From NCBI RefSeq assembly GCF_004342485.1, contig NZ_SMBU01000004.1, positions 124,001 to 188,000 of the forward strand: DNA of 64,000 bases, written 5' to 3'. The DNA comes from Roseateles saccharophilus (GTDB taxonomy: Bacteria; Pseudomonadota; Gammaproteobacteria; Burkholderiales; Burkholderiaceae_C). The first letter of the stretch is position 1. Each line of letters opens with the position of its first letter. A program made the translations under genes and the position numbers. Positions 1 through 64,000 of the stretch are shown piece after piece. Below the pieces are notes generated by a model that saw only the letters and a list, made by a program, of their open reading frames with translations, had not been told where the DNA came from and did not search any database.

Positions 1-531
1 CCGGGCTAGGGCCCACAGCGCCGTCTTGCTGCCGTCGAAATAGCCCATCACCGTGCCGCCGGAATCGCCCCAGGCGACGAACTGGTTGTTGTGGCCGCCG
101 TTGGCCTGCATCTGGTTCTCGAAGAAGCGGTGATACAGGTCGCGCGTGATGATGGCGTTGGACAGCGTGCCGTAGCCGAAGTTGTTGCTGGCGCTGTCGA
201 TCTGGAAGGGCGCGTTCGGCCAGACGTTGGTGGTCTGGGCCTGGCTGACGACGGGCGACTGGCCGGCGGCGGTCAGGCCGCCCCAGGCCGGGGGCAGCAC
301 GGGCAGCACGGTGCTGCCGTCGCGGTCCACCTGCTTGATGGCCTTGGCAGCGGCGGTGTTCAGGCCGTTGGCGCCGGGGTAGGTGCCGAAGAGGTTGTCG
401 AAGCTGCGGTTTTCCGCATAGATGACGACGACGGTCTGGATGGCGTCCAGGCCGGCCGGCGTGGACTGGGCGTGAGCCTGGGTGGCCAGTGCGGCCGCGA
501 GGGCCAGGGGGGCAAGCATGAAGCGGCGCAT
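1..531 (-). CDS. acid phosphatase / phosphoesterase family protein (3' part outside window)
   Basis: The N-terminal 177 residues are present and the C-terminus lies beyond position 1. A signal peptide (MRRFMLAPLALAAALATQAHA) is followed by TVVVIYAENRSFDNLFGTYPG, the metal-binding start typical of the AcpA/phospholipase C phosphoesterase family (alkaline-phosphatase fold), with further family-like text such as FFENQMQANGGHNNQF and DGSKTALW. It is probably a periplasmic enzyme that releases phosphate from organic esters. The ATG at 531 is preferred over the in-frame ATG at 537 because AAGGA lies five bases upstream of 531. The substrate cannot be told from this fragment. Confidence 0.82.
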   Translation of the reverse strand, partial: MRRFMLAPLALAAALATQAHAQSTPAGLDAIQTVVVIYAENRSFDNLFGTYPGANGLNTAAAKAIKQVDRDGSTVLPVLPPAWGGLTAAGQSPVVSQAQTTNVWPNAPFQIDSASNNFGYGTLSNAIITRDLYHRFFENQMQANGGHNNQFVAWGDSGGTVMGYFDGSKTALWALAR

Positions 532-623
532 GGGCATCCTTCGGGCGGGTTGCGTGATGAATGCCACGGATTCTTCGGTTCTTCCGTGACCGCTCTGTGG
601 CTCCGGACCACGCCAGACGGACA

Positions 624-648
624 AAAGGGCTGCACGCGGCAGCCCTTT
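624..648 (-). terminator. hairpin terminator of rdgC
   Basis: A perfect 10-bp stem (aaagggctgc / gcagcccttt) with a 5-base loop lies just past the rdgC stop on the minus strand. Read in that direction it is followed by a short T run, so it is a plausible intrinsic terminator. It also separates rdgC from the downstream phosphatase gene. Confidence 0.65.
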
Positions 649-684
649 CGGCGGTGTTGGATGCGGCCCCGGAGGGCCGGCCCG

Positions 685-1665
685 TTACCAGGGCGGCGCG
701 TCGCCGAGGGCTTCCTCGGCCGTCGGCTGGGGCAGGGCGGCCGGCACGGGGGCCGGCGCGGCACCGGCGGCGAAGTCGTGCTCGCCGCCCAGGCCCTCGA
801 TCAGTGCCGGGATCAGCCGGCCCAGCTCGCCGGTGGCCAGGGCCAGGTCGGCGTCGAAGGCCTCGTCGCCGCTGGTCTCCGCGCGACCCTCGAAGGCCAG
901 GTCCAGGAAGCTGATCTTCTTGATCGCGAAGCCCTCGGTCAGCGTGAAGGCGACGCGCCCCTGCCAGCTCAGCGCCAGGCGCGTGGGCATCTTGCCGCTG
1001 GTCAGATGGGCGCGCACCTCGTCGATGTCCAGCGGGTGGCGCGCATAGCGCACGACGGGCTTCTGCTCGTCGCTACCCTTGAGCTCGCACTCGCGCTCGA
1101 TCTGGAAGCCCTCGGGCGTCACGCCGTCCATCAACCACGCGGCCATCACGGCGGCGGGGCTCTCGGCGGTCTGCACGAGCTGCAGCGAGAGGCCGGGGCT
1201 GGCCTGGATCAGCAGCGTGATGACCTCGTCGGCGCGGCTGCTGGAGCCGGCGTCGACGAAGAGCAGGCCCTGCTGGGGCGCGATCCAGACCTGCGTGGCC
1301 GAGGTCTTGGTGAAGGCGCGCGGCAGCAGCTCGTGCTGGGCCTGCTCCTTCAGGTCCTTCTTGGCTTTCTTGCCGGGCTTGCGGCCGGTGGTTTCCTCGA
1401 TGTGCTCGGCCAGCTCGTCCACGCGCTCCTGCACGACGGAGGAGGGCAGCAGACGCACCTCGCGCTTGAGCTTGACGAGCCAGTGGCCGTCCACGACCTC
1501 GACGAGGGGCGCGTGCTCGATGCCGCGCGGCGGGGCCCAGCCCACGGCCAGCGGCTGCGTGGGCGCGCAGGGCAGGAAGGGCTCCTTGGCGAGCTGCTCG
1601 GCGAGCAGCTTGGCGTCGGCTGTCCAGCCTTCGCCGATGCGATAGGTGATGAGATTCTTGAACAA
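685..1665 (-). CDS. rdgC: recombination-associated protein RdgC
   Basis: 326 residues, close to the usual RdgC length of about 300. RdgC is a nucleoid-associated, ring-forming double-stranded DNA-binding protein that restrains RecA. The start MFKNLITYRI and the blocks PRGIEHAPLVE, LLFVDAGSSSRADEV and FQIERECELKG are the recognisable family signature. The C-terminal 35 residues are rich in Ala and Pro and look like a poorly conserved tail. The gene is monocistronic, bounded by hairpins at 624-648 (after it) and 1689-1711 (before it). The identification is secure. Confidence 0.95.
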   Translation of the reverse strand: MFKNLITYRIGEGWTADAKLLAEQLAKEPFLPCAPTQPLAVGWAPPRGIEHAPLVEVVDGHWLVKLKREVRLLPSSVVQERVDELAEHIEETTGRKPGKKAKKDLKEQAQHELLPRAFTKTSATQVWIAPQQGLLFVDAGSSSRADEVITLLIQASPGLSLQLVQTAESPAAVMAAWLMDGVTPEGFQIERECELKGSDEQKPVVRYARHPLDIDEVRAHLTSGKMPTRLALSWQGRVAFTLTEGFAIKKISFLDLAFEGRAETSGDEAFDADLALATGELGRLIPALIEGLGGEHDFAAGAAPAPVPAALPQPTAEEALGDAPPW

Positions 1666-1688
1666 GGGATCGGACTCCAGACAAAGGC

Positions 1689-1711
1689 GAAGCCCGCCAG
1701 CGGCGGGCTTC
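1689..1711 (-). terminator. hairpin terminator after the DsbA-family gene
   Basis: A 10-bp stem (gaagcccgcc / ggcgggcttc) with a 3-base loop lies between the minus-strand gene at 1749-2399 and rdgC. On the minus strand it is followed by gcctttg, a weak T tract. It probably ends transcription of the DsbA-family gene ahead of rdgC. Confidence 0.6.
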
Positions 1712-1748
1712 CTCGGGGTGCTGGGGTGGATTGTCTCAGGCTCGTCGC

Positions 1749-2399
1749 TCAGGCCGCCGCGGGCTCGGCCATCGCCTGGCGCAGCAGCTTCTCGAACACC
1801 TCGACCGACTGGCCGCCCTGGATCAGGTGGCGCTGCTCGACGACGATGGCCGGCACGGCGTGGATGCCCTGGGCCTGCACCTCGGCCTCGGCCGCCTCGA
1901 CTTCGGCCGCGTAGCGCTGGCCGGCCAGCAGTTCGCGCGCCTCGGCTTCCGGTAGGCCGGCGGCGGTGGCCAGGTCCAGCAGCACGGTGGGGTCGGACAC
2001 ATTGCGGCCGTCGGTGAAATAGGCCTTCAGCAGCGCGACCTTGAGCGTGCGCTGCACGGCGCCGCCATGGGCCTCGTCGGCCCAGTGCAGCAGGCGGTGG
2101 GCATCGCGGGTGTTGTAGATGCGGCTGCGCGCTTCCATGCGGAAGTCGAAGCCCAGGGCCGCGCCGCGTTCGCGGATGGCCTGGCGCGTGCCGGCCAGGG
2201 CGGCCGGGCTGGCGCCGTATTTCTCCGCCAGATGTTCCTCAATGTCCTGGCCCTCGGGGCCCATCGTGGGGTTGAGTTCGAAGGGGTGGAAGTGCAGGTC
2301 CAGCGTCAGCCCGGGAATGCGGGCGGCGGCGGCCTCCAGCGAGTACAAGCCGATGGCGCACCAGGGGCAGACCACGTCGGAGATGAAATCGATACGCAT
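1749..2399 (-). CDS. DsbA-family (FrnE-like) thiol oxidoreductase
   Basis: 216 residues beginning MRIDFISDVVCPWC. The CxxC pair at residues 11-14 sits at the end of the first strand, the place of the redox centre in the thioredoxin/DsbA fold. RIYNTRDAHRLLHWA and the late GIHAVPAIVV (cis-Pro loop) match the FrnE/2-hydroxychromene-2-carboxylate isomerase branch. There is no signal peptide, so it is a cytoplasmic dithiol-disulfide oxidoreductase rather than a periplasmic DsbA. Its substrate is unknown. It is transcribed alone and followed by the 1689-1711 hairpin. Confidence 0.88.
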   Translation of the reverse strand: MRIDFISDVVCPWCAIGLYSLEAAAARIPGLTLDLHFHPFELNPTMGPEGQDIEEHLAEKYGASPAALAGTRQAIRERGAALGFDFRMEARSRIYNTRDAHRLLHWADEAHGGAVQRTLKVALLKAYFTDGRNVSDPTVLLDLATAAGLPEAEARELLAGQRYAAEVEAAEAEVQAQGIHAVPAIVVEQRHLIQGGQSVEVFEKLLRQAMAEPAAA

Positions 2400-2549
2400 G
2401 GTCGCGATTGTCCGGGCGATGCGTTGCCCTCATGGCTTGCAAGGTCGGCGCGATCGTGATCGGTTTGCGTTTCCGGCGGGTCGGGCGCCGCGCCGGGCGC
2501 TGGGCGGGGCCCCAAAATCGCCTCACTCCGTCAGCCACCTACGCCCGCC

Positions 2550-3784
2550 TTGACGACACCTCGACGCCTTCCCAGCCTGCTTGCCGGCGCCCTGTGTGCC
2601 CTCGCGCTTTGCACGGCCCGGGCGCAATCCGAGACGGAGCCGCCGCAGTCGGCGCTGCGCTTCAGCGGCTTCGCCAGCCTGGGGGCCAGCCACGTGGGCG
2701 CGCCGGCCTGCGCGCCGACATCGACACGCGGCTCGGGCTGCAGCTGAACTACAACCCGAGCGCGCAGTTCGAGCTGGTGGCCCAGGCCATCCTGAAGACG
2801 CAGGGCGCCCATGCCGTCGACGCCGATGCGCTGGAGTGGGCCTATCTGAACTACCGGCCCGCGGCCGACTGGGTGCTGCGGCTTGGGCGGGTCAATGTCG
2901 ATGCCTTCCTGATGGCCGACTACCGCAACGTGGGCTATGGCTTCACGATGGCGCGGCCCCAGGTTGAGCTCTACGCGCTGCTGCCGACGACGCTGGACGG
3001 CTTCGACATTGCGCGCAGCTGGCCCAGCGGCGATGCGCAGTGGCGCGCGAAGCTGATGGTCGGCGGCACGCGCATCGGCGACCTCAGCGAGGCCCGGGCC
3101 AGCAGCCTGCGTTCGGTGGCCGGGGCCATGATCTCGCGCGAAGAGGGCGGGCTGCTGCTGCGCGCCAGTTTCTTCCGTGGCCGCATCTAGAGCCATAGCG
3201 CCCAGCTGCCGCTGCTGCTGGCGGGCCTGAGTCAACTGGCCGCCTTGCCGCTGCCGGCCGTGGCCGACGAGGCCGCGGCGCTGCGCCGCCGCCTGGATCT
3301 CGATGGCATCTGGGGCAATTTCAGCGAGATCGGTGTGCGCCAGGAGCTGACCGACTGGCAGTGGAGCGCAGAGTTCGTGCACATCGCCGCCAAGCCGCTG
3401 AGCTCGGAGAGCTCCGTCGCGCTGATGCTCGGCCGGCGCATCGGCGACTGGACGCCCTATGCCGGCTACGGCTGGGCCAAGACTTCGGGTGCTGCGCTGG
3501 CGCCCCCGTCCTGGGGCGCGGCGCTGCAGCCCCTGCTCGGCCCCGCGGGCGCGGCCCAGGGACAGGCGCTGGGCGCGGGTGCCGCGCAGGCCTACAACGC
3601 CACCCGGGTGCAGCAGTCGAGCTGGTCCGTCGGCGCGCGCTGGGATTTCCATCCGCAGGCGGCGCTGAAGCTGCAATGGGACGAGGTCCGCGTTTCGGCC
3701 AACGGCGCCGCGCTGTGGGGCCATGCCAGTACCGATGCCGGCCGCGCCCGCGTGGCATCGGCCGTCGTCGACTTCATCTTCTGA
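2550..3784 (+). pseudogene. outer-membrane porin-like gene, broken by a -1 frameshift and an in-frame TAG
   Basis: The coding text starts at a TTG (2550) with a signal peptide ending CTARA, then RFSGFASLGASHVG. Near 2700-2710 the reading frame jumps: adding one G to the ggcc at about 2707 gives APGLRADIDTRLGLQLNYN, which continues as beta-barrel-like sequence (LEWAYLNYRPAADWVLRLGRVN). The frame then hits TAG at 3188-3190 (FFRGRI-stop-SHSAQLPLLL), after which the same frame runs on to a barrel-type C-terminus ending in aromatic VVDFIF. The reconstructed protein is about 411 residues with typical porin ends. It is followed 4 bp later by the binding-protein gene. Either the gene is truly decayed or the sequence has local errors; the family is inferred from overall character only. 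Confidence 0.75.
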
Positions 3785-3788
3785 AGCC

Positions 3789-4223
3789 ATGGCGCTGCGC
3801 AAGCTTCTTGCCCTGCTGTCGCTGCTGGCCCTGGCCTGGCCGGCGCGGGCGGATTTCTACATCGTCGTGCATGCCAGCAACCCGCAGCACAACCTCACTC
3901 ACAAGGAGGTCGTCGACCTCTTCATGGGCCGCAGCCGCGCGTTCGCGAATGGCGACTTCGCCCTCATCTTCGACCTGCCGCGCGACAACCCGCGGCGCGC
4001 GGCCTTCTACCAGGCACTCACCGGCATGAGCGCAGCCCAGGTCAACAGCTACTGGTCGCGGCTGATGTTCTCCGGCCAGAGCGTGCCGCCTCAGGCCCTG
4101 CCCGACGAGGCCGCCATGCTCGGCATCCTGCGCCGCAACCCCAGCGCGCTGGGCTGGCTCAGCAGGGAGCCGGCCGACGCCGGCCTGCGCACCGTGCTGG
4201 TCATCAAAGAGCCGGCCCGATGA
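3789..4223 (+). CDS. small PstS-like periplasmic phosphate-binding-fold protein
   Basis: 144 residues. A signal peptide (MALRKLLALLSLLALAWPARA) precedes DFYIVVHASNP, NLTHKEVVDLFMGRSRAF and FYQALTGMSAAQVNSYWSRL. This pattern is that of the short, stand-alone PBP-like domain annotated as phosphate ABC substrate-binding protein in proteobacteria. It is half the size of true PstS and has no ABC permease genes beside it. In related bacteria such proteins often sit beside a porin or TonB receptor and a sensor diguanylate cyclase, as here, which suggests a periplasmic ligand-sensing module rather than transport. The reading frame is intact although both neighbours are broken. The stop overlaps the next ATG (ATGA at 4220-4223). 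Confidence 0.75.
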   Translation: MALRKLLALLSLLALAWPARADFYIVVHASNPQHNLTHKEVVDLFMGRSRAFANGDFALIFDLPRDNPRRAAFYQALTGMSAAQVNSYWSRLMFSGQSVPPQALPDEAAMLGILRRNPSALGWLSREPADAGLRTVLVIKEPAR

Positions 4224-5825
4224 AGGCGCCCCGCGTGCGCGGCGGCAACAGCCTGCAGCTGCGCTTCATGCTGCTGGTCTTCGTCAGCGCGGCGCTGCTG
4301 GCCGTCATCGCGGCGGCCGGGGCCTATGGCCTGGGGCAGACGCGCGCGCTGGCGCGCAGCCGCAGCAGCGTCGAGGCCCTGGCCGTGGCCGTCGAGAAGA
4401 CGCTGCAGATCGGTGCCTTCGCCAACGATGCCGTGCTGCTGCAGGAGGTGGCCAACGGCCTGGCGCGCAACGAGCTGATTGCCGCCGTCACGGTGCAGGC
4501 CGCCGACGGCCGCGTGCTGGCCCAGGCCGGCAGCGATGGCGCCGCCGTGGCGGGCGGCAGCCTGCTGGCGCGGCCGCTGCAGTCGCCCTTCGATGCCGGC
4601 GAGCGGCTCGGCAGCCTGCGCATCCGCCTCAACGATGCCCGCGTGCAGGCCGACGCCGACCACCAGGCCTACACGCTGGCCGCCGCGATGGCCGGCCAGG
4701 CGGCGCTGCTGGCGCTGGTGCTCTACCTGGTGGCGGCGCGGCTGGTATCGCTGCCCATCGTGCACCTGGCCCGCGCGCTGCGCGAGATGCAGCCCGGCTC
4801 GGGCGAGCGGCTGCTGACGCCGGCCAACTACGCGGGCGACGAGATCGGCGTGTTGATCTCCGGCGCCAACGCGCTGCTCGAATCCAACCAGCGCGCGCTG
4901 CAGACCGAGAGGCAGCTGCGCGCCGAGGTCGAGGCCATGGAGGCGCAGTACCGGCAGATCTTCGATTCCAGCAGCGCCGGCATCTTCGTGCTCAGCCAGG
5001 CCGGCCGCCTCATCAACGGCAACCCGACGGTGTCGCGCGTCGTCGGCCTGAGCATGGCCGAGCTGCGCGGCCTGGGCGAGGACGAATTCGTCGGCCGCGT
5101 CTTCCACCGGCCCGAGCTGGTGCGCCAGATGATCGACGAGGCCGCCGCGCGCGGCGAGACGGTGTCGGCCGACCTGGAGCTGGTGCAGCAGGGCGAGGCC
5201 AGGCGCTGGGTGCATTGCCTGATCTAGGTGCAGGCCACGACCGACGAACGCACGGTGGAGGGCGTCATCTACGACATCACCGAGCGCGAGAGCGACGAGA
5301 ACGCGGTGCGCCACCGCGCCGAGCACGATGCGCTGACCCAGCTGAAGAACCGCGCCGCTGGACAGGAAGAGCTGGCGCGCTTCGTGGCCGACACGCTGGC
5401 GCGCGGCGCCTCCCTGTGCGTGGCCTGCATCGATCTCGACGGCTTCAAGCAGATCAACGACGCCCACGGCCACCAATGCGGGGACGAGGTCCTCGTGGCC
5501 TGCGCGGAGCGCATGCGCCTCGCGGTGCGGCGCTCCTCCGATCTCGTGGTGCGCCTGGGCGGCGACGAATTCCTTGTCGCGCTGCGCGACGTGGGGGGCG
5601 GACGACGCGGCGATGAGCCAGGTCATGCAGGAGCTGCTGGCGGCGCTGTCGCAGCCGATCCGGCTGTCCACCGGCGTCGAGGTCGGTGTCAGCGTCAGCA
5701 TCGGCGTGGCCTGCCAGCCCACGCACGGCTTCGACGGGCCAGGCCTGGTGCGTGCGGCCGACGAGGCGCTCTACCACGTCAAGCGCAATGGCAAGCAGGC
5801 CTTCGCGGTGGCGCTGGCGAGCTGA
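4220..5825 (+). pseudogene. membrane sensor diguanylate cyclase (HAMP-PAS-GGDEF), broken by an in-frame TAG and a +1 frameshift
   Basis: The reconstructed 534-residue protein has a membrane segment (about 15-37), a periplasmic sensor region, a second membrane segment (about 155-177), a HAMP-like linker, a PAS domain (YRQIFDSSSAGIFVLSQAGRLI) and a GGDEF domain (HDALTQLKNR, DLDGFKQINDAHGHQCGDE, RSSDLVVRLGGDEF with the RxxD inhibitory site). TAG at 5225-5227 interrupts WVHCLI-stop-VQATTDERTVEG between PAS and GGDEF. At about 5591-5596 a run of six G appears one base too long: removing one gives RDVGADDAAMSQ and restores the frame to the end (FAVALAS). The truncated product would be a membrane HAMP-PAS protein without cyclase. 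Confidence 0.85.
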
Positions 5826-5918
5826 GGTGGCCGCAGCGTACAAGCCCGCACGCTGGCGGGGCGGGCGCGGACTGGTTACCGTGCTGGCCTTGCCAACCCA
5901 CCACCCGCCGCACCGCGC

Positions 5919-6806
5919 ATGACCGATCCGACTGACTACAGCCCGCCCAAGGTCTGGACCTGGAACAAGGCCAGCGGCGGCCGCTTCGCCAACATCAACC
6001 GGCCTGTGGCCGGCGCCACGCACGAGCAGGAACTGCCGGTGGGCCGCCACCCGCTGCAGCTCTATTCGCTGGGCACGCCCAATGGCGTCAAGGTCACCGT
6101 GATGCTGGAGGAACTGCTGGCCCTGGGCCACGCCGGCGCCGAATACGACGCCTGGCTGATCCGCATCAACGAGGGCGATCAGTTCGGCAGCGGCTTCGTC
6201 GCGGCCAACCCCAACTCCAAGATCCCGGCGCTGGTGGACCACAGCGGCGGACCTGACACGCAGCCGCTGCGGGTGTTCGAGTCGGGCGCCATTCTGATGT
6301 ATCTGTCCGAGAAGTTCGGCGGCGCCTTCCTGCCCGCCGCCGGGGCCGAGCGCGCCGAGGCGCTGAGCTGGCTGTTCTGGCAGATGGGCAGCACGCCCTT
6401 CCTGGGCGGCGGCTTCGGCCACTTCTACGCCTATGCGCCGCAGAAGCTGGAATACCCCATCGACCGCTATGCGATGGAGGTCAAGCGCCAGCTCGACGTG
6501 CTGGACCGCCAACTTGCCGAGCGGCCCTATCTGGCCGGCGAGCAGTACAGCATCGCCGACATGGCCGCCTGGCCCTGGTATGGCGCGCTGGCCAAGGGCC
6601 AGCTCTACGGCGCGGGCGAGTTCCTGGCTGTGCACGAGTACCGCCATGTCATCCGCTGGGCCGACCAGATCGCGCAGCGGCCGGCCGTGAAGCGCGGCCG
6701 CAAGGTCAACCGCACCTGGGGCGAGCCGGCCAGCCAACTGCACGAACGCCATGATGCGAGCGACTTCGACACCCGCACCCAGGACAAACTGACCGCCACA
6801 CCATGA
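5919..6806 (+). CDS. yghU: glutathione-dependent disulfide-bond oxidoreductase YghU
   Basis: 295 residues, the length of the YghU/YfcG-type Nu-class glutathione transferases (about 290), which reduce disulfides with glutathione rather than conjugating substrates. YSLGTPNGVKVTVMLEE is the thioredoxin-fold glutathione site, NPNSKIPALVD carries the cis-Pro, and the second all-helical domain carries MEVKRQLDVLDRQLAERPYLAGEQYSIADMAAWPW. The long N-terminal extension (PPKVWTWNKASGGRFANINRP) is specific to YghU. It is cytoplasmic. The stop overlaps the start of the next transferase gene (ATGA), so the two are translationally coupled. Confidence 0.95.
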   Translation: MTDPTDYSPPKVWTWNKASGGRFANINRPVAGATHEQELPVGRHPLQLYSLGTPNGVKVTVMLEELLALGHAGAEYDAWLIRINEGDQFGSGFVAANPNSKIPALVDHSGGPDTQPLRVFESGAILMYLSEKFGGAFLPAAGAERAEALSWLFWQMGSTPFLGGGFGHFYAYAPQKLEYPIDRYAMEVKRQLDVLDRQLAERPYLAGEQYSIADMAAWPWYGALAKGQLYGAGEFLAVHEYRHVIRWADQIAQRPAVKRGRKVNRTWGEPASQLHERHDASDFDTRTQDKLTATP

Positions 6807-7432
6807 TCACCCTCTACGACTGCGCTACCGCCCCCAGCCCGCGCCGCGCCCGCATCCTGCTGGCCGAGAAGGCCGTGCCCTTCGATACCGTGCAGGTGGA
6901 CCTGCGCAGCGGCGAGCAGATGGGCGAGGCCTTCCGCCGCATCAACCCGCAGTGCACCGTGCCGGCGCTGGTGACGGAGGAAGGCCCGGTGCTCACCGAC
7001 AACGCGGCCATTGCCGCCTATCTGGAGGCGCGCTATCCCGAGCCGCCGCTGCTTGGCCGCACGCCGCTGGACAAGGCCGAGATCGCGAGCTGGCAATGGC
7101 GGGTGGAGTTCGAGGGCCTGATGCCTATCGCCGAGGCGCTGCGCAACAGCAGCCCGGCGATGGTGGACCGCGCGCTGCCCGGCCCCGTCAACTACGCGCA
7201 GATCCCGGCGCTGGCCGAGCGCGGCCTGGCACGGCTGCGGCACTTCTTCGCCGAGCTGGATGCACATCTGCAGGGGCGTGACTTCATCGCTGCCGGGCAG
7301 TTCAGCATTGCCGACATCACGGCCGTGGTGGCGCTGGACTTCGCACGCGTCGTGAAGTTCAAGCCGGGCGCGGAGCTGCCGCAGCTGCTGCGCTGGCGCG
7401 CGGCCATGGCGGCGCGCGGCACGATGGGCTGA
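6803..7432 (+). CDS. glutathione S-transferase family protein
   Basis: 209 residues: an N-terminal thioredoxin-like domain (MITLYDCATAPSPRRARILLAEKAVPF, then QCTVPALVTEEGPVLTDNAAIAAYLEARYP with the conserved cis-Pro and the glutathione-binding acidic/Asn turn) and a C-terminal helical domain ending GRDFIAAGQFSIADITAVVALDFARV. This is a generic soluble GST. The expected catalytic Ser/Cys position near residue 11 is Ser or Pro, so activity and substrate cannot be predicted. It overlaps yghU by four bases and is followed 10 bp later by a small unknown gene, probably in one transcript. Confidence 0.9.
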   Translation: MITLYDCATAPSPRRARILLAEKAVPFDTVQVDLRSGEQMGEAFRRINPQCTVPALVTEEGPVLTDNAAIAAYLEARYPEPPLLGRTPLDKAEIASWQWRVEFEGLMPIAEALRNSSPAMVDRALPGPVNYAQIPALAERGLARLRHFFAELDAHLQGRDFIAAGQFSIADITAVVALDFARVVKFKPGAELPQLLRWRAAMAARGTMG

Positions 7433-7442
7433 CAATCCCGCC

Positions 7443-7811
7443 GTGCAGTCCTTCGTCTATGCCAAGATCCCGTTGCGCCCCGGCGCGGCAGAGCACATGG
7501 ACGAGGTGCATGAAGCCGTCGAGCAGGCGCTGGCGGCCCGCTCGGCGGGGACGCTGATCGGCTGGGGGCGGTCCGTGTCCAACGCCGGCGATGCCGTCAT
7601 GCACCACCGGCTGGACATCGAGGTCGACGGTCAGGCCCGAGGCCTGGCCGTGCTGAAGGAGGCGCTCGCCGGCCTCGGCGTGCCGGACGGCACCGAGTTG
7701 CACTACACGGTGGACGGCGAGGCCCTGCAGATCGTCCGTGCCGGCGCTTCATGGGCCGAACCCGTTCGGAGCACGGCCACCAGCCGTCACATGCGCCGCA
7801 CCGGCCGGTGA
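7443..7811 (+). CDS. conserved-looking small protein of unknown function
   Basis: 122 residues with a GTG start. The body (FVYAKIPLRPGAAEHMDEVHEAVEQALAARSAG, then GWGRSVSN, RLDIEVDG and PDGTELHYTVDG) alternates strand- and helix-like segments and looks like a compact alpha/beta domain with no signal peptide or membrane segment. The last 20 residues (RSTATSRHMRRTGR) are low in order and may be a run-on beyond the domain. It follows the transferase gene by 10 bp on the same strand and converges on the deacylase gene 7 bp downstream. I do not recognise its family. Confidence 0.7.
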   Translation: MQSFVYAKIPLRPGAAEHMDEVHEAVEQALAARSAGTLIGWGRSVSNAGDAVMHHRLDIEVDGQARGLAVLKEALAGLGVPDGTELHYTVDGEALQIVRAGASWAEPVRSTATSRHMRRTGR

Positions 7812-7818
7812 AGACTGT

Positions 7819-8799
7819 TCAGCCCAGCTTGCGGTCGCTCGGCCGCGCCAGATAGAACCACTCGGTCCCCGGCTGCGACTTCACGTTCGGGAAGACGATG
7901 CGACCCTCGCTGGGCGCCAGTACGGCCTCGCCGCTGGCGCGGGTGCCGATCTGCTGGCCCTTGTCGATGGCGTCGAAGCTTGCCCATTCGCGCTCGAAAC
8001 GGTCGCCCAAGTCCTCGCGGTCGATGACGTCGTAGAGCTGCAGCAGCTCGGGCGCTTGCGCGGGCCGGTGCGGCTCCACCGCACTCTCGTCGAGCATGCC
8101 CAGGAAGACCAGCGTGCGCAGGATGGCCAGGCGGGCCACCTCGGGGCCGTTCGGGTCCAGGTGCTGGCCGCATTCCAGCGTGATGGCCCAGCCGCCCGTG
8201 GAGCGCATGTATTCGGTGGTGCCGACGCCGTAGTGCGGGTCGGAGATCAGCGTGGCGCGGCGCGAACCGTCGTGCTCGCGCTGCTGGCGGCGCTGCAGGC
8301 CCAGCGCATAGGTGGACAGCCAGCCCTCGACGATGCGGCCCACGCCGAGAACCGCGGCCAGGGCCGATTCGGTCGCCTCCTGCGAGAAGGGCTCCAGCTC
8401 GCCGCTGTTGTTGCGCGGGCCGATCATCGCGAAGGCCGGGCCGTTGCCCTGGAAGCTGTGCAGGTCCAGGATGCCGTCGTGCTGGGCAATCAGCGGGCAC
8501 AGCACGCGCGCGACGCGGTCCTCGAAGTCGTGCGCAATGACCGGCGGGCGCAGATTGCGGTTGAGGTTCCGGTCGCCCTCGCGGCGATTGAGCCGGTGGG
8601 CCAGCGGGTTGACGATGGGCACCAGGGTCAGCGTGCCGCGCAGCAGCGTCAGCTCGCCGGCGTCGAGCTGGCGAATGATCTCGGCCATGGCCTTGCTGCC
8701 ATGGATCTCGTTGCCGTGCACCGCGCTGGTCACGAGCAGGCGGGGGCCGGGCCGCAGGCCGGCGAACAGGTGGACGCGGATGTGGGTGGGTGCTGTCAT
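7819..8799 (-). CDS. succinylglutamate desuccinylase/aspartoacylase family zinc hydrolase
   Basis: 326 residues from the ATG at 8799; an upstream in-frame ATG at 8829 would add ten residues. The M14-type zinc site is visible: SAVHGNEIHG (His28, Glu31), then GILDLHSFQGN (His114), with NRREGDRNLNRNL for substrate carboxylate binding and TLECGQH carrying the likely catalytic Glu. The family removes acyl groups from N-acyl amino acids. It ends a five-gene minus-strand run containing two EamA exporters and an omega-amino acid aminotransferase, so the substrate may be an acylated amino acid or amine. The exact substrate is not known. Confidence 0.88.
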   Translation of the reverse strand: MTAPTHIRVHLFAGLRPGPRLLVTSAVHGNEIHGSKAMAEIIRQLDAGELTLLRGTLTLVPIVNPLAHRLNRREGDRNLNRNLRPPVIAHDFEDRVARVLCPLIAQHDGILDLHSFQGNGPAFAMIGPRNNSGELEPFSQEATESALAAVLGVGRIVEGWLSTYALGLQRRQQREHDGSRRATLISDPHYGVGTTEYMRSTGGWAITLECGQHLDPNGPEVARLAILRTLVFLGMLDESAVEPHRPAQAPELLQLYDVIDREDLGDRFEREWASFDAIDKGQQIGTRASGEAVLAPSEGRIVFPNVKSQPGTEWFYLARPSDRKLG

Positions 8800-8838
8800 G
8801 CTTGGATGCGGGATCGGTTCGGACGCCAAGCCGCGATG

Positions 8839-9711
8839 CTAACGAGGCCAGGTCGCCAGCAGCACGCCCAATAAGGCCAGGCCATAGGCCAGGGCCTGGG
8901 CGCCGGACAGGGTCTCGCCGAGCAGCAGGCCGATCAGCGCCGTGCTGATGGGCAGGAAGACCATGAAGACGCCGGCCTTGGCCGCCGGCAGGCCGCGCAG
9001 GCCGGCCATCCACAGCCAGACGGTGATGACGCTGGCCGTCGCGGCGTAGTAGGCGAGCAGGCCCCAGTCCAGCGCGCGCGGCGCGGCGAAGTCGAAGCTG
9101 AGGGCCTGCCAGAGTGCCAGCGGCGTGACCAGCACCAGGCCCCAGAGGTTGATCAGCGCGCTGATGCGTTTCGGGCCGAGGCCGGCCGTCAGCTTCTTGC
9201 CGATGACGACATAGCTGGCCTCGCAGAACACGGCGGCCAGCAGCAGCAGGGCGCCAATGGGCGTCGTCTCTGCGCCGCCCTGCCTGCCGCCGGCCACCAG
9301 CGCGATGCCGCCCACCGCGCAGGCAATGCCGGCCAGCACGCGGCGGCTCAGCTGCTCGCGCAGGAAGGCCCGACTCAGCAGGGCCACCGCGGCCGGGATG
9401 CCGGCCATGATGACGCCGGCGTCGACGGCCGAGCTCTGCCGCAGGCCGAACAGCATGCAGATGGAGAACAGGAAGTTGCCGAGGAAGGATTCGAGGAAGA
9501 GCAGCCACCTCGAATGGGCATCCAGCGGCGCCTCGGCGGCCGGCTTCTTCAGCCAGGGCAGCATCAGCAGGGCCGCGAAGGCGAAGCGCATGCCGGCGAG
9601 CAGGAAGATGGGGAAGACGGCGACCAGCAGCTTGGACAGGCCGACATAGCTGCCGACCAGGCTGGTGCTGGCCGCCAGCAGCGCATAGGCGCGCCAGGGG
9701 ACGGGATGCAT
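8839..9711 (-). CDS. EamA/DMT-superfamily transporter (second of two in the cluster)
   Basis: 290 residues with about ten hydrophobic segments in two EamA repeats, the usual length and layout of RhaT/YdcZ-type drug/metabolite transporters. It lies in the inner membrane and probably exports a small metabolite or amino acid. Recognisable blocks are FLLAGMRFAFAALLMLP, DAGVIMAGIPAAVALLSRAFL and FMVFLPISTALIGLLLGE, the last being the typical end of the second repeat. It starts 47 bp after the aminotransferase stop and ends 39 bp before the deacylase start, all co-directional. The substrate is unknown. Confidence 0.88.
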   Translation of the reverse strand: MHPVPWRAYALLAASTSLVGSYVGLSKLLVAVFPIFLLAGMRFAFAALLMLPWLKKPAAEAPLDAHSRWLLFLESFLGNFLFSICMLFGLRQSSAVDAGVIMAGIPAAVALLSRAFLREQLSRRVLAGIACAVGGIALVAGGRQGGAETTPIGALLLLAAVFCEASYVVIGKKLTAGLGPKRISALINLWGLVLVTPLALWQALSFDFAAPRALDWGLLAYYAATASVITVWLWMAGLRGLPAAKAGVFMVFLPISTALIGLLLGETLSGAQALAYGLALLGVLLATWPR

Positions 9712-9758
9712 CGGAAAAGAGTGGGACTGCGGCGGCGGCCCAGTCTAGTCCGGTGGTT

Positions 9759-11075
9759 TCAGGCGGCCCTTCGCAAGGCGCCGCGCAGCGTGTCGATGAT
9801 GCGATGGATGTGATCGGTCTCGATGATCAGCGGCGGCGAGAGAGCGATGGTGTCGCCCGTGGTGCGGATCAGCAGGCCCTGGTCCCAGCAGTCCAGGAAG
9901 ATGTTGAAGGCGCGCTTGGCAGGCTCGCCGGGCAGGGGTTTCAGCTCGATGCCGCCGACCAGGCCAATGTTGCGCACATCGATGACGTTGGGCTCGCCGC
10001 GCAGCGAGTGCAGCGCCTGCGCGAACTCGTCCTGCATGCCGGCGGCGCGGGTCAGCAGGCCGTCGTCGGCATAGGTGTCCAAGGTCGCCAGACCGGCCGC
10101 GCAGGCCAGCGGGTGGGCCGAGTAGGTGTAGCCGTGGAAGAACTCGATCAGGTGCTCGGGCCCGGTCATGAAGGCGTCGTGGATCTTCTGCTGCGCGAAC
10201 ACGGCGCCCATCGGCACGCAGCCGTTGGTGATGCCCTTGGCCACCGTCATCAGGTCGGGCGTGACGCCGAAGGTCTGGGCCGCGAAGGGCTGGCCGGTGC
10301 GGCCGAAGCCGGTGATGACCTCGTCGAAGATCAGCAGGATGCCGTGCCGGTCGCAGATCTCGCGCAGGCGCTGCAGATAGCCCTGCGGCGGGATCAGCAC
10401 GCCGGTGGAGCCGGCCACGGGCTCGACGATGACGGCCGCGATGGTCGAGGCGTCGTGCAGCGCGACGAGGCGCTCCAGCTCGTCGGCGAACTCGGCGCCG
10501 TGCGGCGGGATGCCGACCGAGAACGCATTGCGCGCCGGGTCGTGCGTGTGGCGGATGTGGTCCACGCCCGCGAGCAGGCTGCCGAACATCTTGCGGTTGG
10601 CCACCATGCCGCCGACCGAGATGCCGCCGAAGTTGACGCCGTGGTAGCCGCGCTCGCGGCCGATGAGCCGCGTGCGGGCGCCCTCGCCGCGCACGCGGTG
10701 GTAGGCGAGGGCCATCTTCAGCGCCGTCTCGACGGACTCGGAGCCTGAGTTGGTGAAGAAGATGCGGTTCAGCCCCGCAGGCGTGATCTGGGCCAGGCGC
10801 TCGGCCAGCTCGAAGGCCTTGGGGTGGGCCATCTGGAAGGGCGGCGCGAAGTCCAGTTCCGCGGCCTGCTGCTGGATGGCCTGCACGATCTTCGGGCGGT
10901 TGTGGCCGGCGTTGACGCACCACAGGCCCGCGATGCCGTCCAGCACTTCGCGGCCCTTGTCGTCGCGGAAGAACATGCCGTCCGCCCGGGTCAACAGACG
11001 CGGCGCCTGCTTGAACTGCCGGTTGGCGGTGAAGGGCATCCAGTAGGCGTCGAGCCTGGAAACGTCTGCGCTCAT
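9759..11075 (-). CDS. omega-amino acid (beta-alanine):pyruvate aminotransferase, class III PLP enzyme
   Basis: 438 residues, the size of beta-alanine:pyruvate aminotransferases (about 440). WMPFTANRQFK, GLWCVNAGHNR, FTNSGSESVETALKMA, RGYHGVNFGG and IVEPVAGSTG are class III blocks. FDEVITGFGRTG contains the PLP-binding Asp251, and TVAKGITNG carries the Schiff-base Lys280. It transfers the amino group of beta-alanine or related omega-amines to pyruvate. The start at 11075 has GGAGG six bases upstream. It lies between two EamA exporters, 29 bp after the first and 47 bp before the second. The open frame runs further upstream through the exporter gene, but this is not a fusion. Confidence 0.92.
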   Translation of the reverse strand: MSADVSRLDAYWMPFTANRQFKQAPRLLTRADGMFFRDDKGREVLDGIAGLWCVNAGHNRPKIVQAIQQQAAELDFAPPFQMAHPKAFELAERLAQITPAGLNRIFFTNSGSESVETALKMALAYHRVRGEGARTRLIGRERGYHGVNFGGISVGGMVANRKMFGSLLAGVDHIRHTHDPARNAFSVGIPPHGAEFADELERLVALHDASTIAAVIVEPVAGSTGVLIPPQGYLQRLREICDRHGILLIFDEVITGFGRTGQPFAAQTFGVTPDLMTVAKGITNGCVPMGAVFAQQKIHDAFMTGPEHLIEFFHGYTYSAHPLACAAGLATLDTYADDGLLTRAAGMQDEFAQALHSLRGEPNVIDVRNIGLVGGIELKPLPGEPAKRAFNIFLDCWDQGLLIRTTGDTIALSPPLIIETDHIHRIIDTLRGALRRAA

Positions 11076-11104
11076 GCGGGCCTCCTCGGGAAGGAGCGCT
11101 GAGT

Positions 11105-12019
11105 CTAGGACGGGTTGGCAAGAATGCGTCGACGCGTCAGGCTGCCCAGCAGCGGCAGCAACTGCACGAGCAGGATGCAGGCGAGCATCAGGCCGCAGCC
11201 GATCAGGCCGGCGGTGTTCAGGCGTTCGCCCAGCAGCAGATAGCCGAAGCCGGCGGCGAACAGGGTCTCGGACGACAGGATGATGGCCGCGTCCGCCGCA
11301 TGGGCGTAGCGCTGGGCGACGACCTGGGCCGTGAAGGCCACGCCCACCGACAGCACGCCGGTGTAGGCAATGGGCCAGGCAGCGGCCGCGATGCCGGTCC
11401 AGCGCAGCGGCTCCATGATGCCGGCCGCGGCCAGCGACAGCAGGCCGCAGACGGCGAACTGGCCGCTGGCAACGAGGAAGGGTGCGCCCATGCGGTCGGC
11501 CCAGCGGCCCACCATCAGCACATGCACCGCCCAAGGCACGGCCGAGCCCAGCACCCAGAGGTCGCCCAGGCCGATGCTGAGCTGGTGGGCGCCCGACAGC
11601 AGGAAGGCGCCCACCAGGCAGCCCGCAGCTGCAGGCCAGACCGACCAGTGCGCGACCTGGCGCAGCAGCAGCCAGCCTAGCACGGGCACGAGGGGCACGT
11701 AGACGGCCGTCAGGAAGCCGGCATTGGTCACGCTGGTGTACTGGATGCCCACCTGCTGCATGACGGCGCCTAGTGTCATCAGGAGGCCCAGGCCGGCGAT
11801 ATGCCAGCCGTCCAGCCGCTTCAGCGGCCGGCCCTGGCGGCTGAGGCGCCGCCACTCCAGCACGGCCAGCGGCAGTACGACGGCCGAGCCGACCAGGAAG
11901 CGCACACCGGTGAAGAGCAGGGGGCCGACGTCGGCCATGCCCTTGTTCTGGGCGACGAAGGCCGAGCCCCAGATCAGCGCGACGAAGGTGAGGAGCAGAT
12001 TGGCTTGCAGGCGGGACAT
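11105..12019 (-). CDS. EamA/DMT-superfamily transporter (first of two in the cluster)
   Basis: 304 residues from an ATG that shares a base with the stop of the DUF455 gene (TGATG at 12017-12021), so translation is likely coupled. [28 protein letters not shown] is the classic EamA start. About ten membrane segments form two repeats, ending ILSSETLFAAGFGYLLLGERLN, the signature of the second EamA domain. It is an inner-membrane metabolite exporter or importer with unknown substrate. It lies upstream of the aminotransferase. Confidence 0.9.
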   Translation of the reverse strand: MSRLQANLLLTFVALIWGSAFVAQNKGMADVGPLLFTGVRFLVGSAVVLPLAVLEWRRLSRQGRPLKRLDGWHIAGLGLLMTLGAVMQQVGIQYTSVTNAGFLTAVYVPLVPVLGWLLLRQVAHWSVWPAAAGCLVGAFLLSGAHQLSIGLGDLWVLGSAVPWAVHVLMVGRWADRMGAPFLVASGQFAVCGLLSLAAAGIMEPLRWTGIAAAAWPIAYTGVLSVGVAFTAQVVAQRYAHAADAAIILSSETLFAAGFGYLLLGERLNTAGLIGCGLMLACILLVQLLPLLGSLTRRRILANPS

Positions 12020-12801
12020 CAGGCAGTGGTTTGCAGGGCCGCCAGTTCGGCCTCGTCGAAGCCGGCCGCGCGGCGGGCTTCCAGGTTGAAGGGGGCGCGC
12101 AGGCGCGGCGCCTGGTGGCGCTCGGCCAGCTCGGCATAGTTGGCGACCGGGTCCAGGCCGCGCTGCTCGCACAGGAAGCGGTACCAGCGGTTGCCGGCGG
12201 CGACATGGCCGATCTCGTCGCGCAGGATCAGGTCGAGGATTTCGCCGGCGCGCCTGTCGCCGGCGCCGACGAGCTTGCGTTTGACGGCGGGCGAAGCGTC
12301 CAGGCCGCGCGCCTCCAGCGTGCGCGGCACCAGCGCGATGCGGGCGAGCAGGTCGTGCCTGGTGCGCTCGGCCATGTCCCACAGCGCGTTGTGGGCGTCG
12401 AAGCTGCCGTAGTCGAAGCCCAGCGTGAGCAGGTGCTCGCGCAGCAGCGTGAAGTGCAGGGCCTCCTCGGCGGCAATGCGCAGCCAGTCGCGGTAGAAGG
12501 CCTCGGGCATGCCGGCGAAGCGCCAGGCGATGTCCAGCGCCAGATTGATCGCGTTGAACTCGATGTGGGCGATGGCGTGCACCAGGGCCGCGATGCCGGC
12601 AGGCGTGCGCAGCGAAGGCGGCTTCAACAGGAGGTGTTCGACGAGGCGGGGGCGGTCAGGGCGGCCCGGGATGCCGGGCGGCTCGGCCAGCACGGCGTCG
12701 GGGTCGAGCGGCGCCGCCGCGTCGAGCGCCCGCGCGGCCTCGGCCTTGGCGAGCGGGTCGGCGAGGCACAGGATGTCGAGGGCGCAGGAGCGGGCTTCCA
12801 T
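12019..12801 (-). CDS. ferritin-like domain protein, DUF455 family
   Basis: 260 residues. The helices [38 protein letters not shown] and [22 protein letters not shown] supply the E..EExxH and E..H pattern of a four-helix di-iron carboxylate site, and the overall sequence matches the DUF455 family of bacterial ferritin-like proteins. It is cytoplasmic. No reaction is established for this family as far as I know; relatives of this fold hydroxylate tRNA or store iron. It opens a five-gene minus-strand run and overlaps the EamA gene by one base. Confidence 0.88.
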
Positions 12802-12829
12802 GGCCCGGATTATCGGTGGCGACCCCAGT

Positions 12830-13711
12830 TCAATCGCGCAGCCGGGCGCCGACCAGTGGATGCCAGAGCCTCTCGTCCTGCAGCGGCGTGCCGGCGGGCA
12901 GGTCGGGGTTGCGCAGCTTCAGCCAGCGGCGCTCGTTCAGCGCGGCGCGCTGCAGCTGCGGTCCCAGCCAGACGTCGAACAGCGCGACGAAGCTGCCGTC
13001 GGCCAGCACCAGCTCCCAGCCCTTGCGCAGCCGGTCGGCCAGCTCGGGCTGGTGCGGGCTGACGAAGAAATAGGCCGGCGCGGGGTAGGCGATCAGCCAG
13101 CCGTCCAGCACGCTGAGGCCGGGCAGGGCGTCGACGATGGGGTAGACCTCGATCGCGCCCAAAGCGAACAGGTCGATGCGCTCGCGCTCCAGCAGCGCCG
13201 GGAAGCTGTCGCGCCTCGCGATGGGATGCACGGGCCAGCCATTGGCCTTCAGGATCTGCGTGTCGGGCCAGCTCTCCACCTGGGCCAGGCGCAGCCGGCG
13301 CGCCTGTTCCAGCGTGGTGATGCCCTGCAGCTCGGCGCGCCGGCGCGTCAGCGCGATGGGCAGGCGGATGCCGAGCAGGCCGCGGTACAGGCACACGCGC
13401 AGCGCCAGCGCCTGGGCCTCGTGCTCGGTCGTCGTGATGGACGAGGCGACGTCGACATCGCCGCTGGCCAGCTGCAGGAAAGCGCGGCTCTGCGTCATCG
13501 GCGGGGCAAACGCGAGGCGGTAGGGGCCGTGGCTGGCCCGTGTGCGCTCCAGCAACAGGCGCAGCACGGCGAACTCGTAGTTGGGCGCGTCCTGGGGCAG
13601 CTGCACGAGGGAGTGCCGGATCAATGGCCCCTCGGGCGGCAGTGCGGCTCCCAGGGCGGGCAGCAGCCCCAGGGCGGACAGACAGTGCCTGCGATTGCGG
13701 CTCACCGACAT
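12830..13711 (-). CDS. orphan periplasmic substrate-binding-like protein
   Basis: 293 residues. The N-terminus has a twin-arginine-like or Sec signal ([20 protein letters not shown]) followed by a type-2 periplasmic-binding fold: [40 protein letters not shown] and [21 protein letters not shown], similar to ABC amino-acid-type binding domains (SBP_bac_3). There are no permease or ATPase genes nearby, so it may be a solitary sensor or scavenger. It is divergent from the gamma-carbonic anhydrase gene (63 bp apart) and runs toward the DUF455 cluster, ending 28 bp before it. The ligand is unknown. Confidence 0.7.
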
Positions 13712-13774
13712 GGCCTCAGCCTAGCAGGCCGCCCCCCTAAAATCGTGGTTTTGCGGTCACGGGAGGGCGAGGCG

Positions 13775-14299
13775 ATGGCCATCTATCAGCTGGACGATTG
13801 GCAACCCGACCTGGCCGACTCGGCCTGGGTCGCCGACAGTGCCGAAGTGATCGGGCGTGTGACTCTCGGGCAGGATGTCAGCATCTGGTTCAACGCGGTG
13901 CTGCGCGGCGACAGCGACACCCTGACCATCGGCCCGGGCAGCAATATCCAGGACGGTTCGGTGCTGCACGCCGACCACGGATTCCCCCTCGTGATCGGCG
14001 CGAACGTGACGGTCGGCCACCAGGTGATGCTGCATGGCTGCACGGTGGGCGACGAAAGCCTCATCGGCATCGGGGCGGTGGTCTTGAACGGGGCGCGCAT
14101 CGGCCGCAACTGCGTCGTCGGCGCCGGCGCGCTGGTGACCGAGGGCAAGGAATTCCCCGACGGTTCGCTGATCGTCGGCGCGCCGGCCAAGGTCGTGCGC
14201 GAGCTGACCGCGGCGCAGGTCGCCGGGCTGAAGGCCAGTGCGGCCCACTATGTCAACAACGGTCGCCGTTACGCGGCCGGCCTGAAAAAGATTCGATGA
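13775..14299 (+). CDS. gamma-class carbonic anhydrase family protein
   Basis: 174 residues forming a left-handed beta-helix of hexapeptide repeats ([23 protein letters not shown] through [25 protein letters not shown]). The zinc ligands of the YrdA/CaiE/Cam group are present: His65 in VLHADHGF, then His82 and His87 in VGHQVMLHG. It probably hydrates CO2 or is a structural relative; some YrdA-type members lack strong activity. The ATG at 13775 follows gggagggcgag. The stop overlaps the Hsp33 start (ATGA), so the two are coupled. Confidence 0.92.
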
Positions 14300-15255
14300 G
14301 CGAATTGCACAAGTTCCTGTTCGACGGCCTGCCGGTGCGCGGCATGCTGGTGCGCCTGACCGGCGCCTGGCGCGAGGTGCTGGCGCGGCGCGAGCCCGGC
14401 CACGAATACCCGCCCGAACTGCGTGACCTGCTCGGCGAGATGAGCGCGGCGGCCGTGCTGATGCAGGCCAACATCAAGTTCAACGGCGCGCTGGTGCTGC
14501 AGGTCTTCGGTGACGGCCCGGTCAAGCTCGCCGTGGCCGAGGCCCAGCACGACCTGACGTTCCGCACGACGGCCAAGTGTGTCGGCGACATCCCGCCGGG
14601 TGCGACGCTTGAGGGCATGCTCAACCTGCATGGCCACGGCCGCTGCGCGATCACGCTGGACCCGCGCGACAAGCTGCCCGGCCAGCAGCCCTACCAGGGC
14701 GTCGTGCCGCTGCACGGCGACCGGCGCGAGCCGCTGCAGAAGATGAGCGAGGTGCTGGAGCACTACATGCTGCAGTCCGAGCAGCTCGACACCCGGCTGG
14801 TGCTGGCCGCCAATGGCGACTTTGCCGCGGGCCTGCTGATCCAGCGCCTGCCGGTCGAGGGCGAGGGCAACCTTGAAGGCAAGAAGAATGAAGACGACAT
14901 CGGGCTCTCCGACGCCTTCAACCGCATCTCCATGCTCGCGTCCACGCTGACCTCCGAGGAGCTGTTGACGCTGGACGCGGACACCATCCTGCGCCGCCTG
15001 TTCTGGGAGGAGACGGTGACGCGCTTCGAGCCGCTGGCGCCACGCTTCGCCTGCACCTGCTCGCGCGAGCGGGTTGCGCAGATGCTGCGCGGCCTGGGCC
15101 GCGAGGAGGCCGACAGCGTGCTCGCCGAGCGTGGCGACATCGAGATCGGCTGCGACTTCTGCGGCCGGCATTACCGCTTCGACGCCGTCGACGTCGGCAT
15201 GCTTTTCACGACCGGCAACGACCAGCCGAGCGGCGCCAGCGCGACGCTGCAGTAG
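14296..15255 (+). CDS. hslO: redox-regulated chaperone Hsp33
   Basis: 319 residues. The N-terminal substrate-binding domain ([15 protein letters not shown], then [15 protein letters not shown]) is followed by the redox switch: Cys253 and Cys255 (CTC) with Cys286 and Cys289 (CDFC), which bind zinc when reduced and form disulfides under oxidative stress to activate holdase function. It is cytoplasmic. [19 protein letters not shown] is the linker region. The gene overlaps the carbonic anhydrase stop by four bases. Ends in TAG, showing that TAG is a normal stop in this genome. Confidence 0.96.
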
Positions 15256-15364
15256 CCGCGGGCATCCCGACTTCTGAGGATGTCCGCCAGCCTAGTGATT
15301 GACGGCCCCGGGCCGAGCTGAGACTTTCTGCGCCTGGCCCCTTGTGCAAGGGCAGGAGGCGACG

Positions 15365-18300
15365 ATGGCGGACTCCAAGGGCGGCGTGCTCGGCAGCTTT
15401 CCGTGGGCGAGCCTGGCGGTGCTGATGGCCTTCGTCGCCAGCACGCAGCTGGTGCCGCATGCCTTCGATGCGCTGCGACCGGCCGAGAAGGCGCGCGCCC
15501 AGGCGCCGCTGGACCCCGACCTCGAGATCAATGCCAGGCTCTGGGAGGACCCCTTCGCCGCGCTGCGCCGCTATGAGCTGGAGCGCTCCGAGCGCTGCGA
15601 GCGCCAGCAGAAGGCCTCGCGGCCGGTAGATGGCGACTGCAGCCGGCAGATGCCACGGCTGCGCGACCCGCGCAACCTGCTGGCGCGGCTGGACGCCGAC
15701 CAGAACCAGCGCATGGACGACATCCTCGTCATCCTGGCCCTGATGCCTGGCGCCGACTTCGTCGGCGCCGAGGAGGCGCGGCGGCGCATCCGCTATGCGA
15801 CGCTGGCCGGCCTGCTGGCCCAGGACTATGTACCCGACAACGCCGAGCGGCTGAGCCTGCTGGAGTTCAGGCTGCTGGATGCCCAGGCCGAGGCCGGCGG
15901 CCCGGGCTATATGGTCCCCTACGAGCTGCTGTCGCTGCGTCGCCCGGCCACCGAGCAGCCGCCCTCGCGCTATGCCCAGGTGGCGCTGCTTTGGGTGGAC
16001 GAGACGGCGCTGCCGCTGCGCAAGCTCGATGCCGTGGCGCGGCTCACCGAGCAGCTGATGGGCCGTGAGGCGCGCGAGCGCGCGCATCTGCGCTTCAGGT
16101 TTGATGCCCAGGACGTGCTGCCGCGGCTGGCCGTCATCGGCCCGTCCTCCACCGACGCGCTGCGCACCGCGCTGCGCGACCTGCGCTGTGCGGCCGACCT
16201 CAACAACACCGCCGGCATCGGCACCAGCCAACTGGCCGAGAGTGATGCGGTGCGCTGCGCGCGCCGCGGCGAGGATGTGCGGGCGGGCCTGCCGGCCGAC
16301 GTGCTGGCCGGCTACCGGCTGCTCGCCCGGGCGGAGTTCTACAACCCGTCGTCCACGGCGCCCGAGCGCATGCTGCCCGAGCTGCAGGGCTATACGCGTG
16401 CCGTGACCGGCCTCGACGACGGCCTCGATGCCTTCCTGACCCAGCATTTCAGCCGCCTCACCGGCGCCCAGGGCAGGCCGCCGCCGGTGCACATGCTGCG
16501 CACCGTGGGCAGCGACGCCGACCTGATCGACAAGCTGGTGGCGGAGCTGAAGTTGCGCCTGCCACAGCGGCACCGCCGCGTCGTCATCGTCGCCGAGCGT
16601 GATTCCATCTACGCCCAGGCGCTGGTGGAGCAGTTCCGCGACGACCTGCCCGCGGATCTGCAGAAGAGCCTGCGCGTCATCTACTTCTTCCGCGGCATCG
16701 ATGGCGTGACGACCAAGGATGCGAACGCCGCTGCGGCACTGGCCACCGCGGCGGACAAGACGCCGCCGCTGGAGTGGCCGGAGAGCCGCGACCAGCTCGA
16801 CTATCTGCGCCGCCTGGGCATGGAGCTGCAGCGCAGCGAGAGCGGCAACGGCGACATGCCCATAGGCGCCATCGGCATCTTCGCCAACGACGTGCATGAC
16901 AAGCTGCTCGTGCTGCAGGCCCTGCACGAGAACTTCTCCGACCGCATGTTCTTTACCACGGACATGGACGCGCGCTACCTGCACCCGCGCACCCAGGCCT
17001 TCACGCGCAACCTCATCGTGGCCAGCAGCCTGCCGCTGGCCTTCTACCCGGTTCCGCCCGAAAAGGCCGGCAGCGCCCTGGACCTGCAGGCCGGCACGCC
17101 GCCGCTGCGCGACATCTACCAGACCAGCACCTATGCGGCGGCCCGCCGCGCCGGCTGCCGCAGCGATCCCTGCAAGCAGCGAGAGGGCAGGGCGCTGGAC
17201 GAGGTGCTGAAGCACACCTCGGTCTACGAGATCGGGCGCTCCGGCACGGTGCCGCTGTCGGGCTATGCGCTGGAGCGGCGGCCGCCGCAGAGTTCGATGG
17301 GCCGCGTCTTCGTCGCGCTGCTGATGGCGGCGGTGTTCGGCTGCATGCTGTTCGCCTGGCCGTCCACACCCTCGATGCGCCAGGCCCGGCGCGTGCTGCT
17401 GCCGCGCAGCCCCGGCGAGGCGGCCATGCGCATGGAGCCGACGGCCATCATCCTCGTGACCATGCATGCGGTGCTGCTGTCCTACGGCATGTTCAGCCTC
17501 GTCGAGTTCGTGCTGCCGGGCCGCATGAGCTTCGGGCGTGCGCCGCTGCTGGCCGCGCTGGCCGCCGGCGCGGCCCTGCTTGTCGGGCTGACCGGCTGCA
17601 AGTCCGGCGGGCAGCGCCGGCCGACCGCGCTGCTCACCGCGGGGCTGGCGCTGCTGGTGACCACCTGGTTGGCCCTGGCCTGGCCAGCCGGGGGCTGGCG
17701 GCCGGGCGGCATCTGCCCGACCTGCGAGCCCACGGTGTGGCTGGAAGGCGTGAGCGCGTGGCCCTCGCACCTCATCCATCTGCTCGCCCTGTTCACGCTG
17801 CTGTGGACGCTGGACTGGGCCTGGGCCGACAGCCAGGAGCAGCTGTGCCGAGATTCCGACTGGCTGCACCTGCCCAGGCCGCCCGAGCACCCCAGCGTGA
17901 CGGCGCTGCTGCGCAACTGGTTCTCCACGGTCAGCGTGCTGTTCTGGAAGCCGGGCGTCGGCTACAGCTGCGACTTCAAGCAGCTGTGGATCGAGTACGG
18001 CGAGCGCGGCGAGGCCTCGCCGCGCTCGGCGCGCACGCTGTTCTGGTTCACGCTGACGCTGGGCGTCGTGACCCTGCTCTTTCTCGGCCTGAATGACGGC
18101 CAGATCCCGGAGGTGCCGGCGCGCGGGCGCGAGTACCGCGGCCTCGTGCGCGTGACGCTCTACGCGGCACTGCTGCTGCTGCCGCTGCTCATCGTCGCGG
18201 TGGCCGACGCGACCGTGCTGCTGACCCGCTTCGTGCGCCATCTCAACGTCGGCCGCAGCTTCTACCCCGACGAGACCATCGAGCTCTTCGCCAAGGCGCT

Positions 18301-18844
18301 GGGCAGCGAGCACCAGGACCTGTGGGCGCAGCGTTTCAGCGCCCGCCCCGAAGAGCGCGTGCAGGGCCGTGGCGGCTTCGCGATGCACACGCTGCTGGAC
18401 GACTGGATCGACGTGCAGGTCGTGGCACGCCGCAGCGTGCCGGTCGCGCGCCTGGTCATCGGGCCCTTCGTCGTGCTGGCCCTGCTCGTCGTCGCGCGCA
18501 GCCGGCTGTTCGACAACTGGTCGCTGACGCCGGCCATCGCCGTCGGCGTGAGCTTCTACGTGGCGACGCTGATCGGCCTGACCTTCCTGCTCAAGCAGGC
18601 GGCCGAGAACGCGCGCAGCCGCGCGCTGGAGTCCATGCAGGCCGACCTGCGCTGGCTGGCCGGCTGCGGCGCGCCGCTGGCCGGCCTGCAGGAACCCTTC
18701 AAGCGGCTGATCGCCCAGGTCGAGAACGAGCAGAAGGGAGCCTTTGCGTCCTTTTTCGACCAGCCCCTGCTCAAGGCGCTGCTGGTGCCGCTGGGCGGCG
18801 CGGGCGGCACGCAGCTGTTCGACTACCTGCTGCTGGGCCGCTGA
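15365..18844 (+). CDS. large polytopic membrane protein of unknown function with a binding-protein-like soluble domain
   Basis: 1159 residues from ATG 15365 (AGGAGG seven bases upstream). One N-terminal membrane segment (about 12-30) is followed by the motif RLWEDPFAALRRYE and a soluble region of about 600 residues. Around 375-545 it alternates strand and helix like a type-1 periplasmic-binding or receiver-like Rossmann domain: RRVVIVAERDSIYAQALVEQF, LRVIYFFRGIDG, IGAIGIFANDVHDKLLVLQAL and MFFTTDMDARYLHP. Then come about nine membrane segments (645-666, 692-718, 725-744, 755-777, 802-821, 891-912, 928-955, 1026-1050, 1053-1078) and a cytoplasmic-looking tail. Cysteines occur in pairs (CRSDPC, CPTC). 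I do not recognise the family; it might be a ligand sensor or transporter. It stands alone between Hsp33 and a small unknown gene. Confidence 0.9.
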   Translation: MADSKGGVLGSFPWASLAVLMAFVASTQLVPHAFDALRPAEKARAQAPLDPDLEINARLWEDPFAALRRYELERSERCERQQKASRPVDGDCSRQMPRLRDPRNLLARLDADQNQRMDDILVILALMPGADFVGAEEARRRIRYATLAGLLAQDYVPDNAERLSLLEFRLLDAQAEAGGPGYMVPYELLSLRRPATEQPPSRYAQVALLWVDETALPLRKLDAVARLTEQLMGREARERAHLRFRFDAQDVLPRLAVIGPSSTDALRTALRDLRCAADLNNTAGIGTSQLAESDAVRCARRGEDVRAGLPADVLAGYRLLARAEFYNPSSTAPERMLPELQGYTRAVTGLDDGLDAFLTQHFSRLTGAQGRPPPVHMLRTVGSDADLIDKLVAELKLRLPQRHRRVVIVAERDSIYAQALVEQFRDDLPADLQKSLRVIYFFRGIDGVTTKDANAAAALATAADKTPPLEWPESRDQLDYLRRLGMELQRSESGNGDMPIGAIGIFANDVHDKLLVLQALHENFSDRMFFTTDMDARYLHPRTQAFTRNLIVASSLPLAFYPVPPEKAGSALDLQAGTPPLRDIYQTSTYAAARRAGCRSDPCKQREGRALDEVLKHTSVYEIGRSGTVPLSGYALERRPPQSSMGRVFVALLMAAVFGCMLFAWPSTPSMRQARRVLLPRSPGEAAMRMEPTAIILVTMHAVLLSYGMFSLVEFVLPGRMSFGRAPLLAALAAGAALLVGLTGCKSGGQRRPTALLTAGLALLVTTWLALAWPAGGWRPGGICPTCEPTVWLEGVSAWPSHLIHLLALFTLLWTLDWAWADSQEQLCRDSDWLHLPRPPEHPSVTALLRNWFSTVSVLFWKPGVGYSCDFKQLWIEYGERGEASPRSARTLFWFTLTLGVVTLLFLGLNDGQIPEVPARGREYRGLVRVTLYAALLLLPLLIVAVADATVLLTRFVRHLNVGRSFYPDETIELFAKALGSEHQDLWAQRFSARPEERVQGRGGFAMHTLLDDWIDVQVVARRSVPVARLVIGPFVVLALLVVARSRLFDNWSLTPAIAVGVSFYVATLIGLTFLLKQAAENARSRALESMQADLRWLAGCGAPLAGLQEPFKRLIAQVENEQKGAFASFFDQPLLKALLVPLGGAGGTQLFDYLLLGR

Positions 18845-19052
18845 AGGCGGGGTGCCGGCCGCACCGGCTGCGATTTCAAGCCCTAGAACCGCGGGCGGCC
18901 CCGCCCGCCGTCATGCGTCCATACGATGGTCTTCGCTGTGAATGCGACTAGCCTTCCCGTTAGGACGCGATGCACGCTTGCGGGCAGTTGCTCGACATCG
19001 GAACCCGTCTGGCGACCCGGCATCGCCTTGCATGCCGGCCTCGGAGCATGCA

Positions 19053-19532
19053 ATGAACTTCGACTCTCGTTTGCTGGCCCTGATCGGGCGGCGCCTGCCG
19101 GCCATCTTCGACGTCATCCCGCGCGGGCCCCAGGCCGTGGCGGGCCTGCAGGACAGGCTGGCCGAACTGGCCATCAACCCGCAACCCCTGCCGCCCGGCC
19201 CGCCCGAGCGCCTGGGCGCGGCGCTGGCCCAGGAGTTCGCCCACATGGCCTGGGTGGCCGACCGCCTCGGCGCGAACTGGAAGAGCATGGCCCAGGATCT
19301 GGACGACTGGTGCCCGACGGCGCCGCGCAAGATCAAGCTGCCGGTCGGCTGGCCGCCTATTCCCGAACCCGAGCCGCATCCGAACTGGCTGGCGGAACTG
19401 CATCTGGGTTTTGCCGCCAAGCTGGCGTCGATCTCGGCCGAGCACGCCGGCAGCAACTTCGCGGCGACGCTGGACCGGGCCGTCGGTCGCTCGGTCGACG
19501 CGATATCGCAGTTGCAGATGCCGACGCGCTGA
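19053..19532 (+). CDS. small protein with an NPQPLPPGPPE motif, unknown function
   Basis: 159 residues, ATG 19053 with GGAG six bases upstream. The sequence is mostly helical with a striking INPQPLPPGPPER stretch (about 47-59); proline strings of the NPQPLPP type recur, as I recall, in unrelated uncharacterised bacterial proteins. A second Pro-rich stretch, WPPIPEPEPHPNW, follows near 105. No signal peptide or membrane segment is visible. It lies 208 bp after the 1159-residue membrane protein on the same strand; an ATGC-rich leader without an obvious promoter separates them. Function is unknown; a partner role to the membrane protein is only a guess. Confidence 0.75.
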   Translation: MNFDSRLLALIGRRLPAIFDVIPRGPQAVAGLQDRLAELAINPQPLPPGPPERLGAALAQEFAHMAWVADRLGANWKSMAQDLDDWCPTAPRKIKLPVGWPPIPEPEPHPNWLAELHLGFAAKLASISAEHAGSNFAATLDRAVGRSVDAISQLQMPTR

Positions 19533-19541
19533 AGGCGCGGG

Positions 19542-20048
19542 TCAGCGGATGGCGCCCAAGGCCTGGGCGAGCCGGCTGCCGTCGTCGCCGCGAATGTCCA
19601 CCCAGGGCAGGCCATGCCCGGCCAGCGTGGCGCGCAGGCGCGCGTCGAAGCGCGCCCGCACCTCGGGGCCGTCGCGTTGGAAACCGTCGGCCTGCCAGGG
19701 CAGGTCGGGAGCACACAGCAGCGTCACTTCGCAGCGGCGCTGGAAGGCGACGGCGCTGGCGGTCAGCGAGTCATCGTCGAAATAGTGCTCGCTGCACAGG
19801 GCCGTGATCAGCGGCGTGGTGTCGCAGATCACCAGTTCATGCGCGCGCGTAGCGGCCTCGATGCGTGCGGCCTGTTCGGTGGCGATGTGGGCCTGCTCGT
19901 GGCGCTGCGGCGTGCGGCCATGGGCGGCGCACCACTCACGCAGGTATTCGGTGACGAGGCCGGCGTCGAGATGCGCCGCCAGGGCTTCGGCCAGCGTGGA
20001 CTTGCCCGTGCATTCGGCACCGAGCAGCGCGACAAGACGCCCGCTCAT
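19542..20048 (-). CDS. NadR-like AAA kinase (probable ribosylnicotinamide kinase)
   Basis: 168 residues with a P-loop at 10-18 (GAECTGKST), VTEYLREWCAAHG, and a Walker-B-like VICDTTPLITALCSEHYF. This matches the kinase domain of NadR, which phosphorylates nicotinamide riboside to NMN; here it is free-standing, without the adenylyltransferase or repressor domains. The start overlaps the pnuC stop (ATGA at 20045-20048), so transporter and kinase are co-translated, which strongly supports nicotinamide riboside salvage. A role with another PnuC-transported vitamin cannot be excluded. Confidence 0.88.
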   Translation of the reverse strand: MSGRLVALLGAECTGKSTLAEALAAHLDAGLVTEYLREWCAAHGRTPQRHEQAHIATEQAARIEAATRAHELVICDTTPLITALCSEHYFDDDSLTASAVAFQRRCEVTLLCAPDLPWQADGFQRDGPEVRARFDARLRATLAGHGLPWVDIRGDDGSRLAQALGAIR

Positions 20049-20656
20049 GTGCGGCGCCAGGCGCGCCAGCCCCAGAAGCTCATCGGGATGAAGCCGGCGT
20101 ACAGGATGACGGTCAGCCAGTAGCCCTTGATGCCGAACAGCACGACGCTGACCGCGTTGACGACGATCCAGGTCGGCCAGTTCTCTTCGTATTTGCGCGC
20201 CAGCAGCCATTGGCCGAGCAGGCTGGCGACGGTGGGGAAGGCGTCCCAGTAGGGCAGGGGGCTGTCGGTCGCCTTGGCAAGGAAGGCCCCGAGCAGCGGC
20301 CAGGCGGCCAGTGTCAGCAGCGCCGGCTTCACGAGGCCGCGCAGCCCCAGCCGCCTCACGCTGAGCGCATCGCCCTGGCGCGTGCGGCCGAAGCGCCATT
20401 GCCACCAGCCCCACAGCGCCAGCGCCGCGAACAGCAGCTGCAGGGAGGCCTCGCCGTAGAGCCTGCCGTCCCAGAAGAGGGCGAAGTACATCAGCGAGCT
20501 GACCAGGGCCAGCGGCCAGGCCAGCAGATGGACGTGCATATTGCAGACCACCATCCAGACGGCCAGCACGAAGGCGACCAGCTCCAGCCAGGAGATGGGG
20601 CTGCCGAATGCGGTGAAGGCCGGCGCGATCAACGCCGCCCAGGCAGCGGCGAGCAT
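20045..20656 (-). CDS. pnuC: PnuC-family nicotinamide riboside transporter
   Basis: 203 residues with seven or eight membrane segments. WLELVAFVLAVWMVVCNMHVHLLAWPLALVSSLMYFALFW and YGEASLQLLFAALALWGWWQW are PnuC signatures (the W-rich facilitator pore), and KYEENWPTWIVVNAVSVVLFGIKGYWLT is the typical C-terminal half. It imports nicotinamide riboside by facilitated diffusion, trapped by phosphorylation by the overlapping kinase. The ATG shares a base with the ftsB stop (TGATG), tying it to the eno-ftsB transcript. Confidence 0.92.
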   Translation of the reverse strand: MLAAAWAALIAPAFTAFGSPISWLELVAFVLAVWMVVCNMHVHLLAWPLALVSSLMYFALFWDGRLYGEASLQLLFAALALWGWWQWRFGRTRQGDALSVRRLGLRGLVKPALLTLAAWPLLGAFLAKATDSPLPYWDAFPTVASLLGQWLLARKYEENWPTWIVVNAVSVVLFGIKGYWLTVILYAGFIPMSFWGWRAWRRT

Positions 20657-20946
20657 CAGCGCTTGGCCGCCGACGACGCGGCGGCCAGCGGCACGAAGAC
20701 CTCGTCGGACTTGATCATGCCCAGCTCGAAACGGGCTTTCTCCTCGACCATCTCCAGGCCTTCGCGCAGGTCGCGCAGCTCGGCCTGCAGCTGGGCATTG
20801 CGGGCCCGGGCCTGGTCGTTGTCGGCCTGGGCCTTGGCCAGCTCCTCCCGGAGCTGGGCCACATGCGGAATGCTGCCCCGGCCCACCCAGAGCTGGGCTT
20901 GGATGACGACCAGGAAGATCGCCAGGACCAGGGCAAGCGCCTTCAA
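20656..20946 (-). CDS. ftsB: cell division protein FtsB
   Basis: 96 residues: one N-terminal membrane helix (ALALVLAIFLVVIQAQLWVG), a coiled coil (about 30-75, QLREELAKAQADNDQARARNAQLQAE) and the conserved EEKARFELGMIKSDEVFV. FtsB joins FtsL and FtsQ in the divisome and activates septal peptidoglycan synthesis. It lies 3 bp after eno, the usual betaproteobacterial order, and its stop overlaps the pnuC start. Confidence 0.95.
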   Translation of the reverse strand: MKALALVLAIFLVVIQAQLWVGRGSIPHVAQLREELAKAQADNDQARARNAQLQAELRDLREGLEMVEEKARFELGMIKSDEVFVPLAAASSAAKR

Positions 20947-20949
20947 CGC

Positions 20950-22236
<1,287 letters not shown>

Positions 22237-22316
22237 TCAGTGTCTCCAGGAAGTGAAAAATTCGGGCGGGCCGCAGTTTGCCAAGCGGGCGTTACCGCGT
22301 CACAACAATGCGCTCT

Positions 22317-22607
22317 TCAGACGCCTTCGATCAGGACCATGCGCATCACGGCCGCACCTTCGCGGGCCTGGCGGGCGCGGGTGTATTCGGCCGAGTCGTA
22401 GAAGGCCTGGGCCGCTTCGCGCGATGGGAACTTCAGCAGCACGACGCGCTCGGGCGTCCAGTCGCCTTCCAGCACGGTTACCGCGCCGCCACGCACGCAA
22501 GGCTCGGCGCCGTGCACCTGCATCGCGATGGTGGAGAACTTGCGGTAGTCCTCGTACTGCGTGGGGTTGGTGACGGTGACGTTGGCGAGGATGTAGGCAG
22601 ACGGCAT
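22317..22607 (-). CDS. DUF1330 family protein
   Basis: 96 residues. It begins MPSAYILANVTVTNPTQYEDYRKF and contains VRGGAVTVLEGDW and LKFPSREAAQAFYDSAEY, the pattern of the DUF1330 dimeric alpha/beta barrel (ABM-like) family. Members are small cytoplasmic proteins of unknown biochemical role. It sits 7 bp after kdsA and 80 bp before eno, so it is part of the same transcript. Confidence 0.9.
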   Translation of the reverse strand: MPSAYILANVTVTNPTQYEDYRKFSTIAMQVHGAEPCVRGGAVTVLEGDWTPERVVLLKFPSREAAQAFYDSAEYTRARQAREGAAVMRMVLIEGV

Positions 22608-22614
22608 GGTTCGA

Positions 22615-23472
22615 TCAGCAGGAAAAGTCGTTCTCCAACAGGGGCTGCTTCTTGACGACGCGGTCCAGCGCCACCAGTTGCTCCAGCAGCGTCTTCATGT
22701 GCTTGAGCGGCACGGCATTGGGGCCGTCGCTGAAGGCCTCGGCCGGGTTCGGATGCGTTTCCATGAAGAGGCCGGCCACGCCCACGCCGACACCGGCACG
22801 CGCCAGCACCGGCACCATCTCGCGGGCGCCGCCGCTGGTGCCGCCGAGGCCGCCGGGCTTCTGCACCGAGTGGGTCACGTCGAACACCACCGGCGCGCCG
22901 GTGTTGCGCATCCCGGCCAGGCTGGTCATGTCGGCGACGAGGTTGTTGTAGCCGAAGCTGACGCCGCGTTCGCAGGCCAGGAAGCGATCTTCGGAAAGGC
23001 CCACTTCCGCGGCTGCGGCGCGGGCCTTGTCGATGACGTTCTTCATGTCCCAGGGCGCGAGGAACTGGCCCTTCTTGATGTTGACCGGCCGGCCACTTTG
23101 CGCGACGGCGCGGATGAAGTCGGTCTGGCGGCACAGGAAGGCCGGCGTCTGCAGCACGTCGACGACGGCGGCGACCTCGGCAACCTGGGAGGCATCGTGC
23201 ACATCGGTCAGCACCGGCAGGCCGGTCTGGCGGCGCACCTCGTCGAGGATATTCAGGCCGGCTTCCATGCCGACGCCACGCTTGGAGGTGCCGGACGAGC
23301 GGTTGGCCTTGTCGAAGGAGCCCTTGTAGATCAGCGGAATGCCGAGAGCCGTGCAGGCTTCCTTCAGCAGGCCGGCGACGTCGAGCGACATCTGCAGGCC
23401 TTCGATGGAGCAGGTGCCGGCGATCAGGAAGAAAGGCTTGTCAATGCCGGCGTCGAATCCGCAGAGCTTCAT
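22615..23472 (-). CDS. kdsA: 3-deoxy-8-phosphooctulonate synthase
   Basis: 285 residues. It condenses phosphoenolpyruvate with arabinose 5-phosphate to make KDO-8-phosphate for the lipopolysaccharide core. [46 protein letters not shown] and [18 protein letters not shown] are the usual active-site loops. Reading the metal-site position, N in PVNIKKG and the start MKLCGFD... suggests the gene needs experimental assignment to the metal or non-metal class. It starts 2 bp after pyrG, tying CTP and KDO synthesis (CMP-KDO) into one transcript. Confidence 0.96.
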
Positions 23473-23474
23473 GA

Positions 23475-25976
<2,502 letters not shown>

Positions 25977-25980
<4 letters not shown>

Positions 25981-28538
25981 GCCTTGGCCAGTGCCTTCAG
26001 CTTGTAGAGCGCTTCCAGCGCCTCGCGCGGCGACAGCGTATCCGGGTCGACCTTGTCCAGCGCCTGCCGCAGCTCGCTGAGCTCGGGCAGGGGCGGTGGC
26101 GCGGGCGGGGCGGCGAAGAGGTCGAACTGGTCGTCGGCCGCGTTCTGCCGCGCCTCCAGCGCCTCCAGCGTCGCGCGCGCCTGGCGCACCAGGCTGGCGG
26201 GCATACCGGCCAGCCTGGCCACCTGCACGCCATAGCTGCGGCTGGCCGGGCCGGCCTGCAGCTCGTGCAGGAAGACGATGTCCTCGCCGCTCTCCACGGC
26301 CGACACATGCCAGTTCTGCGCCATCGGATGCTTGGCCGGGAACTCGGTCAGCTCGAAGTAGTGCGTCGCGAACAGCGTGAAGGCACGGGTCTTGTCGTGC
26401 AGATGGCTGGCGATGGCGGAGGCCAGCGCCAGGCCGTCGAAGGTGGAGGTGCCGCGGCCGATCTCGTCCATCAGCACCAGGGACTGGTCGGTGGCCGAAT
26501 GCAGGATGGCCGCACCCTCGGTCATCTCCAGCATGAAGGTGGACTGCGCATTGGCGAGGTCGTCCGCCGCGCCGATGCGGGTGTGGATGGCGTCCATCGG
26601 CCCGAGGCGGCAGCTCGTCGCCGGCACGTAGGAGCCGATGGCGGCGAGCAGCGCGATCAGCGCGACCTGGCGCATGAAGGTGCTCTTGCCGCCCATATTG
26701 GGGCCGGTGATGACCAGCATGCGCGTGCGTGCGTCGAGCCGGCAGTCGTTGGGCATGAATTCCGCGCCGCTGGTCTCGGCCAGGCGTGCCTGCACGACCG
26801 GATGGCGGCCGGCCTCGATCTCCAGGCAGGGCTGGCTGACGAACTCCGGCCGGCACCAGTTCAGCGTGATGGCGCGTTCGGCCAGCGCGGCCAGCGCGTC
26901 CAGCCCGGCCAGCGTACGGCCCAGCGCGGCCAGCGGTTCCAGACGCGAGATCAGCGCGTCGATGACCTGCTCGTACAGCAGCTTTTCGCGCGCCAGCGCC
27001 CGCTCGTTGGCGGACAGCGCCTTGTCCTCGAAGGCCTTGAGCTCGGGCGTGATGTAGCGCTCGGCGTTCTTCAGCGTCTGGCGGCGCTGGTAGTCCATCG
27101 GCACCTTGTCGACCTGCCCCTGCGTGACCTCGATGTAGAAGCCGTGCACGCGGTTGAACTGCACGCGCAGATTGGCGATGCCGGTGCGGGCGCGTTCGCG
27201 GGTCTCGAGGTCGAGCAGGAAGCCGTCGCAGTTCTGCTGGATGCCGCGCAGCTCGTCCAGCTCGGCGTCGAAGCCGTCGGCGATGACGCCGCCGTCGCGC
27301 GGCAGCAGGGCCGGCTCGGCGGCAATCGCACGCTCCAGAAGTTCGAGGATGTCGGCCGGCGGGTTCAGGCTCGCGTCGCGCAGTGCGGCCGGCGTCACGG
27401 CGCGCAGCTGCGGCAGCACCTGCAGCGTCGCGCGGATGCCGGTCAGCTCGCGCGGGCGCACCTGGCGCAGCGCGATGCGGGCGGCGATGCGCTCGACGTC
27501 GCTGACCGACTTCAGCGCCTCGCGCAGCGGCTCGAAGCCCTCGGCCTGCAGCGCCGCGATCGCGTCGTGGCGGGCGATGGCCTCGCCGCGCTCGCGCTTG
27601 GGGTGCAGCAGCCACTGGCGCAGCATGCGGCTGCCCATGCCGCTCTTGCAGGTGTCCAGCAGCGAAAAGAGGGTGGGCGAGGTCTCGCCGCGCAGCGTCT
27701 GCACGAGTTCCAGGTTGCGCTGCGTGGCCGGTGGCAGATCCAGCAGTTCGCTGGCACGCTGCACGCGCAGCGTGCGCACATGGGCCAGCGCGCGGCCCTG
27801 GGTGTGCTCGGCAAACGCCAGCAGGGCGCTCGCGGCCGCATGGGCCAGCGACAGCTCGTGCGCGTTGAAGCCCTGCAGATTGGCCACGCCCAGCTGTTCG
27901 CAGAGCTTGCGCTGGCCTAAAGCGCCGTCGAACTGCCAGCCCGGCCGGTTCGTGACGGGCCAGCGCGCGCGCATGACGCCGGCCGGCTGGGCCTCGCGGT
28001 TGACCAGGATCTCGGCCGGCGTCAGCCGCGCCATCCAGGCCGACAGCTCGGCGTCGCTGCACTCGGCCAGGCCGATCTCGCCCTGGGTCAGCGACAGCCA
28101 GGCCAGGCCATGCCGGCGGCCCTGGGCCGAGACGCTCAGCAGCACGGCGTCCTGCTTGTCGGCCAGCAGCTCGGTGTCGGTGATGGTGCCCGGCGTGACG
28201 ACGCGCACCACCTTGCGCTCCACCGGCCCCTTGCCGGCGCCGACCTCGCCCACCTGCTCGGCAATCGCCACCGCTTCGCCCAGCTTGATGAGCTTGGCGA
28301 GATAGCTCTCCAGCGCATGCACGGGCACGCCGGCCATGACGACGGGCTGGCCGGCGCTCTGGCCGCGCTGGGTCAGCGTGATGTCCAGCAGCGCGTTGCA
28401 CTTGCGGGCATCGTCGTAGAAGACCTCGTAGAAATCGCCCATCCGGTACAGCAGCAGCGTGTCCGGGAAATCGGCTTTCAGGCCCAGGTATTGGGCCATC
28501 ATGGGCGTGTGGGCGCTGAAGTCAGCGGGCTGGGTCAT
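25977..28538 (-). CDS. mutS: DNA mismatch repair protein MutS
   Basis: 853 residues, standard length. The N-terminal mismatch-reading motif is FYE (36-38, in [12 protein letters not shown]), [12 protein letters not shown] begins domain I, and the ATPase Walker A (GPNMGGKST, about 611-619), Walker B ([16 protein letters not shown]) and ATHYFELTE complete the ABC-type ATPase. It recognises base mismatches and small loops and recruits MutL. It is the first gene of the minus-strand mutS-hydrolase unit and is preceded by a small hairpin (28561-28578). Confidence 0.98.
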
Positions 28539-28560
28539 CGAAGTTTTCTAGGAATAGCAA

Positions 28561-28578
28561 AGCCCTCGAAGGAGGGCT
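28561..28578 (-). terminator. terminator-like hairpin in the mutS leader
   Basis: agccctc / gagggct, 7-bp stem, 4-base loop, followed on the minus strand by TTTGCT. It lies 23 bp upstream of the mutS start, not after a gene on that strand, so it may attenuate mutS or be a relic terminator of a lost upstream gene. Confidence 0.45.
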
Positions 28579-28624
28579 CAAATCAGCGGCTCAGTTTAAG
28601 CGGGCACCGCATGAAGGACAGGAC

Positions 28625-29713
28625 ATGACGACACCCTTGATGCCGCGCACGGCGTGGTTGGGCGGTTTAGCGTTTGCGCTGGCGGGCCTGGCGGCCACGG
28701 CGCAGGCCGGGCCATCGGCCTGCGCCGAGGTGGCGGCCCAGGCGCGCAAGCTGCCGGAATCGGGCTGGGCCGCGCCGGAGCCGCTGGCACCCTGGCTGCG
28801 GCGCTACGAACCACGCCATCCAAGGGCAATGCTGACGGCCGTCGAGCAGGATCTGCTGGACGACCCGCGCTGGCGCCAAGCGGTGAGCGCCACGCCGGAC
28901 CAGCCGTTGTCCATTGAGCGGCTGCGCGGTACGCCCATCTACCGGGTGGACCAGGTGGCCGGCAGTGCCGGCTGCCAGACCTATGTGCTGGTGGAGGCCC
29001 GCAGCGGCCAGCCGGCGCGCCCGCTGGCCACGCCTATCCCCGTCGAGCAACCCATGGGCCTTTGCACCACGCAGTCGGCTTTCTTCGCTACGGTGCAGGG
29101 GCAGCCGGCGCTGGTGGTGGGCGGCCACGATTCGATGATCGGGCTGGATCAGCATTACCGCGTCTCGACCTGGGACGGCAAGGCCTTCGGCCCGGCCTGT
29201 ACGCTGGCGTTGAAGCTGCACGGCCGGCTGCGCCAGGCCGAGCAGCATTGCCGCAGCGATGCGGGCTGGTGCAGTGGCGCAGCGGCGTTGGCGCGCGAGC
29301 TGGCCCAGGCCTATGACCGCGACCGCCGCGGTGGCGCCAAGCTGGACCCCGAGAAGTTCGCGGACGGGCACAGCCCCGACCGAATACTGCGCACCACGCT
29401 GCGGCAGCCCGACCTGGGGCCCGGCGCCGCCGGCGACGAAGGGTTGCAGTTGCCGCTGCTGGGCGACGAGGCGCGCGACCGTGACATCTTCCTGAGCAGC
29501 TACGCCAACGTGGACGTGCGTCGACTGGCCGTCTGGCTGGATGGCCGCTGGTGGCAGGTGGTCGTGGGGCGCGCCGGCATCGGCTGGCGCGAATCGACCG
29601 ACACCCTGGTGACCCTGTACGAGCCGCTGGGCCGCGCCATCGACGCGCAGGCAGGCTGGCGCTTCACGCTGGAGGCCTCGGGCCTGGTGTCGGCTACTGC
29701 GTCACCGGAGTGA
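28625..29713 (+). CDS. secreted cysteine-rich protein of unknown function
   Basis: 362 residues with a signal peptide ending near AATAQA (residue 28). The mature protein has six cysteines (SACAEV at Cys33, then AGCQTY, GLCTTQ, PACTLA, QHCRSD, GWCSGA), enough for three disulfides, suggesting a periplasmic or secreted protein. Middle blocks include LVVGGHDSMIGLDQHYRVSTWDGKAF. There is no membrane segment or recognisable catalytic motif. It is divergent from mutS and followed by a pair of hairpins. Function is not recognised. Confidence 0.8.
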   Translation: MTTPLMPRTAWLGGLAFALAGLAATAQAGPSACAEVAAQARKLPESGWAAPEPLAPWLRRYEPRHPRAMLTAVEQDLLDDPRWRQAVSATPDQPLSIERLRGTPIYRVDQVAGSAGCQTYVLVEARSGQPARPLATPIPVEQPMGLCTTQSAFFATVQGQPALVVGGHDSMIGLDQHYRVSTWDGKAFGPACTLALKLHGRLRQAEQHCRSDAGWCSGAAALARELAQAYDRDRRGGAKLDPEKFADGHSPDRILRTTLRQPDLGPGAAGDEGLQLPLLGDEARDRDIFLSSYANVDVRRLAVWLDGRWWQVVVGRAGIGWRESTDTLVTLYEPLGRAIDAQAGWRFTLEASGLVSATASPE

Positions 29714-29733
29714 GTTGCCCCGGAAAAGCGCAA

Positions 29734-29790
29734 GGCCCGCGATGCGGGCCTCGGTGCTTGCTCATGCCAGCCGGCTTGCAGGCCGGCTGG
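29734..29790. terminator. two hairpins between convergent genes
   Basis: ggcccgc-gat-gcgggcc (29734-29750) and ccagccggc-ttgcag-gccggctgg (29767-29790; 9-bp stem) lie between the secreted protein gene (plus strand) and the TonB-domain gene (minus strand). Neither has a strong T run, but together they are the likely bidirectional transcription end. Confidence 0.6.
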
Positions 29791-29838
29791 CCTTCGATGC
29801 GCGTCGCTGGGTCCGCAGGGACTCAGCTCGGGCGCATC

Positions 29839-30153
29839 TCAGTCTTCCGACTTGAAGACGAGCTTGACTTCGTGGGTCTGGGGCGTGCCCGTGCCTTCGA
29901 AGCGCCACTGGCTCAGCGCGTCCACGGCGGCGCGGTCGAACACGCGCTTAGGTTCGGCTTCGACGACCTCGACGCCCGAGACCTTGCCGTCGCCGGCAAT
30001 GCTCATCTTGGCGCGCACGCTGCCGGACGTGATGTTCTTCTTCACGGCTTCGCCCGGGTACTCCGGCGCCACCTTCTTCAGGACCTTGGCATCGGCATGA
30101 GCCAGGGAAGCAGCGGCGACGAGGGCGAGGGCGATAGCGGAGCGGGCGAACAT
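29839..30153 (-). CDS. free-standing TonB C-terminal domain protein
   Basis: 104 residues from ATG 30153. A signal peptide (MFARSAIALALVAAASLAHA) leads straight into a TonB-type C-terminal domain (KKVAPEYPGEAVKKNITSGSVRAKMSIAGDGKVSGVEVVEAEP, then FDRAAVDALSQWRFEGTG). Unlike real TonB it has no transmembrane anchor, no Pro-rich linker and no ExbBD genes beside it, so it is probably a periplasmic protein, perhaps binding receptors or peptidoglycan. Its exact role is unknown. An upstream in-frame ATG at 30264 would lengthen it by 37 residues but lacks signal-peptide character. Confidence 0.85.
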   Translation of the reverse strand: MFARSAIALALVAAASLAHADAKVLKKVAPEYPGEAVKKNITSGSVRAKMSIAGDGKVSGVEVVEAEPKRVFDRAAVDALSQWRFEGTGTPQTHEVKLVFKSED

Positions 30154-30332
30154 CGGACAGGTCTTTCGGTCGGTGGTATCTGTTGGATGGCGGCTTGTGG
30201 CCGAGGAGCAGCGCGCATTCTGGCCAGCGGAACCCCCACGGTTAAGGGGGTGGGCCGTGCACAAGTCACACGCCGGCGCTGGGCTTGCCGCGTGGATGCC
30301 ATGGTTGCCAACTCCGTCACGGCCGAAAACGA

Positions 30333-30357
30333 CGAAGCCCTCGCGGGGAGGGCTTCG
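30333..30357 (-). terminator. intrinsic terminator of the inositol monophosphatase gene
   Basis: A 10-bp stem (cgaagccctc / gagggcttcg) with a 5-base loop lies 20 bp past the suhB stop. Read on the minus strand it is followed by TCGTTTTC, a usable T tract. Confidence 0.7.
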
Positions 30358-30376
30358 GCTGCGGGGCGGAGGGCTG

Positions 30377-31318
30377 TCAGAGCGGCGCGTCGCCGCCTTG
30401 CTCGTCCTTCTTGATGCGCAGGGGGCCGCGCTTCTTCGGCGCCGGCGCGGGGGCCGCGACCTCGACGGCCGGAGCCGTGCTGGCGGTGGCGGACACCTCG
30501 TCCTCCTTGATGACGCGGGTGTAGGGCGACAGGATGGTGACGAGCTGGGCGTAGATCTTGGGGTTGCCGGCCACGACCTCGCGCTGGTGCAGGTAGTCGG
30601 CCTCGCCCGTGAAGTTGCCGATCAGGCCACCGGCCTCGGAAATGATCAGCGAGCCGGCCGCGATGTCCCAGGGCTGCAGGCCGGTCTCGAAGAAGGCGTC
30701 GTAGTAACCGGCGGCCACGTAGCACAGGTCCAGGGCCGCGGCGCCCGGGCGGCGCAGGCCGGCGCAGTGCTGCATGACCTCCTCGAACATCTTCACGTAG
30801 CGCTTGAAGTTGTCGCCACGGCGGAAGGGGAAGCCGGTGCCGATGAGGGCGTCGCTCATGCGGGTGCGCTTGGACACGCGCAGGCGGCGATCGTTCAGGA
30901 AGGCGCCGCGGCCCTTGGTGGCGTAGAAGAGGTCGTTGCGGGTCGGGTCGTAGACGACGGCCTGCTGCACGACGCCGCGGTGGGCCAGCGCGATGGACAC
31001 GCAGTACATCGGCAGGCCGTGGATGAAGTTGGTGGTGCCGTCCAGCGGATCGATGATCCAGACGTACTCGGAATGCTTGGCACCGTGGGTGCGGCCCGAC
31101 TCTTCGGCCAGGATGCCGTGGTCGGGGTAGGCGCCCAGCAGCGTCTCGATGATGACCCCTTCGCAGGCGTGGTCGACTTCGGTCACGAAGTCGTTCGGGC
31201 TCTTGGTGTTGATCCGCAGTGCCTCCAGGTCCAGCGAGGCGCGGTTGATGATGGCGCCGGCCGCACGTGCCGCCTTGATGGCGACATTGAGCATGGGATG
31301 GAGAGACGTTTGCAGCAT
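30377..31318 (-). CDS. suhB: inositol monophosphatase family protein (SuhB)
   Basis: 313 residues from ATG 31318; an ATG at 31294 ([13 protein letters not shown]) is an alternative and neither has a strong ribosome site. Metal-binding motifs are LAEESG (Glu72-73), [11 protein letters not shown] (Asp90, Asp93) and [17 protein letters not shown]. It hydrolyses inositol 1-phosphate and, in relatives, binds Nus factors at ribosomal RNA operons. The C-terminal 45 residues are a low-complexity Ala/Pro/Lys extension ([18 protein letters not shown]). It is divergent from trmJ, the common SuhB arrangement. Confidence 0.93.
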
Positions 31319-31437
31319 GCGTAGCACTCGCTGGGAAGAAGGGGTCGACAGGGAGGAAAGAGCGGCGGGGCGGCCCAGTGAACTGAGGCAAGGCCCGGAT
31401 AATCGCGCGATTCTAGCCGCTGACCCCGAGTAAACCC

Positions 31438-32175
31438 GTGGAATCCACACGCTTCATCCTCATCAACACCAGCCACGCGGGCAACGTCGGCGCGACGGCG
31501 CGGGCGATGAAGGTGATGGGTTTCGGCGACCTCGTGCTGGTGGCGCCGCGCTTTCCGGACGTGCTCTGCCACGAGGAGGCCGTCGCGATGGCCAGCGGCG
31601 CCGCCGACATCCTGGCCCGCGCCCGCGTCGTGCCGACCCTGGCCGAGGCGCTGGACGGCGTCGACTACGCCTGCGCCACCGCGATGACGCCGCGCGACTT
31701 CGGGCCGCCCACGCACGAGCCGCGCGCGCTGTTCGCCGAGCTGGCCGCGCGCGCGTCCGCACCGCGCCTGGCCCTGGTGTTCGGCTCGGAACGCTACGGC
31801 ATGGCCAACGAGGACGTCTATCGCTGCCACGCGGTGCTCAGCATCCCGACCCACCCGGACTACGGCTCGCTCAACCTCGCCCAGGCCGTGCAGCTGCTGG
31901 CCTATGACCTGCGCCAGGCCGTCGGCGGCTTCGCCGTGCAGGCGCGCACACCGGATCCCGAGCGGGCCGATGCCCGCGCCGTGCAGGGCCTGCTTGAGCA
32001 TCTGCAGGCAGCCCTGACCGATATCGGCTACCTTGACCCCGCCGCGCCGAAGAAGCTGATGCCGCGCCTTAACCAGCTCTTCAACCGCGCCGCGCTGACG
32101 AACGAGGAAGTCCACATCCTGCGCGGCATCGCGCGGCAGATCAGCAAGACCGTAGATGCAGCAGGCTCTAGGTAG
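31438..32175 (+). CDS. trmJ: tRNA (cytidine/uridine-2'-O-)-methyltransferase TrmJ
   Basis: 245 residues from a GTG at 31438 ([24 protein letters not shown]), the normal TrmJ beginning. It is a SPOUT-class methylase: [26 protein letters not shown] and [18 protein letters not shown] form the knotted S-adenosylmethionine site; the C-terminal helical tail ([21 protein letters not shown]) binds tRNA. It methylates the ribose 2'-OH of residue 32 of several tRNAs. In many proteobacteria it precedes cysE, as here (41 bp). Confidence 0.95.
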
Positions 32176-32215
32176 CCGCGCCTACACTGAAGCGCCTTTC
32201 TCCCCTGGCCGCACC

Positions 32216-32992
32216 ATGTTCCAGCGCCTGCGCGAAGACATCGCCCTCATCCTCGAACGCGACCCGGCCGCCCGGACGGCCTGGGAGGTGCTGACCTGTT
32301 ACCCGGGCCTGCATGCGCTGTGGCTGCACCGCCGCGCCCACTGGTTCTGGACGCGCGGCTGGAAGTGGCTGGGGCGCTGGATCTCGCACTGGGGCCGCTT
32401 CCTGACCGGCATCGAGATCCACCCCGGCGCCAAGATCGGCCGCAGGGTCTTCATCGACCACGGCATGGGCATCGTCATCGGCGAGATGGCCGAGATCGGC
32501 GAGGGCTGCACCATCTACCAGGGCGTCACGCTGGGCGGCACCTCGCTCGTGAAGGGCGCCAAGCGCCATCCGACGTTGGGCCCGGGCGTCATCGTCGGCG
32601 CCAATGCCAGCGTGCTGGGCGGCTTCACGGTCGGGGCCGGCGCGCGCATCGGCTCGGGCGCCGTCGTCACCAAGCCCGTGCCGGCGGGCGCGACGGCTGT
32701 TGGCAACCCGGCCCGCATCATCGAGGCCGCCAGCGACCAGGCCCGTGAGGAGGCCGCCGCCAAGATGGGCTTCTCGGCCTATGGCGTGACCCAGGGCGAC
32801 GACCCGGTCGCGCTGGCCATGCGCGGCCTCATCGACAGCGCCTCCGGCCACGAGCACCAGATCGCGCTGCTGTGGAGCGCCGTGTGCAAGCTGTCGACGC
32901 AGATGGGCAAGCCGGTCGGCGATTGCGTACCCGACGACGCCCAGCGCGACGAGGCCTTCGACGCGGCGCAGATGAACCGGCTCGTGGAGTGA
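32216..32992 (+). CDS. cysE: serine O-acetyltransferase
   Basis: 258 residues. Hexapeptide beta-helix repeats ([54 protein letters not shown]) form the acetyl-CoA/serine site, with the catalytic His/Asp pair in the IDHG and RHPTLG loops. It makes O-acetylserine, the cysteine precursor that supplies sulfur for the isc system elsewhere in this window. It lies downstream of trmJ in the same direction. Confidence 0.95.
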
Positions 32993-33115
32993 GCCGCGTG
33001 GGCCGGCCGGCAGAGAAATAAGCCACTCGGGCCGGTCCGATCTGGCACCTGGGGCGCTGCCCGTGCCGCAGAATTGCCGGTTCCGGGCCGCAAGGCCCAA
33101 CTCCCACGGCCTGCT

Positions 33116-36100
33116 GTGCTTCCGAGCGAGTTCCGATTGCGGCTTTCAAATGGCTGGCGTATCGCCTGCGGCCTTGCGCTGGGTATCTCGCTGGCTGTGG
33201 CTGCCCCGGCCGCGCAGCAGCCCACGCAGACCCGCCTGGCCGACATCACCTTCCAGCACATCACGCAGGACCAGGGCCTGCCCAATGCCATCGCGGCCGC
33301 GCTGGTCCAGGATGGCCAGGGCTTCCTGTGGATAGGCAGCCCCGGTGGCCTGGCACGCTGGGACGGCTATCGCTTCCGCGTCTACCAGGCCGACCCGACG
33401 CGCGAGGGCGGCCTGCCCGACAACTATGTGCAGGCCCTGTTCAGCGATGCGCGCGGCCGGCTGTGGGTGGGCACGACCTCGGCCGGGCTGCTGCGCTACG
33501 AGCCCGCCACGGACCGTTTCGTCCGCTACCCGATCGGGGGCGAGCGCGGGCTCAGCCATGTCAGCGTGCGCCAGATGCTGGACGATGGCGAGGGCGGGCT
33601 CTGGATCGTCACCGAGGGCGGCCTGGACCGGCTGGCCGCCGGCGACGGGCGCATCGAGCATGCCAGCCAGGGCTGGGCCGCAGCCGCCGGCACCCAGGTG
33701 CGGGTGCTGCTGCGCGACCGCAAAGGCGTGCTGTGGCTGGGCAGTGCCGCCGGCCTGTTCAGGCGCGAGCCGGGCGGCGGGCCGCTGCAGGCGGTGCCGC
33801 TGGGCTCGGGCGGCACGGTCCAGCCCGAGGTGCTGAGCCAGGACAGCGCCGGGCGCATCTGGGTCGGCAGCCAGCAGCATGGCGTCTTCGTGCTGCCGGA
33901 CGATGGTCACGCGCCGGCCGTGGCATTGCACGAGCCCGCCTCGCCCGACAGCCTGGACCTGCTGGGCGACAGCCAGGTCGCCGGCCTCGCCGAGGTGAGG
34001 CCGGGCGAGATGTGGGTGGCGACGCAGACCCAGGGCCTCGTCGCAGTGGACTTCGCTGAGGGGCGGACGCGGCGCATCCGCCATGTGCCGGCCTGGCCGA
34101 TGAGCCTGGCCGACAACGCGCTGCGTGCCCTCTACCGCGACCGCGCCGGCCTGATCTGGGTGGCCACCAACCGCGGCCTGAGCCGCTACGACCCGCACCA
34201 GGCCGGCGTACTGACGCGCTTCGGCGTCGCGCCCGACGGCGGCAATGCCTTCGACGCCCGCTTCATCGGCACCGAAATCAGCTGGATACAGCCCATGCCC
34301 GACGGCCGCATCTGGTTGGGCACGCACAACAGCGGCATCGACATCCTTGACGCGGCGGGTGCCCGTGTCGGCGCGCTGCGGCCCGACGGGAGCCGCCCCG
34401 AGACCGCGCTGCCGCCCGACATCGTGCTGGTCATGGCGCCGGCGCCCGACGGCGGCCTCTTCATCGGCACCAAGCGCGGCCTCTACCGCGCCGATGCCGC
34501 GGGGCGGCGCGTCGCACGCGTCGCGCTCGCCGGCCGCGACCCGGCGGCCTCGGTCTGGGTGCTGCTGGCGGACGGCAACGACCTCTGGATCGGCGGCCAG
34601 GCGGACGGCCTGTGGCGGCTGGACCTGAAGCGCGGCAAGGCCGAGGCCGTCGCGCTGGCCGCGCCGGGCCTGAGCGACCAGCGCGTGACCGTGCTGGCAC
34701 GCGACGGGCAGGCGCCGGGCCGGCTCTGGGTCGGCACACGCAACGGCCTGAACCGCGTCGATGCTGCCCGGCGCAGCGTCGTGCGGTGGTTGCCGGGGCC
34801 GGTGCAGATGGGTTCGTTGTCGGCCGGCTTCATCACCGCATTGCTGGCCGACGCGCAGGGCAGGCTCTGGGTCGGCAGCTATGGCGGCGGCATCGACGTG
34901 CTGCCCGCAGCGGGGCAGGGCGCCGACGCGCGGCCACAGCGCCTGGGCGTGACCGAGGGCCTGCCCGACAGCACGGTCAACACCTTGCTGAGCGATTTGC
35001 GCGGCCATGTCTGGGCCAGTACCGACAACGGCCTGGCCCGCGTCGACGCCAAGACCCTGGCCGTGGTGGCTCTGCGCCGAGCCGAGGGGGTGGTCTTCCC
35101 GACCTACTGGACCGCCTCGGCCGCGCGCACCGCGAGCGGCGAACTGTTGTTTGGCGGTGGTGGGGGCATGACCGTCGTGCAACCGGATCAACTGCAGGCC
35201 TGGACCTACCTCCCCCGCGTGCTGGTCACCGACATCAAGCTGGGCGGCCAGGCTGTGCCCGCCCCGGCCGAGGACGCACCGCTGACGGTGGTGCCCGAGG
35301 CCAACAAGCTGTCCGTCGAGTTCTCGTCCACCGACTTCTCGGCTCCCGAGCGCAACCGCTATGCCTTCAAGCTCGAGGGCTATGACGCGGACTGGGTGGC
35401 GACCGACCCGACGCGCCGCCTCGCGGCCTATGCCAACCTGCCGCCGGGCGACTACCGCCTGCGCCTGCGCGCTTCCAACCGCGACGGGCAATGGGGCGAG
35501 CACGAGCTGGCCCTGCCCATCCGCGTGCTGCCGGCCTGGCACCAGACCTGGTGGTTCCGTGCGGCCGTGGTGCTGGCCCTGGGCCTGCTGATGCTGGCCG
35601 CCGTGCGGGTGCGCACACGGCTGCTGCGCCACCGCCAGCGCGAGCTCGAACTCAAGGTCAGGCAGCGCACGGCCGAACTGGAGGCCCTGCACGACGCGCT
35701 GGAGGAGAAGTCGGTCCAGCTGCAGATGAGCAGCGTGACCGATCCGCTGACCGGCCTGCACAACCGCCGCTTCCTGACCGAGCACATCGAGCACGACCTG
35801 GCCGCCAGCCTGCGCCGCGCCCAGGAGACGCGCGCGGCGGGCGTACAGCCGCTGGACACAGACGGCGTCTTCCTGTTGCTGGACATCGATGCCTTCAAGC
35901 GCATCAACGACCGCCACGGCCATGCGGTGGGCGACGCCGTGCTGGTGCAGTTCGGCGCGCGCCTGCGCGGCGTGCTGCGCGAGTCGGACTATCTGGTGCG
36001 CTGGGGCGGCGAGGAATTCCTGGCCGTCGCCCGCGACACCGATCGCGTGCGCGCCGAGGAGCTGGCCGAGCGCATGCGCGCTGCCATCGCCGACACACCT

Positions 36101-36403
36101 TTCGTGCTCGCCGATGGCAGCGCGCTGGCGGTGAGCTGCTCCATCGGCTTCGCCTGCATGCCCTTCGAGTTCGAACGCCCGCAGACGAAGACCTGGCAGC
36201 AGGTCGTCAACATCGCCGACCTCGGCCTCTACGCCGCCAAGCGCGCGGGCCGCAATGCCTGGGTCGGCGTGCACGCCGGCCCCTGCGCGCCGGGCCGGCG
36301 CCAGGTGGGCGAGTTCTGCGTGACGAGCAACCGCGGGCTGGACGAAGTGGCCGCCGCGATGCGCGCGCCGGCGGCGCTCGGCGCGGTGGCCGCGCAGGGT
36401 TGA
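33116..36403 (+). CDS. beta-propeller sensor diguanylate cyclase (two-component-regulator propeller, Y_Y_Y, GGDEF)
   Basis: About 1095 residues. There is no ATG: TTG 33074, GTG 33116 and TTG 33137 are in frame; GTG 33116 leaves a signal/anchor region (GWRIACGLALGISLAVAAPA). A long repeat array (WIGSPGGLARWDGYRFRVYQ, LWVGTTSAGLLRYEPATDRF, IWVATNRGLSRYDPH and more) forms about a dozen propeller blades, then comes a Y_Y_Y-like domain (NRYAFKLEGYDADWVATDPTRR), one membrane helix (WWFRAAVVLALGLLMLAA), a coiled linker and a GGDEF domain with active GGEEF (964-968) and the RESD inhibitory site five residues upstream. It should sense a periplasmic ligand and make c-di-GMP. Convergent with mog. Confidence 0.93.
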   Translation: MLPSEFRLRLSNGWRIACGLALGISLAVAAPAAQQPTQTRLADITFQHITQDQGLPNAIAAALVQDGQGFLWIGSPGGLARWDGYRFRVYQADPTREGGLPDNYVQALFSDARGRLWVGTTSAGLLRYEPATDRFVRYPIGGERGLSHVSVRQMLDDGEGGLWIVTEGGLDRLAAGDGRIEHASQGWAAAAGTQVRVLLRDRKGVLWLGSAAGLFRREPGGGPLQAVPLGSGGTVQPEVLSQDSAGRIWVGSQQHGVFVLPDDGHAPAVALHEPASPDSLDLLGDSQVAGLAEVRPGEMWVATQTQGLVAVDFAEGRTRRIRHVPAWPMSLADNALRALYRDRAGLIWVATNRGLSRYDPHQAGVLTRFGVAPDGGNAFDARFIGTEISWIQPMPDGRIWLGTHNSGIDILDAAGARVGALRPDGSRPETALPPDIVLVMAPAPDGGLFIGTKRGLYRADAAGRRVARVALAGRDPAASVWVLLADGNDLWIGGQADGLWRLDLKRGKAEAVALAAPGLSDQRVTVLARDGQAPGRLWVGTRNGLNRVDAARRSVVRWLPGPVQMGSLSAGFITALLADAQGRLWVGSYGGGIDVLPAAGQGADARPQRLGVTEGLPDSTVNTLLSDLRGHVWASTDNGLARVDAKTLAVVALRRAEGVVFPTYWTASAARTASGELLFGGGGGMTVVQPDQLQAWTYLPRVLVTDIKLGGQAVPAPAEDAPLTVVPEANKLSVEFSSTDFSAPERNRYAFKLEGYDADWVATDPTRRLAAYANLPPGDYRLRLRASNRDGQWGEHELALPIRVLPAWHQTWWFRAAVVLALGLLMLAAVRVRTRLLRHRQRELELKVRQRTAELEALHDALEEKSVQLQMSSVTDPLTGLHNRRFLTEHIEHDLAASLRRAQETRAAGVQPLDTDGVFLLLDIDAFKRINDRHGHAVGDAVLVQFGARLRGVLRESDYLVRWGGEEFLAVARDTDRVRAEELAERMRAAIADTPFVLADGSALAVSCSIGFACMPFEFERPQTKTWQQVVNIADLGLYAAKRAGRNAWVGVHAGPCAPGRRQVGEFCVTSNRGLDEVAAAMRAPAALGAVAAQG

Positions 36404-36988
36404 TCAGGCGGCCGCGGGGCGTTGTGCGCTCTTGGGCCTGAAGGCCTTGCAGACCTCGTCTCGGGTCTCGAGATAGGGCCCGCCGATCAGGTCGATGCAA
36501 TAGGGCACGGCGGCGAAGATGCCGCTGGCCTTCTCGTGGCCGGCCAGCGTCTCGGCAATCGCCTTGGGCTGGCCAGGCAGGTTGATGATCAGGCTCCTGC
36601 CGCGGATGACGGCGACCTGGCGCGACAGGATGGCCGTCGGCACGAAATGCAGCGAGATCTGGCGCATCTGCTCGCCGAAGCCCGGCATCACGCGGTCGGC
36701 CACGGCCAGCGTGGCCTCGGGCGTCACGTCGCGCGGCGCGGGGCCGGTGCCGCCGGTCGTCAGCACGAGATCGCAGCCTTCGGTGTCGACCAGTTCGACG
36801 AGCGTCGCCGAGATGCCTGCCTGCTCGTCGGGGATCAGGCGGGGCACGAACGTGATCGGGTTGAGCAGAGCGCCGCCCAGCCAGTCCTTCAGGGCCGGTA
36901 GACCCTTGTCCTCATAGACACCTGTCGACGCACGGTCGCTGATGGAGACGATGCCGATGCGGACCGGCTCGAAGCTCACCTCACTCAT
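36404..36988 (-). CDS. mogA: molybdopterin adenylyltransferase
   Basis: 194 residues from ATG 36988 (MSEVSFEPVRIGIVSISDRASTGVYEDKG). VLTTGGTGPAPRDVTPEATLAVADRVMPGFGEQM is the MPT-binding MoaB/Mog domain, and LIINLPGQPKAIAETL completes it. It adenylates molybdopterin before molybdenum insertion. The start overlaps the yjgA stop by eight bases. It ends directly against the convergent propeller cyclase gene, with no terminator visible between them. Confidence 0.93.
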   Translation of the reverse strand: MSEVSFEPVRIGIVSISDRASTGVYEDKGLPALKDWLGGALLNPITFVPRLIPDEQAGISATLVELVDTEGCDLVLTTGGTGPAPRDVTPEATLAVADRVMPGFGEQMRQISLHFVPTAILSRQVAVIRGRSLIINLPGQPKAIAETLAGHEKASGIFAAVPYCIDLIGGPYLETRDEVCKAFRPKSAQRPAAA

Positions 36989-37547
36989 TGCCGCTCTCTT
37001 CGACATCGCCGGCCTCATCCGCGGCGCCGCCCTCGCTGGCCTTGATGAACTGGAAGAGTTCACGGAAGGCGCGGCCGCTGCGTTTCTCGGGCACGTTGGC
37101 CGCGTCCTTGCGCGCGGCGCGCACCAGATTGCGCAGCTGCTGAATGTCGACGTCGGCGTGCTCAGCGAGGAACTCCTGCAGCGCCTCGTCGCTGGCCACC
37201 AGGCGCTCGCGCCAGCGCTCGGATTGGTGCAGCTTCAGACTGTCCTTCGCGTGGCCCAGCTTGAAGGCGGCGACCGCCTCGCGGATGGGCTCGGGGTCGA
37301 CCTTGCGCATCAGCTTGCCGATGAACTGCATCTGCCGGCGCTTGCCCTCGAAGTTGGTGATCTTCTTGGCTGCCTTCAGCGCGTCGTACAGGATCTCGGG
37401 CAGGGCCAGGGGCTCCCAGCGGCTCTCGGGCAGGGCCAGCAGGTCGTCGCCGAGCTTCTGCAGCGCGGTCATGTCGCGCTTGAGCTGGGACTTGCTGGGA
37501 CGGTCGAAGCCGTCGTCGTCTTCGAAATCAGGGGTGTTCTCTTGCAT
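36981..37547 (-). CDS. yjgA: ribosome biogenesis factor YjgA (DarP)
   Basis: 188 residues from ATG 37547. The sequence RPSKSQLKRDMTALQKLGDDLLALPESRWEPLALPEILYDALKAAKKI and GKRRQMQFIGKLMRKVDPEPI is the DUF615/YjgA signature; the protein associates with late 50S ribosome precursors. An in-frame ATG at 37586 would overlap the divergent pmbA promoter region and adds MGDNDRPAPKLPP; the shorter start is preferred. It is upstream of and overlaps mog by eight bases. Confidence 0.92.
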   Translation of the reverse strand: MQENTPDFEDDDGFDRPSKSQLKRDMTALQKLGDDLLALPESRWEPLALPEILYDALKAAKKITNFEGKRRQMQFIGKLMRKVDPEPIREAVAAFKLGHAKDSLKLHQSERWRERLVASDEALQEFLAEHADVDIQQLRNLVRAARKDAANVPEKRSGRAFRELFQFIKASEGGAADEAGDVEESGNE

Positions 37548-37604
37548 CGGGGGCAGCTTGGGCGCGGGCCTATCATTGTCGCCCACCCGAATTCAGTGTC
37601 CTTC

Positions 37605-38972
37605 ATGTCCCAAGCCCAAGACGGTTTCGCCTACAGCCCCGAGCAGTTCCAGCAGTGGATCGAGGATGCCCTCGCCGAGGCGAAGAAACTCGGCGCCAGC
37701 GATGCCGGGGCCGAGGTGTCCGAGGGCTGCGGCCTGTCGGTGTCGGCGCGGCTGGGCAAGCTGGAGAACGTCGAGCGCAACCGCGACAAGTCCCTCGGCA
37801 TCTCGGTCTACCTGGGCCAGCGCCGTGGCAACGCCAGCACGTCCGACTTCTCGGCCCAGGCCATCCGCGACACGGTGCGCGCTGCCTTCGACATCGCCCG
37901 GTTCACGGCCGAGGACGAGTTCGCCGGCCTGCCGGATGCCGCCGACCTCGCCCTGGATGCCGCGCTGCGGCCCGAGCTGGATCTCTTCCACCCCTGGGCC
38001 ATCGATGCGGCCCAGGCCGCCGAGATCGCGCTGCGCTGCGAGGCCGCGGCCCTCGCCGTGGACAAGCGCATCACCAACAGCGAGGGCGCGGCCGTGTCGG
38101 CCCAGCAATCGCATTTCTGGATGGGCAATACGCGCGGTTTCCGCGGCGGCTATGCGAGCTCGCGGCATTCGCTGTCGGTCGCGCCCATCGCCGGCCGCGG
38201 CGCCGGCATGCAGCGCGACGCCTGGTACAGCTCCATGCGCGACGCGGCCGACCTGGCCTCGGCCGAGGCCGTGGGCCGGTATGCGTCCGAGCGCGCGCTG
38301 TCGCGCCTGAAGGCGCGCAAGGTCGCCACCGCCGAGGTGCCGGTGTTGTTCGAGAGCACCGTGGCCATCGGCCTGCTCGGCGCGCTGGTGCAGGCCACCA
38401 GCGGTGGCGCGCTCTATCGCCGCACCAGCTTCCTGCTCGACAGCCTGGGCAAGCCGGTGACGGCCTCGCACATCGACATCGCCGAGGACCCACATGTGAA
38501 GAAGGGCAAGGGTAGCTCGCCCTTCGACGACGAGGGCGTCGTCACGCGCGCTCGCCCGGTCGTGCAGGGCGGCGTGCTGCAGGGCTATTTCCTGTCCAGC
38601 TACTCGGCGCGCAAGCTCGGCATGAAGACGACCGGCCATGCCGGCGGCTCGCACAACCTGCGCATGACGAGCCGCGCGACGGCGCCGGGCGACGATCTCG
38701 CGACCATGGTGCGGCGCCTCGGCCGCGGCCTGCTCGTCACCGAGTTGATGGGCCAGGGCGTGAACTACGTGACCGGCGACTACTCGCGCGGCGCCAGCGG
38801 CTACTGGGTCGAGAACGGCGAGATCGCCTACCCGGTCCATGAGGTGACCATCGCCGGCAACCTGAAGGACATGCTGCACAACGTCGTCGGCATCGGCGCC
38901 GACGAGTACACGATGGGCACCAAGACGGTCGGCTCCGTGCTTGTCACAGGCATGAAGCTCGCCGGCAGCTGA
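37605..38972 (+). CDS. pmbA: metalloprotease PmbA/TldE
   Basis: 455 residues from ATG 37605. PmbA and TldD form a heterodimeric metalloprotease that processes peptide antibiotics (such as microcin B17) and CcdA. Here ALYRRTSFLLDSLGKPV, IDIAEDPHVKKGKGSSPFDDEG and YFLSSYSARKLGMKTTGHAGG are family blocks; the zinc HExxH motif belongs to the TldD partner and, as expected, is absent. TldD is not in this window. It is divergent from yjgA, an arrangement common in betaproteobacteria. Confidence 0.95.
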   Translation: MSQAQDGFAYSPEQFQQWIEDALAEAKKLGASDAGAEVSEGCGLSVSARLGKLENVERNRDKSLGISVYLGQRRGNASTSDFSAQAIRDTVRAAFDIARFTAEDEFAGLPDAADLALDAALRPELDLFHPWAIDAAQAAEIALRCEAAALAVDKRITNSEGAAVSAQQSHFWMGNTRGFRGGYASSRHSLSVAPIAGRGAGMQRDAWYSSMRDAADLASAEAVGRYASERALSRLKARKVATAEVPVLFESTVAIGLLGALVQATSGGALYRRTSFLLDSLGKPVTASHIDIAEDPHVKKGKGSSPFDDEGVVTRARPVVQGGVLQGYFLSSYSARKLGMKTTGHAGGSHNLRMTSRATAPGDDLATMVRRLGRGLLVTELMGQGVNYVTGDYSRGASGYWVENGEIAYPVHEVTIAGNLKDMLHNVVGIGADEYTMGTKTVGSVLVTGMKLAGS

Positions 38973-39018
38973 CAGAATCGCCCGGCCTTTCCCTCAGGAT
39001 CCCAACAAGGAGACATTC

Positions 39019-40107
39019 ATGGTCATGGAGCGCCGTTCCTTTGTTCGACACGCTGGCCTTGCCGGAGTGCTGGCCACCGGCGCCGCGCCGGCCGTCGTCA
39101 ACGCCCAGGCCCAGGTGCGCTGGCGCCTGGCATCGAGCTTCCCGAAGTCGCTGGACACGTTGTTCGGCGCGGCCGAGCTGATGGCCAGGAAGGTCAGCGA
39201 CATGAGCGGCGGCAAGTTCCAGATCTCGGTGCATGCCGGTGGCGAGATCGTGCCGGCCCTGCAGGTCGTGGATGCGGTGCAGGGCGGCACCGTCGAGTGC
39301 GTGCATACGGCGCCCTATTACTTCTTCGGCAAGGACGAGACCTTCGCGCTGGGCTGTGCCATTCCCTTCGGCCTGAACAGCCGCCAGATGAGCGCCTGGA
39401 TGGTGGAGGGCAACGGCCTGAAGCTGATGCGCGAGTTCTACCGCAACTACAACATCATCAATTTCCTCGGCGGCAACACCGGTGCGCAGATGGGCGGCTG
39501 GTATCGCAAGGAGATCAAGAGCACGGCCGACATCAAGGGCCTGAAGATCCGCATCGGTGGCTTCGCCGGCCGCGTCATCGAGCGCATGGGCGCCGTGCCG
39601 CAGCAGATCGCCGGTGGCGAGATCTACTCGGCGCTGGAGAAGGGCACCATCGATGCGGCCGAATGGGTCGGCCCCTATGACGACCAGAAGCTGGGCTTCA
39701 ACAAGGTCGCGCCCAACTACTACTACCCGAGCTGGTGGGAGGGCGGCGCCCAGGTGGATTTCTACGTCAACACCAAGGCCTATGACGCGCTGTCCAGCGA
39801 GAACAAGGCCATCCTCGAGGCCGCCTGCGCCGTGTCGCATGTGGACATGCAGGCCAAGTACGACGCCAAGAACCCGATCGCACTGAAGCAGCTCGTCGGC
39901 TCGGGCACCAAGCTGTTCCGCTTCCCCAAGGACGTGATGGACGCGGCCTTCAAGGAGTCGCACGCGGTCTATGCCGAGATCTCGGCCAAGAACCCGAACT
40001 GGAAGAAGGTCTACGAAGACCTGGTCATCTTCCGCCGCGACCAGAACCTCTGGTTCCGCTTCGCCGAGGCCGGCTTCGACGACTTCATGCAGGCGCAGAA
40101 GCTGTAA
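39019..40107 (+). CDS. dctP: TRAP transporter substrate-binding protein, DctP/TakP-like
   Basis: 362 residues with a twin-arginine-type signal (MVMERRSFVRHAGLAG...). Mature blocks: WRLASSFPKSLDTLFGAAELMARKV, LKIRIGGFAGRVIERMG (substrate Arg), GEIYSALEKGTIDAAEWVGPYDD and YYYPSWWEGGAQVDFYV, typical of the alpha-keto acid-binding TakP branch. It binds its acid in the periplasm and hands it to the DctQM membrane pair. AAGGAGA lies five bases before the ATG. Unusually, the permease genes are convergent on the other strand, separated by a terminator. Confidence 0.93.
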   Translation: MVMERRSFVRHAGLAGVLATGAAPAVVNAQAQVRWRLASSFPKSLDTLFGAAELMARKVSDMSGGKFQISVHAGGEIVPALQVVDAVQGGTVECVHTAPYYFFGKDETFALGCAIPFGLNSRQMSAWMVEGNGLKLMREFYRNYNIINFLGGNTGAQMGGWYRKEIKSTADIKGLKIRIGGFAGRVIERMGAVPQQIAGGEIYSALEKGTIDAAEWVGPYDDQKLGFNKVAPNYYYPSWWEGGAQVDFYVNTKAYDALSSENKAILEAACAVSHVDMQAKYDAKNPIALKQLVGSGTKLFRFPKDVMDAAFKESHAVYAEISAKNPNWKKVYEDLVIFRRDQNLWFRFAEAGFDDFMQAQKL

Positions 40108-40127
40108 GCGTCGCCCCCCCGATGAAC

Positions 40128-40152
40128 CAAGGCCCCGCGATACGGGGCCTTG
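40128..40152. terminator. terminator between convergent TRAP genes
   Basis: A perfect 10-bp stem (caaggccccg / cggggccttg) with a 5-base loop is followed by CCTTTTC on the plus strand. It ends dctP and, because the stem is symmetric, may also block dctM read-through. Confidence 0.75.
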
Positions 40153-40157
40153 CCTTT

Positions 40158-41678
40158 TCAGGGCTGCGAAGCGGCCGACGCTGGCAGTTCGGGCGCGAAC
40201 AGCCTGGCCGCGTCGTCCGCACTGAGCTCCTTCTGCTGCGGCTTGTCCTTGTCGCCGCCCATCTGCTGCAGCAGCTCTGAGGCCTGGTTCAGGTCGACGG
40301 GCTTCTCCTTGTCGAGGAAGACCGTCACCGTTTGCGGGAAGAAGATGACGATGGCCACCAGGATGAGCTGCATGGCCACCCAGGGCAGGGCGCCCATGTA
40401 GATGTCGCCGGACTCGACCTTCTTGGGCAGCGAGCCGTTCTTGAACAGCGTGTCGGCAATGCCTCGCAGGTAGAACAGCGCGAAGCCGAAGGGCGGGTGC
40501 ATGAAGCTGGTCTGCATGTTCACGCACAGCATCACGCCGAACCAGACGAGGTCGATGCCCATCTTCTCGGCTACCGGGCCGAGCAGCGGCAGGATGATGA
40601 AGGCGATCTCGAAGAAGTCGAGGAAGAAGGCCAGGAAGAAGATGAAGACGTTGACGGCGATCAGGAAACCGATCTGGCCGCCCGGCAGGTTGCTGAGCAT
40701 GTGCTCGATCCAGCGGCCGCCTTCGACGCCCTGGAAGACCAGCGAGAAGGTGCGCGAGCCGATCAGGATGAAGACCACCATGGCCGTGATGCGCATGGTG
40801 CCGAGCATGGTTTCCCAGACCAGCGGCCAGCTCAGGCGGCGATGCAGGCCGGCCAGGATGAAGGCGCCGACCGCACCCATCGCACCGGCCTCGGTGGGCG
40901 TGCAGATGGCCGTGTCTATGCCCGGCAGGCCGCCCATCGAGCCCAGCACCGCGAAGATCAGCAGGGCCGACGGGATGATGCCGCGCAGGCATTTCTTCCA
41001 CAGCGCCCAGCCCTGCAGCGTGCGCGCCTCCTTGGGCACGCCGGGCACCTGCTCGGGCCTGAGGCGGGCGAGCACGAAGGTGTAGAGGGCGAAGATCAGC
41101 ACCTGCAGGATCGACGGCCCCCAGGCGCCCTTGTACATGTCGCCGACAGAGCGGCCGAGCTGGTCCGCCAGCACGACCAGCACGAGGGACGGCGGCACCA
41201 GTTGCGTGATCGTGCCGGAGGCGGCCAGCACGCCGGTCGCGTAGCGCATGCTGTAGCCGTAGCGCATCATGACCGGCAGCGAGATCATCGCCATCGCGAT
41301 GACCTGGCCGGCCACGGTGCCGGTGATGGCGCCGAGGATGAAGCCGACGATGATGACCGAGTAGCCCAGGCCGCCGCGCACGGGGCCGAAGAGCTGGCCC
41401 ATCGAGTCCAGCATGTCCTCCGCGAGGCCGCATTTCTCCAGCAGCGAGCCCATCAGCGTGAAGAAGGGGATGGCCAGCAGCAGGTCGTTGGACAGGATGC
41501 CGAAGACGTTCTGCGGCAGCGCGCTCATGAACTCGGGCGGGAACCAGCCCTGGCTGACGGCGTAGAAGCCGCAGGCCAGACCCAGCGCCGCCAGCGAGAA
41601 AGCGACGGGGAAGCCGATCAGCAGCACGACGATCAGCCCCGCGAACATCAGCGGCGGGAATGCCTCCATCGAGATCAT
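40158..41678 (-). CDS. dctM: TRAP transporter large permease subunit
   Basis: 506 residues with about twelve membrane segments (MISMEAFPPLMFAGLIVVLLIGFPVAFSLAALGLACGF, ATGVLAASGTITQLVPPSLVLVVLADQLG, PPFGFALFYLRGIADTLF). It is the sodium-driven transport subunit of a TRAP system. The C-terminus carries a hydrophilic tail (KDKPQQKELSADDAARLF...). The ATG overlaps the dctQ stop (ATGA at 41675-41678). It works with dctQ and presumably the dctP on the opposite strand. Confidence 0.95.
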   Translation of the reverse strand: MISMEAFPPLMFAGLIVVLLIGFPVAFSLAALGLACGFYAVSQGWFPPEFMSALPQNVFGILSNDLLLAIPFFTLMGSLLEKCGLAEDMLDSMGQLFGPVRGGLGYSVIIVGFILGAITGTVAGQVIAMAMISLPVMMRYGYSMRYATGVLAASGTITQLVPPSLVLVVLADQLGRSVGDMYKGAWGPSILQVLIFALYTFVLARLRPEQVPGVPKEARTLQGWALWKKCLRGIIPSALLIFAVLGSMGGLPGIDTAICTPTEAGAMGAVGAFILAGLHRRLSWPLVWETMLGTMRITAMVVFILIGSRTFSLVFQGVEGGRWIEHMLSNLPGGQIGFLIAVNVFIFFLAFFLDFFEIAFIILPLLGPVAEKMGIDLVWFGVMLCVNMQTSFMHPPFGFALFYLRGIADTLFKNGSLPKKVESGDIYMGALPWVAMQLILVAIVIFFPQTVTVFLDKEKPVDLNQASELLQQMGGDKDKPQQKELSADDAARLFAPELPASAASQP

Positions 41679-42283
41679 TGCAGCGGCCTCTCGTAATGCG
41701 TGTCCATGTCGAAGCGGTGCTGCAGCCAGGCGATGCGCTTGATGACCTCGGCCAGGCCCTGCAGCCAGACCAGGGCGAAGCCCAGCGGCAGCGTCAGCGC
41801 GGCCGGCCAGCGGATCAGGCCGCCGGCATTGCTGGACATCTCGCCGCTGCCGAGCAGCTTGGCGGCATAGCCGACGAGGCCGAGGCTGGCGACCGAGTCG
41901 GCCGGCGCCATGCCGGTGGTCAGCTTGACGAGGAAGAAGCCCCAGCTCAGCCAGGCCGCATAGCCGATGACGGGCAGCAGGAAGACGAGGAGGCCGGCCA
42001 GGTCCACCCAGACCTTGCCGCGGCCGCCTAGCCGGCCATAGATCAGGTCGACCCGCACATGCTCATTGAGCCGCAGCACCTGGGCGGCGCCCAGCATCAC
42101 GCAGGCGGCGAACAGATACCACTGGATCTCGAGGAAGGCGTTGGAGCTGTAGTCCAGGCCGTAGCGGACGACGGCGTTGGCGGCGCTGATGAAGCAGGAC
42201 AGCAGCACGGCCCAGGCGGCGAACTTGCCGAAGCGGTCGTTGAGGCTGTCGATGCGTCGCGCGAAGGCGAGCAGGGCGTCCAT
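41675..42283 (-). CDS. dctQ: TRAP transporter small permease subunit
   Basis: 202 residues with four membrane segments (AWAVLLSCFISAANAVVRY, YLFAACVMLGAAQVLRLNEHVRVDLIYG, AGLLVFLLPVIGYAAWLSW, LGFALVWLQGLAEVI). EHVRVDLIYGRL is the DctQ signature. It forms the membrane complex with DctM. It is translationally coupled to dctM. The N-terminus is longer than usual for DctQ (DSLNDRFGKFAAWAVL is the true core). Confidence 0.93.
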   Translation of the reverse strand: MDALLAFARRIDSLNDRFGKFAAWAVLLSCFISAANAVVRYGLDYSSNAFLEIQWYLFAACVMLGAAQVLRLNEHVRVDLIYGRLGGRGKVWVDLAGLLVFLLPVIGYAAWLSWGFFLVKLTTGMAPADSVASLGLVGYAAKLLGSGEMSSNAGGLIRWPAALTLPLGFALVWLQGLAEVIKRIAWLQHRFDMDTHYERPLQ

Positions 42284-42316
42284 GGGGGTGGGTGGAATCG
42301 AAACCCGCCAATGTAA

Positions 42317-42352
42317 CGAGGCGCCGCCCCGCCTGAGCGGAACGGCGCCTCG
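42317..42352. repeat. inverted repeat between DUF442 and dctQ genes
   Basis: cgaggcgccg / cggcgcctcg, a 10-bp stem with a 16-base loop and no T run. It lies downstream of the DUF442 gene on the minus strand, so it may act as a weak terminator for it. Confidence 0.4.
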
Positions 42353-42373
42353 GGAAAGCCCGCGGAATGCGGC

Positions 42374-42718
42374 TCAGCCGAGTTGCTGGGCCTGCAGGAA
42401 GAGACGCGTCGAGCGCGCGCCCGAGCGGCAGAAGACCAGCAGCGGGCGCGGCAACTCCTCGAGCAGCTTCGCAAAGGCGGCGATCTCCTCGGGCGACTGG
42501 TAGCCGCCGGCCACCGGCAGGTGGCGATACTGCAGGCCGGCGGCCTGGGCGGCGGCCTGGATGGCGGCCGAGGTCGGCTGGTCGGGGCCGTGCTCGAAGT
42601 CGGGGCGGTTGTTGACGACGCTCTTGAAGCCCATCGCCGCGGCCTCGGCCATGGCCTCGGGCGTCAGCTGTGGGGCGGCGCAGATGTCGGGTGCGATGGC
42701 TTGCAGGGGCAGGCTCAT
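42374..42718 (-). CDS. TIGR01244/DUF442 phosphatase-like sulfurtransferase family protein
   Basis: 114 residues. It contains LTPEAMAEAAAMGFKSVVNNRPDFEHGPDQPTS and VFCRSGARSTRLF, the CxxxxxR phosphatase-like loop of the beta-lactamase-hydrolase-associated DUF442 family, whose members resemble dual-specificity phosphatases or rhodaneses. It is cytoplasmic. The physiological substrate is unknown; some relatives are fused to sulfide-metabolising persulfide dioxygenases. It lies 10 bp after the yqeY gene in the same direction. Confidence 0.88.
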   Translation of the reverse strand: MSLPLQAIAPDICAAPQLTPEAMAEAAAMGFKSVVNNRPDFEHGPDQPTSAAIQAAAQAAGLQYRHLPVAGGYQSPEEIAAFAKLLEELPRPLLVFCRSGARSTRLFLQAQQLG

Positions 42719-42728
42719 GGCAGGCCCC

Positions 42729-43175
42729 TCACTTGGCCAGCGCGGCCTTGACCGCGCTAGAAACCGTGCCCATCTCGGCCACGCCGCCGAGCGCGGCCTT
42801 GGCGGCGGCCATGACCTTGCCCATGTCGCCAGGACCGCTCGCGCCCAGTTCCGCGACGATGGCCGCCACCTTCTCGGCCACGGCCTCGGCGCTCAGGCGC
42901 TCGGGCAGATAGGCCTGCAGCACGTTCAGCTCGGCGGTTTCCTTGGCGACGAGGTCGTCGCGGCCGGCGCTGGCGAACTGGCTGATCGAGTCCTTGCGCT
43001 GCTTGATCAGCTTGTCGACGATGGCCACCAGGGCGGCATCGTCCACGACGATGCGCTCGTCCACTTCCTTCTGCTTGACGGCAGCCAGCAGCATGCGGAT
43101 GGTCAGCAGACGGTCGCTTTCCTTGGCGCGCATGGCGGCCTTCATGTCTTCGGTGATGCGGTCTTTCAGGCTCAT
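42729..43175 (-). CDS. yqeY: GatB/YqeY domain-containing protein
   Basis: 148 residues. Begins MSLKDRITEDMKAAMRAKESDRLLTIRMLLAAVKQKEVDER, then KQRKDSISQFASAGRDDL and LPERLSAEAVAEKVAAIV, the YqeY (GatB_Yqey) helical domain related to the tRNA-binding part of the GatB amidotransferase subunit. In the rpsU–YqeY–primase neighbourhood it follows rpsU; the expected dnaG and rpoD genes are not in this window. The function is not well established. Confidence 0.93.
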   Translation of the reverse strand: MSLKDRITEDMKAAMRAKESDRLLTIRMLLAAVKQKEVDERIVVDDAALVAIVDKLIKQRKDSISQFASAGRDDLVAKETAELNVLQAYLPERLSAEAVAEKVAAIVAELGASGPGDMGKVMAAAKAALGGVAEMGTVSSAVKAALAK

Positions 43176-43200
43176 GGGGAGATCCGGTTCAAAAAGACAA

Positions 43201-43230
43201 AAACCCGCGACAGCGTCCTGTGGCGGGTTT
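43201..43230 (-). terminator. rpsU terminator
   Basis: aaacccgc / gcgggttt stem with a 14-base loop, followed on the minus strand by TTGTCTTTTTG. It lies 45 bp past the rpsU stop and 26 bp before yqeY, so it can reduce read-through into yqeY. Confidence 0.75.
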
Positions 43231-43274
43231 CGAGTTCAGCCGGAGCGCGAGGCTCCGGATCGCGTCAGAGCCGA

Positions 43275-43487
43275 TCAGTACAGCTTCTTGGGCAGCTGCA
43301 TGCTGCGCACGCGCTTGTAGTGGCGCTTGACGGCGGCGGCCTTCTTGCGCTTCCTTTCGGCGGTGGGCTTCTCGTAGAACTCGCGGGCGCGGAGTTCGGT
43401 CAGCAGGCCCAGCTTTTCGATGGTGCGCTTGAAGCGACGCAGAGCGACGTCGAACGGCTCGTTTTCCTTGACGCGGATGGTGGTCAT
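43275..43487 (-). CDS. rpsU: 30S ribosomal protein S21
   Basis: 70 residues, [25 protein letters not shown]..., the canonical small basic S21 that helps 16S rRNA base-pair with messages. The C-terminal lysine-rich tail ([14 protein letters not shown]) is typical. Preceded by a clear promoter (43605-43634) and followed by a terminator. It is the first gene of the rpsU-yqeY unit. Confidence 0.98.
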
Positions 43488-43604
43488 GTATTTCCTTCAA
43501 ATTGCGCTCGGTGTTCGCGGCTGGGATCAGCAGCAGGTTCCGGATTACTGCTTCTCACGAGAAGAACAGCGAATCGACGCGCGGGTTTGCTAGCAAAGCC
43601 GAGG

Positions 43605-43634
43605 ATTGTAGCCGGGAAATCAAGGACTTGCCAA
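43605..43634 (-). promoter_or_regulatory. rpsU promoter
   Basis: On the minus strand TTGGCA (43634-43629), 18 bases, TACAAT (43610-43605): a good sigma-70 match, giving a leader of about 110 nt that contains a small hairpin (CTTCTC-GT-GAGAAG near 43547-43562). Confidence 0.65.
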
Positions 43635-43641
43635 GATTTGC

Positions 43642-44874
43642 TCAGGTAGAGGCCGAGGCCGTCGTCGACGCTTGTGCCATAGCTTGCGCGCAGGCGGCCG
43701 CACTGGCCCAGGCCCACTGGAAGTTGTAGCCCCCCAGCCAGCCCGTCACGTCGACGACTTCGCCGATGAAATACAGGCCCGGCACGCGCCGGCTCTCCAG
43801 CGTCTGCGAGCTCAAGTCGCGCGTGGAAACGCCGCCGCGCATGACCTCGGCCTTGCGCCAGCCTTCGTCGCCGCTGGGCATCAGCTGCCAGTCGTGCACG
43901 CTGCGGCCCAGGCGCTGCAGGTCGGCGTCACGGCATTCGGGCAGCGGGCGACTGGCATCGAGCTTCGCCCGCTCCAGCCAGGCTGCGGCCAGACGCTGCG
44001 GCAGTCGGGCACCGAATTCGTTGCCAAGCTGGCGGCGCGATGCGGCCTTGGCTTCGATGAGCTCCTTGTCCAGCTGCAGCTCGGGCGCGAGATTGATCTG
44101 CAAGGGCTGATCGCTGGCGGTGCGGTAGCTGGAGATCTGCAGGATGGCCGGGCCGCTGAGGCCGCGGTGGGTGAACAGCAGGTCTTCCAGGAAACGCCCG
44201 CGCGCCTTGCCGCTGCCGACCGACACCTCGACGGGCAGCGACAGCCCGGCCAGCGCTGCAAACGGTGCCCAGGCGTCGGCGTCGAAGGTCAGAGGCACCA
44301 GTGCCGGGCGGGGCTCAACGATGGCGTGGTCGAGGCGCTTGGCCAGGCGCAGGCCCCAGTCGCTGGCGCCGATCTTGGGCACCGGCAGGCCACCGGTCGC
44401 GACGACCAGGCGCGGTGTGCGGACCGGGCCATGGCTCGTGTCCAGATCGAAGCCGCCTTCGGGCAGCGGGTGCACGTCCGCCACCGTACAGGGCTGCCAG
44501 CGCGTGACGCCGCCCGCCTCGCACTCATTCAGCAGCATCTGGATGATCTGCTCGCTGGAGCCGTCGCAGAACAACTGGCCCTTGTGCTTCTCGTGGAAGG
44601 CGATGCCGTGCCCCTGCACGAGCTTGATGAAGTCCGCCGGCGTGTAGCGGGCCAGGGCCGAGCGGCAGAAGGCGGGGTTCTCGGACAGGAAATTCGCCGG
44701 GCCGGCCTCGCGATTGGTGAAATTGCAACGCCCTCCGCCCGAAATGCGGATCTTTTCGCCCAGGCGCGCCGCGTGGTCGATCAGCAGTATCCGCAGGCCG
44801 CGCTGCCCGGCCTGCCCGGCGCAAAACAGGCCGGCCGCACCCGCACCCACCACCACCGCATCGAAAGCCTGCAT
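43642..44874 (-). CDS. NAD(P)/FAD-dependent oxidoreductase of the HI0933/BaiN family
   Basis: 410 residues. Begins with the dinucleotide fold DAVVVGAGAAGLFCAGQAG, then IRISGGGRCNFTN (family signature), VVATGGLPVPKIGASDWG and LLFTHRGLSGPAILQISSY, and ends VPGLYFIGEVVDVTGWLGGYNFQWAWASAAACAQAM. Members are flavoproteins annotated as aminoacetone oxidase or YhiN; the true substrate is uncertain. The C-terminal 12 residues (AQASTTASAST) are a low-complexity tail. It is a lone gene upstream of the rpsU unit on the same strand. Confidence 0.92.
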   Translation of the reverse strand: MQAFDAVVVGAGAAGLFCAGQAGQRGLRILLIDHAARLGEKIRISGGGRCNFTNREAGPANFLSENPAFCRSALARYTPADFIKLVQGHGIAFHEKHKGQLFCDGSSEQIIQMLLNECEAGGVTRWQPCTVADVHPLPEGGFDLDTSHGPVRTPRLVVATGGLPVPKIGASDWGLRLAKRLDHAIVEPRPALVPLTFDADAWAPFAALAGLSLPVEVSVGSGKARGRFLEDLLFTHRGLSGPAILQISSYRTASDQPLQINLAPELQLDKELIEAKAASRRQLGNEFGARLPQRLAAAWLERAKLDASRPLPECRDADLQRLGRSVHDWQLMPSGDEGWRKAEVMRGGVSTRDLSSQTLESRRVPGLYFIGEVVDVTGWLGGYNFQWAWASAAACAQAMAQASTTASAST

Positions 44875-45091
44875 ATCCCTCCCTTGAATCGGGCGGCATT
44901 GTCGCGGGTGACGCGGTTGAAACTCGGTAGGATGCAGCCGTCCTGACTGGCGGGCCTTCTAGGGGGGGAGGCCCGATTCGTGGGGTGAGGCGACCTTGCT
45001 GGGCCCGCTGACGCCCCACTACAGTCCCCCGATACCCTCGAAAGTGTTCTGGCTCCGCGCCAGTCCCGCGCGTTCCGATCAAAACGATTTC

Positions 45092-46105
45092 ATGCACATG
45101 ACAGCTGCCCCGACCGCGATGCAGCCGCAGCCCGGCAGCCTGGCCCAATGGCTGGCAGATCATGCCGAACTCGGAGGGGAGGCGCTCGAGGGCCTGGTGG
45201 CGCTGATCGAGCCGCTGGGCAGCCAGGCCGCGATCAAGACGGTGGCCAACGGCCGGTATGTGTTCGCCAGCGCCGGTCTGGCGCAGATGTTCGAGCACGA
45301 TGCCGTGCTCGGCCACACCGATGCCGAGTTGCTCAGGCCCGATGAGACGACTGCCTTGCGTCGCGTCGAGCAGACCGTCATGGCCCAGCGCCATCCGGTC
45401 GTTTCCGAGCACAAGCTCGAGATCAACGGCCGCCGTCGCGAGTTCAGCGTGACGCGCCTGGCCATGGGCCAGGATTTCCTGCTGTCGGTCTGGCATGAGC
45501 GCACCGAGGAGCGCCACCGCGAGGCCCATTTGCAGCGGGCGCTGGCCCAGATCGAGCAGCAGCAGAGTTCCATCGAGCAGATCCGCCGCGAGCTGCAGCA
45601 GGGCTCGGGCCGCGACGATGTCTCCGGCCTCTATATGCGCGCGCAGTTCGACGACCAGCTGCTGCGTGAGATCGACCTGTCCACGCGCGAGCACCGCGAG
45701 TTCGCCCTCGTCGTCATCGCACTCGACACCAGCCAGGCCGTCAACAGTCTCGGCGAGGAGGCCCAGCAGCGCTTGCTCGAAGGCGTGGGCCGCATGCTGC
45801 GTGCCAACACGCGGGCCATGGACTCGGCCTGCCGTATCGGCGCGCAACGCTTCGCCGTGTTGCTGTCGGGCGTGGGCTTGGCGACGGCGCATGCGCGCAT
45901 GGAGCAGTTGCGCCGTCAGTGCGCAGCCCAGATCGTCGTGCTGAATGGCCAGGACCTGGGGCTGTCGATCTCGATGGGCGTGTCCAGCTTCCCGCACACG
46001 GCCTCGCGCCAGGACGAACTGATGACGGCCAGCGAAAGCGCCGTACACGAGGCCCAGCGCCGCGGCGGCAACCAGGTCGTGCTGGCGTCGATCGCCTTCG
46101 GCTGA
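45092..46105 (+). CDS. PAS plus degenerate GGDEF-domain protein
   Basis: 337 residues from ATG 45092 (ATG 45098 is a near alternative). A PAS-like sensor (VANGRYVFASAGLAQMFEHDAVLGHTDAELLRPDETTALRRVE) is joined through a coiled coil (IEQQQSSIEQIRRELQQ) to a GGDEF-fold domain (DDVSGLYMRAQFDDQLL, ACRIGAQRFAVLLSGVG). The catalytic GGDEF is replaced by GAQRF (250-254) and the metal-binding loop by IALDTSQAVNS, so it cannot be a normal diguanylate cyclase and may be a c-di-GMP or partner-binding regulator. No membrane segment. Convergent with the EVE gene. Confidence 0.88.
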   Translation: MHMTAAPTAMQPQPGSLAQWLADHAELGGEALEGLVALIEPLGSQAAIKTVANGRYVFASAGLAQMFEHDAVLGHTDAELLRPDETTALRRVEQTVMAQRHPVVSEHKLEINGRRREFSVTRLAMGQDFLLSVWHERTEERHREAHLQRALAQIEQQQSSIEQIRRELQQGSGRDDVSGLYMRAQFDDQLLREIDLSTREHREFALVVIALDTSQAVNSLGEEAQQRLLEGVGRMLRANTRAMDSACRIGAQRFAVLLSGVGLATAHARMEQLRRQCAAQIVVLNGQDLGLSISMGVSSFPHTASRQDELMTASESAVHEAQRRGGNQVVLASIAFG

Positions 46106-46111
46106 GGTTTT

Positions 46112-46570
<459 letters not shown>

Positions 46571-46597
46571 GCGCTGATGCTATCGGGGGAAAAGGTG

Positions 46598-46774
46598 TCC
46601 ACCGCAATCCTGGGGGCCGAGATCCTGAACACCCAGGGGTAATCAGGTGGGCAAGGTCAGCCGGACTTCGGGTTCATCTGACGCGAGACGATCACGCCCG
46701 TCCGGAATTTTCCAAGCCCTTGCTCATAGAGCATCGGATGAAGGAAATTAAAGCCCCAGAGGAAAGCGATGGAC
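46598..46774 (-). ncRNA. ssrS: 6S RNA
   Basis: Identified by position and folding. The approximately 177-nt minus-strand segment lies between zapA and the EVE gene, the usual ssrS position near zapA. Its ends pair perfectly (tccatcgc at 46773-46766 with gcggtgga at 46605-46598), then ccuggggg-type pairing continues (cctctgggg with cccccagg), leaving a central bubble, and an apical arm pairs gcaagg with ccttgc and ccggac with gtccgg. TAGAAT (46786-46781) is a -10 box at the right distance. 6S RNA mimics an open promoter and holds sigma-70 RNA polymerase in stationary phase. Exact ends are approximate. Confidence 0.82.
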
Positions 46775-46780
46775 AGGCGG

Positions 46781-46822
46781 ATTCTACGTCTTCATGCCCT
46801 CCGCCCCCGCATGGCGGAGGGC
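46781..46822 (-). promoter_or_regulatory. 6S RNA promoter region with a zapA-proximal inverted repeat
   Basis: TAGAAT (46786-46781) is the 6S -10 box. Just upstream, gccctccgcc / ggcggagggc (46796-46805 with 46813-46822) forms a perfect 10-bp stem with 7-base loop, covering the place where a -35 would be. It may end zapA transcription or modulate the 6S promoter. Confidence 0.55.
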
Positions 46823-46870
46823 CTTCCGCCGGCGTCGAAGCAGCCGCAGCGGTTTGTCCTCCGTCCGGCT

Positions 46871-47170
46871 TCAGAGCAGTTGCCCGTCGTGTCCGAGCGC
46901 TTCGTCCAGACGCTTGATGAGGGCATCCATGTCAGGGCCCGCTGCGGCCGGCGCCACCGCCACCTCGCGCGGTGTTTCGGCGAGTTGGTAGGCCAGGTTC
47001 AAAGCCGCCAGCACGGCGATGCGCTCGCGCGCCTTGACCTTGCCGGCGTCCCGGATGGCGCTCATCTCCCGGTCCACCTGGCCCACTGCCGCGGTCAATG
47101 CGGCCTCGCCGCCCTCCGGGCAGCCGAGCAGGTAGCTCTGGCCCATGATGGTCACTTCCATCTGCTTCAT
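46871..47170 (-). CDS. zapA: cell division protein ZapA
   Basis: 99 residues. MKQMEVTIMGQSYLLGCPEGGEAALTAAVGQVDREMSAIRDAGKVKARERIAVLAALNLAYQL is the ZapA core: N-terminal globular part and a long C-terminal coiled coil that crosslinks FtsZ protofilaments. The tail is Ala/Pro-rich. Its start overlaps the stop of the upstream coiled-coil gene (ATGA at 47167-47170). Confidence 0.94.
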   Translation of the reverse strand: MKQMEVTIMGQSYLLGCPEGGEAALTAAVGQVDREMSAIRDAGKVKARERIAVLAALNLAYQLAETPREVAVAPAAAGPDMDALIKRLDEALGHDGQLL

Positions 47171-47382
47171 GGCTGTTCTTCTTCCTTGGGCGTCTCGGCC
47201 GGCAGGCGCTCCAGAAGCGCCTCGACGCGGGCGCGCGCTGCGTTCAGGCGCGAGCGCAGGCTGTCGCGCTCCTGCGTGATGGCAGTGAGCTGCACCTGCA
47301 GCAGCAGGTTGGTGCGCAGGATTTCGTCGTGACGCAGGAGCAGGCGCTCCACGCGGTCGGTCAGGTCGGTCAGGCTGGCCAT
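47167..47382 (-). CDS. ZapB-like small coiled-coil protein
   Basis: 71 residues, all helical: LTDLTDRVERLLLRHDEILRTNLLLQVQLTAITQERDSLRSRLNAARARVEALLERL. The heptad pattern and the position directly upstream of zapA (four-base overlap) match the short coiled-coil (DUF904/ZapB-like) protein that in proteobacteria accompanies ZapA at the Z ring. It lacks recognisable catalytic features. The assignment is from context and coiled-coil character. Confidence 0.78.
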   Translation of the reverse strand: MASLTDLTDRVERLLLRHDEILRTNLLLQVQLTAITQERDSLRSRLNAARARVEALLERLPAETPKEEEQP

Positions 47383-47395
47383 GGATGGGCTCGTA

Positions 47396-48040
47396 TCAGG
47401 CGGCAGCCGATTTTAGTTGGCGGCCGGTATCGCATTCGCTGGCGACGGCACAGGCGTTGCAAAGCGGCTTGCGCGCCTGGCAGACATAGCGACCGTGCAG
47501 GATCAGCCAATGATGGGCATCGACGAGATAGGCCTCGGGCACGCGCTTGAGCAGGCCGAGCTCGACGGCCAGCGGCGTCTTGCCCGGCGCGAGGCCGGTG
47601 CGGTTGCTGACGCGAAAGATATGCGTGTCCACGGCCATCGTCGGCTCGCCGAAGGCGACGTTGAGGACGACATTGGCCGTCTTGCGGCCGACGCCAGGCA
47701 GGGCCTCGAGCGCCTCGCGCGAGCGCGGCACCTCGCCGTCGTGCTGGTCGATCAGGATCCGGCAGGTCTGCAGCAGGTGCTTGGCCTTGCTGCGGTAAAG
47801 GCCGATGGTCTTGATGTAGCTCTCCAGCCCCTCGACGCCGAGCGCGAGAATCCGGGCCGGCGTGTTGGCGACGGCGAACAGCCGCCGGGTGGCCTTGTTC
47901 ACGCCAATGTCGGTGGCCTGGGCCGACAGCAGTACGGCCGTCAGCAGCTCGAAGACGCTGGAGAACTCCAGCTCGGTCTGCGGCGCCGGGTTGGCAGCCT
48001 TCAGGGTGGCGAAGAAGCGTTCGATCTGCACGGCGTTCAT
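47396..48040 (-). CDS. nth: endonuclease III
   Basis: 214 residues from ATG 48040 (MNAVQIERFFATL); a longer frame reaching 48073 overlaps rsxB and is not preferred. The helix-hairpin-helix (LPGVGRKTANVVLNVAFG, catalytic Lys in GRKTA, Asp in VDTHIFRV) and the C-terminal iron-sulfur loop (C-x6-C-x2-C-x5-C in CQARKPLCNACAVASEC) are complete. It removes oxidised pyrimidines and nicks abasic sites. It follows rsxB by 10 bp in the same direction. Confidence 0.97.
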   Translation of the reverse strand: MNAVQIERFFATLKAANPAPQTELEFSSVFELLTAVLLSAQATDIGVNKATRRLFAVANTPARILALGVEGLESYIKTIGLYRSKAKHLLQTCRILIDQHDGEVPRSREALEALPGVGRKTANVVLNVAFGEPTMAVDTHIFRVSNRTGLAPGKTPLAVELGLLKRVPEAYLVDAHHWLILHGRYVCQARKPLCNACAVASECDTGRQLKSAAA

Positions 48041-48050
48041 GCCGGCATTG

Positions 48051-48695
48051 TCAGGTCCGTTTGGCGCGGGCACGGGCGAGGGCGGCCTCGATGACGGCGC
48101 GCTTGGCTGAGAGCTGGGCAGGGTCGGTGATGGCGGACGCCGCGGGCAGGTCGGCCAGCTTGGCCTCGGCCTTGGCCATCAGCCGGGCCTCGTTCTCCTC
48201 GGCCTCGCGGTGGCGGCGGAACTGGCGGAAGGCGTAGCGCTCGCGGGCCTCGTCGGCCTGGGGCTGGCTCCAGGCGGCCCAGCCGGTGGTGCTCGTCACT
48301 TCGGGCATCGAGATGCAGTCCACCGGGCAGGCCGGCACGCACAGCTCGCAGCCGGTGCACTGCGCCGCGACGACGACGTGCATGGCCTTGGGCGCTCCGA
48401 CGATGCAGTCTGCCGGGCAGGCCTTGATGCACAGCGTGCAGCCGATGCACCAGGCCTCGTCGATGACGGCCACGCCGCGCGTGGCTTCGATGCCGTTGGC
48501 AGGGTTCAGCGCCGGGGCCGGGCGGCCGGTGAGGGCGGCCAGGCGTGCCACGCCCTCGGCGCCACCGGGTGGACATTGGTTGATCTCGGCCTCACCTGCG
48601 GCGACGGCGTCGGCGTAGCGGCGGCAGTCCGGATAGCCGCAGCGGGTGCATTGGGTCTGCGGCAGTGCGGCGTCGATGAGCTCGGCGAGGTTCAC
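48051..48695 (-). CDS. rsxB: RsxB-like electron-transport iron-sulfur protein
   Basis: 214 residues from GTG 48695. The first cluster domain is [31 protein letters not shown]; then two ferredoxin [4Fe-4S] motifs, [15 protein letters not shown] and [15 protein letters not shown]. It is RsxB/RnfB-type but lacks the N-terminal membrane anchor, and no other rnf/rsx genes are in the window, so it is probably soluble. A basic, Ala/Arg-rich C-terminus follows. The GTG overlaps the stop of the PHA depolymerase gene (GTGA at 48692-48695). Confidence 0.92.
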
Positions 48696-50017
48696 GCCTT
48701 GCTGCGGCTGCGCCTGGGCGCGGGCTTGGCAGTGGCCTTGAGCGGCGCGGCCTTGGGTGTCTTTTTCAGTGGCGCGGCCTCGTACTTGGCGATGAAGTCG
48801 CGCACCTCGGGATAGACCTTCTCGCGCCAGCGACGGCCCGAGAAGATGCCGTAATGGCCGGCGCCGGTCGCGTCGTAGTGGTATTGGTGGACCTTGGGCA
48901 CGCCGGAGCAGAGGTCGTGGGCGGCGCGGGTCTGGCCGGCGCCCGAGATGTCGTCCAGCTCGCCTTCGACGGTCAGCAGCGCGGTCGTCGTGATGTCCTG
49001 CGGGCGCACGAAGGCGCCATCGACTGCCCAAGTGCCGTTGACCAGCGCGAAGTCCTGGAAGACGGTCTTGATGGTGTCGAGGTAGTACTCGGCCGGCATG
49101 TCGAGCACGGCGTTGTACTCGTCGTAGAACTTGCGGTGGGCCTCGGCGCTGTCGTCGTCGCCGCGCACCAGGTCCAGGAAGTAGTCGTAATGCGAGGACA
49201 GGTGGCGGTCCGGGTTCATCGCGACGAAGCCGGTGTGCTGCAGGAAGCCCGGGTAGACCTCGCGGCCGGCGCCGGGGAAGTTGGTCGGCACGCGGTAGAT
49301 GACGTTGTTCTCGAACCAGCTGTGACTGCGGTTCATGGCCAGGTTGTTGACGGCCGTCGGGCTCTTGCGGGCGTCGATGGGGCCGCCCATCATCGTCATG
49401 CTGCGCGGCGTGGCCTCGCCGGCGCTGGCCATCAGCGAGATGGCGGCCAGCACGGGCACGGTGGGCTGGCAGACCGACATCACATGGCAATCGGCGCCGC
49501 CGACGTGGCGGATGAACTCCTGCACGTAGTGGATGTAGTCGTCCAGGTGGAAGGGGCCGACTTCCAGCGGCACCATGCGGGCGTCGGTCCAGTCGGTGAT
49601 ATAGACCTTGTGGTCCTTCAGCAGCTGCTTGACGGTCTCGCGCAGCAGCGTGCTGTGATGGCCGGACAGCGGCGCGACGACCAGCACCGTGGGCTGGTCC
49701 TTCATCTTGGCCAGCACGGCCGGGTCATCGGTGTAGCGCTTGAAGCGCAACAGCCGGCAGAAGGGCTTCTCCAGCGCCACCAGCTCCTGCACCGCGACGT
49801 CGACGCCATCGACCTCGACCGACTTGATCTCGAACTCGGGCTTCTCGTAGTCCTTGGCCAGGCGGTGCATCAGGTCCAGGCCGGCCGACAGGCGCTGTGA
49901 CACCGGCGTGTGGGCGAAGGGCGACAGCGGATGGCTGTAGAGCTTGGCCGACGCGGCGGCGAACTCGGAGAAGGGGCTCAGCAGCGCGCGCTGGGTTTCG
50001 AAGAACTGATACAGCAT
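48692..50017 (-). CDS. phaZ: intracellular polyhydroxyalkanoate depolymerase
   Basis: 441 residues of the Cupriavidus PhaZ1-type (PHB_depo_C) intracellular depolymerase. The lipase-like box has Cys in place of Ser: [10 protein letters not shown] with Cys183. [19 protein letters not shown] opens it; [23 protein letters not shown] and [24 protein letters not shown] are family blocks, the last bearing the catalytic His. It degrades storage granules to 3-hydroxybutyrate oligomers. The C-terminal tail is basic and low complexity ([24 protein letters not shown]). Its stop overlaps the rsxB start. Confidence 0.95.
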
Positions 50018-50092
50018 GGCAAGCCTTGAACTAGGGGCCGGAATGCCTCGATGGTGCCAGAAAACGCTTTCGTGGTTGTGCGCTGCAACATC

Positions 50093-50117
50093 GGATTGGC
50101 GGTCAAACCGCCAATCC
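50093..50117 (-). repeat. perfect 11-bp palindrome upstream of the PHA depolymerase gene
   Basis: ggattggcggt-caa-accgccaatcc, 11-bp arms, 3-base loop. No T run follows on the minus strand (gatgttgcagc), so it could end the aminotransferase transcript weakly or be an operator in the phaZ leader. Confidence 0.5.
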
Positions 50118-50138
50118 TGCGCATTTCAAAGCGGCGTT

Positions 50139-51332
50139 TCAGCCCCGGATGACGGCGGCCATGGCGGCAGCCACGGTGGGCAGATTGCCCTCGTTCAGCG
50201 CCGCCACACAGATGCGCCCGGAGTCCACGCCGTAGACGCCGAACTCGTTGCGCAGCCGCTGCATCTGGGCCGCAGACAGGCCCGAGTAGCTGAACATGCC
50301 CAGCTGCTCGGTGACGAAGCCCAGATCCTGCGTGACGCCGGCGGCCTTCAGCGCGGCGACGAGGGCGGAACGCATGGCCTTGATGCGGGTGCGCATGCCG
50401 GCCAGTTCCTCTTCCCACAGCGCGCGCAGCTTGTCGTCGGCCAGCACCTGGGCGACGACCTGGGCGCCGTGGGTCGGCGGGTTGGAGTAGTTGGTGCGGA
50501 TCATGATCTTCAGCTGCGACAGCACGCGCACGGCCTCTTCGTCGCTGGTGCAGACGACGCTCAGCGCGCCGACGCGTTCGCCATACAGCGAGAAGCTCTT
50601 GGAGAAGCTGGTCGATACGAAGAAGCCGACGCCCGCAGCCAGGAACTGGCGCACGGCCTCGCCGTCTTCCTTCAGGCCGAAGCCGAAGCCCTGGTAGGCC
50701 ATGTCCAGGAAGGGCGTCAGCCCCTTGGTCTTGACGACGGCGACCACCTGAGCCCATTGTGCGGCCGAGATGTCGTAGCCCGTCGGGTTGTGGCAGCAGG
50801 CGTGCAGCACGACGACGGTGCCGGCCGCGGCGGCGTTCAGCGCGGCCAGCATGCCGTCGAAGTTCACGCCCTTGTTGGCGGCGTCGTAGTAGGGGTAGGT
50901 CTCGACCGTGAAGCCGGCCTGGGTGAACAGCGCGCGGTGGTTTTCCCAGCTCGGGTCGGAGATCAGCACCTTGGCGTTCGGGCTGATGTGCTTCAGGAAG
51001 TCGGCGCCGATCTTCAGCGCGCCAGTGCCGCCCAGGGCCTGCACGGTGGCGATGTTCTTCAGTTCGCTGCCGAAGACCAGCTTCTGCACGGCCTTGTCGT
51101 AGGCGGCGATGCCGTCGATGGGCAGGTAGCCGCGCGGCTTGGGCGCCGCGGCCATCAGGGCTTCGGCTTCGCGCACGCACTTCAGCAGTGGCAGCTTGCC
51201 GGCCTCGTCGTAGTAGACGCCGACGCCGAGGTTGACCTTGCCCGGGCGGGTGTCGGCGTTGAACTGCTCGTTCAGGCCGAGGATGGGATCACGGGGGGCA
51301 AGGGCGACATCGGCGAAAAGCGACTGGGACAT
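50139..51332 (-). CDS. aspartate/aromatic amino acid aminotransferase
   Basis: 397 residues, class I PLP aminotransferase of the TyrB/AspC group. DPILGLNEQFNADTRPGKVNLGVGVYYDEAGKLP opens it; the PLP Lys245 is in STSFSKSFSLYGERVGALS; VLHACCHNPTGYD, RTNYSNPPTHGAQVV and SYSGLSAAQMQRLRNEFGVYGVDSGRICVAALN are family blocks. It transaminates aspartate, phenylalanine or tyrosine with 2-oxoglutarate. AspC and TyrB cannot be separated from the sequence alone. It is divergent from uvrB. Confidence 0.92.
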   Translation of the reverse strand: MSQSLFADVALAPRDPILGLNEQFNADTRPGKVNLGVGVYYDEAGKLPLLKCVREAEALMAAAPKPRGYLPIDGIAAYDKAVQKLVFGSELKNIATVQALGGTGALKIGADFLKHISPNAKVLISDPSWENHRALFTQAGFTVETYPYYDAANKGVNFDGMLAALNAAAAGTVVVLHACCHNPTGYDISAAQWAQVVAVVKTKGLTPFLDMAYQGFGFGLKEDGEAVRQFLAAGVGFFVSTSFSKSFSLYGERVGALSVVCTSDEEAVRVLSQLKIMIRTNYSNPPTHGAQVVAQVLADDKLRALWEEELAGMRTRIKAMRSALVAALKAAGVTQDLGFVTEQLGMFSYSGLSAAQMQRLRNEFGVYGVDSGRICVAALNEGNLPTVAAAMAAVIRG

Positions 51333-51446
51333 GGCGGATTCCTGAAAGGGCGTTGGCAGCAGGGGAGCGCGGTCAGCGGGGCGCTGCGCTTAAGCTGACG
51401 GGTTGCGCAGAGCAGCAATTTTGCCCGTGAACCCAGGGAATTCCCC

Positions 51447-53576
51447 ATGCAAGAAGCCTTGAACGCCATTCCCGCCCCCGAGGGCGACGCCGCGGAGCGC
51501 AAGGGCGAATTCGTGAGTTTCGAAGGCTCGCCGTTCCAGCTGTTCCAGCCTTTCCCGCCGGCGGGGGATCAGCCGACGGCCATCGCCCAGCTTGTCGAAG
51601 GCATCAACGACGGCCTCAGCTACCAGACCCTGCTGGGCGTGACCGGTTCGGGCAAGACCTTCACGATGGCCAATGTCATCGCCCGCCTGGGCAGGCCGGC
51701 CATCATCTTTGCGCCCAACAAGACGCTGGCGGCCCAGCTCTACAGCGAGTTCCGGGACTTCTTTCCGAACAATGCCGTCGAGTACTTCGTCAGCTACTAC
51801 GACTACTACCAGCCCGAGGCCTATGTGCCGCAGCGTGACCTTTTCATCGAGAAGGACAGCGCCATCAACGAGCACATCGAGCAGCTGCGCCTGTCCTGCA
51901 CCAAGAGTCTGCTGGAGCGGCGCGACGTGGTCATCGTCGCGTCCGTGTCCGCCATCTACGGCATCGGCTCGCCCGAGGACTACCACCAGATGGTGATGAC
52001 GCTGCGCGTGGGCGACAAGATGGGCCAGCGCGACGTCATCGCCCAGCTCATCCGCATGCAGTACACGCGCAACGAGATGGAGTTCGTGCGCGGGCATTTT
52101 CGCGTGCGCGGCGACACCATCGACGTGTTTCCGGCCGAGCATTCGGAGCTGGCGATCCGCATCGAGCTGTTCGACGACGAGATCGACGGCCTGGCGCTGT
52201 TCGACCCGCTCACGGGCCAGGTCCGCCAGAAGATCCCGCGCTTCACGGTCTACCCAAGCAGCCATTACGTGACGCCGCGCGAGCGCGTGCTGGCCGCGAC
52301 CGATGCGATCAAGGAGGAGCTGCGCGAGCGCGTCGGCTTCTTCGTCAAGGAAGGCAAGCTCGTCGAGGCCCAGCGCATCGAGCAGCGCACCCGCTTCGAC
52401 CTCGAAATGCTGCAGGAGGTGGGCCACTGCAAGGGCATCGAGAACTACACGCGCCACCTGTCCGGCGCACAGCCCGGCGACCCGCCGCCGACGCTGGTGG
52501 ACTACCTGCCCAAGGACGCCATCATGTTCCTGGACGAGAGCCATGTGCTGATCGGCCAGTTCGGTGGCATGTACAACGGCGACCGGGCGCGCAAGACGAC
52601 ACTGGTCGAGTACGGCTTCCGCCTGCCGTCGGCGCTGGACAACCGGCCGCTGAAGTTCGCCGAGTTCGAGCGCAAGATGCGCCAGGCCATCTTCGTGTCG
52701 GCCACGCCGGCGCAGTACGAGCAGGACAACGCCGGCCAGGTGGTCGAGCAGGTCGTGCGGCCGACCGGCCTCGTGGACCCACTCGTGGAGGTGCGGCCGG
52801 CCACGCACCAGGTGGACGACGTGCTGCAGGAGATCCGCCTGCGCGTCGAGGCCAACGAGCGCGTGCTGATCACGACGCTGACCAAGCGCATGGCCGAGCA
52901 ACTGACCGACTACCTCAGTGACAACGGCGTCAAGGTGCGCTATCTGCACTCCGACGTCGACACGGTGGAGCGCGTCGAGATCCTGCGCGACCTGCGCCTG
53001 GGCGCCTTCGACGTGCTGGTGGGCATCAATCTGTTGCGTGAAGGCCTGGACATCCCCGAGGTGTCGCTGGTCGCCATCCTGGACGCCGACAAGGAAGGCT
53101 TCCTGCGCGCCGAGCGCAGCCTGATCCAGACCATTGGCCGAGCCGCGCGCAACCTGAACGGCAAGGCCATCCTCTACGCGGACCGCATCACCGAGTCCAT
53201 GCGCAAGGCCATCGGCGAGACCGAGCGTCGCCGTGCAAAGCAGATCGCCTTCAACGAGGCCCATGGCATCACGCCGCGCAGCGTGCAAAAGCGCATCAAG
53301 GATCTCATCGACGGCGTCTACTCCGAGGAGTCCGGCCGCGACGACGCGAAATTGCTGGCCGCGGCCCGGGTCGAGGACTTGTCGGAGAAGGATCTGGCCA
53401 AACGTATGGCCCAGCTCGAAAAGCAGATGCTGGAACATGCCCGCAACCTGGAGTTCGAACAGGCGGCCCGCCTGCGCGACCAGCTGGCCCAGTTGCGCGA
53501 GCAGGCCTTTGGCGCGGCCGTGCACGACAACATCGTGCCGCTGGACGTCGCCCGCCGGGCCGGCGCGGCGCGCTGA
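51447..53576 (+). CDS. uvrB: excinuclease ABC subunit UvrB
   Basis: 709 residues. Walker [10 protein letters not shown] (about 64-72), [32 protein letters not shown] (DNA-probing beta-hairpin region), DESHVL helicase motif, and a C-terminal UVR motif ([29 protein letters not shown]) that binds UvrC. It verifies damage with UvrA and hands it to UvrC. It is divergent from the aminotransferase; no LexA CTG-N10-CAG box is evident in the 114-bp gap. Followed by a weak hairpin. Confidence 0.97.
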
Positions 53577-53596
53577 TGCTGCTGCGGCGCAGCAAA

Positions 53597-53618
53597 AGCC
53601 CCGCCTGAGCCTGGGGCT
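53597..53618 (+). terminator. weak hairpin after uvrB
   Basis: agcccc / ggggct stem with a 10-base loop, 20 bp after the uvrB stop and followed by ACCGG without T run. Probable partial terminator before the isc promoter region. Confidence 0.4.
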
Positions 53619-53643
53619 ACCGGTCGGTGCTGGGATGCGGTCG

Positions 53644-53710
53644 ATTAGTCGAGTAAAATCATCGGAAATGATTCGCTCGGCTATTGTCCCGGCCGTCCCG
53701 GGTTAACCCG
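53644..53710 (+). promoter_or_regulatory. iscR promoter region with an IscR-type site and a palindrome
   Basis: attagtcgagtaaaatcatcggaaat (53644-53669) matches the layout of a type 1 IscR operator (GTyGA…AAAA…TCGG). Further downstream CGGGTTAACCCG (53699-53710) is a perfect 12-bp palindrome of unknown role. IscR holding a [2Fe-2S] cluster is expected to repress this operon when clusters are plentiful. The operator is judged by eye only. Confidence 0.5.
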
Positions 53711-53762
53711 AAATCATTTGTTCTGGACAAAACCTGTCCGGTCGCCTCGCAAAGGAGTTTGT

Positions 53763-54308
53763 ATGCGTCTCACCACCAAAGGCCGGTTTGCTGTCACCGC
53801 GATGCTGGACCTGGCGCTGCGCGAGAATACGGGCCCCGTGGCCCTGGCGGCGATCAGCCAAAGGCAGCAGATTTCGCTCTCCTACCTGGAGCAGCTTTTC
53901 GGCAAGTTGCGCCGCCATGAACTGGTGGAAAGCACCCGCGGGCCGGGTGGCGGTTACTCGCTGGGCCGCAAGGCCGAGGACATCACCGTCGCCGACATCA
54001 TCGTCGCGGTGGACGAGGCGCTCGACGCCACCGGCTGCGGCGGCAAGGAAAACTGCATGGGCGAGGACAGTGGCCGCTGCATCACCCATGAACTCTGGAC
54101 CAATCTGAACGCCAAGATGATCGAGTACCTCGACTCCGTGTCTCTGCGCAAGCTGGCCGACGAGCAGCTGGCCAAGGGCTTCGAGGTCGAGGCTGCGCCG
54201 GTCAAGCGCGCCATCTCCAGCCAGCCCGTGCTCAAGCCCATCCGCGTGACGGCACCGAATTCGGTGTTCGCCCTGGGTGGAAATATCAGCGGCGCGTTCA
54301 GCAAATAA
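53763..54308 (+). CDS. iscR: Fe-S cluster assembly transcriptional regulator IscR
   Basis: 181 residues, Rrf2 family: winged-helix DNA-binding region ([55 protein letters not shown]) and cluster ligands Cys92, Cys98 and Cys106 ([16 protein letters not shown]) with a nearby His (ITHELW). It senses iron-sulfur demand and represses the isc operon. AGGAG precedes the ATG at 53763. The C-terminus ([34 protein letters not shown]) is longer than in enterobacteria. Confidence 0.96.
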
Positions 54309-54325
54309 GAAGACGAGCCTTTCCC

Positions 54326-55546
54326 ATGGACATGACCCCGCACTTCCCGATCTACCTCGACTACGGCGCGACGACGCCGTGCGACCCCCGCGTGGTGGAC
54401 GCGATGATCCCCTGGCTGCGCGAACACTTCGGCAATCCGGCGTCGCGCAGCCACGCCTGGGGCTGGGAGGCGGAGGAGGCGGTCGAGAAGGCGCGCGTGC
54501 AGGTGGCCGAGCTGATCGGCGCCGACCCGCGCGAGATCGTCTGGACCTCGGGTGCCACCGAGTCCAACAACCTCGCACTGAAGGGCGCCGCGCAGTTCTA
54601 CAAGACCCGCGGCAAGCACCTGATCACCGTGAAGACCGAGCACAAGGCCGTGCTCGACACGATGCGCGAGCTGGAGCGCCAAGGTTTCGACGTGACCTAC
54701 CTCGACGTGCTGGAGAACGGCCTCGTCGACCTGGAGGCCTTCAAGGCCGCCCTGCGCCCGGACACCATCCTGGCCTCGGTCATGTATGTGAACAACGAGA
54801 TCGGCGTCATCCAGGACATCGTCGCGCTGGGCAATCTCTGCCGCGAGCGCGGCATCATCTTCCATGTCGACGCGGCCCAGGCCACCGGCAAGGTCGAGAT
54901 CGACCTCGCCAAGCTGCCCATCGACCTGATGAGCCTGGCCTCGCACAAGACCTATGGCCCCAAGGGCATCGGCGCGCTCTACGTGCGCCGCAAGCCGCGC
55001 GTGCGCCTGGAAGCCCAGATGCACGGCGGCGGCCACGAGCGTGGCATGCGCTCCGGCACGCTGCCGGTGCATCAGATCGTCGGCATGGGCGAGGCCTTCC
55101 GCATCGCACGCGAGGAAATGGGCGACGAGGGCGATCGCATCCGCGCGCTGCACGAGCGCCTGGTGAAGGGTCTGTCGGGCATCGAGCAGACCTTCATCAA
55201 CGGCGACCTGGAGCGGCGCGTGCCGCACAACCTGAACATCTCGTTCAACTATGTCGAGGGCGAGTCGCTCATCATGGGCGTGAAGGGCCTGGCGGTGTCG
55301 TCGGGCTCGGCCTGCACCTCGGCCAGCCTGGAGCCCAGCTATGTGCTGCGCGCGCTGGGCCGCAGCGACGAGCTGGCGCACAGCTCGCTGCGCATGACCA
55401 TCGGCCGTTTCACGACCGAGGAAGAGATCGACTATGCGATCAGCGTGCTGACCGACCGCGTCGTCAAGCTGCGCGAACTGTCCCCGCTGTGGGACATGTA
55501 CAAGGACGGCATCGACCTCAGCACGATTCAGTGGGCTGCGCACTGA
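54326..55546 (+). CDS. iscS: cysteine desulfurase IscS
   Basis: 406 residues. PLP Lys208 is in [16 protein letters not shown]; the sulfur-carrying Cys330 is in the [16 protein letters not shown] loop; [17 protein letters not shown] and [14 protein letters not shown] are class V blocks. It takes sulfur from cysteine to IscU and to tRNA-thiolating enzymes. ATG 54326 follows iscR by 17 bp. Cysteine supply links to cysE at 32.2 kb. Confidence 0.97.
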
Positions 55547-55564
55547 GCCCCTCAGGAGAACACC

Positions 55565-55951
55565 ATGGCATACAGCGAAAAGGTCGTTGACCACTACGAA
55601 CACCCCCGCAACGTCGGCAATTTCGACAAGGGCGACGAGGACGTCGGCACCGGCATGGTCGGCGCTCCGGCCTGCGGCGACGTGATGAAGCTGCAGATCA
55701 AGGTCAATCCGGCGACCGGCCTCATCGAGGACGCCAAGTTCAAGACCTATGGCTGCGGCTCGGCCATCGCCTCCAGCTCGCTCGTGACCGAATGGGTCAA
55801 GGGCAAGAGCCTGGACGAGGCGCTGACGATCAAGAACACGCAGATCGCCGAAGAGCTGGCCCTGCCGCCGGTCAAGATCCACTGCTCCATCCTGGCCGAA
55901 GACGCCATCAAGGCCGCCGTGGACGACTACCGCGCCAAGCACTCCAACTGA
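55565..55951 (+). CDS. iscU: Fe-S scaffold protein IscU
   Basis: 128 residues. The three cluster ligands are Cys37 (GAPACGD, with Asp39), Cys64 ([11 protein letters not shown]) and Cys107 ([10 protein letters not shown]); LPPVK (about 100-104) is the HscA chaperone-recognition site. It builds [2Fe-2S] clusters with IscS and passes them on. 18 bp after iscS and one base before iscA. Confidence 0.98.
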
Positions 55952-55952
55952 T

Positions 55953-56276
55953 ATGTCGGTCACGCTGACTGAAGCCGCCGCCCGCCATGTCAAGCGCTAT
56001 ATCGCCAAGCGCGGCAAGGGCGTGGGCGTGCGCCTGGGCGTGAAGACGACCGGCTGCTCGGGCCTGGCCTACAAGCTGGAATACGCCGACGAGGTCGCGC
56101 CCGAGGACGTCGTCTTCGAGGGGCATGAGGTCAAGATCCTCATCGACCCCAAGAGCCTGCCCTACCTCGACGGCACCGAGCTGGACTTCGTCCGCGAAGG
56201 CCTGAACGAAGGCTTCAAGTTCCGCAACCCGCGCGAGAAGGACCGCTGCGGCTGCGGCGAATCCTTCCGTGTCTGA
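55953..56276 (+). CDS. iscA: Fe-S carrier protein IscA
   Basis: 107 residues, A-type carrier: ligands Cys35 ([14 protein letters not shown]) and the C-terminal pair Cys99 and Cys101 (CGCGESF). It transfers clusters to apoproteins. It lies one base after iscU. A strong hairpin and T run follow its stop (56297-56320), before hscB. Confidence 0.96.
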
Positions 56277-56296
56277 CCGACACTGATGTTTTGCTG

Positions 56297-56320
56297 AGCG
56301 CGGCACCGGCCGCGCTTTTT
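56297..56320 (+). terminator. intrinsic terminator inside the isc operon
   Basis: agcgcggc / gccgcgct, perfect 8-bp GC stem with a 4-base loop, then TTTTTGCTTTTTC. It is the best intrinsic terminator in the window, yet it lies between iscA and hscB, genes normally in one transcript. It probably gives partial termination and a higher level of iscRSUA than of hscBA-fdx. Confidence 0.82.
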
Positions 56321-56336
56321 GCTTTTTCACCGCACC

Positions 56337-56882
56337 ATGCGCCTGACCGACAACGACTTCCAGCTCTTCGGCCTGCCCCAGACGCAGGCCCAGGCGCGCG
56401 CCGACATCGATGCGCGCTGGAAGGCGCTGCAGGCCGAGGTCCACCCGGATCGTTTCGCGGCCGAAGGCGCCGCGGCCCAGCGCGTGGCCATGCAATGGGC
56501 CATGCGCGTGAACGAGGCCTACCAGCGCCTGAAGGACCCTCTGAAGCGCGCCGCCTACCTGTGCGAGCTACGCGGTGCGCCGGTGCAGGCCGAGAACAAC
56601 ACGCGGATGCCGGCGGCCTTCCTGATGCAGCAGATGGAATGGCGCGAGGCGCTGGACGACGCGAGCAGCGAGTCCGCGCTGGAAGCCCTCGACGACGACG
56701 CGGCGCAAGCCGAAACCGCGGCGCTGGCCCAGGCCCAGTGCCTGCTCGACGACAACAACGACGCGCCGGCCGCCGCCGCGCAGGTGAGGGCGCTGATGTT
56801 CATCCAGCGTTTTCGCTCCGATATCGACCAGCGCCTTGCGACGCAAGAGGACATTGCGGGACAGACCGCCCGAACGAAGTGA
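56337..56882 (+). CDS. hscB: co-chaperone HscB
   Basis: 181 residues from ATG 56337. J-domain: DFQLFGLPQTQAQARADIDARWKALQAEVHPDRFAAEG with the HPD motif as HPDRF; C-terminal helical bundle (RMPAAFLMQQMEWREALDDASS) contacts IscU. It targets HscA to IscU. It starts 16 bp after the terminator T run. Confidence 0.95.
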   Translation: MRLTDNDFQLFGLPQTQAQARADIDARWKALQAEVHPDRFAAEGAAAQRVAMQWAMRVNEAYQRLKDPLKRAAYLCELRGAPVQAENNTRMPAAFLMQQMEWREALDDASSESALEALDDDAAQAETAALAQAQCLLDDNNDAPAAAAQVRALMFIQRFRSDIDQRLATQEDIAGQTARTK

Positions 56883-56909
56883 GTAGCTCTGTCCCCAACT
56901 GACTAGAAC

Positions 56910-58754
<1,845 letters not shown>

Positions 58755-58763
58755 AGGAACACC

Positions 58764-59102
58764 ATGCCCGTCATCAAGATCCTCCCGCATGCCGAATACT
58801 GTCCCGAGGGTGCCAGCATCACGACGGCGCCCGGCACGTCGATCTGCGAGGCCCTGCTGGCCAACGACATCCACATCGAGCACGCCTGCGATCAGGTCTG
58901 TGCCTGCACGACCTGCCACGTCATCGTGCGCGAAGGCGGCCGCTCGCTGAGCGAGATGGAGGAGGACGAGGAGGACATGCTGGACCGCGCCTGGGGTCTG
59001 GAGCCCGACTCGCGCCTGTCCTGCCAGGCGCTGCTGCGCCAGCAGGACATCACGGTCGAGATCCCCAAGTACTCGATCAACCACGCCAAGGAAGGCAAGT
59101 GA
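58764..59102 (+). CDS. fdx: ISC-type [2Fe-2S] ferredoxin
   Basis: 112 residues. Cluster ligands Cys42, Cys48 and Cys51 ([13 protein letters not shown]) and Cys87 (LSCQAL). [17 protein letters not shown] is the isc ferredoxin start. It donates electrons for cluster assembly. Its stop overlaps the tsaD GTG start (GTGA at 59099-59102). Confidence 0.96.
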
Positions 59103-60139
59103 AACCGGTCCAGCGCGTTCTCGGCTTCGAGTCGTCCTGCGACGAGACCGGGGTCGCGCTTGTCGAGGTCCATGGCGACGCGTCGCCCAAGCTGGTGGCG
59201 CAGGCCCTGCATAGCCAGATCGCCATGCACCAGGCCTATGGCGGCGTCGTGCCCGAGCTGGCCTCGCGTGACCACGTGCGCCGCGTGCTGCCACTGACGC
59301 GCGAGGTGCTGTCGCAGGCCGGCCTGGCACTGCATGACGTGGACCTGATCGCCTACACACAGGGCCCCGGCCTTGCCGGCGCGCTGCTCGTCGGCGCCGG
59401 CGTGGCCGTGTCGCTGGCCGCGGCGCTGGACGTGCCGGCTCTGCCCATCCATCACCTCGAAGGGCATCTGCTGTCGCCCTTCCTGTCGGCCGATCCGCCG
59501 GAGTTCCCCTTCGTCGCGCTGCTGGTCAGCGGCGGCCACACGCAGCTGATGCGCGTGGACGATGTGGGCTCGTACGAGATCCTCGGCGAGACCATCGACG
59601 ACGCGGCCGGCGAGGCCTTCGACAAGAGCGCCAAGCTGCTGGGACTGCCGTATCCGGGCGGTCCGCACCTCGAGCGCATGGCCGAGTTCGGCAACCCGGA
59701 GGCCTTCGATCTGCCGCGCCCGCTGCTGCACAGCGGCCGGCCGGATTTCAGCTTCGCCGGCCTGAAGACGGCGGTGCTGACCCAGGTGAAGAAGATCGGC
59801 GACAGCCCTTGCGAACAGACGCGTGCGGATCTCGCTGCGTCCACGCAGGCCGCCATCGTCGAGGTGCTGGTGAAGAAGTCGCTGCTGGCATTGAAAGAGA
59901 CAGGCCTGAAGCGCCTCGTCGTCGCCGGCGGCGTGGGCGCGAACGCCAGGCTGCGCGAGCAACTGAATGCCGTGTGCGCCAAGCGGGGCGTGCGCGTGCA
60001 CTACCCTGAGCTGTCGCTGTGCACGGACAACGGCGCCATGATCGCGATGGCCGCCGCACTGCGCGTGCAGCGCGGCATGGCCAATGCCAGACTGGACGGC
60101 GGCTTCGAGGTCAGCCCGCGCTGGGAGCTTGGCAGCTGA
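59099..60139 (+). CDS. tsaD: tRNA t6A biosynthesis protein TsaD
   Basis: 346 residues from GTG 59099 ([16 protein letters not shown]), coupled to fdx by a four-base overlap. It is an ASKHA-fold metalloprotein: [20 protein letters not shown] and HHLEGH (118-123, metal ligands), then [21 protein letters not shown] and [11 protein letters not shown]. It makes threonylcarbamoyl-adenosine at tRNA position 37 with TsaB/TsaE. Convergent with hsp20. Confidence 0.97.
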
Positions 60140-60163
60140 CGCACCAGCGTCAGCGAGCGCGGC

Positions 60164-60553
60164 TCAGTTGATCGTCAGCTGGCCGCCGTTCTCGGCGACG
60201 CGCTTGACCAGGTTCAGCGACAGCACGCCGTTCTCGAAGCGTGCCTGCGATTGCCCCTGGTCGATCTCGACGGGGAGCGAGAAGCTGCGGGCATAACGGG
60301 CGGCGCGGCGCTCGCGGTAGAGCAGGCGCGAACCGTCGGTCGGTGCGGCGGCCTCTTCGGCGGCGGTCTCGATGTTCACGCGGCGGCCTTCGATGCTGAC
60401 CTTGACGGCCTCCTTGGCGACGCCGGGCATGTCGACGGTGACGCTATAGGCCTTGTCGTCTTCGCTCACGTCCAGAGCCGGAGTGCGGGTCGTGTCGGTG
60501 TCGAACTGGCGCAGCACGCGGGTGACATGGCGGGGGTGGGTCAGGTAGAACAT
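60164..60553 (-). CDS. Hsp20/alpha-crystallin small heat-shock protein
   Basis: 129 residues from ATG 60553. The alpha-crystallin domain is VSEDDKAYSVTVDMPGVAKEAVKVSIEGRRVNIE and ARSFSLPVEIDQGQSQARFENGVLSLNL; the N-terminus is short. It is an ATP-independent holdase. Preceded by a sigma-32-like promoter (60614-60641). Confidence 0.94.
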   Translation of the reverse strand: MFYLTHPRHVTRVLRQFDTDTTRTPALDVSEDDKAYSVTVDMPGVAKEAVKVSIEGRRVNIETAAEEAAAPTDGSRLLYRERRAARYARSFSLPVEIDQGQSQARFENGVLSLNLVKRVAENGGQLTIN

Positions 60554-60613
60554 GGAAAAGACTCCGTTGGTTTGCGCTGCTGAACCAGTCGGGAGCAGCA
60601 CCCGATGACTCGG

Positions 60614-60641
60614 AGATAAGGCGGTGGCAATGCGCTTCAAG
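60614..60641 (-). promoter_or_regulatory. sigma-32-like heat-shock promoter of the Hsp20 gene
   Basis: On the minus strand CTTGAA (60641-60636), 15 bases, CTTATCT (60620-60614), close to the sigma-32 consensus CTTGAA-N13-17-CCCATNT. It lies about 60 bases upstream of the Hsp20 start. Expected to give heat induction. Confidence 0.68.
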
Positions 60642-60752
60642 AGCCTTTGTCGTGCCGGTGAAGAGAAGTCACGCATTTGCAGGGCAGGGCGGTCCGGGCT
60701 CTTGAAAGCCGGGGTGTCCGGCCCTACGTTGGCCCGCCTGGTGCCTTGCGGT

Positions 60753-60781
60753 TTGGCCCGTCTCTGGCTTTGCGCTAGAAT
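60753..60781 (+). promoter_or_regulatory. rpsO promoter
   Basis: TTGGCC (60753-60758), 17 bases, TAGAAT (60776-60781): a good sigma-70 promoter, giving a leader of about 145 nt before rpsO. It is divergent from and about 110 bases away from the Hsp20 promoter. Confidence 0.65.
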
Positions 60782-60932
60782 CCGCAGGTTTTGCGCTTCA
60801 GGGCGCAGAGCAATCCAGCACGGCTCGGGGTGGTTTCCCCCGTGTCCGCAAGTCAACCCCGGAAACCGTCTGCGGCAGCGCCATCAGTTGCGTCTCGCCC
60901 GGCCGGACTTCCGAAACCCTTTGGAAAACAAA

Positions 60933-61202
60933 ATGTCCGTCGCCGATCTGAACAAGGCCGAAATCGTCAAGGCCAATGCCCGCAGCGCCAACGACACGGG
61001 TAGCCCCGAAGTCCAAGTCGCCCTGCTGACCGCCCGTATCAACGAGCTGACCCCCCACTTCAAGCTGCACGCCAAGGACCACCACGGCCGCCGCGGCCTG
61101 CTGAAGATGGTCAACACGCGCAAGAGCCTGCTGGCCTACCTGAAGCGCGTGGACTCCGCCCGCTACGTCGCGCTGATCGCCAAGCTCGGCCTGCGCAAGT
61201 AA
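60933..61202 (+). CDS. rpsO: 30S ribosomal protein S15
   Basis: 89 residues, [89 protein letters not shown] in outline; the [14 protein letters not shown] core binds 16S rRNA. It is followed by an intrinsic-type hairpin and pnp, the classic rpsO-pnp pairing. Confidence 0.98.
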
Positions 61203-61221
61203 ATCGCTGAATCCGACACGG

Positions 61222-61258
61222 AGCCTGTCTGGTCCTCAAGCCCAGTACAGGCTCTTTG
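61222..61258 (+). terminator. hairpin between rpsO and pnp
   Basis: gagcctgt / acaggctc 8-bp stem with an 18-base loop, followed by TTTG. It lies 20 bp after rpsO and about 146 bp before pnp; likely a partial terminator or processing site, as is usual in rpsO-pnp leaders. Confidence 0.6.
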
Positions 61259-61403
61259 TCCATCTGCCGGAACCGAGCTGACGTGGTGTCGGATCATTCC
61301 AAGACGGTTTGCTGAACCGCCCTGGAATGGCATCTGGACCAAACCCAGCCTCGTTCCCGGTTCACTCGAACGCTGAAGCGTTCACAACAACCAGGAGATG
61401 AGC

Positions 61404-63566
61404 ATGTCCATGTTCAACAAGGTCACCAAGTCCTTCCAATGGGGCCGCCACAACGTCGTGCTGGAAACGGGCGAGATCGCCCGCCAGTCCAGCGGCGCCG
61501 TCCTCGTCAACATCGAAGGCACCGTCGTGCTGGCCACCGTGGTCGCCAAGACCGAAGCCAAGGCCGGCCAGGACTTCTTCCCGCTGACCGTCGATTACCT
61601 CGAGAAGACCTATGCCGCGGGCAAGATCCCCGGCAGCTTCTTCAAGCGCGAGGGCCGCCCCTCCGAGCACGAGACGCTGACCAGCCGCCTGATCGACCGC
61701 CCGATCCGCCCGCTGTTCCCCGAAGGCTTCTTCAACGAAGTCCAGGTCGTCATCCACGTCGTCAGCCTGAACCCCGAAGTGCAGGCAGACATCGCCGCCA
61801 TGATCGGCACGTCCGCCGCGCTGGCCGTGTCCGGCATCCCGTTCAACGGCCCGATCGGCGCCGCCCGCGTCGGCTATGTCAACGGCGAGTACCTGCTGAA
61901 CCCCAGCAAGTCCGAGCTGGCCAACAGCCAGATGGACCTGGTCGTCGCCGGCACGCAAGCCGCTGTGCTGATGGTCGAGTCCGAGGCCTCGGGCCTGTCG
62001 GAAGAAGTGATGCTGGGCGCCGTCGTCTACGGCCACGAGCAAGGCAACGTCGCGATCGCCGCGATCAATGACCTGGTCAAGGAAGCCGGCAAGCCTTCCT
62101 GGAACTGGGCGGCCCCCGCCAAGGACGAGGCCTTCATCGCCAAGGTCAACAGCCTGGCCGAAGGCCCGCTGCGCGAGGCCTACCAGATCCGCTCCAAGCA
62201 GGCCCGCACGCAAGCCTGCCGCAGTGCTGCCGCGAACGTGTTCGCTGCGCTGGCCGCTGAAGGCGTCGCCTTCGACAAGGTCGAGGTCGAGGGCCTGCTG
62301 TTCGAGATCGAAGCCCGCATCGTCCGCAGCCAGATCCTGGCCGGCGAGCCGCGCATCGACGGCCGCGACACCCGCACCGTGCGCCCCATCGAGATCAGCA
62401 ACGGCCTGCTGCCGCGCACCCACGGCTCGGCGCTGTTCACGCGCGGCGAGACGCAGGCCCTCGTGGTTGCCACGCTGGGCACGGACCGCGACGCGCAGCG
62501 CATCGACGCGCTGGACGGCGAGTTCGAAGACCGCTTCATGATGCACTACAACATGCCCCCCTTCGCCACCGGCGAGACGGGTCGTGTGGGCTCGCCGAAG
62601 CGCCGCGAAATCGGCCATGGCCGCCTGGCCAAGCGCGCGCTGATCGCCGCGCTGCCGAGCAAGGAAGACTTCCCCTACTCGCTGCGCGTCGTCTCCGAGA
62701 TCACCGAGTCCAACGGTTCCTCGTCGATGGCCTCCGTCTGTGGCGGCTGCCTGGCGCTGATGGACGCCGGCGTGCCGATGAAGGCCCACGTGGCCGGCAT
62801 CGCGATGGGACTGATCAAGGATGGCAACCGCTTTGCCGTGCTGACCGACATCCTCGGTGACGAGGATCACCTCGGCGACATGGACTTCAAGGTGGCCGGC
62901 ACGACGACCGGCATCACCGCCCTGCAGATGGACATCAAGATCCAGGGCATCACGAAGGAAATCATGCAGGTCGCGCTGGCTCAGGCCAAAGAGGCCCGCC
63001 TGCACATCCTGGGCAAGATGGTCGAGGCCATGGGCACGGCCAACACCGAGGTGTCGCAGTTCGCGCCGCGCCTGTACACGATGAAGATCAACCCGGAGAA
63101 GATCCGTGACGTCATCGGCAAGGGCGGCTCCACGATCCGCGCGCTGACCGAAGAGACCGGCACCACCATCGACATCGGCGAAGACGGCACCATCACCATC
63201 GCCTCGACCGACGCAGAGAAGGCCGAGATGGCCAAGAAGCGCATCGCCGAGATCACGGCCGAGGTCGAAGTGGGCAAGGTCTACGAAGGCCCGATCGTCA
63301 AGATCCTGGACTTCGGCGCCCTCGTGAACCTGCTGCCCGGCAAGGATGGCCTGCTGCACATCAGCCAGATCGCCCACCAGCGCGTCGAGAAGGTCACCGA
63401 TTTCCTGCAGGAAGGCCAGGTCGTCAAGGTCAAGGTGCTGGAGACCGACGAGAAGGGCCGCATCAAGCTTTCCATGAAGGCCCTGATCGACCGTCCGGAG
63501 CGCGAGCCCCGCGAAGCCGCCCCGGCTCCGGCCGCCGAGAACGCCGCGGCGCCCGCCGCGGAGTAA
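61404..63566 (+). CDS. pnp: polyribonucleotide nucleotidyltransferase
   Basis: 720 residues from ATG 61404, chosen because AGGAG sits six bases upstream (61393-61397), whereas ATG 61398 would touch it. Two RNase PH-like domains ([43 protein letters not shown]), then KH and S1 RNA-binding domains ([58 protein letters not shown]). It degrades RNA from the 3' end with phosphate. The tail is Ala/Pro/Glu-rich. Followed 10 bp later by the quinone oxidoreductase gene. Confidence 0.98.
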
Positions 63567-63576
63567 GCCACGCAGC

Positions 63577-64000
63577 ATGCGTGCCGTCGCGATCACCCGC
63601 CCCGGCGGGCCCGAGGTGCTGGAACTGGCCGAGCGGCCGGATCCCATCGCGGGCCCGGGTGAGTGCCTGATCCGCGTTGCAGCCTCGGGCATCAACCGCC
63701 CGGACGTGCTGCAGCGCAGGGGCGCCTACCCGCCGCCGCCGGGCGCGAGCGAGTTGCCGGGGCTGGAGGTCGCGGGCGAGATCGTCGCCGGCGATGATCA
63801 GGCCCTGGCCGCGCATGGCTTCAAGCTGGGCGACAAGGTCTGCGCGCTGGTCAATGGCGGCGGCTATGCAGAGCTGTGCGTGGCGCCCGTCGGCCAATGC
63901 CTGCCGGTGCCCAGGGGTTGGACGCCGACGCAGGCGGCCACGCTGCCGGAGACCTGCTTCACCGTCTGGGCCAATGTGTTCGACCGCGCCGGCCTGCAGG
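63577..64000 (+). CDS. NAD(P)H-quinone oxidoreductase (zinc-less MDR family), 3' part outside window
   Basis: The first 141 residues, ATG 63577. MRAVAITRPGGPEVLELAERPDP, GINRPDVLQRRGAYPPPPGASELPGLEVAGEI and CVAPVGQCLPVPRGWTPTQAATLPETCFTVW form the GroES-like domain of the PIG3/QOR2 medium-chain reductase branch, which lacks the catalytic zinc Cys/His set of alcohol dehydrogenases. It reduces quinones with NADPH. 10 bp after pnp, so probably in its transcript. Confidence 0.9.
   Translation, partial: MRAVAITRPGGPEVLELAERPDPIAGPGECLIRVAASGINRPDVLQRRGAYPPPPGASELPGLEVAGEIVAGDDQALAAHGFKLGDKVCALVNGGGYAELCVAPVGQCLPVPRGWTPTQAATLPETCFTVWANVFDRAGLQ

Follow-up and report, generated by a model that had tools for sequence, protein, structure and literature searches.

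The window analyzed here, a stretch of 64,000 nucleotides of Roseateles saccharophilus DNA, harbors on its forward strand a gene for a membrane protein of 1159 residues, referred to below as the receptor. The gene and the parts of its product are located as follows, with the basis of each assignment in brackets.

15354 to 15359, + strand: ribosome-binding site AGGAGG, 5 nt 5' of the ATG at 15365 (sequence)
15365 to 18844, + strand: receptor gene, 1159 residues (frame translation, homologues)
15404 to 15451, + strand: N-terminal membrane anchor helix, residues 14-29 (model, with low pLDDT there; hydropathy)
15536 to 15556, + strand: RLWEDPF signature, residues 58-64 (most conserved of the segments compared)
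15716 to 17278, + strand: predicted type-1 periplasmic-binding (Venus-flytrap) domain, residues about 118-638 (model, VIA, Foldseek, hhalign for lobe 1)
17294 to 17365, + strand: linker membrane helix running out to in, residues 644-667 (model, hydropathy)
17438 to 17512, + strand: putative core helix S1, residues 692-716 (model)
17531 to 17680, + strand: optional helix hairpin with low pLDDT, residues 723-772 (missing in the same-genus loci L051/L052)
17720 to 17767, + strand: conserved periplasmic loop with GVSAWP (GISxWP in the family), residues 786-801 (conservation)
17759 to 17863, + strand: core helix S2, residues 799-833 (model)
18014 to 18091, + strand: core helix S3, residues 884-909 (model)
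18128 to 18250, + strand: long core helix S4, residues 922-962 (model)
18398 to 18496, + strand: core helix S5, residues 1012-1044 (model, conservation)
18497 to 18520, + strand: conserved periplasmic loop RSRLFDNW, residues 1045-1052 (conservation)
18530 to 18664, + strand: long core helix S6, residues 1056-1100 (model)
18677 to 18724, + strand: cytoplasmic half-helix S7a, residues 1105-1120 (model)
18764 to 18838, + strand: C-terminal membrane helix S7b, candidate pore helix, residues 1134-1158 (model, hydropathy, conservation)

The frame is free of internal stops. Receptor matches were found in 15 of 19 other genomes of the genus, 14 of them as a single full-length frame, and distant relatives conserve the motifs RLWxDPF, E.D..Y, RG.DG, Q.DYLRR, F-F-T-D.DA, P.RG and FDNW and a GISxWP-like motif. 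These full-length matches and conserved motifs exclude a chance long frame. Thus, the gene is real, in line with an earlier note on this DNA, which had taken its stop-free length and clean ribosome site as support for a real gene. The N-terminal anchor described there is detected by hydropathy in 92 of 94 aligned members of the family, and the order of a soluble domain first and a membrane domain last holds in all 94 of these near-full-length proteins. Other details of that description had to be revised. The alternating strand/helix segment at residues 375-545 does belong to a binding-type fold, but its extent was understated, as the fold spans about 118 to about 638. The proposed nine or so membrane segments agree with the nine found by hydropathy, whereas the model contains ten in the second half of the protein, including the C-terminal one, plus the half-helix S7a. 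The C-terminus (1134-1158), which had been taken for a hydrophilic tail, is hydrophobic.

The product matched no family in Pfam, NCBIfam or PADLOC (E 1 for Pfam and PADLOC), the last covering known anti-phage defence systems, and a sequence search of the PDB returned nothing. One scan of species genomes yielded 288 receptor-encoding stretches, and the 79 loci kept represent six phyla; plasmids and phages searched for the receptor gave no match. The alignment of 94 rows (A3) was drawn from 111 profile hits and the window, leaving out second copies of a locus in one genome, L054, and partial or broken frames (L044, L082/L043, L109, L110, L115, L143, L149, L155 and the second frame of L163). When a membrane half lacking the binding domain was sought across 350 genomes of the class, 10 gave a match, the own genome included. 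All frames holding most of the membrane half measured 1107-1181 amino acids, and the remaining matches were short or stop-containing remnants. As judged by sequence comparison, this is a widespread, unnamed and unannotated bacterial membrane protein family. The earlier note had considered that the gene might be restricted to a few close strains without conserved context, or match a characterized family with high confidence. The whole protein has no such match, and the family spans six phyla; conserved context is indeed largely missing, but the family is nevertheless broad.

Residues from about 118 to 638 are predicted to form a complete two-lobed type-1 periplasmic-binding fold. In VIA, 307 residues within the model range 115-632 were aligned to 9jti (Z 19.0, rmsd 3.7), and numerous LivJ-like entries followed in the list. 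Comparison by hhalign with 12 Peripla_BP_6 stretches of the own genome gave a modest profile link for lobe 1 (prob 49%, P 1.7e-4), and no Pfam Peripla_BP sequence match was obtained at E 1 for the protein from the window. Due to these two results the domain was filed as having the same fold, not as a member of the Peripla_BP Pfam family. It resembles the type-1 binding proteins (LivJ/AmiC, Peripla_BP_6/ANF_receptor) over the whole fold, with Z up to 19.0 over about 300 residues, but is membrane-anchored, carries several insertions and is fused to a many-helix membrane half. This agrees with the earlier suggestion that the protein carries a binding-protein-like domain and belongs to an uncharacterized sensor or transport system. 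The motifs E.DT.YGR and FFTTDLDA are nearly invariant in the family and, by analogy with the fold, would lie near the binding cleft. Their near-invariance suggests one ligand class for the whole family.

Binding domains of the type-1 fold normally serve transporters, and ABC systems with fused binding domains are known. The receptor might on these grounds be a transporter with a built-in binding protein, which we nevertheless consider very improbable. No ABC ATPase or permease adjoins the receptor among the frames inspected in the window, and an ABC ATPase cluster present in 18 loci has a single copy within 2.5 kb of the receptor. Furthermore, no substrate transporter ranked near the top in comparisons of the membrane half, save a membrane pyrophosphatase (prob 0.12). 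A sensor rather than a transporter is favoured.

Two membrane segments lie between the binding domain and the GISxWP loop in 79 of the 94 members, four in 13 and another number in two. Since the number of helices before the core is thus even in 92 members, and given a periplasmic sensor, the core is predicted to start in the cytoplasm, with an intracellular N-terminus. S1 was assigned to residues 692-716 because the hairpin that follows is optional; by this assignment, S1-S6 and S7b make up the seven core helices of the model. Six hydropathy segments are expected after GISxWP, and six were found in 50 members, five in 35 including the protein from the window, and four or eight in 9. The models show long helices S4-S6 and an S7 that is split into S7a and S7b, the latter being poorly modelled (pLDDT below 50 from residue 1146 on in the full model and about 56-70 in the model of the half, with the helix broken at 1145). 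Presumed cytoplasmic loops have mean lengths of 58, 29 and 35 residues compared to 19, 10 and 11 for presumed periplasmic loops, and the positive-inside rule agrees weakly with the assigned topology. No cytoplasmic signalling domain was seen in the predicted model.

The periplasmic loops and S7b are better conserved than the cytoplasmic loops. Entropy values calculated from 86 rows were 1.56, 1.98 and 1.71 for the periplasmic loops, 1.91 for the link and 2.02 for S7b, whereas two cytoplasmic loops reached 3.14 and 3.07 and S7a 2.98. S1 (3.05) and the hairpin (3.18) vary to the same degree as these cytoplasmic loops. Conservation is also seen at a few cytoplasmic positions (the nearly invariant W875 in the loop between S2 and S3, and position 967).

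The membrane half was also folded alone (pLDDT 84.1, pTM 0.85). In Foldseek, rows 1-9 were all insect gustatory or odorant receptors (best E 0.022, prob 0.97), with E never reaching 0.001. These receptors also made up 18 of the first 20 rows in VIA, the best Z being obtained for Gr43a (Z 10.0, rmsd 6.2, 310 residues aligned), in a range (below about 13) where, according to the tool, helical bundles may share a mere common arrangement. According to Benton and Himmel (2023; PMC9998090), accepted 7TMICs show Z values of 9.1-50.7 to Orco at a Dali cut-off of 10 and negative controls at most 4.0, and the criteria include an N-in core and intracellular loops longer than the extracellular ones. Our VIA value to Orco (6c70_A) of 6.8, which comes from a program other than Dali, falls below that cut-off and range and above those controls. 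At the sequence level no insect receptor was matched: profile searches of the PDB yielded weak hits only, whether run with A3 (E up to 5) or with A4 (E up to 10), and no 7tm family was among the 25 of 114 weak families listed for 84 membrane halves compared with Pfam. The receptor shares with the insect proteins the predicted N-in core, the longer cytoplasmic loops, the long S4-S6 and the split S7, but differs in its large periplasmic binding domain and in its linker and anchor helices. In view of the Foldseek E of 0.022 and the Z of 6.8 to Orco, this best resemblance of the membrane half is suggestive, not proven.

An arrangement of a Venus-flytrap domain followed by a seven-helix core is also found in class C GPCRs (mGlu, GABA-B and taste receptors), which are among the best Foldseek rows for the full model. 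Instead of forming a channel, the core could accordingly pass on a change of conformation to an unlinked partner, located either in the cytoplasm or in the membrane, a reading that we regard as unlikely. With the membrane half alone, only one GPCR occurred in the first 50 Foldseek rows (E 0.74) and none in the VIA list; the match of the full model is therefore probably carried by the binding domain. By helix parity the receptor core is inverted, starting in the cytoplasm, whereas that of GPCRs has an extracellular N-terminus; a cysteine-rich domain and G proteins would be further differences. The near-invariance of W875 would suit such a relay, but conservation of the cytoplasmic loops is among the lowest in the protein.

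A conserved partner was sought twice, among raw open reading frames and with our own gene caller set to keep the receptor frame, and neither comparison revealed a single conserved partner gene. Histidine kinases lie beside L155, L158 and L039. The most widespread cluster of neighbours (23 loci, 17 groups), to which the HATPase_c gene of L039 belongs, also looks kinase-like. However, its members mostly lie three to five genes from the receptor without preference for one side, a pattern to be expected when a superfamily is very common.

Other known receptors agree in part. Ionotropic glutamate receptors likewise carry binding-protein-like domains outside a membrane channel, and a plant member was row 50 for the full model. 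In contrast to them, the membrane part of the receptor model is not interrupted by a second ligand domain of type 2, and the comparison of the membrane half listed none of them in its first 50 rows. Bacterial 7TMR-DISM and 7TMR-HD receptors combine an extracytoplasmic domain with seven helices, as does the receptor, which lacks their cytoplasmic kinase, cyclase or HD domain.

Hydrolases were labelled within two genes of the receptor in 12 of the 94 members, corresponding to at least 8 changes on the tree, and patatins in six of them with 6 changes; the pattern emerged in retrospect, and the labels, taken from neighbours that were looked up, are neither blind nor complete. The count leaves out L139 with its Abhydrolase_2 neighbour and hydrolases recognized by eye at L150, L154 and L109. 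At L166, genes for Amidase_2, Lipase_3, patatin and the receptor follow each other in this order on one strand, and L081 is accompanied by a Tle1-like phospholipase, a PG_binding protein and PhoD. Defence genes occur near three members (a split Dsr1 at L118, Type IIG at L083 and L148). The receptor could thus serve as the sensing component of cassettes of hydrolases (patatin, amidase, lipase, alpha/beta hydrolase) that act in the lysis of cells, in defence or in contact-dependent conflict; its copies elsewhere would be orphans. This appears improbable: the gene in the window has no such neighbour, most members are unlabelled, and six hydrolase neighbours scanned against PADLOC gave no match. 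Support for patatin is uneven, being below the cut-off in L146, without a Pfam match in L164 and barely above the cut-off in L124, and as a background 166 patatin matches were counted in 41 genomes.

The explanation we put first, tentatively and at not quite even chances, is that a stand-alone sensor drives a module of seven helices, which would most likely be an ion channel. Its computed basis consists of the family, the periplasmic-binding fold, the even helix count before the core and the conservation pattern. The N-terminal helix would anchor the binding domain in the periplasm at the inner membrane, and the linker helix would return the chain to the cytoplasm, where the seven-helix core would begin. 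The predicted fold of this core, in which S4-S6 are long, S7a is cytoplasmic and S7b forms the C-terminal membrane helix, comes closest to the insect gustatory and odorant receptor channels. A small solute may close the binding domain, and this movement would then pass via the conserved periplasmic loops GISxWP, P.RG and FDNW to the core. By analogy with the insect receptors the core may be oligomeric, with S7b lining a putative pore that opens to ions.

A sensor-like domain outside the membrane joined to an insect-channel-like module may represent a novel type of chemically gated channel in bacteria. It is conceivable, if rather doubtful, that the family comprises ligand-gated channels in which a Venus-flytrap sensor is joined to a channel of the insect chemoreceptor type, with gating distinct from that of glutamate receptors, and forms an old prokaryotic branch of the superfamily. 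The origin of insect odorant and gustatory receptors is obscure. According to a 2024 review (PMC11526382), several lines of evidence support a transfer of 7TMICs from eukaryotes to prokaryotes. A family that is present in six bacterial phyla and carries its own ligand sensor would be directly relevant to this question of origin and transfer. If the proposal is true, it would provide a soluble ligand-binding handle on the gating of insect-type channels, and many nitrifiers, methanotrophs, Nitrospira, anammox bacteria and Variovorax would gain an unrecognized chemical sense. Should the membrane half prove not to be a channel, the proteins would still constitute a large unnamed receptor family.

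Several neighbours recur within one lineage and were set aside as synteny, namely the mnmC side in Variovorax, the Abhydrolase_2 side in Nitrospira and the hslO and nadR side in the own genus; these clusters were partly named by eye. The small NPQPLPPG gene at 19053-19532, for which the earlier note had proposed to check a link to the receptor, has a homologue at 3 of 10 other same-genus loci and at 0 of 119 other loci, and is not a general partner. The remark that accessory genes are otherwise not adjacent is fair for the window, except that a gene recognized by eye as hslO lies upstream of the receptor on the same strand.

The 1159-residue membrane protein put forward in the earlier note is the product of a real gene, whose 1159 codons lie behind an AGGAGG site and are overlapped by an antisense open frame.

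15365-18844 (+), receptor gene
15206-18388 (-), antisense open frame of 1060 amino acids

The antisense frame is taken, from sequence comparison, as a shadow of the receptor gene, because the forward frame is kept in protein relatives, which outside the genus share 22-30% identity with the receptor. With E values up to 1 allowed, the receptor matched no Pfam, NCBIfam or PADLOC family, and no PDB sequence matched it. It has a single match in its own genome (5.77 Mb). Within the genus, 15 of 19 further genomes carry a match; of 16 genomes from the family's other genera none does, and of 24 from the order's other families two do. Searched with an alignment, 14 of 250 genomes in the order had a match, as did 8 of 398 in the phylum and, in the phylum to which a Nitrospira genome belongs, 41 of 198; a search with the membrane half gave 10 of 350 for the class. 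Included in these four counts are the genome used as query or centre and a few matches that are weak or broken. A scan of species genomes returned 402 pattern matches, 288 of them coding for a relative, from which 79 distinct loci were retained.

Distinct family loci by phylum
Pseudomonadota, 59
Nitrospirota, 11
Myxococcota, 3
Planctomycetota, 3
Nitrospinota, 2
Thermodesulfobacteriota, 1

Many of these loci bear names of nitrifiers, methanotrophs, anammox bacteria or iron oxidisers, a trend that serves as a lead and not as a statistic, because the order of the list follows similarity to a query from the Zetaproteobacteria. Each of the 28 named genomes that were searched carries one to three matching stretches. 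In the FastTree phylogeny the branch of the window's genus is long, at 2.14 changes per column. Four genomes of the class (G1011, G1050, G1080 and G1167) harbor short membrane-half remnants with stops, from which repeated loss of the receptor gene may be read.

The full-length model built from a 94-row alignment is confident (pLDDT 83.5, pTM 0.83). As the earlier note had suspected from sequence, the protein contains a binding-protein-like domain: model and structure comparison with VIA identify residues about 118-638 as a type-1 periplasmic-binding (Venus-flytrap) domain. Binding proteins of bacteria or archaea, or sensors built on such proteins, fill 49 of the best 50 VIA rows (Z 16.0-19.0), and row 50 is a plant glutamate receptor (Z 15.4). 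The top Foldseek matches of the full model are class C GPCRs and LivJ-like proteins. When profiles were compared with 12 Peripla_BP_6 stretches from the receptor's own genome, lobe 1 aligned in register (probability 49%, P 1.7e-4) and the membrane half gave nothing.

The predicted fold of the membrane half is suggestive of the seven-transmembrane ion channels (7TMICs) of insects. Folded alone from 84 rows, it gave a pLDDT of 84.1 and a pTM of 0.85. Insect gustatory or odorant receptors filled Foldseek rows 1-9 (E 0.022 to 0.23, probability 0.63-0.97), and no row fell under E 0.001. These receptors also made up 18 of the best 20 VIA rows, led by Gr43a (Z 10.0, rmsd 6.2, 310 aligned), at Z values that helical bundles can reach without kinship; the best non-receptor row was a designed nanoparticle chain (Z 8.2). 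Between the binding domain and the periplasmic GISxWP loop, two membrane segments occur in 79 of 94 members, four in 13 and another number in two, and the hairpin at residues 723-772 is optional in the family. By these numbers a periplasmic sensor would always be followed by a linker helix, so that the seven-helix core is predicted to begin in the cytoplasm, as in the N-in insect receptors and unlike the N-out GPCRs. Loops assigned to the cytoplasm average 58, 29 and 35 residues, compared with 19, 10 and 11 for those assigned to the periplasm, and in the models S4, S5 and S6 are long, S7a is cytoplasmic and S7b is C-terminal. Segment parity, loop lengths and helix layout point in the same direction as the structural matches. 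An N-in core, longer cytoplasmic loops and long S4-S6 with a split S7 are among the 7TMIC criteria of Benton and Himmel 2023 (PMC9998090). Their paper gives Dali Z scores against Orco of 9.1-50.7 for accepted 7TMICs and at most 4.0 for negative controls; the membrane half scores Z 6.8 against Orco, between these ranges, in VIA, which is a different program from Dali. Against the 7TMIC reading stand weak agreement of the assigned topology with the positive-inside rule, hydropathy profiles in which the six segments expected after GISxWP appear for 50 of the 94 members and only five for 35, the receptor of the window among them, and a pLDDT under 50 for residues 1146-1159 of the full model.

Conservation was measured as entropy over 86 rows in columns at least 60% filled. 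RLWxDPF is most conserved (0.57), followed by the periplasmic loops GISxWP (1.56), FDNW (1.71) and P.RG (1.98), the GAFxPF link (1.91), lobe C of the binding domain (2.02), S7b (2.02) and S5 (2.06). The most variable parts are the cytoplasmic loops S2-S3 (3.14) and S4-S5 (3.07), S7a (2.98), S1 (3.05) and the hairpin (3.18); the single cytoplasmic positions W875 and 967 are conserved. Such a pattern is expected if the binding domain acts on the core from its periplasmic side and the output arises within the membrane rather than in a cytoplasmic partner. It leads to the proposal that a ligand would close the Venus flytrap, that closure would shift the periplasmic loops and that this shift would open a pore at S5/S7b. 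Pore, oligomer and ligand are what we infer for this receptor.

Himmel, Moi and Benton reportedly extended 7TMICs across the tree of life in 2023, and their set may include members of this family. Both modules are of known kinds; as far as these searches go, the combination, the bacterial breadth and the absence of a family name are new. The RLWQDPF motif was not found in the literature searched, nor was a 7TMIC together with a Venus flytrap among the literature matches listed. A conflict-systems paper mentions caspase proteins with extracellular PBP domains after TM helices (PMC7159879), an architecture unlike that of the receptor family.

In the window the receptor gene is preceded by an hslO gene (identified by eye) and followed by the NPQPLPPG gene and a convergent gene resembling nadR.

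18942-19532 (+), small NPQPLPPG gene, no Pfam match

Recurrence with this small gene, which the earlier note had proposed to check, did not extend beyond the genus (homologues at 3 of the 10 further same-genus loci examined, at none of 119 loci elsewhere). Our own gene calls at 122 loci, and then 8 more, revealed no single conserved partner; the widest neighbour cluster is kinase-like and lies mostly three to five genes from the receptor. Hydrolases within two genes form a minority pattern: labels that were neither blind nor complete place them near 12 of the 94 aligned members, which takes eight or more changes on the tree.

Pfam-supported neighbours of family members (L numbers are loci in other genomes)
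Patatin: L119, L165, L166, L124
Amidase_2: L107, L125, L135, L166, L167
Papain: L165
Subtilase and calcineurin-like phosphoesterase: L124
DUF900: L125, L168
L166, 8944-15502: compact one-strand cassette of four genes, in order Amidase_2, Lipase_3, patatin, receptor
L081 (Mariprofundus), 6406-16040: Tle1-like phospholipase, PG_binding (GH19 below cut-off), receptor, PhoD-like phosphatase

Further patatin candidates at L146 and L164 are, respectively, below the Pfam cut-off and without a Pfam match, the latter a candidate through its similarity to that of L124. Genomes carry 1-14 patatins (41 genomes), so that six among 448 near-neighbour genes exceeds expectation, for a pattern picked after being seen. 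Nitrospira loci have patatins also at greater distance, and an Abhydrolase_2 gene, outside the 12 of 94, follows one receptor paralogue there. The hydrolases may produce or free the receptor ligand, or may serve as outputs.

Defence genes lie close to three family members. At L118:4297-8021 (Candidatus Anammoxibacter) a Dsr1-like gene, split into a SIR2 protein of 300 aa and a 941-aa protein, is located upstream of a family member, and Type IIG restriction-methylation genes occur near family members in two different phyla (L083:6082-9090 and L148:3821-5996). At L111:5223-6578 (Methylomonas sp. LW13) a 451-aa protein with matches to the T6SS sheath proteins VipA and VipB is encoded near the receptor.
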